A DNA stretch of 32,864 nt, taken from contig DASUUK010000054.1 in the NCBI GenBank assembly GCA_036374135.1, forward strand, positions 1 to 32,864, in the 5' to 3' direction. The position numbers and the translations under genes were made by a program. Positions 1 to 32,864 of this stretch are shown here, piece after piece. The number at the start of each line of letters is the position of its first letter. Position 1 is the first letter of the stretch. The notes below the pieces were generated by a model that saw only the letters and a list, made by a program, of their open reading frames with translations, had not been told where the DNA came from and did not search any database. This DNA is from Euzebyales bacterium. GTDB lineage: Bacteria > Actinomycetota > Nitriliruptoria > Euzebyales > JAHELV01.

Positions 1-2
1 TC

Positions 3-1082
3 GACGTCGCCGACTTCGACGTAGAAGACGTCTGCGGCACCATTCAGAGGGTCCTTCTACCTGACGATGTCGACATCAACGACGCGGTGGACCAGCTGAA
101 GGGTCAAGACATCACCGCGAGCGCCAACACCGCGGCGATGATGGGTGGCACGGCAAAGGGAGGTGCGACCCCGAAATCCACGACCGATGGTGTCGACGCA
201 CAGGTGAAGGCACCCGAGCACCAAGGCACGGGCCCACTCGTCATCGTGATCGACTCCGGCATCGATGACGCAGCCAAGACTCGCGGCGATGGATGGGTCA
301 CGTTCGTCGCACCACACCGCGGAGTGCAGGACGTCGATCCGTTGGACGTCCTGGACAGGCGAGGGAGGGTCAGGGCTGACGGCCGATTGGATCTCGCGGC
401 GGGCCACGGCACATTCGTCGCCGGCCTCATCAGTCAGATCGAACCCGATGCTGAGATCGTGATGATCAGAGCGATCGCCACCGACGGCGTGTGCACCGAG
501 GACCAAGTTGCGGAGGCACTCTGTCGCGCCGCGGCGGAGTTCGATATCCGTCAACTTGACCGCGGCGTGGTGAACCTGTCGCTCGGATTGCAGAGCGTCG
601 ACGACGAAGAACCTCCGATCCTTCGAGCGGCACTTGACCTGTTGCCCGACAACGTGATCGTGGTCGCCGCCGCAGGCAACGAACGGACAGGAGTAGAACT
701 GTGGCCCGCCGCCTCAGAGCGGGTGTGCGGCGTGGCCTCGCTCACGGATCAGGGCACGGCGTCCGAGTGGTCGAACCGCGGGCCCTGGGTCAACTTCTCC
801 GCTCGAGGCGAAGGGATCATCAGTACCTTCATCGAAGGCAGAGAGACTGCAGCGCTCGAGAACGACCCCGGCAGTCCATTCGACAAGCGCCCCGACACCT
901 ACGGGGCTCCAGACCCACTCGCGATATGGTCCGGCACATCGTTCGCCACACCGCAGGTGTCGGCGCAACTAGCGACCATTCTAAGGAACAACCCGGGCTT
1001 CACACGCGCTGATGCGATACAGCACCTTCACCAAAAGGGCACCCCGCTGCAGAACTTCGGAACCCGCGTACCGGTGTTCTGA
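3..1082 (+). CDS. Subtilisin-like serine protease (S8 family), 5' end outside window
   Basis: A serine endopeptidase of the subtilase family. Numbering from the GTG at 87, the catalytic Asp is D56 in VIDSGID, the His is H108 in GHGTFVAGL, the oxyanion-hole Asn is N199 in AAAGNE and the nucleophile is S286 in GTSFATP, so the full catalytic set is present in the usual order. The reading frame is open to the left edge and the residues before GTG 87 (VLLPDDVDINDAVDQL) look like real protein, so the true start is probably outside the window. No signal peptide or transmembrane segment is visible in what remains, and the protein stops about 45 residues after the Ser motif, so there is no C-terminal sorting domain. 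Base composition looks somewhat less GC-rich than its neighbours. A cytosolic role is possible but cannot be judged without the missing N-terminus. Confidence 0.9.
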   Translation, partial: DVADFDVEDVCGTIQRVLLPDDVDINDAVDQLKGQDITASANTAAMMGGTAKGGATPKSTTDGVDAQVKAPEHQGTGPLVIVIDSGIDDAAKTRGDGWVTFVAPHRGVQDVDPLDVLDRRGRVRADGRLDLAAGHGTFVAGLISQIEPDAEIVMIRAIATDGVCTEDQVAEALCRAAAEFDIRQLDRGVVNLSLGLQSVDDEEPPILRAALDLLPDNVIVVAAAGNERTGVELWPAASERVCGVASLTDQGTASEWSNRGPWVNFSARGEGIISTFIEGRETAALENDPGSPFDKRPDTYGAPDPLAIWSGTSFATPQVSAQLATILRNNPGFTRADAIQHLHQKGTPLQNFGTRVPVF

Positions 1083-1144
1083 ACTCGTCCACAGCGGACG
1101 GCGTCTCCGGACACCGAGCCGTCGGTGTTGTCCAGCCTCGCTGC

Positions 1145-1749
1145 ATGCGCCCCGCACCGCCGCGCGCCCTGCTCGACCGGATCGAGCGGTGGGCGGCGCT
1201 GTCGCGGTGGGAACGCGCCGAGGTCGGGCGGGCCCTGCGCCGGCCCGGGTGGTCGTACGGGGAGATCCGGGCGGTCATCGACGTGCCGGAGGCGACGTTG
1301 GCGGGATGGTGTCGCGACATCACGCTGCGGCCAGAGCAGATCGCGGCGATCGAGCGACGCGCTGACACGCGCCGAGGTGTTCCGCGCGACACCCAGCGCA
1401 AGCGGCGCCTCAAGATCGCGCGCATCGAGGCCGACGCGCGCGAGTTCGCCGCCGCGCACCTGCACGACCCGCTCTTCGCCGCCGGCACCACGCTCTGTCC
1501 CTCCACCTGCATGAGGGCAACGACGACGCGACGGCACGACGATGGTGGGCCGACCGGCTCGGTCTGGAGGACGCCGAGTACACGAAGACGTTCATCAAGC
1601 CGGCTGGTACAGGTCACCGCAGGAACCACCTCGCTCACGGCGTGTGCAAGGTGCGTATGCGACGGCGCGCAGACGCATGGGTCGGGACGATGGCGTGGAT
1701 CGATGTGCTGAGGAAGGCGCTCGCGCCGGACAGCGGCGCGACACCCTGA
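1145..1749 (+). pseudogene. Broken helix-turn-helix protein gene (internal deletion with frame change)
   Basis: Two halves of one protein lie in different frames. The first runs from ATG 1145 to about 1494 and contains a helix-turn-helix-like stretch (SYGEIRAVIDVPEATLAGWC) followed by a basic linker. The second runs from about 1495 to the TGA at 1747-1749 in another frame and encodes LSLHLHEGNDDATARRWWAD and, further on, FIKPAGTGHRRNHLAHG. From memory, actinobacterial hypothetical proteins of this layout carry an HTH, then a stretch beginning like TLYWAEG, then an HLHEG...RYW...IKPEGTGHRKN region resembling LAGLIDADG-type folds; here the middle stretch is absent. A simple one-base error would not explain that, so I read it as an internal deletion. 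Function unknown. Its last codons overlap the promoter region of the following tRNA, which may explain why the 3' end is well preserved. Confidence 0.7.
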
Positions 1750-1755
1750 TACGCT
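1750..1755 (+). promoter_or_regulatory. Probable -10 box of the tRNA-Lys promoter
   Basis: TACGCT fits the actinobacterial TANNNT -10 consensus and lies 6 bases before the first base of the tRNA. It directly follows the stop codon of the upstream pseudogene. No clear -35 hexamer is visible. Confidence 0.4.
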
Positions 1756-1761
1756 TCTCGC

Positions 1762-1835
1762 GGGTCGCTAGCTCAATTTGGCAGAGCATCCGGCTCTTAA
1801 CCGGAGGGTTGTGGGTTCGAGTCCCACGCGGCCTA
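1762..1835 (+). tRNA. tRNA-Lys (anticodon CTT)
   Basis: A 74-base cloverleaf folds by eye. The acceptor stem is 1762-1768 with 1828-1834 (two G-U pairs), the D stem GCTC/GAGC, the anticodon stem TCCGG/CCGGA with loop CTCTTAA (anticodon CTT at 1796-1798), a five-base variable loop, and the T stem GTGGG/CCCAC around TTCGAGT. The discriminator base is A1835. The 3' CCA is not encoded. It decodes AAG, the common lysine codon in a high-GC genome. Confidence 0.96.
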
Positions 1836-1841
1836 CTTCTC

Positions 1842-2552
1842 ATGTGTGGACGGTTCGTCGCAGCGTCAGATCCCGATGACCTCGTCGCCCTGTTCGACGT
1901 CGACGAGCGGCGGACGGACGACGTGCCGGCCAGCTGGAACGTCGCCCCGACGATGCCGGTGCATGCGATCTCGGAGCATCGGGACCGGCGGTACCTCGTC
2001 AGCTTCCGGTGGGGCCTGGTGCCGACGTGGTCGGACGATCCCAAGGTCGGGTCGCGCATGATCAACGCGCGGGTCGAGTCGGTCGCCGACAAGCCGGCGT
2101 TCCGCACCGCGCTCGAACGTCGACGCTGCATCATCCCGGCCGACGGCTTCTACGAGTGGCACACCGACCAGGGCGTCAAGACCGCCTACTACATCCACCG
2201 CACCGACGGCCGGCCGTTGGCGTTCGCGGGGCTGTGGGAGGGCTGGAAGGCGCCGGACGACACCTGGTTGCGCACCTGCGCGATCATCACCGGCGAGGCC
2301 GACGAGCGGCTGTCCGCACTGCACCCGCGGATGCCCATCGTGCTGGCGCCCGAGACCTGGGACCCGTGGCTGGACCGTGACGAGCGTCGTCGCGACACCG
2401 CGGTCGGGCTGCTGTCACACCGCGACACGCAGACGCTGACGTGGCACGCCGTCGGCTCCGAGGTCAACAACGTGCGCAACGACCACCCGGAGCTCATCAC
2501 CGCGCTGGCGGCCGACAGCGATCACCGCGTCGGACAACCTCGCCTGGGCTGA
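1842..2552 (+). CDS. SRAP-domain abasic-site DNA-protein crosslink protein (YedK/HMCES family)
   Basis: This 236-residue protein belongs to the SOS-response-associated peptidase family, which shields abasic sites in single-stranded DNA through a covalent thiazolidine link to Cys2. Cys2 (MCGRF) is present and fixes the start, since it must be exposed after Met removal. The other active-site residues are visible: N75 in MINARVES, E105 in DGFYEW and H161 in HPRMP. Length matches the family. The ATG begins only 6 bases (CTTCTC) after the last base of tRNA-Lys and has no Shine-Dalgarno sequence, because that space is tRNA. The mRNA may be a read-through of the tRNA transcript, released by tRNA 3'-end processing with an almost absent leader. 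It converges with the DUF1206 gene, with 10 bases between the stops. Confidence 0.95.
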   Translation: MCGRFVAASDPDDLVALFDVDERRTDDVPASWNVAPTMPVHAISEHRDRRYLVSFRWGLVPTWSDDPKVGSRMINARVESVADKPAFRTALERRRCIIPADGFYEWHTDQGVKTAYYIHRTDGRPLAFAGLWEGWKAPDDTWLRTCAIITGEADERLSALHPRMPIVLAPETWDPWLDRDERRRDTAVGLLSHRDTQTLTWHAVGSEVNNVRNDHPELITALAADSDHRVGQPRLG

Positions 2553-2562
2553 CCCTCGCGGA

Positions 2563-3375
2563 TCACTCGTCGAGGTAGCGCGCGCGGACGATCGAGAAGG
2601 CGCCGAACATGAACAGGCCCAGCGCGACGGCGGTCAGTATCCAGGGACCACCGGTGGTCTGTGACAACTCCTGCAGCGCCGCGTCCAGACCCTGCGCTTG
2701 TGACGGGTCGAACGTGACGGCCGCGCGCGTCACGAAGATGCCGATCAGCGCGTAGGTGATGGCGCGCGCGGTGTAGCCGGCGATCCCCATCCGCTCGTAC
2801 CAGATGCGCTCGGTCGGGCTCAGCTCGTGCTGGCGGAGGTCCTCCATGAAATCGGTCGTGAATGCCTTGTACGCGTGGTAGATGCTGACGCCGATGAGGA
2901 TCAGGCCGACGAGCCCGATCAGGAACACACCGCCGGGCACGTCCTTCATGATTGTCGCCGTCAGCGCCTGGCTGCTGCTCCCGCCTCCGCCACCGCTGCC
3001 GAACGCGACGCTGAACGCCGTGAAGGCCAGCCCGACGTAGACGACCGCACGCACCAGGTAGCTGGCGCGAATGACCTTGTCCTTGACCTCGCTGTCGCCG
3101 TCCTCGTCGCCCTCCTCCAGGAAGAACTGCGCCCCGCGCCACGCCGCGTAGGCGAGCAGGCCGAGCCCGACGAGCGTCACCAGCACGGTGCCACCAGGTT
3201 GCTGCGCGAGAGTCCGCAGCGCACCGGACTGTGACGCCTGCTGGCTGCTCGCGTCGCCGAACGCCACCTGGATGGCGAGGATGCCGATCAGGCAGTAGAG
3301 GACGCCGCGGGCGATCAGGCCCGCCTGCGCGAGCCGGTGTCGCTTGCTGCGCGACGTGGACAGGCTTGCGGTCAT
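2563..3375 (-). CDS. DUF1206 integral membrane protein
   Basis: A 270-residue membrane protein made of three repeated pairs of transmembrane helices, as is typical of DUF1206. Hydrophobic segments lie near residues 18-40, 62-84, 107-125, 148-168, 198-218 and 244-263. Each pair starts with a similar amphipathic stretch (for example AQAGLIARGVLYCLIGI and GIAGYTARAITYALIGI). A glycine/serine-rich loop (GSGGGGGSSS) follows the third segment, and an acidic stretch (EEGDEDGDSE) follows the second. The biochemical function of the family is unknown. It is the last gene of a minus-strand run, 11 bases after the stop of the GNAT gene, and is probably co-transcribed with it. Confidence 0.9.
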   Translation of the reverse strand: MTASLSTSRSKRHRLAQAGLIARGVLYCLIGILAIQVAFGDASSQQASQSGALRTLAQQPGGTVLVTLVGLGLLAYAAWRGAQFFLEEGDEDGDSEVKDKVIRASYLVRAVVYVGLAFTAFSVAFGSGGGGGSSSQALTATIMKDVPGGVFLIGLVGLILIGVSIYHAYKAFTTDFMEDLRQHELSPTERIWYERMGIAGYTARAITYALIGIFVTRAAVTFDPSQAQGLDAALQELSQTTGGPWILTAVALGLFMFGAFSIVRARYLDE

Positions 3376-3386
3376 CGATGTACCGA

Positions 3387-4136
3387 TCAGTCAGAGGTCG
3401 TGCGACGCGGCGACGGCCGGGGATCGCCGGCACGCCCGCGCCGGTCCAGGAAATGGTCCAGCCACTCGTGCAACGTGCGCCGCCCGTCGTCCTCGGTGTC
3501 GTCGTCCTCCGACATCCACACCGGCGGCGCCGTCGTGCGCATCGCGGGCAGATCTTTCCCCGTGACGGCGCGAAAAACCTTCTCTGCCGACGATCTGGTC
3601 CGACCGACCGGCACGGGACCCAGGTCCACGTCGATCTGGTGGACGCCGTCCTGGCGGGCACGCCTCGTGGGACCCAGACGGTCGAGCACGGACAGCATCG
3701 GCCGGTTGTCACCGAGCACGTAGGCGCGGAACACGTCGATGTCGCGCGCGCGGGCCGCTCCGGCCAGCACCCGCAACAGCACAGTGCCGAGTCCCCGGCC
3801 CTGATAGGCGTCGAGCACCGTCACCGCCGCCTCGGCGACGTGCGGCTCGTCGTTCAGCCGGATGAACCGGGCGACGCCGATGCCAGGCTCGTCCGGGTCG
3901 TCGAGGTCCATCGCCACCCACGCGACGTGATCGGACTGGTCGACCTGCGTCAGATAGTCGAGCTGCGCGTCGCTGAGCTCCTCGATGGCCGAGTGGAACC
4001 GCAGGTACCGCGACCGGGTCGACAGCTTGTCGAACCCCTCGACGAACTGCGCGCGGTCGCCGGGCGCGACCTGGCGGATGCGCACACGTGTGCCGTCGCG
4101 CAGTGTCGTCTCGATCGGTGCCTCGGTCGCTGCCAT
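3387..4136 (-). CDS. GNAT-family N-acetyltransferase
   Basis: A 249-residue protein with a GCN5-related acetyltransferase domain covering about residues 10-180, which would transfer an acetyl group from acetyl-CoA to an unknown amine. The acetyl-CoA pyrophosphate-binding loop is QGRGLG (112-117), preceded by the β4 strand AEAAVTVLD and followed by an α-helix. The C-terminal 70 residues are poorly structured, with an acidic DDDTEDD segment. The start chosen is the ATG at 4136, which lies one base after the TGA of the upstream flavoenzyme gene and begins a sequence that fits the family. A longer frame exists upstream but only overlaps that gene. Substrate cannot be read from the sequence. The acetyltransferase lobe resembles stand-alone domains often annotated as acetyl-CoA synthetase regulators, but no specific claim is made. 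Confidence 0.88.
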   Translation of the reverse strand: MAATEAPIETTLRDGTRVRIRQVAPGDRAQFVEGFDKLSTRSRYLRFHSAIEELSDAQLDYLTQVDQSDHVAWVAMDLDDPDEPGIGVARFIRLNDEPHVAEAAVTVLDAYQGRGLGTVLLRVLAGAARARDIDVFRAYVLGDNRPMLSVLDRLGPTRRARQDGVHQIDVDLGPVPVGRTRSSAEKVFRAVTGKDLPAMRTTAPPVWMSEDDDTEDDGRRTLHEWLDHFLDRRGRAGDPRPSPRRTTSD

Positions 4137-4137
4137 G

Positions 4138-5265
4138 TCACCCCCGATGTCCGGCGGTCCGCAGCGTCCCGGCTGCGGTCCTGCCGTCCAGACCGAACCG
4201 CGGGTCTGGCGGCCGTGTGCCGTCCAACACGTCTGCGATGTAGGCCCCCAGCGCGGGGCCGTGCTTGTAGGCGTGCCCGGAACCGCCGCCCGCCACCCAC
4301 GTCCCATCGTCGTCCAACGGAGCGATCACGAACTCGGTGTCGACGGTCGTCGTGTACTGGCAGGTCCGTGTTCCGGCCAGGGCCGCGTCCGCGAGCGCCG
4401 GGAAGCGGTGCGCGAGGATCGTCCGTGCGGCCGCGATGTGGCCCTCCAGTGGCAGCCGGTCACCCGCGTCCGGATCGAACGGAGGCCCCTGCCGGTCCGA
4501 CGACGCCTTGAACCCGTGCCCGTCGAGATCGCCGGTGCCGTACGCGCCACCGGCGAAGTCGACCCACGCGGGCACGCGGTCGGCGCGCCACGCCGGGTCC
4601 GCGTGGAACCAGCAGACGTCCTGCTGCGTCACCGCCAACCGCAGGCGGTCGCCGATGACCGCCGGCAGCCACGGCCCGCACGCCCAGACCACCCGGTCGG
4701 CGCGCAGCACGTCGCCCCCCGCGAAGACGCCCTCGTCGACGCGACGGGCCACCACACCCTCCCGCAGGCTGGCGCCGAGCTCGACCGCACGCCGTGCCAT
4801 CGATCGCACGCCCACACGCGCGCGCAGCACGCCGGCCAGCGGCTCCCACAGGCCGAACGCCAGGTCGTCGGTGCGGACCGACGGGTACAGCTCCGCGACG
4901 TCGGCCGGGCTGACGCGTTCGACCGGGATGTCCTGCGCTGTCAACTCCGCCAGACTGTCCGACTCCCAGCCCGTTGCATCGCGCGCGAACCACACCAGTC
5001 CCGTCTCGACGAGCACCTCGACGCCGGTCTCTTCCTGCAGCCGACGCCATTCCTCCCGTCCGGCCCACGCAAGCGCCGTGTACCACGGCTCCGCCCCGTG
5101 GCTGTAGCGCAGCAGTCGCGACTCCCCACCTGACGACGCGCCGGCGTGACCCACCATGGCCCGCTCGAGCAGGGTCACCTGCCAGCCCCTGCGGGTCAGC
5201 GCGAGCGCGGTCGCTGCGCCGAAGATCCCGGCGCCGACCACGACGGCGGTCGGATGGTCAGCCAT
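4138..5265 (-). CDS. FAD-dependent amine oxidase, monomeric sarcosine oxidase / N-methyl-amino-acid oxidase family
   Basis: A 375-residue DAO-family flavoprotein. The N-terminal Rossmann motif is VVGAGIFGAATA (9-20), followed by SSGGESRLLRYSHG (44-57), which matches the region after the dinucleotide site in monomeric sarcosine oxidase. C302 in CQYTTTVDTEFVI aligns with the cysteine that binds FAD covalently in that family, and GGGSGHAYKHGPALG near the end matches the conserved C-terminal flavin loop. The likely reaction is oxidative removal of an N-methyl or amino group from a small amino acid, giving an aldehyde or imine and H2O2. The exact substrate is uncertain, and sarcosine is only the best guess. 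The ATG overlaps the last 8 bases of the S9 peptidase gene, indicating translational coupling. Confidence 0.9.
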   Translation of the reverse strand: MADHPTAVVVGAGIFGAATALALTRRGWQVTLLERAMVGHAGASSGGESRLLRYSHGAEPWYTALAWAGREEWRRLQEETGVEVLVETGLVWFARDATGWESDSLAELTAQDIPVERVSPADVAELYPSVRTDDLAFGLWEPLAGVLRARVGVRSMARRAVELGASLREGVVARRVDEGVFAGGDVLRADRVVWACGPWLPAVIGDRLRLAVTQQDVCWFHADPAWRADRVPAWVDFAGGAYGTGDLDGHGFKASSDRQGPPFDPDAGDRLPLEGHIAAARTILAHRFPALADAALAGTRTCQYTTTVDTEFVIAPLDDDGTWVAGGGSGHAYKHGPALGAYIADVLDGTRPPDPRFGLDGRTAAGTLRTAGHRG

Positions 5266-7180
5266 GGTCGTGGACCTCCACTGAATCGATCTGGTCCGCG
5301 GGCGCGAACCCCCAGACGCGCGCGTAGAACGCCAGCTCGACCTCGATCGCCCGCCGGATCGACCCGGCGCGGCGGAACCCGTGCTGCTCGCCGGGGAACG
5401 TCACGTACGCGTACGGCGTCCCGGTCGCTTCGAGGCCTTCAACCATCCGTTCCGCCTGCGACGGCGGAACGATCTGGTCCTCCTCCCCCTGCAGGAGCAG
5501 CAGTGGCGCGGTGATCGCATCGACGTGCTCGATCGGCGCCCGCTCCGACCACGCGCTTGGATCGTCGCCGACCAGGCCGTCGATGTAGCGCGACTCGAAC
5601 TTGTGCGTCTCGGCGACCAGCAGCCGCAGGTCGCTGACGCCGAACGCGGAGACCCCCGCGGTGAAGTCATCCCGCGTCGTGAGCGCGACCAGCGTCGTGT
5701 ACCCACCGGCGCTGCCGCCGCGGATGGCCACGCGCGCCGGGTCGGCGTGGCCGTTGTCGACCAGCCACCGCGCCACGCGCACACAGTCCGCGACGTCCAC
5801 GATGCCCCACGCGCCCTTCAGCTGCTCGCGGTACGCCCGCCCGTAGCCGGTGGATCCGCCGTAGTTCGGGGCGACCACCGCGAACCCGCGCGAGGTCCAG
5901 AACTGCAGTCTGAGCCGTAGATCGCGCATGATCTGTCCCGTGGGCCCGCCGTGCACGTCGACGAGCAGCGGGGGCGGATCTGCCGGCGCGACGACGTCGG
6001 GATTGGTCGGCGGCCACAGCACCGCGTACACCGGGCGCCCGTCCTCGTCCGCGATCGACACGTGCTGCGGCCGGGACAGGTGAGCCGGATGGACGCCCAC
6101 GTCGGCGCCGCCGGCGACCACGCGTCCGGTGTCCTCGCACGGCCGCCAGCGACGGACCTGCGGGAGGCTGGTCTCGGTCCCCGCGACGACCGCCACCTCG
6201 CCGTCCGCGGCGACAGGTGGTGGATCGCACAGCAACGGTGTCAGCGGCGTCTCGTCGAGCCGCCCCGACGTCGTGTCGAGCACGTGCAGCCGCAGCGCCG
6301 CGTCGCGGTTGACCAGGCACGCGATCCGGTCCGAGTCGAGGAACGCGTACATTGCCTCCCCGAGGAACCACAGTGGAAGACCGAGCTCGGCCTGCTCGTG
6401 TGTGAGTTGTTCCCGGGCACCGTCCGCGGTCATCCGGTACAGGTTCCACCACCCGTCGACGTCGGCGACGAAGTGCAGGATCCCGTCCGGGCTCCACGCC
6501 GGCTGGAACACCGCCCCGGCATCATCGACCAGGACGCGGGTCCCGGTGACACGCCCGCCATCGAGCGCGCCGGTCGACAGGACGGTGTGGTCCCATGGCA
6601 TCGCCGGATGGTCCCACGACAGCCAGGCGAGCGTGGTGCCGTCCGGGCTGATCCGCGGCGCGGCGTAGAAGTCGCTGCCGGACACCAGCACCGTCGGGTC
6701 GGCCCCGCCGTCGCCGGGGAACGCGACGATCTCGTTGAGCACCGCGCCGTCGACATGCCGCTCGCGCACCGCGGTCATCCACGTGCCGTCGGGGGCGACG
6801 TGGAGATCGGCGTAGCGGACCGACCGTTCGGACGGCGGCGGCGGCGTCACCGGCTCAACTACGCCATCGGGTGACCATCGCCACACCCGCTGGTCGTCGA
6901 GGTTGCAGTACCAGACGATCCCGTCGCGCACCACGTACGCCGCCCCGCCGTACTCGTGCACCAGCGTGCGGACGTCATGGTCGGTCGGCGTGTGCTCGGT
7001 GACGATGCCGTCGGCGCCGACCGAGCACACGACGCCGCGACCCTGCTGACGCGGACGCTGCTCGTGCCAGTAGACCCGTCCACTGTCGAGCGCGGGCCAC
7101 CCGGGACGATCGACCGCCCCCGCCACCACCTCCGCCGAGATCGGCGACGCCCACGAGCCGTACGGTTCCGTCGCTGTCAT
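5258..7180 (-). CDS. S9 family prolyl oligopeptidase / acylaminoacyl-peptidase
   Basis: A 640-residue serine peptidase: an N-terminal β-propeller (about residues 15-370) followed by an α/β-hydrolase domain. The nucleophile is S490 in GGSAGGYTTL, the acid Asp lies in GEEDQIVPPSQ, and the His in GEQHGF near the C-terminus; HGGPTGQ supplies the oxyanion hole. There is no signal peptide, so a cytosolic dipeptidyl- or acylaminoacyl-peptidase acting on short peptides is expected. I chose ATG 7180 over the longer GTG/ATG at 7195 because AGGAG sits 4 bases before it. It is the first gene of a four-gene minus-strand run (peptidase, amine oxidase, GNAT, DUF1206). Released N-methylated or modified amino acids could feed the next enzyme, but that is inference. 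Confidence 0.93.
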   Translation of the reverse strand: MTATEPYGSWASPISAEVVAGAVDRPGWPALDSGRVYWHEQRPRQQGRGVVCSVGADGIVTEHTPTDHDVRTLVHEYGGAAYVVRDGIVWYCNLDDQRVWRWSPDGVVEPVTPPPPSERSVRYADLHVAPDGTWMTAVRERHVDGAVLNEIVAFPGDGGADPTVLVSGSDFYAAPRISPDGTTLAWLSWDHPAMPWDHTVLSTGALDGGRVTGTRVLVDDAGAVFQPAWSPDGILHFVADVDGWWNLYRMTADGAREQLTHEQAELGLPLWFLGEAMYAFLDSDRIACLVNRDAALRLHVLDTTSGRLDETPLTPLLCDPPPVAADGEVAVVAGTETSLPQVRRWRPCEDTGRVVAGGADVGVHPAHLSRPQHVSIADEDGRPVYAVLWPPTNPDVVAPADPPPLLVDVHGGPTGQIMRDLRLRLQFWTSRGFAVVAPNYGGSTGYGRAYREQLKGAWGIVDVADCVRVARWLVDNGHADPARVAIRGGSAGGYTTLVALTTRDDFTAGVSAFGVSDLRLLVAETHKFESRYIDGLVGDDPSAWSERAPIEHVDAITAPLLLLQGEEDQIVPPSQAERMVEGLEATGTPYAYVTFPGEQHGFRRAGSIRRAIEVELAFYARVWGFAPADQIDSVEVHDHG

Positions 7181-7214
7181 CGCGCTCCTGACCATCGCGT
7201 TGCCACCGGGCCAC

Positions 7215-7220
7215 TAGCAT
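7215..7220 (+). promoter_or_regulatory. Probable -10 box giving a leaderless dehydratase mRNA
   Basis: TAGCAT ends 7 bases before the ATG at 7228. With a normal -10 to +1 distance the transcript would start at or next to the A of the start codon. No Shine-Dalgarno sequence is present, consistent with a leaderless message. No -35 is obvious. Confidence 0.45.
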
Positions 7221-7227
7221 CGCGCAG

Positions 7228-8196
7228 ATGGATCCCTCCCCTCTGCACCTCTCCGACGTCGAGCGCGCCGCCACGGTGCTCGACGGCGTTGCCCACCGCA
7301 CACCCGTGCTGACCAGCGCAACGCTCGACGACCGCGTCGGCGCCACGGTGCTGGCCAAGGCCGAGTGCTTCCAGCGGGTCGGTGCGTTCAAGTTCCGCGG
7401 TGCCTACCACGCGATCAGCCGCCTGACGCCCGAGCAGCGCGCGCGGGGTGTCGCGGCGTACTCCTCGGGCAACCACGCGCAGGCCGTCGCCCTGGCGGCC
7501 AGGCTGCTCGGCGCCCATGCGACCATACTGATGCCGGAGGACGCGCCGGCGCTCAAGCTCGCCGCCACCCGGGGGTACGGCGCCGAGATCGTCACGTACG
7601 ACCGCTACCGCCAGGAGCGCACGACACTCGGCGGGGCACTCGCGGACGAGCGTGGCTTCACGCTGATCCCACCGTTCGACCACCTCGACGTCATGGCAGG
7701 CCAGGGCACCGTCGCGCTCGAGCTCTTCGAGCAGGCGGCACCGCTCGACACGCTCGTCGTGTGCGTCGGCGGTGGAGGGCTGATCTCGGGCTGCGCGACC
7801 GTCGCGAAGGCGCAGGACCAGCCGGTCCGGGTGGTCGGTGTCGAGCCCGCCGCAGGCGACGACGTCGCCCGCTCGCTGGCGGCGGGGCGGATCGTCGAGA
7901 TCGCGACGCCCCGCACGATCGCCGACGGTCAGCAGACCACAGCACCGGGGACGCTGACGTTCGCGGTCATGCGCGAACGCGTCGACGACGTCGTGCTCGT
8001 CACCGACGAGCAGATCGTCGACGCGATGCGCTTCGCATTCGAGCGACTCAAGGTCGTCCTCGAGCCGAGCGGCGCCTGCGGACTGGCGGCGCTGCTGGCC
8101 GGCCTGGTCGATGTCACCGGACAGCGCGTCGGTGTTGTCCTGTCGGGCGGCAACATCGGGGTGGACCGGTTCGTGACCCTGATGCGCGACGACTGA
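7228..8196 (+). CDS. Threonine/serine dehydratase (PLP fold type II)
   Basis: A 322-residue PLP enzyme that deaminates a hydroxy-amino acid, most likely L-threonine to 2-oxobutanoate or L-serine to pyruvate. The Schiff-base lysine is K55 in FKFRGAY; the substrate carboxylate loop is SSGNHAQA (79-86); and the phosphate-binding glycine loop is GGGGLISG (181-188). The C-terminal SGGNIGVD matches serine racemase and catabolic threonine dehydratase. There is no C-terminal ACT regulatory domain, so this is the short catabolic/biodegradative type rather than the isoleucine-feedback IlvA type. Serine racemase or threo-3-hydroxyaspartate ammonia-lyase activity cannot be excluded. It is divergent from the S9 peptidase gene across 47 bases and ends before a strong hairpin. 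Confidence 0.92.
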   Translation: MDPSPLHLSDVERAATVLDGVAHRTPVLTSATLDDRVGATVLAKAECFQRVGAFKFRGAYHAISRLTPEQRARGVAAYSSGNHAQAVALAARLLGAHATILMPEDAPALKLAATRGYGAEIVTYDRYRQERTTLGGALADERGFTLIPPFDHLDVMAGQGTVALELFEQAAPLDTLVVCVGGGGLISGCATVAKAQDQPVRVVGVEPAAGDDVARSLAAGRIVEIATPRTIADGQQTTAPGTLTFAVMRERVDDVVLVTDEQIVDAMRFAFERLKVVLEPSGACGLAALLAGLVDVTGQRVGVVLSGGNIGVDRFVTLMRDD

Positions 8197-8242
8197 ACGC
8201 CGCGAGACGGCAGCGCCGGGGCCCGTCGGTCCCTGACATGCG

Positions 8243-8269
8243 ACACGCCCCGCCATCGGCGGGGCGTGT
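8243..8269. terminator. Strong bidirectional hairpin between convergent genes
   Basis: ACACGCCCCGCC and GGCGGGGCGTGT form a perfect 12-bp stem around the loop ATC. It lies 46 bases past the dehydratase stop and 46 bases past the convergent cold-shock gene stop, so it can end transcription from both sides. There is no long T tract, as is usual for high-GC actinobacterial terminators. Confidence 0.8.
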
Positions 8270-8315
8270 GACGACGACCGGTGCCAGCCGACCGTCGTGC
8301 AGAAGTGAACGCCGA

Positions 8316-8519
8316 CTAGCCCGGAGTCACGTTGCTCGCCTGAGGCCCCTTCGGACCCTCCGTCACCTCGAACTGCACGCGCTGGCCCTCTTCGAGGGAC
8401 TTGTAGCCGCGCATCTGGATGGCGGAGAAGTGCACGAACAGGTCAGACCCACCGCCCTCAGGGGTGATGAAGCCGTAGCCCTTGTCGGCGTTGAACCACT
8501 TGACGGTACCTGCTGGCAT
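8316..8519 (-). CDS. Cold-shock-domain RNA chaperone (CspA family)
   Basis: A 67-residue single cold-shock domain, the standard length for bacterial Csp proteins. RNP1 is KGYGFI and RNP2 is DLFVHFS, the two surface motifs that bind single-stranded RNA and DNA; the start GTVKWFN is also typical. I chose the ATG at 8519, giving MPAGTVKW, rather than the in-frame GTG at 8532-8534, because it gives the canonical N-terminus and has AGG 7 bases upstream. It lies 71 bases downstream of the phosphohexomutase stop on the same strand and could be transcribed alone or by read-through. The shared terminator at 8243-8269 follows it. Confidence 0.96.
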
Positions 8520-8590
8520 GCTCTTGCCTATCACACGATGAAGCGGCGCTCCGCCCGTGGGTGGAACACCGCACAGTTACCCGAACCACC

Positions 8591-10408
8591 TTAGCGCGCT
8601 GGCTCCGCAGCCTCCGCTGGAGCCGGATCCAGGCCCGTGGCCGCGTACAGATCGTCGACGACGGCGTCGAGGCGCCGCGCCGCCCGTCGACGCGCCTCGT
8701 CCACCGCACCGTCGACGTGCTCGACGACCTCGACGTAGAACTTCAGCTTCGGCTCGGTGCCGCTCGGTCGCACCTGCATGCGCGACCCGTCGTCCAGCGT
8801 CAGCGCCACCATGCGCGTCGGCGGGAGGTCGATCGTGGAGATGTCGCCCCCGCGGTGCCACCGGCGGCCACGTTCGAAGTCGCTCACCGTCGTGACTGCG
8901 GCGCCTGCCAGTGCGTCCGGGGGATCCTCGCGCAGTTGCGTGAGCACCCGCGCCGCCACGTCGTCGCCGGGACCGAAGCGCACGTACGTCTGCGCCTTCG
9001 CGTGCACGCCGTGGCGCCGGGCCATGTCGTCGAGCCGGTCGGTCAGCCGGCGGCCCCGCGCGCGCTCCCGCGCGGCGCAGTCCGCGAGCACCAGGCCCGC
9101 CGACATGCCGTCCTTGTCGCGCACGGCATCGCCGATCATGACGCCGAGTGCCTCCTCGTAGCCGAGCACGAAACGCCGACCGGCGCGGGTCGCGCGTTCC
9201 GCGGCGTCGGCCAGCCACTTGAACCCCGTCAGCGTCTCGGCGTAGCCGACGCCGTGCGCGTCGGCGATGCGTTCGAGCATCTGTGACGACACGACGGTCG
9301 TGGCGACGAGCCGTTCGCCGCCACCGGGCGTCTGCTCCAGCAGGAAGTCGGCGAGCAGGCAGCCGATCTCGTCCCCGGTGAGCAGACGCCACCCGTCGTC
9401 GGGCACCGCCGCGGCGATGCGGTCGCCGTCCGGGTCGTTGGCCAGCACCAGATCGGCGTCGCGGTCACGGGCCAGCGCCAGCGCGGCGTCCAGCGCGCCG
9501 CGTTCCTCGGGGTTGGGGAACGCCAGCGTCGGAAAGTCGGGGTCGGGTGCGAACTGCACGTCCACGACCGCGACCCGGGTGAACCCGGCGTGGGACAGCA
9601 ACGCGACCATGGGCTCGCCGGCCACGCCGTGCAACGGGGTGTACACGATCGACAGCCCACCGGGATCGGGCGTGGGAGCATGCGGTGGCAGCAGGCGACA
9701 CGCGGCGGTGCGGTAGCCATCCACCAGATCGTCGGGGAGCGCGCGGCCCGCGGGCGCCCGATCGAGGTCGGTGGGCACCGCCGTGGCCTCGATGGCGTAC
9801 GCGATGCGGTCCGCGACGGCAGGGGTGATCTGCCCTCCACCCCGCCAATACACCTTGTAGCCGTTGTCGTCAGCCGGGTTGTGGCTCGCGGTGATCTGGA
9901 CGCCGGCAGCGGCTCCGAGCAACCGCGCCGCGTACGCGAGCAGCGGCGTCGGCACCGGATCGGCCCACCAACGTACGTCGAAGCCGGCCGACGCCAGCAC
10001 CGCGACCGCGTCGCGTGCGAACGCCTCGGACCCGTGGCGTGCGTCCCTGCCGACCACCACGATCGTCGATGCCGGATCGTTGTCGACGGCCAGACAGGCG
10101 GCGACCCCGGCGGTCGCCTCGCGGACGACCACCCGGTTCATGCGCATCGGCCCGGCCCCCAGCGACCCGCGCAGCCCGGCCGTGCCGAACTCGAGCCGTC
10201 CAGCGAAACGCTCCTCGAGCTCAGGCCCACCCGCCGCGATCAGCCGCTCGAGCTCGGCGCGCGTCCCAGGATCGGGGTCGGCCTCCAGCCAGGCCCGCGC
10301 CCGCGCGCGTGTGTCACGCGCGACCTCGCCCGGACCGGCCGGGTGAGGGCGAACGGAGCGAGCGGGTCGGCGGGGATCTGCATGGTCCTCGGCGGCGGGT
10401 CCTGTCAC
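8591..10408 (-). CDS. Phosphoglucomutase/phosphomannomutase (α-D-phosphohexomutase superfamily)
   Basis: A 605-residue enzyme that interconverts hexose 1- and 6-phosphates. All four signature loops are present: the phosphoserine loop TASHNP with S175, the Mg2+ loop NDPDGDR, the sugar-specificity loop GYEEALG, and the phosphate-binding loop [12 protein letters not shown]. The GYEEALG loop and length of about 600 residues fit the PgmB/eukaryotic PGM2-like subgroup, so glucose or ribose phosphate is as likely as mannose. The start is the GTG at 10408, whose GTGA overlaps the gpmA stop by 4 bases; the frame stays open much further upstream but that is a shadow of gpmA. The first 30 residues are proline/arginine-rich and would not be part of the fold, so a start further in is possible. 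It could provide glucose-1-phosphate for UDP-glucose, and so for the galE and otsA products encoded upstream. Confidence 0.93.
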
Positions 10409-11163
10409 GCCGAGCCTCCCGCCCGGGCCTGCGCCGCGACCGCCGCCGTCGCGGCGGCGACCTCGCCGGGATCGCCGAGGTAGGTAGCCGAACGCACCGA
10501 CAGGTCGTCGTCCGCGAGGTCGTAGACGCGCGGCACGCCGGTCGGGATGTTCAACGCGGCGATGTCGTCGTCGGAGATGTGCTCCAGGTGCTTGACCAGC
10601 GCCCGCAGGCTGTTGCCGTGGGCGGCCACGAGCACCGTGTGCCCCGCGCGCAGGTCCGGTATCAACGCGTCGTACCAGTACGGCATCATGCGGTCGATCA
10701 CGTCGGCGAGGCACTCCGAGACCGGCACGATCTCCGGCGTCAGCATCGCGTACCGCGGATCGTCGGACTGGTCGAACTGCGACCCCTGCTCGATCGGTGG
10801 TGGGGGCACGTCGAAGCTCCGCCGCCACAGGTGCACCTGCTCGTTGCCGTGGCGCTCGGCGGTCTGCACCTTGTTCAGCCCCTGCAGGGCCCCGTAGTGG
10901 CGCTCGTTGAGGCGCCACGACCGCTTGACCGGGATCCACTGCCTTCCACACGCGTCGAGCGCGATCCATGCGGTGCGGATCGCGCGGATCAGCACCGACG
11001 TGTGGCACACGGTCGGCAGGACACCGGCGTCCGCGAGCGCGCGGCCACCGCGCTCGGCCTCGACCACGCCCTCGTCGCTGAGGTCGACATCGACCCAGCC
11101 CGTGAACAGGTTGTCATCGTTCCACGTCGACCGGCCGTGCCTGAGCAGCACCAACGTCGCCAC
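10405..11163 (-). CDS. gpmA: 2,3-bisphosphoglycerate-dependent phosphoglycerate mutase
   Basis: A 252-residue cofactor-dependent phosphoglycerate mutase, converting 3-phosphoglycerate and 2-phosphoglycerate in glycolysis and gluconeogenesis. The phospho-accepting His is H9 in [10 protein letters not shown]; the second His is in [11 protein letters not shown]; the proton-transfer Glu is in [14 protein letters not shown]. These match GpmA closely, and length fits (about 249 residues in E. coli). I chose the GTG at 11163 because AAGGAGG lies 8 bases before it and the frame upstream adds only a non-conserved arginine-rich stretch. Its TGA overlaps the GTG of the phosphohexomutase gene by 4 bases, so the two are probably translated together. 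It lies 57 bases after otsA. Confidence 0.96.
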
Positions 11164-11220
11164 CGGGTCACGCCTCCTTCTCGTCCCAACCAACGCCGGC
11201 GCCACAGGGCGCGGCGGTCG

Positions 11221-12666
11221 TCAGCGCACGCGGACCACGGAGTGCAAGCGTGCCCGCTGCGCGGCGAACCAGTCCTGAGGACTGCCCCGCAGCGAGGCCT
11301 CCCGCAGGGCCGCGGCCCGGCCGGCGCGCTCGACAGCCGACATCGTCAACGCATGCTGCAGCGCCTCGACCTGCGACTCGACGTCGTAGGGATTGACGAG
11401 CAGGGCGTCATCACCCATCGCCGTCGCCGCGCCCGCGGAACGGGAGAGCACGATCACTCCGTTCGCGCGGTTCAGCACCGCCCCCTCCTTGGCGACCAGG
11501 TTCGTACCGTCGATGACCGGATTCGTGAGCATCACGTCGTACCGGCGGAACGCCGCGAGCAGGCGCGGGTAGTCGCTGCCGACGGCGAACTCGAGCACGT
11601 GCTCGCCGAAACGCTCCCGGATGCGGTCCGCAGCCTCCTGACAGGCCTCCAGGTACTGGACGTACTCGGGCACGTCCTGGCGGGACGGGTTGAGCAGCGC
11701 GACGTGCCAGACCCGATCGCGGTGCTCGGGGTGGCGCTCGAGCAGCTGCTCGAACGCCAGCAGGCCACGCAGGATGTTCTTCGACAGATCGGTCCGGTCG
11801 GCCCGGAGCAGCAGCTTGCGTCCGTCGGCCTGCGCCTCGAGGTCCTCGCCGGCGGCGGCGACCTCCTCCCGCTCGGCCGCCGCCTCGAGCGCATCGGCGT
11901 CGACGCCGAGGACGAAGTCGGCCACCGTGGTCGTCTTGTCCTCCAGCGTGACCCGATCGCCGTTGACCTCTGCGCCGCACAGGTCGACGACGCACCGCCG
12001 GAACGCCTCGGACCACTGCGGCGACGAGAACGCGACGACGTCACTGGCCAGCAGCCCGTTCAGGATGCCGCGCGAGACGGGGTCCGGGAGCATCCGCAGG
12101 TACTCCGGCCCCACCCACGGGGTGTGCACATAGTGCAGCATGCCGGCCTCGGGCAGCTTGGACCGGATCGACGGTCCCGCGGTGAACAGGTGGTAGTCCT
12201 GCAGGTGGATCTCGCTGCGGTCGTCGGCGGTGCCGGCGACCGCCTCGGCCACCGCTTCGTTGACCGCGGTGTAGCCGTGGTACCACGCGTCACTCCAGTC
12301 AGTGCCGCTGGGCTCGTAGGGCGCGCCCCACAGCTCGTGCAGGGTGAACCACAGCAACCGGTTCGACACGACGTTGTAGTGCGGATCGAGGCGGTCACCG
12401 ACGTCGAGCAACCGCAGGCGGAAGGTGCCCCGGTCGGTGTCGGCCTCGAAGGCCTCACCATCGTGTGCTTCGGCGACCTCGCGGTCGACGTCGTCGAGCG
12501 CCAGCGAGATCCACGTGTTGTCGCCCCCCACCATCGCATCGCCCAGGGCCGAGACCAGCCCGCCGGCTCCGCGCTCGGCGACCAGGTCATCGCCGTCGCG
12601 CTCCCAACTCACCGGACCCCGGTTGCTGGCAACGACGAGATGGGCATCGGACTCATCGGCATGCAT
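11221..12666 (-). CDS. otsA: Trehalose-6-phosphate synthase-like glycosyltransferase (GT20)
   Basis: A 481-residue GT20 enzyme predicted to join glucose from a nucleotide sugar to glucose-6-phosphate. Visible landmarks are SNRGPVSW near residue 15, the donor loop GAGGLVSAL, LQDYHL, the acceptor-side LHYVHTPW, the phosphate-binding RTDLSKN and the donor-site DGTNLVAKE. Several differ from E. coli OtsA (WVHDYHL, RLDYTKG, DGMNLVAKE), placing it in the actinobacterial branch whose members carry a DxSKN loop. The gene starts 2 bases after the otsB stop, so pairing with a phosphatase supports a trehalose role. The divergence leaves open a different acceptor, for example glycerol 3-phosphate, to give another glycoside osmolyte. 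The product is presumably an osmo- or stress-protectant. Confidence 0.85.
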   Translation of the reverse strand: MHADESDAHLVVASNRGPVSWERDGDDLVAERGAGGLVSALGDAMVGGDNTWISLALDDVDREVAEAHDGEAFEADTDRGTFRLRLLDVGDRLDPHYNVVSNRLLWFTLHELWGAPYEPSGTDWSDAWYHGYTAVNEAVAEAVAGTADDRSEIHLQDYHLFTAGPSIRSKLPEAGMLHYVHTPWVGPEYLRMLPDPVSRGILNGLLASDVVAFSSPQWSEAFRRCVVDLCGAEVNGDRVTLEDKTTTVADFVLGVDADALEAAAEREEVAAAGEDLEAQADGRKLLLRADRTDLSKNILRGLLAFEQLLERHPEHRDRVWHVALLNPSRQDVPEYVQYLEACQEAADRIRERFGEHVLEFAVGSDYPRLLAAFRRYDVMLTNPVIDGTNLVAKEGAVLNRANGVIVLSRSAGAATAMGDDALLVNPYDVESQVEALQHALTMSAVERAGRAAALREASLRGSPQDWFAAQRARLHSVVRVR

Positions 12667-12668
12667 CG

Positions 12669-13481
12669 TCAGGCCTTCGTCGAGAAGTCACGCAGCAGGC
12701 GCAGCAGATCTGCGGTCTGCCCGGGATCATCGAGTCGCACGTGGGCCGCGGTCTCGCGCTCCTCGGCCCCGGCGACGACCACGCCGACGCCGGTCTCCGC
12801 GATCACGGCGAACGCGTCCTCGTCGGTCAGGTCATCGCCGACGTACACGGGTGGATGCGTGTCGACGGACAGGTCGAGCACGTCGGCGAGCCGCAGCACC
12901 GCTCGCCCCTTGTCCCAGTCGATGTCCGGTCGCAGTTCGCGGATGTCGCGCCCGCCTGTGACGCGCAGGCCGTCGCTGTCGCCGGCGACCGCGTCGACGG
13001 CCTCGTGCGCGGTGCGCTCCGAGGCGTCGTCCGCCTCGCGGGTGTGGATCGCGATCGCGTACCGCTTGCGCTCGACCCGGACCCGTTCCGCGGCGGCGAG
13101 CTCGTCGCGCAGCCGCTCCTCGGCGGCGTCGAGCGCGTCGAGGTGTTCCTCGCCCTTGCGCTCGCGACCACCGTCGGGCAGCAGCATGTCGAATCCGTGG
13201 CTTCCGGCATAGGCCAGGCCGGTCACATCGACCATACCCCTGACGTCGGCCAGGTCGCGACCGCTGATGATCGCGACCGGCAGGACCTCGACGAGATCGA
13301 TCAGGGCGGCCCGCGTCGCGTCGTCGAGCGTCGCCGCCGCGGGATCATCGACGATCGGCGTCAGCACGCCGTCGTAGTCGAGGAACACCGTCGGGGTCCG
13401 GCCATCGAGACGTTGCCGCCACACGGACGGTGAGGTGAGCGCATGGGGAAGGCTGGAGATCGACGAGCCGTGCTCGGACAT
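12669..13481 (-). CDS. otsB: Trehalose-6-phosphate phosphatase
   Basis: A 270-residue HAD phosphatase expected to remove phosphate from trehalose 6-phosphate. Motif I is DYDGVLTPI with nucleophile D35 and acid/base D37; motif II is the S in ISGRD; motif III and IV are the lysine in WDKGRAVL and GDDLTDEDAF. The LTPI and GDDxTDEDAF forms are diagnostic of OtsB rather than generic HAD enzymes. Length fits the family. It is followed by otsA after 2 bases (TGACGATG), and preceded by the NAD synthetase-like gene 56 bases away. Its ATG has only a weak ribosome binding site. Confidence 0.93.
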   Translation of the reverse strand: MSEHGSSISSLPHALTSPSVWRQRLDGRTPTVFLDYDGVLTPIVDDPAAATLDDATRAALIDLVEVLPVAIISGRDLADVRGMVDVTGLAYAGSHGFDMLLPDGGRERKGEEHLDALDAAEERLRDELAAAERVRVERKRYAIAIHTREADDASERTAHEAVDAVAGDSDGLRVTGGRDIRELRPDIDWDKGRAVLRLADVLDLSVDTHPPVYVGDDLTDEDAFAVIAETGVGVVVAGAEERETAAHVRLDDPGQTADLLRLLRDFSTKA

Positions 13482-13537
13482 CAGACCACTGGTGCCCGCT
13501 GCGTCACATCACAAACGTCGCGGGCGTCGCGCGGCCC

Positions 13538-15340
13538 TCAGACGGGCTCGTGGGCCAGTGGGGCGTCGGTGCCGGACGCAGGCCCCTCCTCGGCGGGCCC
13601 GGTCTCGCCCGCGCCGGCGTTCGCGACCTCCCCCGTGACAACGAACCGCGGTCGCCACGCCTGGGCGATCGGCACGCGACGGTCGTTGCCGAACGCGCGG
13701 CCGGTGATGCGCACGCCGGTCGGCGCGAGGCGGCGGTAGAGCTCGGTGTTCATCACCTGGCGGGCCACCCACTCGATGTGGGCACGATCGGCGACGTGGG
13801 CGGGGATCTCCTCCAGCGCCTGCATGCGTTCGACGTACCGCTCGAGCACATCGTCGATCACCTGCCACGCCAGGTCGGGCGTGTGGTCGGCCCGCTCGAC
13901 GGTCACGGTCTTGGCGAGCACCTGCTCGGGGATCACCGTCCCGATGCCGTTGCGATGGTGGGCGAGCTCGGCAACCAACGTCTTGGGACAGTCCGCCAGC
14001 GGCGCGAAGTGACCGACCAGGTCGCCGCCGTGCACGGCGGAACCGATCGACAGCTCCGACTTGTTGCCGGTCGCCAGCAGCAGCCGCTCACCCTCGTCGG
14101 CGACCGCCCACAGCGCGGCCGCGCGCGTCCGCAGCACCAGGCGCTCCTCGGCGCGGTCGTCGAGCGCGTCCAGGTTGCGCCCGACCGCACGGGCCAGGCC
14201 GTCGACCACCGCGACCAGATCGATGTCGACGAGCTGCGCTCCGAGCAGCCTGGCCACCGCCCGCGCGTCCTCGACGTCGGCCGCCGCCGTGCGGCGAGCC
14301 GGGGCGGCCACGCAGATGACGTTCCCGCCGCCGAGCGCGTCGACGGCGATGGCGGCGGTGACCGCCGACTCGGTGCCGCCGTTCAGCCCGACGACCGCCT
14401 CGGTGAAGCCGTTGCGGCGCACGTAGTCACGCGTGCCGACCACCAGGGCCTGCCACACCTGGGCGAGCGGATCGGCGGGCTCGGCCGGCGTCGGCGCCGC
14501 GGGCGGCTCGCGGTGCGGCAGCGGACGCGTGTGGATCGTCATCGCATCGGCCACGGTGCGGCGTGGGGCAGGCAGCACGAGGTCCACGACGGCGCGGTCG
14601 ACGGTGAACTGCGGCGCCCGGTAGCACAGCTCGCCGGTACCGTCGACGACCAGGGATCCGCCGTCGAACACCAGGTTGTCGACGCCGCCGTAGCTGTTGA
14701 CGTAGACGACGGGGACACCGTTGCGGCGTGCGACCTGCCGCACGAGGCCGAGGCGGCGCTGGTCCTTGCCACGGTCGAACGGTGAGGCGTTGGGCAGCAG
14801 CAGGACCTGCGCGCCTGCCGCCGACTGGGCCTCCGGCGGTCCGTCACCGGACCACGCGTCCTCGCAGATCGCGATGCCGACGATCACGTCGCCCAGCCGC
14901 CACACCCGGTCGGGATTGGTGCCCGCGGCGAACACCCGTTGCTCGTTGAACACGCCGTACGTCGGCAGCAGGACCTTGTCGTAGTAGCCGCGCACCTCGC
15001 CGTCGTGCAGCACCGCGGCGGTGATGGTGCGGTCGCGCGTCATGGTGTCGTCGTGGCGCTGCAGCGGCACGCGTCGGACGGTGCTCGTGACGACCGCCGT
15101 CCGTCCGCTGCGCGCCGCGAGCTGCGCCAGCGCCGTCTCGGCGTCGGCGAGGAACCCGGCGTGGGTCACCAGGTCGTCCAGGGGATATCCGGTCAGCGCC
15201 AGCTCGGGCAGCACGAGCACGTCGGCGTCGCGGTCCTCGGCCCAGCTGATCGCGTCGCCGATGTTCGACACGTTGGCGGCGAAGTCGCCGATGCGGTTCT
15301 CGATCTGGGCGATCGCGACCCGCAGCACGTGGTCCGTCAT
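13538..15340 (-). CDS. Glutamine-dependent NAD+ synthetase homologue with altered synthetase active site
   Basis: A 600-residue protein with the two-domain plan of glutamine-hydrolysing NAD synthetase. The N-terminal nitrilase-type glutaminase looks intact: E46 in LPELALTGYP, K122 in YDKVLLPTYG, C159 in ICEDAW. The C-terminal synthetase has the TGNKSELSIG and CPKTLV segments, but the pyrophosphate loop, normally SGGxDS, is N320-G-G-T-E324-S, the MPSxYSS segment is APARRTAA, the ENxQARIRG helix is EERLVLRTRA, and the PSAELRPxQxDEDSLP loop is not recognisable. It may use the ammonia differently, be inactive as a synthetase, or be a divergent NadE. ATG 15340 is favoured over GTG 15346 because GGAGAGG lies 9 bases before it. 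It sits between galE (66 bases) and otsB (56 bases). Confidence 0.8.
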   Translation of the reverse strand: MTDHVLRVAIAQIENRIGDFAANVSNIGDAISWAEDRDADVLVLPELALTGYPLDDLVTHAGFLADAETALAQLAARSGRTAVVTSTVRRVPLQRHDDTMTRDRTITAAVLHDGEVRGYYDKVLLPTYGVFNEQRVFAAGTNPDRVWRLGDVIVGIAICEDAWSGDGPPEAQSAAGAQVLLLPNASPFDRGKDQRRLGLVRQVARRNGVPVVYVNSYGGVDNLVFDGGSLVVDGTGELCYRAPQFTVDRAVVDLVLPAPRRTVADAMTIHTRPLPHREPPAAPTPAEPADPLAQVWQALVVGTRDYVRRNGFTEAVVGLNGGTESAVTAAIAVDALGGGNVICVAAPARRTAAADVEDARAVARLLGAQLVDIDLVAVVDGLARAVGRNLDALDDRAEERLVLRTRAAALWAVADEGERLLLATGNKSELSIGSAVHGGDLVGHFAPLADCPKTLVAELAHHRNGIGTVIPEQVLAKTVTVERADHTPDLAWQVIDDVLERYVERMQALEEIPAHVADRAHIEWVARQVMNTELYRRLAPTGVRITGRAFGNDRRVPIAQAWRPRFVVTGEVANAGAGETGPAEEGPASGTDAPLAHEPV

Positions 15341-15406
15341 GTGCACCGACCTCTCCGACCGCCGCGCGATCGATGTGAAGGGCAGCGATCGTGCCGTGGG
15401 GACGCC

Positions 15407-16375
15407 TCACTCCAGGTTCCACCGTCGACGGTGCCACCGCCAGGCCGACGCGACGATCTCACGAAGGTCGGCGTGGCGTGGCTGCCAGTTCAGGACCTCG
15501 CCCGCCCTGGCCGACGACGCGACCAGGGTCGCGGGATCACCCTCGCGCCGCGGCGCCTCGACGGCGGGGATCCGATGTCCGGTCACCTCGCGCGCCACCT
15601 CGATGACCTCACGCACGCTGAAGCCGTCGCCGTTGCCCAGGTTGCACACCAGCAGACCGGGCTCGTCGACCTGCTCGACCGCCTTGACGTGGGCGTCGGC
15701 GAGATCGCTGACGTGGATGTAGTCGCGCACGCACGTGCCGTCGGGCGTGGCGTAATCGGTGCCGAAGATCTTGATCTCGGCACGTCGACCGGCCGCCACC
15801 CGCAGCACGAGCGGGATGAGGTGGGTCTCGGGGTCGTGGTCCTCGCCGCGCTCGTCGGTTGCGCCCGACGCGTTGAAGTAGCGCAGCGCGACCCCGCGCA
15901 TCCCGCGCAGCCGGGCCAGCCACGCCAGCGCGCGCTCGATCAGCAGCTTGCTCTCACCGTACGCGTTGGTCGGCTGCGTGGCGTCGTCTTCGGAGATCGG
16001 CACGCGTTCGGGGTCGCCGTACACAGCCGCGGTCGACGACAGCACGAACCGGTCGACGCCGGCGGCGGTCAGCGCCTGCAACAGCCGCAGCGTGCCGGCC
16101 GTGTTGTTGCCGAAGAAGTCCTCGGGGCGCCGCATCGACTCGCCGGCCTCGATCGACGCCGCGAAGTGGACGCAGGCGTCGACGTCGTCCAGGACGTCGC
16201 GGTAGCCGGCGGGCTCCGCGACGTCGGCGTTGACCACGACGACCCCCTCGGGCACCAGCTCGGCGTGGCCGCTGCGCAGGTCGTCGACCACGACCACGTC
16301 GTGGCCGTGCGCGCGCAGCTGCGCGACGGTCACGGAGCCGATGTAGCCGGCTCCGCCGGTCACGAGCACACGCAT
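15407..16375 (-). CDS. galE: UDP-glucose 4-epimerase
   Basis: A 322-residue extended short-chain dehydrogenase that interconverts UDP-glucose and UDP-galactose with bound NAD+. The NAD site is VTGGAGYIG (5-13). The catalytic residues are the serines of LSSTAAVYG (near 114) and Y139/K143 in AYGESK. RYFNASGA and the NLGNGDGFSV loop are typical of GalE. I chose ATG 16375 because GGAAGGG lies 6 bases before it and the protein then begins MRVLVTGG; a frame starting at 16390 only adds MEGSV. It is the first gene of the long minus-strand carbohydrate block and is divergent from the TPP-riboswitch thiamine operon across about 220 bases. Epimerisation of a UDP-N-acetyl sugar is possible. Confidence 0.95.
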   Translation of the reverse strand: MRVLVTGGAGYIGSVTVAQLRAHGHDVVVVDDLRSGHAELVPEGVVVVNADVAEPAGYRDVLDDVDACVHFAASIEAGESMRRPEDFFGNNTAGTLRLLQALTAAGVDRFVLSSTAAVYGDPERVPISEDDATQPTNAYGESKLLIERALAWLARLRGMRGVALRYFNASGATDERGEDHDPETHLIPLVLRVAAGRRAEIKIFGTDYATPDGTCVRDYIHVSDLADAHVKAVEQVDEPGLLVCNLGNGDGFSVREVIEVAREVTGHRIPAVEAPRREGDPATLVASSARAGEVLNWQPRHADLREIVASAWRWHRRRWNLE

Positions 16376-16451
16376 GACAGACCCTTCCACCGAGATGCCG
16401 CCGCAGTTCGTCGCCGTGGTTCTAGCAGGTCACCGACCGTCCGGGCGTGCG

Positions 16452-16480
16452 TTGCCCCGGTGTCTCCGAGGTCCTACGCT
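16452..16480 (+). promoter_or_regulatory. Candidate promoter of the thiamine operon
   Basis: TTGCCC (16452-16457) and TACGCT (16475-16480) are separated by 17 bases. Transcription would start near 16487, about 20 bases before the TPP aptamer, a suitable distance. The same -10 hexamer precedes tRNA-Lys. Confidence 0.5.
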
Positions 16481-16506
16481 CGCAGGTGCGGCACGCTGCG
16501 CGCGAC

Positions 16507-16593
16507 CGCCGGGGAGCTGGTGGACCAGCTGAGAGGAGGCAGCACGATGCCTCGACCCGCAGACCTGATCTGGATAATGCCAGCGTAGGGAGC
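16507..16593 (+). ncRNA. TPP riboswitch (THI element)
   Basis: The aptamer conserved blocks appear in order: GGGGAGC, CTGAGA (16529-16534), ACCCGCAGACCTGATCTGG (from 16555) and ATAATGCCAGCGTAGGGAG (to 16592). The P3 hairpin is AGCTGG/CCAGCT around TGGA, and an extra P3a hairpin is GAGGCA/TGCCTC. It binds thiamine pyrophosphate and represses the genes that follow. The final GGGAG of the aptamer is also the only plausible Shine-Dalgarno sequence, 6 bases before the ATG at 16599, which suggests control of translation initiation by hiding the ribosome site when ligand is bound. The outer P1 pairing is not obvious by eye. Confidence 0.95.
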
Positions 16594-16598
16594 ATGTG

Positions 16599-17151
16599 AT
16601 GACGCCCACCACGTCGACCAGGATCACCGCCGATGGCGTCTGGGCCGACGTCCGCGCCGTCCGTCAGCAGCGACCACTGGTGCACAACATCACCAACTAC
16701 GTCGTGATGAACAGCACCGCGAACGCGTTGCTCGCGATCGGCGCCTCCCCGGTCATGGCCCACGCGGTCGAGGAGGTGGCCGACATGGCCGCGCTGGCGG
16801 CCGATGCCGCCGCGGCGCTCGTCGACCAGGACCGGCGCGGTCGTGGTCGTGACCGGAGCGACGGATCTCGTGGTGTCCGCCGCCGGCACGGTGGTCATCG
16901 GCAACGGCCACCCGTTGATGGCGCGGGTGACCGGCCTCGGGTGCACCGCCTCCGCACTGTGCGGGGCGTTCGCAGCCGTCCAGCCTGACCCGATGCTCGC
17001 CGCGGCGCATGCCACGGCCGTCAGCGGCATCGTGGGTGAGCTGGCCGCGGCTGAGGCACACGGTCCCGGCACGCTGCAGTTGCACCTGCTGGACCGCCTC
17101 CACGACCTCGACGGCACCCGGATCGGCACGCACCTGCGGGTCGGCGACTGA
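16599..17151 (+). pseudogene. thiM: Hydroxyethylthiazole kinase gene, internally deleted and frameshifted
   Basis: ThiM phosphorylates hydroxyethylthiazole for thiamine salvage and is normally about 265 residues. Here the N-terminal part (from ATG 16599, with [20 protein letters not shown] and [14 protein letters not shown]) is in one frame, and the C-terminal part ([33 protein letters not shown], with the catalytic-region GLGC) is in a second frame ending at TGA 17149-17151. The switch is near 16810-16830. Together the parts encode only about 180 residues, so roughly 80-110 residues of the middle are missing, including the nucleotide- and thiazole-contacting strands after the EEV helix. Frameshifting alone could not restore it. 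It follows the TPP riboswitch and precedes thiE by 2 bases, so the operon structure survived the damage. Salvage of thiazole is presumably lost unless another thiM exists. Confidence 0.85.
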
Positions 17152-17153
17152 TC

Positions 17154-17795
17154 GTGCGCGGCCTGTACCTGGTCACCGATCCCGACCTGATCGGCGACCG
17201 CGACCTCGTCGATGTCGTCATGGCCGCGGTCGACGGCGGCGCGACGTGTGTCCAGCTGCGCGACAAGCGGGCGACGACACGTCAGCTCGTCGAGATCGGC
17301 GAGCGCCTGCGCGCCGTGCTCGCGCCCCGCGGCGTCCCGCTGGTGATCAACGACCGTGTCGACGTCGCACTCGCGGTCGGCGCGGACGGCGTGCACGTCG
17401 GCAGGGACGATATGGATCCCGTGACCGCACGCGCGCTGCTCGGGCCCGAGGCGATCGTCGGGCTGTCGGTCGAGTCGCCCGCCGACGTCGAGCGCGCAGA
17501 GGACCTCGCCGTCGACTACCTCGGGGTCAGCCCCGTCTTCGACACGCCGACCAAGCCCGACACGCTGGACGCGTGGGGGCTCGACGGTCTGGCCCGCGTG
17601 CGCCGGCAGTCGCACCACACCATCGTCGCCATCGGCGGGATCGACCGTGACACGGTGGCCGACGTCGCCGCCGCGGGCGCCGACGCGGTCGCGGTCGTGT
17701 CGGCCGTCTGCGCGGCCGTCGATCCGCGGGCGGCGGCCGCGGAACTGGTCACACGGTTCTCCGAGGCGGCACGACGCGTTGGCGGGCCACGGTGA
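17154..17795 (+). CDS. thiE: Thiamine-phosphate synthase
   Basis: A 213-residue TIM-barrel enzyme that couples hydroxymethylpyrimidine pyrophosphate with thiazole phosphate to give thiamine monophosphate. Signature stretches are LYLVTDPDL at the start, GGATCVQLRDK, NDRVDVALAVGADGVHVG, the loop DYLGVSPVFDTPTKPD that closes over the substrate, and the phosphate-binding AIGGI. Length matches the family. It starts with GTG two bases after the thiM remnant and overlaps thiD by 4 bases (GTGA), so it depends on the upstream riboswitch transcript. There is no visible defect, in contrast to thiM. Confidence 0.96.
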   Translation: MRGLYLVTDPDLIGDRDLVDVVMAAVDGGATCVQLRDKRATTRQLVEIGERLRAVLAPRGVPLVINDRVDVALAVGADGVHVGRDDMDPVTARALLGPEAIVGLSVESPADVERAEDLAVDYLGVSPVFDTPTKPDTLDAWGLDGLARVRRQSHHTIVAIGGIDRDTVADVAAAGADAVAVVSAVCAAVDPRAAAAELVTRFSEAARRVGGPR

Positions 17796-18610
17796 GCCGC
17801 TACCACCGCGCCCTGACGATCGCCGGCTCCGACAGCGGCGGCGGCGCCGGCGTCCAGGCCGACCTCAAGACCTTCTCGGCGCTGGGCTGCTACGGCACGT
17901 CGGTGCTGACCGCGTTGACGGCACAGAACACCGTGGCCGTGACCGCCGTCGAACCGGTGCCGCCCGCGTTCGTGACCGCGCAGCTCGATGCCGTGCTCGA
18001 CGACATCGGCACCGACGCCACCAAGATCGGCATGGCGGCGTCAGCGCCGGTGATCGAGGTGGTCGCCGACGGCCTGCGGCGCCACGACACCGGCCCGGTC
18101 GTGCTCGACCCCGTCATGGTCGCGGCCAGCGGCGCCAGGTTGCTCGCCGACGACGCGGTGGCGGCCATGCGGGAACTGCTGCTGCCACTGGCGACCGTGG
18201 TCACGCCGAACCTGCCCGAAGCCTCGGCCCTGCTGGGCGGCGGCGACGTCGCGACGGTCGCCGACATGGAGCACGCCGCGCGCGAGCTGGGTGCGCTCGG
18301 CCCGACGACGGTGCTCGTCAAGGGTGGCCACCTCGAAAGCGACCGCAGCGTCGACGTCAGCTACGACTCCACCTCCGACGAGACGCGCCGCCTCGACGCA
18401 CCGCGGATCGAGACCGCCAACACGCACGGCACCGGCTGCACGCTGTCGTCGGCCATCGCCGCGCTGCTGGCGCGGGGCGCGACGCTCGAGGGGGCGATCG
18501 ACGGCGGCAAGTCGTACCTGACCGACGCGCTGGCCGCCGGCGCCGACCGTCGGCTGGGCAACGGCACCGGGCCGGTGCACCACTTCGCGCGGCTGTGGCG
18601 CACGTGCTGA
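17792..18610 (+). CDS. thiD: Hydroxymethylpyrimidine (phosphate) kinase
   Basis: A 272-residue ribokinase-fold enzyme that phosphorylates hydroxymethylpyrimidine and then its monophosphate, making the pyrimidine substrate of ThiE. The N-terminal GSDSGGGAGVQADLKTF is diagnostic; DPVMVAASG, TPNLPEAS and KGGHL follow in order, and the anion-hole motif NTHGTGCTLSSAI is near residue 210. Length fits the bifunctional ThiD family. GTG start overlaps the thiE stop by 4 bases, and the last 7 bases overlap the GTG of tenA. All residues expected for activity that I can recognise are present. Confidence 0.96.
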   Translation: MSRYHRALTIAGSDSGGGAGVQADLKTFSALGCYGTSVLTALTAQNTVAVTAVEPVPPAFVTAQLDAVLDDIGTDATKIGMAASAPVIEVVADGLRRHDTGPVVLDPVMVAASGARLLADDAVAAMRELLLPLATVVTPNLPEASALLGGGDVATVADMEHAARELGALGPTTVLVKGGHLESDRSVDVSYDSTSDETRRLDAPRIETANTHGTGCTLSSAIAALLARGATLEGAIDGGKSYLTDALAAGADRRLGNGTGPVHHFARLWRTC

Positions 18611-19269
18611 CATCACCACGGTCGTTCACGACCGAGCTGTGGACGGCGGCCGCGCCGATCTACGACGCCATCGTCGCGCTGCCGTTCAACGTCGAGCTCG
18701 CCCGCGGCACGCTGGAGCGCGACCGGTTCAGGTTCTACATCTTCCAGGACTCGCTGTACCTCGCGGACTTCGCGCGGGCGCTGGCCGTCACCGGCGCACG
18801 CGCCGGCACCTCCGCGCACGTGCTCGACTTCCTGCGCTTCGCCGAGGGCGCCATGGTCGTCGAGCAGGCGCTGCACGCGTCGTACTTCGCCGAGCTCGGC
18901 GTGCCCGAGGGCATCGACCAGTCACCGACCTGCGCCTTCTACACCAACTTCCTGCTGGCCACGGCGTCACACCGCGGCGTCGAGGAGGCCGTCGCCGGCC
19001 TCCTGCCATGCTTCTGGATCTACCGCGAGGTCGGCAACGCGATCCACGCCGCGGCGGCGGCCGACAACCCCTACCGGCGGTGGATCGACACCTACGCAGG
19101 CGACGACTTCTCCGCGTCGGTCGACCGCGCGATCGCGATCACCGACGACGTCGCTGCGGATGCCAGTGAGGCGTCCCGCACACGCATGCGGGACGCCTAC
19201 GTGACATCGAGCCGTCTCGAGTGGATGTTCTGGGACAGTGCGTACCGCATGGAGCGCTGGGGGCCGTGA
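18604..19269 (+). CDS. tenA: TenA aminopyrimidine aminohydrolase (thiaminase II)
   Basis: A 221-residue all-helical TenA/THI-4 protein that hydrolyses aminopyrimidine from degraded thiamine to hydroxymethylpyrimidine, a salvage substrate for ThiD. The proposed catalytic Cys is C136 in LPCFWIYREVG and the catalytic Glu is E206 in RLEWMFWDSAYRMERW, both in their usual settings. YIFQDSLYLADFARAL near residue 50 is also typical. The start is GTG 18604, which overlaps the end of thiD by 7 bases; the frame is open far upstream but that is only thiD in another frame. GTGA at its end overlaps the start of the HAD gene. With thiM broken, pyrimidine salvage stays possible while thiazole salvage does not. 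Confidence 0.95.
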   Translation: MLTSPRSFTTELWTAAAPIYDAIVALPFNVELARGTLERDRFRFYIFQDSLYLADFARALAVTGARAGTSAHVLDFLRFAEGAMVVEQALHASYFAELGVPEGIDQSPTCAFYTNFLLATASHRGVEEAVAGLLPCFWIYREVGNAIHAAAAADNPYRRWIDTYAGDDFSASVDRAIAITDDVAADASEASRTRMRDAYVTSSRLEWMFWDSAYRMERWGP

Positions 19270-20087
19270 CGACGTCCGTGGCGTTGGCGGTGCTCGACTT
19301 CTCGGGCACTTTGAGCCCTGGCGCCGCCGGGTTCGCCGCCGACGACCGGATCGCCGCCGAGCTGCGACGCAGCGGCCTCGCGGCGCTCGGGTTCGCCGAT
19401 CCGGCGGACTTCTGGCACGTGCTCGTGAACCCCACGTGGGAGCGCGGAAGCACATCCCGGATCGGCTACGTGACCGTCCTGACGGACGCCGCGGCCGCAC
19501 ACCTGGGTCGGCGCGGCGACGGCGTCGACCGGGTGGCCATCGCCCGGGCGGTCCGACGGTTCGCCGACCGGTACCTGACGGCATCGGCGATCGCGCACCC
19601 CTGGCACCGCTGGCTGCGACAGCTCGACGCGCTCACCGACGTGCGCGTGGTGGTCGCGACCGACCACTACGCGGAGGCGACCGACCGCATCGTCGACGAG
19701 CTCTCCGCGGCCGGCGTGACCGCGTCGTCGATCGCCGCGACCGCCCACGACGACGGCGGCACCACCACGCTGGTCGCCAACTCCGCCGATCTGGGGCATC
19801 ACAAGCAGGATCGCCACTTCTGGGAGATCGTGGCACGCACGGTGGGGCCCGTCTGCCGCCTGGCGGTCGCAGACGACTTCGGCGCCGCGGAACCGGGTGC
19901 GGACGCCTACGCGCAGGACGAGCGCGTGGGCCAACGGCGGGCGACGACGACCGCGCTGCTGGCCGCCGTGTTCGACGCCGACGTGACCACGGTCCGGTGC
20001 GCGCCGACGGATGCTGCCGACGCAACGACGGTCGACCGGGCCGGCCGTGCCCTGCTGGCGGCGCTCACGGAGCCCGACACCCGATAG
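19266..20087 (+). CDS. HAD-superfamily protein with DxS motif I, last gene of the thiamine operon
   Basis: A 273-residue haloacid dehalogenase-like protein. The motif I aspartate is D11, but the residue two places on, normally Asp in phosphatases, is Ser (D11-F-S13-G-T-L). Motif II is probably T132 in VVATDHY, motif III K180 in HHKQDRHFW, and motif IV D203/D204 in VADDFGAAE. The insert between residues 20 and 120 is helical and fits a C1-type cap. I chose GTG 19266 because it overlaps the tenA stop by 4 bases (GTGA) and starts just before the first β-strand. A link to thiamine is supported by position only: plant TH2 is a TenA-HAD fusion that dephosphorylates thiamine monophosphate. A thiamine or pyrimidine phosphate substrate is therefore a fair hypothesis. 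Loss of the acid/base Asp could mean altered chemistry. Confidence 0.8.
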   Translation: MTTSVALAVLDFSGTLSPGAAGFAADDRIAAELRRSGLAALGFADPADFWHVLVNPTWERGSTSRIGYVTVLTDAAAAHLGRRGDGVDRVAIARAVRRFADRYLTASAIAHPWHRWLRQLDALTDVRVVVATDHYAEATDRIVDELSAAGVTASSIAATAHDDGGTTTLVANSADLGHHKQDRHFWEIVARTVGPVCRLAVADDFGAAEPGADAYAQDERVGQRRATTTALLAAVFDADVTTVRCAPTDAADATTVDRAGRALLAALTEPDTR

Positions 20088-20261
20088 GCTCCCCGCTCGT
20101 GTCACACCGACTGGCGCGTGCAGGCCGCCGTACCTCGCGGCGGTCGCCCGGATCCCTGTGGGCGTCGCGCGACGACGGCACACCGCTCGGCCGCGCCGGT
20201 GCGTGCCACGTGCGGACCCGCCGGCGCCGCGCCGCTGGCGCCGCCGGGTGGACGTCCGGAC

Positions 20262-20267
20262 TAGCAT
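20262..20267 (+). promoter_or_regulatory. Probable -10 box for the DNA ligase gene
   Basis: TAGCAT lies 7 bases before a GTG at 20275 that is in frame with the ligase, the same hexamer and spacing as before the dehydratase gene at 7228. It may mark a leaderless start at GTG 20275, or a promoter with a roughly 72-base leader to ATG 20347. Confidence 0.4.
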
Positions 20268-20346
20268 GCGTCCCGTGCCCGGACGCCGCGACGGGCCTGC
20301 CGACCATCCGGACGCGATGCGCGACGATCATGGAGCGACGACCACC

Positions 20347-21411
20347 ATGCAGCTGCCGGTGATGCCCCCGATCTCGCCGATGCTGGCCAGGAACGCGGCG
20401 AAGCTGCCGACCGACGACGGATGGATCTTCGAGCCGAAGTGGGACGGCTTCCGCTGCCTGGTCTTCCGTGACGGCGACGAGGTCGAGCTGTGGTCACGCC
20501 ACGGTCGACCGTTCAACCGCTACTTCCCTGAGCTTGCGGACCCGCTCCGCGCACAGCTGCCGGACCGGATCGTCCTCGACGGCGAGCTCGTGGTGCCCGA
20601 CGGTGATGGGCTGAGCTTCGACCTGCTCGGCCAGCGCATCCATCCCGCCGAGTCCCGCGTCTCCATGCTGGCCGAGGCGACGCCGGCGCGGTTCGTCGCG
20701 TTCGACCTGCTGGCCCTCGGCGACGAGGATCTGCGCGCCACGCCGTTCGGCGAACGGCGCGAGCGTCTCGAACAGGTGCTGGCCGACGCCACCCCGCCGC
20801 TGCACCTGACGCCCGCGACCCGCGACCACGAGCTCGCCGCCGACTGGTTCGAGCGCTTCGAGGGGGCCGGCGTCGACGGCATCATCGCCAAGCCGGTCGA
20901 GGACCCCTACATCGAGGGCGCGCGCGCCCAGCGGAAGCTGAAGCACCAGCGCACCGCCGACGTGGTCGTTGCCGGCATGCGCTGGCACAAGAGCGGCGAC
21001 GGCGTCGGATCGATGTTGCTCGGGCTCTGGCGTGACGGGCACCTGCAGCACATCGGCGTGGCATCGTCGTTCTCGGCCAGGCGCAGGGTGGAACTGGTCG
21101 ACGAACTGGCCGACCTGCGGCTCGACGACCTGTCCGAGCACCCGTGGGCCGCGTGGTCCGACGAGGCCGCCCACGAGTCCCAGCGGCTCCCGGGCGCACC
21201 GTCGCGGTGGTCGGGCCAACGCGACTCAGGGTGGGTGCCGCTGCGCATCGCGCGGGTCGCCGAGGTCGGCTTCAACCAGCTGACAGACGGTCGCCTGCGC
21301 CATCCGGCCAAGTTCGTACGGTGGCGCCCCGACAAGCCGCCGGAGGACTGCACCTACGAGCAGCTCGAGGTCGCGCCGCCCGCCGAGCTCGACCATGTCT
21401 TCGGCGCCTGA
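20347..21411 (+). CDS. ATP-dependent DNA ligase, LigC type
   Basis: A 354-residue ligase with an adenylation domain (about 1-210) and an OB-fold domain (about 215-350). The nucleotidyl-accepting lysine is K31 in EPKWDGFR (motif I KxDG); later motifs include LDGELVV, FVAFDLLAL, VDGIIAKPV and the motif V lysines in RKLKHQRTADVVV. The N-terminal PVMPPISPMLA is typical of actinobacterial LigC, a short ligase used in repair, and length agrees. No Ku or LigD gene is nearby. The start is uncertain: ATG 20347 matches the family N-terminus, ATG 20317 and GTG 20275 are in frame and the GTG has a good -10 box in front of it. It converges with the XdhC-YHS gene, 88 bases between the stops. Confidence 0.92.
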   Translation: MQLPVMPPISPMLARNAAKLPTDDGWIFEPKWDGFRCLVFRDGDEVELWSRHGRPFNRYFPELADPLRAQLPDRIVLDGELVVPDGDGLSFDLLGQRIHPAESRVSMLAEATPARFVAFDLLALGDEDLRATPFGERRERLEQVLADATPPLHLTPATRDHELAADWFERFEGAGVDGIIAKPVEDPYIEGARAQRKLKHQRTADVVVAGMRWHKSGDGVGSMLLGLWRDGHLQHIGVASSFSARRRVELVDELADLRLDDLSEHPWAAWSDEAAHESQRLPGAPSRWSGQRDSGWVPLRIARVAEVGFNQLTDGRLRHPAKFVRWRPDKPPEDCTYEQLEVAPPAELDHVFGA

Positions 21412-21499
21412 CCTGACCCGACGCCGGGACGCCACACGCGACCCCCGACGCCGCACCCGGCAGGCACGGCCACCGGCACCGGCGGTCGCGGTCGACCTG

Positions 21500-22438
21500 T
21501 CAGCGCGTGGCGACCCAGCGGGCCCGGCAGCCGGCACAGCAGAACCATGCCGTCTCGCCGTCGACGTTCGCGGTGATCGCGTCGTCGGTCATCAGCACGG
21601 TCATGCCGCAGACGGGATCGACGGCCGTGCCCGGGGCCGTCGGCGTGTGGTCCGCCGCGGATCCGTCGTCCGTGGCGGACTTCTCGACCACGGCGACAGG
21701 TTCCCCGTGGCCACGCGACCGCCGGGACTCCACGAGCTCGGCCAGGATCGACAGCGCGATCTCCGGCGCGGTGCGCGCGCCGATGTCCAGACCCGCCGGC
21801 ATCGACACGCGCGCCCTGACGTCGTCGGGCACATCCAGTGACGCCAGGACGGCGCCGCCCCGGCGACGGCCGGCGACCAGCGCGACGTAGGGCACCTCGG
21901 CAGCGAGCGCGGCGGTCAGCGCCTGCTCCTCGCCGCGGCCGTGCGAGGCGACGACGACCGCAGCGAGGTCCGCGTCGACGAGCGTTGCATCGTCGATGGT
22001 GGCCGCGTCGAACCCGAGCGGCGTGGACAGGTCGACGAGCGCGTGGGCGATCGGGGTGTCGCCGACGACCAGGACACGGGCCGGTGGCGCGAGCGGCTCG
22101 AGGAAGATCTCGAGCGCACCACCGGACAGGCACGGGTTGGCGACGGTGATCGCTCCCTCGTCGGACGCGCCGACCGCCGTTGCGTCACCGCCTTCCGGCA
22201 GGATCCGCAGCAGCAGCGGCTCGCCGGCCTCGAGTGCCGCGCGGGCGTGGGTCTGCACGGACGCCTCGGCGCAGGTCCCGCCGACGAAGCCCTCGATCGT
22301 GCCGTCGGCGTGCACGAGGGCGCTGTCACCGGCGTGCACGCTGGTCGGGTGCTCGGCGCGCACGACAGTCGCCCGCACGTGTGGCACCCCCGCGTCGACC
22401 AGTTCGGCCGAGCGCTCGGCGACCGCGATGCGGCCCAT
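21500..22438 (-). CDS. XdhC/CoxI-family molybdenum-cofactor maturation protein with C-terminal YHS domain
   Basis: A 312-residue fusion. The N-terminal part has the XdhC/CoxI domain (FVGGTCAEASV, C56) and a Rossmann-like domain (VLVVGDTPIAHALVDL, then VVVASHGRGEEQAL and YVALVAGRRRG), as in proteins that load sulfurated molybdenum cofactor into xanthine or CO dehydrogenases. After a low-complexity linker (about 235-271) there is a YHS-type metal-binding module, residues 272-312, with DPVCGMTV (C277) and WFCCAGC (C300, C301, C304). I chose ATG 22438, one base after the coxL stop and 6 bases after GGTGGAG, over a longer frame from 22465. It is translationally coupled to coxL and so is probably the dedicated chaperone. 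The YHS part could hold copper or another soft metal; see the findings. Confidence 0.88.
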   Translation of the reverse strand: MGRIAVAERSAELVDAGVPHVRATVVRAEHPTSVHAGDSALVHADGTIEGFVGGTCAEASVQTHARAALEAGEPLLLRILPEGGDATAVGASDEGAITVANPCLSGGALEIFLEPLAPPARVLVVGDTPIAHALVDLSTPLGFDAATIDDATLVDADLAAVVVASHGRGEEQALTAALAAEVPYVALVAGRRRGGAVLASLDVPDDVRARVSMPAGLDIGARTAPEIALSILAELVESRRSRGHGEPVAVVEKSATDDGSAADHTPTAPGTAVDPVCGMTVLMTDDAITANVDGETAWFCCAGCRARWVATR

Positions 22439-22439
22439 C

Positions 22440-24833
22440 TCAGGCTCCACCGTCGTGCGTGGCACCGGCCCCCTCGTCCGACCGCGCGGTCTGGATCGCC
22501 TCCCAGACCTTCGACGGGGTCGCCGGCATGTCGATGTGGGTGATGCCGTACACCGACAGCGCGTCGACGATCGCGTTCATGATGACCGGCGGTGAACCGA
22601 CCGTCGCCGACTCGCCCACGCCTTTGGCACCGATCGGGTGGTGTGGGCTCGGGGTGACGGTGTAGTCGGTCTCCCAGTCCGGCACGTCCATCGCGGTCGG
22701 CATCAGGTAGTCCATGAACGAGCCGCCGAGGCAGTTGCCGAACTCGTCGAAGTCGATGATCTCCATCAGCGCCATGCCGACGCCGTCGGCGAGCCCGCCA
22801 TGGACCTGCCCCTCGATGATCATCGGGTTGATGCGGGTGCCACAGTCGTCCACGGCCACGAACCGGCGCACCGTGGTCTCACCGGTGCTCGGGTCGATGT
22901 CCACCACACAGATGTACGCGCCGTGGGGATACGTCAGGTTCGGCGGGTTGTAGGTCGTCATCGCCTCGAGCGATCCCTCGACGCCGTCCGGCAGGTCCAC
23001 CGCACCGTGGGCCGCCATCGCGATCTCGGCAATCGTCTTGGCGCTGTCGGGATCGCCCCTGACGGTGAAGCGGCCCTTGTCCCACTCGAGGTCGTCGGGA
23101 CTGACCTCCAGCATGCCGGCGGCGATCACGCGTGCCTTGTCACGGACCTTGCGGGACGTGATCGCGACCGCGGCGCCGCTGACCGGCGTCGAACGGCTGC
23201 CATACGTCCCCAGTCCGAACGGCGTCTGGTCCGTGTCGCCGTGTACGACGTCGATGTCCTCCGGCGGGATGCCCAGCTCCTCGGCCACGATCTGGGCGAA
23301 CGTGGTCTCGTGGCCCTGCCCCTGCGTCTGCACGGACAGCCGCACCACGGCCTTGCCGGTCGGGTGCACGCGGACCTCCGAGCTGTCGGCCATGCCGAGC
23401 CCCAGGATGTCCATGTGACGCCGCGGGCCGGCGCCGACCGCCTCGGTGAAGAACCCGACGCCGATGCCCATGAGCTCGCCGCGCTCACGCCGCTCCGCCT
23501 GCTCGCGACGCAGCTCGTCGTACCCGGCGACGTCGAGCGCCTTGCGCAGCGTCGCGGGGTAGTCCCCGGAGTCGTACTCCCACCCCGTCTTGGTGGTGTA
23601 GGGGAACTGGTCGGGTTGGATCAGGTTGCGCATGCGCAGCTCGGCCGGGTCCATGCCGAGCTCGACCGCCAGCCGGTCGACCATGCGCTCGACCAGGTAC
23701 ACCGCCTCGGTCACACGGAACGAGCAGGCGTACGCCACTCCGCCCGGCGCCTTGTTGGTGTAGACCCCGGTGACCTTGCAGTGCGCCGCCTGGAGGTCGT
23801 AGCTGCCGGTGAACACGTGGAAGAACCCGGCGGGATACTTGGTCGGCTGGGCGGTGCCGTTGTGCGCGCCGTGGTCGGCCAGCACGTTCGTGCGGACCGC
23901 CAGGATCGTCCCGTCGCTCGTGGCGGCGATCTCGCCGGTCATGTGGTAGTCCCGCGCGAACGCGGTGGACATGAGGTTCTCGGAGCGATCCTCGACCCAC
24001 TTGACCGGACGCCCCGTGACGATCGAGGCGACGATGGCGCACACGTAGCCCGGGTAGATCCCGACCTTGCCGCCGAAGCCACCGCCCACGTCCGGTGAGA
24101 TCACCCGGATCTTGTGCTCCGGGATGCCGGCAACCAGCGCGTACAGCGTGCGGTGCGCGTGTGGCGCCTGGGTGGTCTCGTACAGCGTGAGCTTGCCGCT
24201 GACTTGGTCGTAGTCGGCGACAGCCCCGCAGGTCTCCAGCGGCGCCGGATGCACCCGCGGGTAGACCATGTCCTGGCTGACCACCACGTCGGCGCTGGCG
24301 AACACCCGGTCGCACTCGTCGGTGTCGCCAGCCTCCCAGTCGAAGATGTGGTTGTCGGTCCTGCCCTCGAGATCGTCGCGGATGACGGGTGCGTCGTCGT
24401 CCAGCGCATGGTGCGGGTCGATGACCGCGTCGAGGATGTCGTACTCGACGTCGATGAGCTCGAGCGCATCCCGGGCGGTGTAACGGTCGTCGGCGACGAC
24501 GAACGCGACCTCCTGCCCCTGGAAGCGCACCTTGTCGGTCACCAGCACCGACTGCGTGTCCGACGACAGCGTGGGCATCCACGCCAGGTTGAGCGGCTCG
24601 AGGTCGGCGCCCGTGATGACCGCGTGCACGCCCGGGTGCTCGACGGCCGCGCTGGTGTCGATCGACGCGATGCGCGCATGGGCGACGGGCGAGCGCAGGA
24701 CAGCGCCGTGCAGCATGTCGGGCAGCACGATGTCGTCGACGTAGGTCCCCTGACCGCGGATGAAGCGCGGATCCTCCTTGCGCTTGAGCCGGCCGAAGCC
24801 GATGGGGCGGTCCTGTTCGGGTGCGGTCGTCAC
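22440..24833 (-). CDS. coxL: Aerobic carbon monoxide dehydrogenase, large (molybdenum) subunit, form I
   Basis: A 797-residue molybdenum hydroxylase large subunit. The active-site loop GGVAYACSFRVTEA matches AYxCSFR, the motif that separates true CO dehydrogenase (form I) from form II homologues (AYRGAGR); C370 would carry the Cu-S-Mo bridge. GGGFGGKVG supplies the molybdopterin-near Gly/Phe loop and GVGESATVGSPP the catalytic Glu. The enzyme oxidises CO with water to CO2, passing electrons through CoxS and CoxM to the respiratory chain. GTG 24833 overlaps the coxS stop (GTGA) and has AGGAGG 7 bases upstream. Order coxM-coxS-coxL is the form I order. It is followed by the XdhC-YHS gene with one base between. 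Confidence 0.95.
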   Translation of the reverse strand: MTTAPEQDRPIGFGRLKRKEDPRFIRGQGTYVDDIVLPDMLHGAVLRSPVAHARIASIDTSAAVEHPGVHAVITGADLEPLNLAWMPTLSSDTQSVLVTDKVRFQGQEVAFVVADDRYTARDALELIDVEYDILDAVIDPHHALDDDAPVIRDDLEGRTDNHIFDWEAGDTDECDRVFASADVVVSQDMVYPRVHPAPLETCGAVADYDQVSGKLTLYETTQAPHAHRTLYALVAGIPEHKIRVISPDVGGGFGGKVGIYPGYVCAIVASIVTGRPVKWVEDRSENLMSTAFARDYHMTGEIAATSDGTILAVRTNVLADHGAHNGTAQPTKYPAGFFHVFTGSYDLQAAHCKVTGVYTNKAPGGVAYACSFRVTEAVYLVERMVDRLAVELGMDPAELRMRNLIQPDQFPYTTKTGWEYDSGDYPATLRKALDVAGYDELRREQAERRERGELMGIGVGFFTEAVGAGPRRHMDILGLGMADSSEVRVHPTGKAVVRLSVQTQGQGHETTFAQIVAEELGIPPEDIDVVHGDTDQTPFGLGTYGSRSTPVSGAAVAITSRKVRDKARVIAAGMLEVSPDDLEWDKGRFTVRGDPDSAKTIAEIAMAAHGAVDLPDGVEGSLEAMTTYNPPNLTYPHGAYICVVDIDPSTGETTVRRFVAVDDCGTRINPMIIEGQVHGGLADGVGMALMEIIDFDEFGNCLGGSFMDYLMPTAMDVPDWETDYTVTPSPHHPIGAKGVGESATVGSPPVIMNAIVDALSVYGITHIDMPATPSKVWEAIQTARSDEGAGATHDGGA

Positions 24834-25360
24834 GATGCCACCTCCTGGCCCTCCCCGGCCTCTGTCGCGACGGGCGCACCATCGGCGCGATGACCGTTGG
24901 CCCCGCCGTGTTCGGCTGCCCAGCGGATCGAGCGGACGATCGTCGCGTAGCCCGTGCAACGGCACAGCTGTCCGCTGATCGCCTCGCGGATCTCGTCGGT
25001 CGATGGGTGGGGGTTGTCGTCGAGCAACGCCCGGGCCGTCAACATCATCCCCGGGGTGCAGAAGCCGCACTGCAGGCCGTGGCACTCCATGAAGCCCTGC
25101 TGGACGGGATCGAGCTCGCCGTTCTGCTCGAGGCCCTCGACTGTGCGCACCTCATGGCCGACGGTCATCGCCGCGAGCGTCGTGCAGCTCTTGACAGGTT
25201 CGCCGTCGATCAGCACGACGCAGGTGCCGCAGTTGCTCGTGTCGCATCCCCAGTGCGTGCCGGTCAACCCCAGCTCGTCGCGCAGGAAGTGGACCAGCAG
25301 CATGCGTGGCTCGACGTCGCGCTGGTACTCGACGTCGTTCACGGTCAGTGTCACGTCCAT
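24830..25360 (-). CDS. coxS: Aerobic carbon monoxide dehydrogenase, small [2Fe-2S] subunit
   Basis: A 176-residue iron-sulfur subunit with two [2Fe-2S] clusters. The plant-ferredoxin-type cluster is bound by C39, C44, C47 and C59 (GCDTSNCGTC, then KSCTT); the second by C98, C101, C133 and C135 (QCGFCTPGMM and CRCTGY). All eight cysteines are present. It relays electrons from the molybdenum site in CoxL to FAD in CoxM. The last 25 residues, after the second cluster, are a non-conserved Ala/Gly/Glu tail. AAGGAGGA lies 5 bases before the ATG. It is 45 bases after coxM and overlaps coxL by 4 bases. Confidence 0.96.
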   Translation of the reverse strand: MDVTLTVNDVEYQRDVEPRMLLVHFLRDELGLTGTHWGCDTSNCGTCVVLIDGEPVKSCTTLAAMTVGHEVRTVEGLEQNGELDPVQQGFMECHGLQCGFCTPGMMLTARALLDDNPHPSTDEIREAISGQLCRCTGYATIVRSIRWAAEHGGANGHRADGAPVATEAGEGQEVAS

Positions 25361-25405
25361 CGCGATCCTCCTTCTTGGTCCCAGCTCGCCAGCTCGCCTT
25401 CGTTC

Positions 25406-26275
25406 CTAACGGCCCTGGGAACGGTCGACAGCGCGGCGCAGCGCGCGGGTCGTCAGTTCTCCGGCGAGGTGCCGCTTGTACGCTTCGGACCCGCGCTGGT
25501 CCGCCACCGGCTCGCAGTCCTCGGCGGCCAGCTTGCCGGCCTCGGCGTACAGGTCCTCGTCGGGTTCGCGGCCCCGCACGACGTCCTGGGCGCGTGTGGC
25601 CACACCGCCGTCGATGCCGACCGCCGTCAAACCGATGCCGACGTCGTCGATGACCCCGTCGTTCATCCAGACGACCACGCCGGCCGCGGCGATCGCCCAG
25701 TCGCCCACGCGGCGTTCGACCTTCTCGTAGGCGGAGCCGGCTCCCGGACGGATGGGGAGCCTGATCTCGGTCAGGATCTCGTGCGGCTCGACGGCTGTCT
25801 CGTAGGGCCCACGGTGGAACTCGGGCATGGTCAGCGTGCGTTCGCCGTCCGGGCCGCGGATGACCAACTCGGCCGACCACGCGTTGCACACCGTCGACAG
25901 GTCCTCGCCCGGGTCGGCCTGGCACAGGGAGCCGCCGATCGTGCCGCGGTTGCGCACGACCGGGTCGGCGATGACCTTCTCGGCGTCGGTGATCATCGGT
26001 GCCAGGCGCGCGACCGTGTCCGACGACAGCAACGCCGCGTGACGGGTCAACGCACCCAGCCGCAACGTGTCGCCGTCCTCGATGACGTAGGCCAGGTCAC
26101 CGCAGTCGTTGATGTCGACCAGGACATCGGGCCTGACCAGACGCAGTTTCATCATCGGCAACAGGCTGTGCCCGCCCGCGATGATCTGCGCCTCGTCGCC
26201 GTACCGGCCGAGCAGGTCGAGCGCGTGATCGACGTCCCTGGCCCGCTCGTACTGGAATGGTGCGGGTACCTGCAT
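25406..26275 (-). CDS. coxM: Aerobic carbon monoxide dehydrogenase, medium FAD subunit
   Basis: A 289-residue FAD-binding subunit. The two flavin loops are AGGHSLLPMMKLR (about 34-46) and TIGGSLCQADPGED (about 116-129); the latter differs slightly from the TIGGNIANADPAND seen in the characterised Oligotropha enzyme. It accepts electrons from CoxS and passes them to the quinone pool. I chose ATG 26275, preceded by GGAGGTGGAG; the frame is open further upstream, but that sequence is non-coding in character. It is the first gene of the cox cluster, so its upstream region (26276-26530) should hold the cluster promoter. Confidence 0.94.
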   Translation of the reverse strand: MQVPAPFQYERARDVDHALDLLGRYGDEAQIIAGGHSLLPMMKLRLVRPDVLVDINDCGDLAYVIEDGDTLRLGALTRHAALLSSDTVARLAPMITDAEKVIADPVVRNRGTIGGSLCQADPGEDLSTVCNAWSAELVIRGPDGERTLTMPEFHRGPYETAVEPHEILTEIRLPIRPGAGSAYEKVERRVGDWAIAAAGVVVWMNDGVIDDVGIGLTAVGIDGGVATRAQDVVRGREPDEDLYAEAGKLAAEDCEPVADQRGSEAYKRHLAGELTTRALRRAVDRSQGR

Positions 26276-26301
26276 GCGCTCCACCTCCGCAGACGCAAGA
26301 C

Positions 26302-26325
26302 GTGGGGCGCCACCGGCCGCCCCAC
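26302..26325. repeat. Inverted repeat in the cox leader/promoter region
   Basis: GTGGGGCG (26302-26309) and CGCCCCAC (26318-26325) form a perfect 8-bp inverted repeat with 8 bases between, starting 27 bases before the coxM ATG. It could be a regulator site or an mRNA hairpin just before the ribosome binding site. Confidence 0.35.
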
Positions 26326-26490
26326 ACCCTGCAGCGTCGACGCTGGACGGAACGCCGTCAAGGCCCTCGTCACCACACCCGACCAATCGTGCGCAGGAAG
26401 GGCGGGCCAGCAATGCGCAGGGTGGTCGGCCGTGTGCGCGACGTGATCTGTTGCCGGGTGGGTCACGGGCGCCCGTCGACGTGTTCGGCG

Positions 26491-26496
26491 TATCCT
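26491..26496 (+). promoter_or_regulatory. Possible -10 box for the acyltransferase gene
   Basis: TATCCT fits TANNNT and would start transcription about 28 bases before the ATG at 26531. No good -35 was found at normal spacing. Confidence 0.3.
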
Positions 26497-26530
26497 GGCG
26501 CGGCGTTGGTGCCCGACCGAACGGTGGTGG

Positions 26531-27295
26531 ATGAGCGACTGGGCGACCGGTGACGCGGAGACGACCGCGGCTCGGGTGGCGACGTTGCGGGACGCCCTGA
26601 CGATCCTGCCACGCGCCCGGCCCGCGCTCGTCCGCCTCGTGCGGACACCTCTGCGGGTCATCCTGTGGCTGGGGTTGCGCACCGGTTTCCGGCTGCGGAC
26701 CGAAGGCCGCCGCCGCGAGGGACCCGCGGTCATCGTCTCCAACCACCCGCATGTGGTCGACGGGCTCGTCGTGCTGGTCGTCGACCCCCGGATGCGACCT
26801 GTCGCCCGGTGGCACCGGGTCCCGCTGCTGCGGTCCGGCATGTGGGTGGCCGACTGCATCATCACGACCGCCGAGTGCCATCCCCCGCGCCCGCACCGCC
26901 CCGCGTTCGTCCATGGACTCGAGCACGTCCGCGCAGGCGGGCGCGTCTGGATCGCACCGGAGGGGGGATGGCAGCCCGAACCGAACCTGCGCTACCCCCG
27001 GACCGGCGCGGTGCGCATGGCGGCGATGGCAGGCGTGCCTCTGCAGGTGCTCGGCGTGGTCCACGAGCGACACCCGGGACCCGGCCTCGCGACGTGGCGT
27101 CCGTGGCGCCGCCCGGGCATCCTGCTGCGTTGGGGACCGGTGTTGACCATGACCGGCGACGTCGAGCGGGACATCGACCGCATGATGACGGCGATCGCCG
27201 AGACGACCGGCTCGACCTGGAACCCGCCGACGCGCGACGAGGACCCGGATCCGTCAGAACACCGGCGACCGGGTCAGCCAGCACCCGACCGGTGA
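26531..27295 (+). CDS. PlsC-like acyltransferase (lysophospholipid acyltransferase superfamily)
   Basis: A 254-residue protein of the glycerolipid acyltransferase superfamily, likely to transfer a fatty acyl chain to a lipid acceptor at the membrane. The catalytic motif is N71-H72-x4-D77 (NHPHVVDG). Motif III, usually FPEGTR, is altered to APEGGWQP (E144, G145, G146, W147), so the Arg that binds phosphate is missing and the acceptor may not be lysophosphatidic acid. A hydrophobic stretch near residues 40-50 could anchor it. The last 30 residues are Pro/Asp/Arg-rich and poorly conserved. It is divergent from coxM across 255 bases. A role in lipid modification is likely; the exact product is unknown. 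Confidence 0.8.
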   Translation: MSDWATGDAETTAARVATLRDALTILPRARPALVRLVRTPLRVILWLGLRTGFRLRTEGRRREGPAVIVSNHPHVVDGLVVLVVDPRMRPVARWHRVPLLRSGMWVADCIITTAECHPPRPHRPAFVHGLEHVRAGGRVWIAPEGGWQPEPNLRYPRTGAVRMAAMAGVPLQVLGVVHERHPGPGLATWRPWRRPGILLRWGPVLTMTGDVERDIDRMMTAIAETTGSTWNPPTRDEDPDPSEHRRPGQPAPDR

Positions 27296-27302
27296 CCGGT
27301 CG
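27286..27302 (+). terminator. Hairpin with the acyltransferase stop codon in its loop
   Basis: CGACCGG and CCGGTCG form a perfect 7-bp stem around TGA, which is the stop codon (27293-27295). It could end transcription of the acyltransferase gene or affect termination of translation; the small size makes a chance palindrome possible. Confidence 0.35.
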
Positions 27303-27458
27303 ACGGGCGGCGGGCATGCGCGCGCACCGTCCGGGCCCGGCGGTTGCCGGCCTGACAGGACCCGTCCGCCTGTACGTTGACCGACGACGTCCCATGACGC
27401 GTGCCGCTCGACGCCGCATCGCCCGTCCAGTGCCAGTGCACGCAGAACCGGAGTCGCC

Positions 27459-28748
27459 ATGCAGTCCGTCGCGATCGCCGCCGCGCTCGTCGTCGCCTAC
27501 GGCACGGTGTCACGCCGTCTCACGACGACCGTCGTCACCGGCCCCATGGCGTTCGTCGCCGCAGGACTGCTGCTCGGTGACGGCGGTCTCGAGGTGCTCG
27601 ACCTGGGGCTCGAAGAGGAAGGTGTGCGCATCCTCGCCGAGGCGACGCTCGTCCTCGTGCTGTTCGTCGACGCGATCGCGATCGACGTCCGCGCACTCGT
27701 CCGGGAGATCCAACTGCCCGCCCGCCTGCTCACGATCGGGCTGCCGCTGACCGTGGTACTCGGAACCGGCGCGGCGCTGCTGGTGTTCGACATGCAACTC
27801 TGGGAGGCGGCACTGCTCGCCGCGATCCTGGCACCCACCGACGCCGCGCTCGGTCAGGCGGTCGTCACGAACCCGCGGGTGCCCGAGCGCATCCGTCAGA
27901 CGCTGTCGGTCGAGAGCGGTCTCAACGACGGCATCGTGCTACCGCTCGTCATGCTGTTCCTCGGACTTGCCGCCGAGGAGACCATGGCCGTCAGCGGCCG
28001 CAGCATCGCAACGTTCGTCGCATCGCAGCTGGGCTTCGGCGTCCTCACCGGCGTGGCGGTGGGGCTGGTCGGCGGCATCGTGATCGACCGCGCCGCCCGG
28101 AGCGAATGGATGGACGGGGTGTTCAGGCAGCTGTCAGTGTTCGCCGTCGCCGTCTGCAGCTTCGCCGTGGCGGACCTCGTGGGCGGCAACGGCTTCATCG
28201 CTGCATTCGTCGCCGGTGTCACGTTCGGCCAGGTCGCGCGCGAGCAGTGTCAAGGGGCCGCCGACTTCGCCGAGGACGAGGGCCAGTTGCTGACCCTGCT
28301 CACGTTCCTGGTCTTCGGTGCCGCGTTGGCGGGGCCCGCACTGGCCGACGCACCGCAACCCCAGACGGCCGTGTACGCCGTGCTCAGCCTGACGATCGTG
28401 CGCGTGGTCCCGACCGCGGTCGCGCTCGCCGGGACCGGTCTGACCGTGACGAGCAAGGCGTTCATCGGGTGGTTCGGGCCCCGCGGACTCGCGTCGATCC
28501 TGTTCTCGGTCCTCATCCTCGAGGAGGCCGATCTGCCCACGCAGGACGCGATCATCCAGATCGTCACCTGGACGGTGCTGCTCAGCATCCTGGCGCACGG
28601 CGCGAGCGCACGACCCGCCGCGGACGCGTACGGCCGGCACGCGACCACGATCCGGTCCGACGCCGCGGAGCACGTCCCCGCTGCGAGCACGCGCCACGGC
28701 GCCGACCCCTCTGCGCCGGGATCGGGGACACGGCCAGGTGACGGCTGA
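27459..28748 (+). CDS. CPA1-family cation/proton antiporter (NhaP type)
   Basis: A 429-residue membrane protein with about 12 hydrophobic segments between residues 3 and 385 and a hydrophilic C-terminal tail of about 45 residues. Family landmarks are APTDAALGQAV (D128) in the unwound helix, the ND pair N156-D157 in ESGLNDGIV, which is the ion-binding motif of electroneutral CPA1 exchangers, and FGPRGLAS in the penultimate helix. It should exchange Na+ or K+ for H+ to control internal pH and salt. It stands alone, 163 bases after the acyltransferase. A weak promoter (CTGACA 27352 and TACGTT 27373, 15 bases apart) lies upstream. There is no RCK/TrkA domain. Confidence 0.93.
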   Translation: MQSVAIAAALVVAYGTVSRRLTTTVVTGPMAFVAAGLLLGDGGLEVLDLGLEEEGVRILAEATLVLVLFVDAIAIDVRALVREIQLPARLLTIGLPLTVVLGTGAALLVFDMQLWEAALLAAILAPTDAALGQAVVTNPRVPERIRQTLSVESGLNDGIVLPLVMLFLGLAAEETMAVSGRSIATFVASQLGFGVLTGVAVGLVGGIVIDRAARSEWMDGVFRQLSVFAVAVCSFAVADLVGGNGFIAAFVAGVTFGQVAREQCQGAADFAEDEGQLLTLLTFLVFGAALAGPALADAPQPQTAVYAVLSLTIVRVVPTAVALAGTGLTVTSKAFIGWFGPRGLASILFSVLILEEADLPTQDAIIQIVTWTVLLSILAHGASARPAADAYGRHATTIRSDAAEHVPAASTRHGADPSAPGSGTRPGDG

Positions 28749-28752
28749 CCAC

Positions 28753-28783
28753 CCGCCGGGCACGGACGGGGCACGCCCGGCGG
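28753..28783 (+). terminator. Hairpin after the antiporter gene
   Basis: CCGCCGGGC (28753-28761) and GCCCGGCGG (28775-28783) form a perfect 9-bp stem with a 13-base loop, starting 5 bases after the antiporter stop. Confidence 0.55.
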
Positions 28784-28867
28784 CCCGGCGCCGTCTGCGT
28801 ATGTCCCGCACGGGACGGGAACGATGACGGCACCACCCATCAACGCACCCGGATCCAGGAGCGCATC

Positions 28868-29395
28868 ATGCCCGCACTGTCCGACGCCCGCGTACTGATC
28901 CTCGCCGCCGATCTGTTCGAGGACATGGAACTGCTGTACCCGCTGTACCGCCTGCGCGAGGAGCACGTCGACGTCACGCTCGCCAGCGCGGAGGCCGCCG
29001 AGGTCACCGGCAAGAAGGGTCACGGACCGGTGGCCGTCGACATGGCGATCGAGGACACGTCCGCGTCCGACTACGACGCGCTGGTCGTGCCCGGCGGCTT
29101 CGCGCCTGACAAGCTGCGCAGGGACGAGCACGTGCTGGACCTGCTGCGCACGTTCGACGAGGACGGCAGGCCCATCGCCTTCATCTGCCACGCCGGCTGG
29201 GTGCCGATCTCGGCGGGCATCCTCAAGGGTCGCCGGGCCACCAGCGTCGGCGCGATCCGCGACGACATGGTCAACGCGGGCGTGGACTGGGTCGACGAGG
29301 CGACCGTGGTCGACCGGAACCTCATCTCGGCGCGCACCCCGGCCGACCTCGGCCCGTGGATGCGAGCACTGCTCGAGGCCATCGAGCAGGTCTGA
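28868..29395 (+). CDS. PfpI/DJ-1-family protein (type 1 glutamine amidotransferase-like)
   Basis: A 175-residue class I glutamine amidotransferase-like protein, closest in sequence to the PfpI/YhbO subgroup. The nucleophile-elbow cysteine is C107 in ICHAGW with H108 next to it, and the conserved Glu lies in LFEDMELLYP (E18 or E21). TGKKGHGPVAVD, DALVVPGGFAPDKLR and INAGVDWVDEATVVD-like segments all follow the family. Such proteins have been reported as proteases or as protein/nucleotide deglycases against methylglyoxal damage; the sequence does not decide between these. AGGAG lies 6 bases before the ATG. It is monocistronic, between hairpins at 28753 and 29472. Confidence 0.92.
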   Translation: MPALSDARVLILAADLFEDMELLYPLYRLREEHVDVTLASAEAAEVTGKKGHGPVAVDMAIEDTSASDYDALVVPGGFAPDKLRRDEHVLDLLRTFDEDGRPIAFICHAGWVPISAGILKGRRATSVGAIRDDMVNAGVDWVDEATVVDRNLISARTPADLGPWMRALLEAIEQV

Positions 29396-29810
29396 CATCG
29401 CGGCCGCAGATCACCGACGTCCGTGGCCCCGCCGCTCGGCGTGCTGAGCAGCGAGTGAGACCGCTGACGGCCCCCGTCGCGGCCCGCGACGGGGCGCCGC
29501 CGATCACACGCCGACGGTGATGCCCACTCGAGTGGGTCGCCGACCCCGCGCTGCAAGCGACGCGCTGCGGGACTCGGGCGCGTGGAGGCGCATCACCGAC
29601 GGCCCGCATCACCGGTCTCGGGATCGTCGTTCCGCGCCGCTGAGCACCCGGCGGTGCCTGGCACCGGTCGTCGAGGACGCACACCCCGGGCGATTGGGAT
29701 CGTTCGGTCCGTTCTGACCCGGATCGGATGATCGTAGGCAACCACACGCCTGGGACAACGACGGACTGCCGGCGCCCGCACGCCCTGCGCCGCGGGGCGC
29801 GGTGCGCGGA
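29396..29810. other. 415-base intergenic region with several palindromes
   Basis: No convincing gene is seen on either strand. It holds the terminator hairpin at 29472-29494, a perfect 14-bp palindrome CCCACTCGAGTGGG at 29523-29536, and a 7-bp inverted repeat CGGTGCC-T-GGCACCG at 29652-29666. The stretch after 29690 (GATTGGGATCGTTCGGTCCG) is less GC-rich. No gene lies immediately downstream on either strand that these sites would obviously control, because the genes on both sides end here. Confidence 0.5.
29472..29494 (+). terminator. Hairpin after the PfpI-family gene
   Basis: CCCCGTCGCG (29472-29481) and CGCGACGGGG (29485-29494) form a perfect 10-bp stem with loop GCC, 77 bases after the stop codon. 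Confidence 0.65.
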
Positions 29811-30083
29811 TCAGCGGCGCACGACCCGCCCGTCACGTACCTCGACGCCCTCGGCCCGCAGCCGCTGGGTCGCCTCGGCCACCGCCGACGGGTTCACCCG
29901 GCCGCTGGCGGCGACGACGCGCCACCACGGGACGCCGCGGCTGGCACGGAGCACGGTGCCGACTGCCCGCGCCGCACCGGGACGGCCGGCCTCGGCGGCC
30001 ACCTCACCGTAGGTGACGACCTGCCCGGGCGGCAGCGAGCGCACGACCGCCTCGACATCATCGGCGAACATCCCGCGTCCCAT
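29811..30083 (-). CDS. Alkyltransferase-like (ATL) DNA-damage-sensing protein
   Basis: A 90-residue protein with the DNA-binding domain of O6-alkylguanine alkyltransferases: GQVVTYGEVAAEAGRPGAARAVG contains the DNA-binding helix and the arginine finger (RAVG). The alkyl-acceptor motif PCHR is replaced by PWWR, so it cannot transfer alkyl groups; in ATL proteins (PWHR in E. coli and others) the Trp form binds alkylated bases and recruits nucleotide excision repair. ATG 30083 is used; ATG 30071, giving MFADDVEAVV, is an equally good start with GGG upstream. It is transcribed alone, facing the 415-base intergenic region. Confidence 0.9.
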   Translation of the reverse strand: MGRGMFADDVEAVVRSLPPGQVVTYGEVAAEAGRPGAARAVGTVLRASRGVPWWRVVAASGRVNPSAVAEATQRLRAEGVEVRDGRVVRR

Positions 30084-30301
30084 CTGGTCATTCAAACATC
30101 GGCCGGGCCGGCACGTCGACCCGCGGCCACGACCGGCGACAGCGCCGGCACGCAGCGGCACCAGTGGCACGCGTCACCGGCCGGGCCGACGGCCGACTTG
30201 TACCGACGTGATCATCACGGCGACACTGTGGATCCTCGCACGGACACAGGTGGTCCAGGATCTCGGACGTCGCGGCTAGAGACGCGGATGGGACCGGAGG
30301 C

Positions 30302-31882
30302 GTGGCGCTCCAGGAGCATCGGTCTGCCCGCGAGGATGCGTTCGAGCTGCTGGTGGATGCGCAGGTCGCGGGCACCGATGTCCTGCGCGGCGCCCGCGCG
30401 CTGGTCGGCGACGCCCGCCGCGCGGGGTGGACCGACGTGCACGCACTCGCCGAGTATGTGATCGCCACCGTCCTGTGCTGGCGGGCGCCGAACGCGCCGT
30501 CGACGCTCGAGCACGCCGAGTCGTTCGTGGCGTGGGCCGATCGGAGCGACGAGCCGCTGCCGATGGCACTCGCGCGGTGTGCGCGCGGGTTCCTGTCGAC
30601 GTCCGGCGCGCACACGAGCCACGGCGTCGACGACGTGCTGAGCGCCTACGAGATCGCCGACCGCATCGGTCAGACTGAGGACCGGGCGTTCACGTTGCAC
30701 GAGATCGCCGGTGTGGTCCACGAGCTGCAGCTGTGGGAACTGACCGCGGAGCTGCATGACGAGGTCGAACAGCTCACGTCCGACGCGGACCGCCCGCGCG
30801 CTCTCGTCGGGTCGCTGTACTACAACCGCCGCCTGGCGACGACCTGCGAGCTGCTGCAGGCGCGCGAGTCGGGCGATGCGAACCAGATCGAGCGGCTCGG
30901 CCACCGTGCTACGCAGCTCGCGGCGCAGCCGGTCCACGCCGCGGTTCCCGCCGAGTGGCGCGCCGACCTCGAGGCCTATACGGCGGCGTGCCGTACGTTG
31001 GCCGCCCATGACAGGGCTGACGACGTCGAGCGACTGGTCGAGACCTGGTCGGGCACCGGTCTGGAGCACGAAGAGATCGGCGGGCTGCTGCGTTGCGTGC
31101 TCGGCTGGCACCACATCGAGCACGGCCGGTTCGACGAGGCCGCCGCGCTCGTCGACGCAGGAGCCGCCGCCGTCGCCGACGCCACGGAACCCACCTGGCA
31201 GTCCTTCGCGCTGTGGGCGCAGGTGCGGTTGCGCAACCGCGGCGCGAGCGCGGATGCGAGGATGGCCGCCGTGCGCTACCACGCCGCGCTCGTCGCGGCG
31301 CGCGAGACGGCGCGGGACGCGCTGGTGCGTTCGGTCAGAGTGCGCCTGCAGACCGGTCGCCTGCGCGCGGAACGGGACCGCTACGCCCGCGAGTCACTGA
31401 CCGATTCGCTCACGGGCCTGGCGAACCGCAGAGCACTCGAGTCGCGTCTGACGACGGTCACGCCGGCATTGACGATGATCGTGGTCGACATCGACCGGTT
31501 CAAGCCGGTCAACGATCGGTTCGGGCACGACACCGGGGACCGGGTGCTGCACCGCGTCGGGCGGATCCTGCTGGACTGCATCCGCCCCGGCGATCTCGCG
31601 GCACGGCTCGGCGGCGACGAGTTCGTGCTCGTGCTCGACGCGGCGGACCGCGACGTGGCGCTGCGGCGGGCCCACGAGGTACGCGACCGCGTGCGGTCCG
31701 AGCCGTGGCAACAGCTGCGTGACGGCCTGTGGATCGCCGTCAGCGTGGGGGTCGCATGGGGTGCGCGCACGGGCGACGAGCTGTACCGCGAGGCCGACGA
31801 CGCGCTGTACCGGGCCAAGCGCGCGGGCGGTGCACGGGTGCACGCCAGCTGGTCGCCGCGGATGGCTGGCAGCGCGACCTGA
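30302..31882 (+). CDS. Cytosolic GGDEF diguanylate cyclase with helical-repeat N-terminus
   Basis: A 526-residue protein. The C-terminal domain (about 365-520) makes cyclic di-GMP from two GTP: DSLTGLANRRAL, DIDRFKPVND and the signature GGDEF at 437-441 are all intact. The product-inhibition site RxxD is present as R428-P-G-D431, exactly five residues before GGDEF. The first 360 residues are α-helical and read like degenerate TPR repeats (for example LGWHHIEHGRFDEAAALVDAG), with no transmembrane segment, so it probably senses a protein partner in the cytosol. The GTG at 30302 has GGAGG only one base upstream, which is too close, so the start may be slightly different. It converges with the sulfotransferase gene. 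Confidence 0.92.
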   Translation: MALQEHRSAREDAFELLVDAQVAGTDVLRGARALVGDARRAGWTDVHALAEYVIATVLCWRAPNAPSTLEHAESFVAWADRSDEPLPMALARCARGFLSTSGAHTSHGVDDVLSAYEIADRIGQTEDRAFTLHEIAGVVHELQLWELTAELHDEVEQLTSDADRPRALVGSLYYNRRLATTCELLQARESGDANQIERLGHRATQLAAQPVHAAVPAEWRADLEAYTAACRTLAAHDRADDVERLVETWSGTGLEHEEIGGLLRCVLGWHHIEHGRFDEAAALVDAGAAAVADATEPTWQSFALWAQVRLRNRGASADARMAAVRYHAALVAARETARDALVRSVRVRLQTGRLRAERDRYARESLTDSLTGLANRRALESRLTTVTPALTMIVVDIDRFKPVNDRFGHDTGDRVLHRVGRILLDCIRPGDLAARLGGDEFVLVLDAADRDVALRRAHEVRDRVRSEPWQQLRDGLWIAVSVGVAWGARTGDELYREADDALYRAKRAGGARVHASWSPRMAGSAT

Positions 31883-31913
31883 TCCGCTGTCCGATGTGGC
31901 CGCGGCGGGCGCG

Positions 31914-32864
31914 TCAGCGGCGGCTGAGCAGGCGGCGCAGGCCGCCCGTGGGCTGTGGCTGTCGGCCATCCCCCTCCGCCGCCCAGAACGCCGCCGCACG
32001 CTCGTCGACCTCGACGCCCGCGCCGCGACGGTACAGCTCTGCGAGCAACCGCATCGCCGGCTTGTGACCCTGCACGGCGGCGCGGTGAGCCATGCGGAAC
32101 GCGCGCGCAGGATCGCCGGCGCTGGAGGCGGAGGCCTCGGCGAGCCGGTACATGGACTGCGAATGGCCGTCGGCCGCGAGGTGCTCGACGTGCTCGCGCT
32201 GTGCCGTCGTGTCGGCGTCCGACATCAGACCGCGCCGCCGACGCTGCTGCTGTCGCCGGTGGTACTTGCCCTCGACGTACCCCGACGCCGTCTCCGACGC
32301 GATGACGGGCTCGGCAGCCAGCGACCAGTCGTCGTCGTAGCCGAACCGCTCCATGTAGCGGGCCACCAACGGCCGGTAGACGTCGATGTCCTCCGGCGTG
32401 AACCAGTGACGCCAGTCACCGGTCGCTCCGGACCGCATGATGTGGTCGAGCCACGGTGACGAGGGCGCGGACCGCTCCACATCGACGCCGAGGTAGGCGC
32501 TGAGTGGATCCAGTCGCCCGGCCACGTAGTCGGCGTAGCGCACCGTGAAGATGTCGTGGCGGTCGACCAGCGCCTCCTGCCACGCCATGAACTCGACGAC
32601 CCGCTCGAGTCGGTACGACGCCAGACCCAGGTCGTCGGCCAGCTCGTGCAGGGCGCGCACGGAGGTGGACGCCGGGTCCCGTTCCTTCGCGCGCACCGCC
32701 TCCACGAACGGTTCGACCCGCTCCCATGCCACGTCGGCGCGGATGAACGGCCGGAACAGCAGGAAGCTGACGATCACGTCACGCGGGTCCCGCAGCATCG
32801 TGACCTTGCGGGGGAAGAGGTCGTAGCGCAGCTCCAGCTGTGGCTCCCGCGCGATCATCACCTT
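31914..32864 (-). CDS. Sulfotransferase with C-terminal Sel1-like repeats, 5' end outside window
   Basis: At least 316 residues, open to the right edge, so the N-terminal P-loop for PAPS is missing from view. The 3'-phosphate-binding stretch is RDPRDVIVSFL, and GDWRHWFTPEDIDVYRPL matches the conserved C-terminal region of cytosolic-type sulfotransferases, which transfer sulfate from PAPS to a hydroxyl or amine. After a basic linker (RRQQQRRRRG) come about 75 residues with Sel1/TPR-like helical repeats (MYRLAEAS, AFRMAHRAAVQG, AMRLLAELYRRGAGV). This attachment is unusual and suggests a protein-protein interaction surface. The acceptor is unknown; no carrier or biosynthesis gene is adjacent inside the window. 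Confidence 0.85.
   Translation of the reverse strand, partial: KVMIAREPQLELRYDLFPRKVTMLRDPRDVIVSFLLFRPFIRADVAWERVEPFVEAVRAKERDPASTSVRALHELADDLGLASYRLERVVEFMAWQEALVDRHDIFTVRYADYVAGRLDPLSAYLGVDVERSAPSSPWLDHIMRSGATGDWRHWFTPEDIDVYRPLVARYMERFGYDDDWSLAAEPVIASETASGYVEGKYHRRQQQRRRRGLMSDADTTAQREHVEHLAADGHSQSMYRLAEASASSAGDPARAFRMAHRAAVQGHKPAMRLLAELYRRGAGVEVDERAAAFWAAEGDGRQPQPTGGLRRLLSRR

Follow-up and report, generated by a model that had tools for sequence, protein, structure and literature searches.

A conserved actinobacterial paralogue of glutamine-dependent NAD synthetase with an altered pyrophosphate loop and a lost nicotinate-stacking residue

The window, that is, the whole stretch of 32,864 nucleotides analysed here, carries on its minus strand (13538..15346) a gene whose open reading frame, Pfam matches and position in a phylogenetic tree identify the 602-residue product as a divergent paralogue of glutamine-dependent NAD synthetase (NadE). 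We coined the label NadE-P for the clade to which it belongs. The frame starts with GTG, has an ATG two codons downstream and stays open throughout with no internal stop, in keeping with the original prediction that no frameshift is involved. The product has the architecture of NadE, namely an N-terminal CN_hydrolase glutaminase fused to NAD_synthase (Pfam): the nitrilase-fold glutaminase domain comprises residues 8-262 (14561..15325, minus strand; CN_hydrolase match 9-256), and the synthetase domain of the N-type ATP-pyrophosphatase class residues 294-566 (13649..14467, minus strand; NAD_synthase match 298-539; pLDDT mostly >85 in the model described below). The gene lies in a minus-strand run of galE, NadE-P, otsB, otsA, a phosphoglycerate mutase gene and a phosphoglucomutase-family gene, and Pfam bears out the neighbours named in the original prediction, i.e., galE upstream (15407..16390, minus strand; Epimerase) and, downstream, the trehalose-phosphatase gene otsB (12669..13481, minus strand) and an otsA-like glycosyltransferase family 20 gene (11221..12666, minus strand).

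Alignment with other NadE sequences shows a complete glutaminase and a strongly altered synthetase. The triad of Glu48 (15203..15205), Lys124 (14975..14977) and Cys161 (14864..14866, all minus strand) is intact and occurs likewise in 15/15 rows of the window's subclade, clade A, and in 58/58 canonical rows. The pyrophosphate loop, SGGxDS in canonical NadE, reads N322-G-G-T-E-S327 (14366..14383, minus strand) in the context GLNGGTESA; the position of MPSxYSS is occupied by APARRTA and that of ENxQARIRG by ERLVLRTRA. The P2-loop segment (13859..13915, minus strand) is four residues shorter, its DEDSLP stretch is disrupted, and the motif AEL...QxDxDSLPxY of the loop that closes over the adenylate is broken. 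The nicotinate-stacking aromatic residue (Tyr525 in the human enzyme, Trp490 in that of Mycobacterium tuberculosis) is absent, its place being taken by Ser436 (14039..14041, minus strand). What is retained is T426-G-N-K-S-E431 (14054..14071, minus strand) and, with it, the elements of the N-type ATP pyrophosphatases (loop Gly-Gly, T-x-N-K and D-x-x-K) in the form of Gly323, Gly324, Thr426, Asn428, Lys429, Asp452 and Lys455; the Ser and Asp which the wider class has in SGGxDS are Asn and Glu in the window protein and that of one congener. All motif changes and retentions claimed from the bare sequence thus hold up in the alignment.

The fold is predicted to be that of NadE. An AlphaFold2 model, computed from 31 aligned sequences of window and locus proteins, reached a mean pLDDT of 87.1 and a pTM of 0.88, and in the PDB it matches glutamine-dependent NAD synthetases best, the top one being 3n05 of Streptomyces avermitilis (E 1.9e-52, TM 0.83 by query). 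The model thus predicts an intact overall fold and is silent on catalysis. With the 3n05 enzyme, a representative of the PRK13981/NF010588 type, the window protein shares the two-domain order, the triad, this predicted fold and most ATP-pyrophosphatase residues; unlike that type, however, it has no canonical pyrophosphate loop, no nicotinate-stacking aromatic residue, no ENxQ and no P2 motif, it is a paralogue of its own genome's canonical enzyme, and it stays below the cut-off of the NAD+ synthase equivalog model NF010588 of NCBIfam (454.2 against 479 bits). The looser NCBIfam model of the NadE domain, TIGR00552, is still matched above its cut-off (101.4 against 63.65), which counts against the functional reading that we prefer below.

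A second nadE with an SGGxDS loop, for which the original prediction had suggested that the genome be searched, does exist. A search of the genome with PF02540 matched four places, the best of which (236.5 bits) is a full canonical NadE at C31 with SGGIDS, MPSPYSS, EENIQSRIRG and a complete P2 loop; the window gene came second (129 bits), and the two remaining matches are weak. The window gene is therefore a paralogue, the notion that it is the only nadE of the genome, the main condition under which the original prediction would have been refuted, can be rejected, and the best explanation is that NAD synthesis is left to the canonical enzyme.

NadE-family sequences were collected from the window's relatives (61 genomes), its class (66) and a sample of the phylum (396), as well as from 22 selected genomes, queried with the canonical sequence, and from 27 named contigs; after removal of rows with <450 aligned residues and merging of duplicates, the 153 loci with a match gave 80 rows. 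In the 80-row tree, the 22 NadE-P rows form one clade (SH-aLRT 99), and a mixture-model tree of 52/80 rows, including 21/22 NadE-P rows, supports this clade with 97 and a separate clade of the canonical copies of the window's class with 99. Because these canonical copies cluster separately, a recent in-genome duplication is rejected. Assembly contamination is unlikely, since a congener (G002) carries the same gene at the same place. Judged from the sequences at hand, NadE-P is a real, conserved and old paralogue. Its 22 members, one in each of 22 actinobacterial genomes, fall into clade A (15 rows; nine genomes of the window's class and six of family f15) and its sister, group B (seven genomes of the window's order), and occur in 16/66 genomes of the window's class and in 6/39 genomes of the order containing f15. 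Two further congeners, G001 and G003, have canonical nadE only. Motif-verified canonical NadE is present in 19/22 NadE-P genomes; in two others (G043 and G262) it was seen only as a fragment at a contig end, and in G329, an assembly that is 75% complete, it was not found. One contig scan (27 loci) contributed no further NadE-P row among those entering the tree. A description of the clade was absent from the literature searched, a search thin on subscription journals.

How much of the altered active site belongs to the clade and how much to the window gene can be read from these rows. The sequence NGGTES occurs in 2/80 of them, the window and G002, and Ser322 and Asp326 are invariant in the other 78/78, canonical and paralogous alike; a Tyr494 to Trp exchange is confined to the same pair. 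MPSxYSS, ENxQ and the canonical P2 motif, on the other hand, are gone from 22/22 NadE-P rows. As such, the clustering of changes proposed in the original prediction is real, but it is specific to this gene only for the pyrophosphate loop, the remainder being a property of the old clade. Among near-universal columns, the window protein alters 3/22 in the synthetase and 1/27 in the glutaminase (Asp134 to Asn, not shared by G002).

A finer picture emerges from the 98 columns that are at least 95% conserved among the 58 canonical rows. The glutaminase columns are retained near-completely in clade A (the triad, Glu162, Asp163, Trp165, Ser188 and Arg198, all 15/15), apart from switches of Asn108 to Ile (15/15) and of Gly88 to Ser (14/15). 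On the synthetase side, Thr426, Asn428, Asp452, Lys455, Arg408, Glu535, Arg538, Arg556 and Arg557 are kept in 15/15 rows, Lys429 and Arg406 in 14/15 and Ser322 and Asp326 in 13/15, while Ser327 is Ala and Glu431 is His in 6/15 each. In all six f15 proteins (L122-L127), T-x-N-K-S-E has become T-S-N-K-T-H, the lost Glu being invariant in canonical NadE. Completely missing from clade A (0/15) are Tyr436, Tyr440, Asn402 and Gln404, and the P2-loop Leu is deleted in 15/15 rows. Only the window pair (2/15) retains the first Asp column of the P2 motif, a count subject to uncertain alignment inside the loop. The same uncertainty makes our placing of the human P2-loop residues in these columns tentative. 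According to a structural study, the human residues Ala573, Leu575, Asp587 and Asp590 contact ligands or close the loop, and Trp490 of the M. tuberculosis enzyme, equivalent to human Tyr525, stabilises the nicotinic ring (PMC6946656). It is to this Trp490 that column 436 maps (the chain numbering is one higher). The pattern of clade A, as far as residues can tell, is thus one of lost nicotinate recognition and mostly retained ATP chemistry. The Ala at 327 and the His at 431, each in 6/15 rows, go against so tidy a pattern, and so does group B. Its members resemble clade A in having lost MPSxYSS, ENxQ and the canonical P2 motif, but unlike the window protein they retain SGGxDS, their P2 loop has the canonical length, and the stacking position is aromatic (Tyr or Phe) in 7/7 rows.

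The gene is under purifying selection. Between the window and G002, dN is 0.109 and dS 0.612 (dN/dS ~0.18), and conservation is higher in the altered active-site segments than in the remainder of the domain, which supports the original prediction in seeing more than simple decay: in a set of segments chosen by us, from which the MPSxYSS and P2 segments were excluded, 92/102 synthetase positions are identical compared with 122/171 in the remainder (p = 2e-4). In the canonical pair, the corresponding values are 92/102 and 141/169. The least conserved segments of the window pair are those of MPSxYSS (6/11) and P2 (9/19). Since the surroundings of NGGTES are conserved between the two genomes, the altered loop is being maintained, and decay is unlikely.

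The two halves of the protein show an inverted domain conservation. The window protein and that of G002 are 92% identical in the glutaminase and 78% in the synthetase, whereas the canonical copies of the same two genomes show the reverse order (73% and 84%). Among the ten genomes with both copies aligned (10/15 of clade A), conservation is higher in the glutaminase half in 45/45 paralogue pairs compared with 1/45 canonical pairs, although these pairs are non-independent owing to their shared history; in group B, this half is likewise ahead in the 10/10 pairs computed, which cover 5/7 members. On this comparative evidence, the weight of selection has shifted to the glutaminase half.

From our point of view, the window NadE-P is probably no longer an NAD synthetase, and we tentatively favour, while according it somewhat less than an even chance, that NadE-P is a former NAD synthetase turned into a glutamine-dependent enzyme for another acid. 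NadE-P has lost residues for the recognition of nicotinate and for closure of the P2 loop on nicotinate adenine dinucleotide (NaAD), whereas the glutaminase, the predicted overall fold and most residues that handle ATP and the adenylate are kept. The glutaminase half would release ammonia from glutamine, which would be channelled to the remodelled ATP-dependent site and there amidate a carboxylic acid different from NaAD. The altered substrate of the original prediction is supported by the loss of nicotinate-contact residues across the subclade. As a rule, NadE is essential and devoted to a single reaction. A precedent for a changed acceptor is the NMN synthetase NadE* of Francisella, a single-domain relative that prefers NaMN over NaAD.

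In the window's genus, the further exchanges of Ser to Asn and Asp to Glu would be expected to make the site dependent on channelled instead of free ammonia, by analogy with the nit11 mutant of Salmonella, whose NadE carries the same Ser-to-Asn change at the first position of SGGxDS (S48N; the mutated serine is printed both as Ser-84 and as S48N). This exchange in the conserved motif raised the apparent Km for ammonia ~70-fold (~100-fold in the discussion of that report), and a higher ammonia supply restored growth (PMC3376133). The Salmonella enzyme differs, however, in that it is a single-domain ammonia enzyme with one laboratory mutation in an otherwise normal site, and in that NAD is still made, if with a high Km for ammonia (PMC3376133). 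The use of glutaminase-derived ammonia, another element of the original prediction, is plausible for the window protein because of this mutant and because of the unusually conserved glutaminase. The more far-reaching proposal, that NadE-P represents a new class of glutamine-dependent amidotransferase on the NAD synthetase scaffold, forming the amide of some other acid in actinobacteria, in which an NGGxES loop enforces channelled ammonia in the window's genus, appears rather doubtful to us.

Different observations fit less well with a new synthetase activity. That the synthetase is the less conserved half suggests the reverse of what one would expect for a specific new activity, and ATP chemistry could be lost where both near-universal loop residues are altered, as in the window pair, or where Glu431 is His, as in the six clade A rows. 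One could imagine that NadE-P works as a glutaminase or amidase through its nitrilase half alone, the synthetase half being vestigial or sensory and serving only to stabilise the oligomer or to sense a nucleotide. We regard this as possible, if on the unlikely side, and as a serious competitor: the inverted conservation, non-independent pairs included, the fixed changes N108I and G88S within the glutaminase, the altered loop Ser and Asp of the window pair and the Ala in place of the second loop Ser in 6/15 rows all agree with it, but the near-invariant ATP-site residues of clade A and the conserved active-site segments of the window pair do not. Distinctly less likely is a second NAD (or NMN) synthetase isozyme with different kinetics or regulation. 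Such an enzyme would account for the match to family profile and fold and for the retained TGNKSE, it would be at home beside the nicotinate phosphoribosyltransferase gene (Pfam) and the ORF resembling PRPP synthase (by eye from its sequence) that adjoin NadE-P in one genome (L039), and the Salmonella S48N enzyme is still functional (PMC3376133); it is at odds, though, with the absence from 15/15 clade A rows of the stacking Tyr, the Leu of the P2 loop and the Asn of ENxQ, with the presence of a canonical copy and with the NF010588 score. Very unlikely, in our estimate, is a non-catalytic role in which NadE-P assembles with canonical NadE and adjusts how that enzyme is regulated or supplied with ammonia. 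The full-length NadE fold of the model would permit this, as would the oligomeric nature of glutamine-dependent NadE with its NaAD site at the dimer interface (PMC6946656). Lastly, a decaying duplicate, as the many altered family-wide motifs and the long branch to the window pair might suggest, is hardly credible, being already contradicted by the open frame, the dN/dS ratio, the identity of the altered loop in two genomes at a dS of ~0.6 and the retention of the clade in 22 genomes.

A conserved clade that dropped the nicotinate site while retaining the glutaminase and most of the adenylation machinery would show how the NadE scaffold can be released for a different chemistry, and the natural NGGTES loop offers a direct test of the roles of the pyrophosphate-loop Ser and Asp. 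Annotators should beware, because NadE-P genes match NAD synthetase profiles and would thereby lead metabolic models and target lists astray.

The neighbouring genes name no substrate, and the partner gene is inconsistent across loci. NadE-P lies beside otsBA in three loci (the window, L035 and L036, the latter from G047), beside an asparagine synthase gene in six (L037, L039, L040, L133, L047 and L048), five of which also have an osmoprotectant-type ABC transporter (G005, G042 and G043, and G013 and G026 of group B), and beside a GH65 glycosidase gene in one (L041). In G063, the asparagine synthase gene by NadE-P is near a contig end; other members stand beside unrelated genes. Apart from distant ABC-transporter matches, neither the G025 locus nor those of the scanned f15 genomes matched otsBA, asparagine synthase, the transporter or GH65, and in the stretch of G047 where a transporter-asparagine synthase cluster lies elsewhere, no NadE-P match was found. 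The galE and NadE-P frames of G002 overlap, the stop of the former with the start of the latter. The sequence GTTT-N15-GGGCA between NadE-P and otsB (13493-13516, minus strand) is the sole match in the window (0.15 expected), is visible with the same spacing in G001 and G002, and resembles the general-stress (SigB-type) promoters of actinobacteria. G001 has galE-otsB-otsA-pgm without NadE-P (L173 1567-6604), with ~80 bases between galE and otsB; within this stretch, no match to the phosphoglycerate mutase of the window was obtained. A link to trehalose is weak because of this operon and the promoter-like site, and these two, together with the loci of G047, G025 and f15, weaken an osmolyte hypothesis drawn from the neighbours. 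Amide synthesis of the NAGGN type via the adjacent AsnB was rejected as well, since three adjacent AsnB-type proteins scored 240.7, 246.0 and 250.7 with TIGR03104, far below its cut-off of 570.1, and best as asparagine synthase B.

The otsA-like protein of the window is itself divergent (279.5 bits against a TIGR02400 cut-off of 564.85; ~31% identical to OtsA of G047), and its product may therefore be other than plain trehalose phosphate. On the plus strand of the window, thiamine genes occupy 16596-19269, comprising a partial hydroxyethylthiazole kinase match, TMP synthase, HMP-P kinase and a TenA-like gene (Pfam). A class IV aminotransferase gene (family F21) adjoins NadE-P in G047 (L036), and a homologue adjoins canonical NadE in G118 (L128), perhaps as a trace of the ancestral gene order.

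Follow-up and report, generated by a model that had tools for sequence, protein, structure and literature searches.

Soil actinobacteria and Chloroflexota remove CO from air, and XdhC proteins hold the apo-enzyme or the cofactor for their partner enzymes. To our knowledge, the route that copper takes to the only known Mo-Cu active site, that of form I CO dehydrogenase, is unsolved. A need for CoxD, CoxE and CoxF has been demonstrated in one alphaproteobacterium. In Afipia (Oligotropha) carboxidovorans, the copper content of the enzyme was 1.47 per mol in the wild type and only 0.043 in the coxF mutant, which kept its Mo, FAD and FeS; sulfur was near-normal, but somewhat less and partly wrong, with an altered pool (PMC4240915). 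Copper was likewise missing from the CO dehydrogenase of cells without CoxE, and the authors proposed the motif CPSHGTM as the copper site of CoxF (PMC4240915). With regard to YHS modules, the one of the M. phlei adenylyl cyclase is activated by Cu2+ and by no other tested metal; YHS/TRASH modules can also bind Zn or Cd, and the YHS domain of phenol hydroxylase had no metal in the crystal (PMC4626032).

The window, i.e. the whole stretch of 32,864 nucleotides analyzed here, carries a set of cox genes on the minus strand. These are coxM for the FAD medium subunit (25406..26275; PF00941 and PF03450), coxS for the 2Fe-2S small subunit (24830..25360; an ORF that matches coxS genes of relatives at 56-86%, with the gene order conserved), coxL for the large subunit (22440..24833) and a coxF-type gene (21500..22438). 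The CoxL is of form I, as read from the active-site motif AYACSFR and from a TIGR02416 score of 1369 bits (cut-off 991), and its start is probably the GTG at 24833, which overlaps the coxS stop. Pfam, the homologues and AlphaFold2 describe the product of the coxF-type gene as a 312 aa maturation protein for Moco enzymes, of the XdhC family, with a C-terminal YHS/TRASH module. The original prediction had proposed an XdhC-YHS fusion coupled to coxL, and both parts were borne out: the frame runs from 22438 to 21500 on the minus strand (the strand had not been given before), with DPVCGM at residues 274-279 and FCCAGC at 299-304, and its ATG at 22438 lies one base past the stop of the form I coxL, with a GGAG upstream at 22448-22445. 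Within the window there is no coxD, coxE or coxG. An ATP-dependent DNA ligase gene (20011-21411, plus strand) is convergent with coxF.

The body of the protein belongs to the XdhC family. The XdhC_CoxI domain (PF02625; residues 14-78, 22205..22399, minus strand) scores 60.8 bits against a cut-off of 24.3 and carries the invariant C56; the Rossmann domain XdhC_C (PF13478; residues 122-235, 21734..22075, minus strand) scores 69 bits against 29.7. Alignments place another invariant cysteine, C103 of NPCLSGG, between the two domains, just ahead of XdhC_C, and Foldseek matched the fold of the body to 2we8 and 3on5. The low-complexity linker that had been noted before the tail (residues 245-269, 21632..21706, minus strand) turned out to be both variable, with length and sequence differing among homologues, and disordered: in the AlphaFold2 model, pLDDT is under 50 for residues 245-255 and up to about 66 over 245-269. 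It is followed by the YHS/TRASH module (residues 272-312, 21503..21625, minus strand), recognized by profiles, alignments and models, whose predicted metal ligands are D274, C277, C300 and C304.

These four residues correspond to the ligand set of D or C followed by C-x19-22-C-x3-C. Taken in isolation, the window tail reaches 27.2 bits with TRASH_HVO_1752_C (cut-off 27) and 16 bits with YHS (cut-off 30.3); among 40 aligned homologous tails, 38 matched Pfam YHS with E<=0.01 (best 2e-18). In an alignment of 68 sequences, partly picked for having the tail, C277, C300 and C304 are invariant and D274 is conserved in more than 90%. In AlphaFold2 the full protein has a mean pLDDT of 90 and the tail 91-96; predicted alone, the tail reaches 96. 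The fold search with the whole model gave matches to the XdhC body only and none to the tail; with the tail alone, the nearest solved folds were TRASH domains of L24e type, with E-values as weak as a length of 45 residues would lead one to expect. We consider that the tail is not a product of chance, since all 18 of the first-found strong homologues share it together with invariant columns (P, C, G, M, V, F, C and C), and since it is confidently folded in the AlphaFold2 model.

Those 18 proteins were the further full-length homologues found when 61 related genomes were searched with the whole protein. In Actinomycetota, 396 genomes gave 61 strong matches, which were 56 tailed proteins, 4 tail-less ones and one cut by a contig end, i.e. 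a tailed share of 56/60 among the readable members of the clade. One of the proteins counted as tailed (G200) has its tail after a long linker; in another genome (G419), the match of 211 bits covers residues 93-294 only and the tail is present. The scores in this phylum were bimodal, and, among the matches listed (to about E 2e-22), the weaker group, below 165 bits, was without a complete tail. In Chloroflexota, all 56 matches above 200 bits reach the tail end and every lower match stops short. The tail was found in none of the 14 CoxF-type matches from Alphaproteobacteria. A scan of species genomes showed the same arrangement in Streptomyces, Kribbella, Mycobacterium, Rhodococcus and Arthrobacter and, beyond Actinomycetota, in Chloroflexi, Rokubacteria, Gemmatimonadota, Acidobacteria, Meiothermus, Bacteroidota, Natrinema (haloarchaea) and others, and plasmid records added tailed proteins of Thermomicrobium roseum and Paraburkholderia. 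The counts omit six apparently tail-less proteins that run off their contig or stretch (L145, L155, L220, L233, L323 and L326). Two other observations concern the module. A CoxF from Chloroflexota (L126 7001-8149, also L331) carries a tandem pair of YHS modules, the first DPVCGMAV...FCSESC and the second DPVCGMTV...FCGAGC. In addition, a YHS-only match to the tail lies in a frame of 298 residues outside the XdhC family (G039 C1:4989242-4989406).

Wherever the contig extends, the genes of the 18 homologues lie directly downstream of a form I coxL (AYACSFR or AYRCSFR). Over 166 distinct tailed proteins, a form I coxL was located within 4 kb in 140; the other 26 comprise 10 beside a coxL of unread form, 15 with no coxL in the stretch, and one nearer to a form II coxL. 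Nearly all of the tailed proteins that do not have a form I coxL nearby are cut by the ends of contigs or stretches. In the form II case (L151), the own coxM and coxS of the tailed gene run off the contig, and a form I coxL lies on another contig of the genome. When 12 genomes were queried, a form I coxL was found elsewhere in those behind L126, L129, L148, L157, L163, L151 and L100; outside these seven are L131 and L119, whose genomes are incomplete or cut at the contig end. In the loci of Chloroflexota, the form I motif was read in 24/30 and the remaining ones are unreadable. On these counts, a fusion lying mainly beside form II or xanthine dehydrogenase genes, which would have spoken against the original prediction, is rejected, and the association with form I holds across several phyla. 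As for other XdhC proteins, about 80 of them were without the tail (four apparent exceptions were fragments of tailed proteins already counted), in searches that began from the tailed clade and so speak more strongly for this clade being that of form I than for no other XdhC having a YHS tail. Within these searches, the tail is restricted to the XdhC clade linked to form I.

By gene position and sequence, the window gene is the putative counterpart of coxF. It belongs to a form I coxMSL operon, and most relatives have coxD and coxE there, which in this genus are not adjacent. The nearest kin of the window protein are the XdhC proteins linked to form I, with other XdhC proteins more distant, as indicated by the bimodal scores and by a tree of 160 form I-type proteins, built without an outgroup of other XdhC. 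The gene order of plasmid pHCG3 is coxM-S-L-D-E-F-G, with which the orders M-S-L-F-D-E and M-S-L-G-D-E-F of relatives agree. In loci of Paraburkholderia, Bacteroidota and Verrucomicrobia type, the tailed gene follows coxE, in the F position; that of Actinomycetota has moved to directly after coxL, and is usually followed by coxD and coxE.

In our reading, to which we would give a probability of about 0.6, the window gene encodes a CoxF that belongs to the operon of a form I (Cu-Mo) CO dehydrogenase and has a soft-metal module of its own, most likely a donor of Cu(I) to CoxL. The XdhC body would hold the apo-enzyme or the molybdenum cofactor. In the YHS/TRASH module, which sits on a flexible linker, D274, C277, C300 and C304 would be the ligands for a soft metal, with Cu(I) as the most likely one; the module would pass this metal to the sulfurated Mo site in CoxL, where it would bridge to the cysteine of AYACSFR. 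CoxD, an AAA+ ATPase, and CoxE, a VWA protein, would still act, and here they would come from a form II locus. A role in loading or relaying copper is suggested because the ligand spacing equals that of the M. phlei YHS module and because the linker joins the tail to a chaperone whose client is the only copper-requiring enzyme in the superfamily. We infer from this that the tail binds copper and donates it.

The proteins that do without the module are informative in this respect. Nine actinobacterial CoxF are naturally tail-less, and five of them end in a Cys/His-rich peptide (CCGHGSG, DCCHGHG, HAHHRCHDD, QHCAAHGH and VCAEHCHVQ; loci L215, L217, L322, L325 and L135 (XdhC gene after coxL)). Ends of this kind were observed in 1/77 other XdhC proteins (Fisher p 2e-5 for 5/9 versus these, with a criterion that was set after viewing the sequences and with three grouped cases that are not independent), in 0/12 alphaproteobacterial CoxF and in 0/719 C-termini of CoxL, M, S, D, E and G. 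On a quick tree, the five represent at least three lineages: three cluster together, one is of mycobacterial type and one sits beside a tailed relative. These replacement tails are suggestive, and may favor a module that loads a soft metal, probably copper. The remaining four of the nine have neither the YHS module nor a Cys/His tail. Since these four and the alphaproteobacteria, A. carboxidovorans included, lack the module, the reaction does not depend on it; the tail would improve or adapt the step, and is not indispensable. A frameshift or an assembly error behind the loss of the tail was not seen, the tail-less frames ending naturally before the next gene or overlapping it. A six-frame motif scan near tail-less cox clusters, that of pHCG3 included, revealed no separate YHS gene. 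After the CoxF end, or overlapping it, a MobA/MocA-like nucleotidyltransferase frame (LVLAAGGSRRLG.PKQLLPYG) is present in L215, L218, L219, L322, L324, L325 and L327; it precedes coxD where coxD is visible, and is not present in the window.

Other roles of the tail can be considered against the same data. The one that survives best, although we regard it as unlikely, is that of a copper sensor or gate, in which the tail would turn the XdhC body on only with copper available and so avoid wrong-metal or half-made enzyme. The best studied YHS tail, that of the M. phlei cyclase, acts as a copper-dependent switch (PMC4626032), and the flexible linker fits either role. However, tails as short as DCCHGHG or HCAAHGH resemble chelators or metal escorts rather than folded switches, and CoxF is itself needed for the insertion of copper (PMC4240915), which makes donation the simpler reading. 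Less probable still is a structural or docking module that would bind Zn or no metal and help CoxF to bind CoxL, CoxD or CoxE. TRASH domains do include structural zinc or cadmium sites, as in L24e and ZMYM5, and the YHS domain of phenol hydroxylase has no known metal role; yet the XdhC proteins that serve other enzymes lack the tail, and it has been fully lost in some lineages, in several of which Cys/His-rich peptides of unrelated fold are found instead. It has to be considered also, as a quite improbable case, that what the cysteines of the tail carry is not a metal but persulfide sulfur destined for the Mo=S ligand. XdhC proteins act in the sulfuration of enzymes (PMC2997495), and the sulfur of the coxF mutant described above is somewhat low and partly wrong (PMC4240915); but all XdhC enzymes need sulfuration, and nevertheless only the chaperone of the copper enzyme bears the tail, and what the mutant misses is copper, not sulfur.

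The original prediction also saw in the tail a substitute for missing coxD-type genes, and this part is almost certainly wrong: in this genus (G000, G002 and G003) coxD, coxE and coxG are indeed not beside the form I locus, but coxD and coxE lie within 6 kb in 41 of the 48 tailed loci that have 6 kb of flank on both sides of the tailed gene, the loci of tail-less CoxF also have both genes, and the window genome has them on contig C33. There (G000 contig C33, L035 3645-12152), a cluster of form II type contains coxS, coxL (AYRGAGR), coxM, coxD and coxE, and it also includes a two-domain XdhC without the tail and a nucleotidyltransferase-CoxG frame. In T. roseum, which oxidises CO, the tailed gene comes after coxMSL and the accessory genes are in a separate operon (PMC6776052).

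In a full-text literature search, with subscription papers outside its reach, no paper on XdhC/CoxF joined to YHS/TRASH was found; the architecture may be listed in domain databases. A CoxF extended by a predicted metal-binding module is widespread, and seems to be undescribed. Most of the non-alphaproteobacterial form I CO oxidisers examined carry a separate folded module, predicted to bind metal, on their CoxF. The tail is a testable candidate for the missing source of copper, and it also provides a sequence marker for the chaperones of true copper CO dehydrogenases versus those of form II enzymes. A broader proposal, which we hold tentatively and would place slightly below even odds, is that outside alphaproteobacteria the form I enzymes of most bacterial phyla and of haloarchaea are loaded with copper by a dedicated chaperone module, and that a short chelating tail of Cys and His can take the place of a lost YHS. 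If this is true, one function has been kept by unrelated sequences, the YHS module and the Cys/His tail, and there is a genomic marker that tells the chaperone of a copper-requiring enzyme from every other XdhC.

Compared with the known systems, the window protein resembles the CoxF of A. carboxidovorans OM5 (plasmid pHCG3) in its XdhC_CoxI and Rossmann domains, with 34% identity over 265 residues, and in the location of the gene, which is in a coxMSL-D-E-F operon there; it differs in that pHCG3 CoxF has no YHS module and ends in RRHGQRQSDNQKEGTS. The window C103 aligns with the Cys of the CPSHGTM site of that protein (M107CPSHGTM; L225). This Cys is the general XdhC cysteine and the His was observed in 1/14 readable alphaproteobacterial homologues, and we rejected CPSHGTM as a conserved copper site on this count. 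The XdhC of R. capsulatus and the M. smegmatis homologue of Rv0376c (2we7/2we8) have the XdhC fold in common with the window protein over the body (Foldseek E 1e-14), but they carry no YHS tail, and the 2we7/2we8 chains have only about 26% identity to it. In profile and fold comparisons, the tail came closest to the TRASH/L24e and phenol hydroxylase YHS domains, which differ in their ribosomal or hydroxylase setting, with no link to a molybdenum enzyme. The YHS module of the M. phlei adenylyl cyclase is likewise C-terminal and on a linker, and D-x2-C-x22-C-x3-C is found in both proteins (D178, C181, C204 and C208 in the cyclase); there, however, the module is fused to a cyclase and serves as a copper-dependent switch rather than a donor (PMC4626032).
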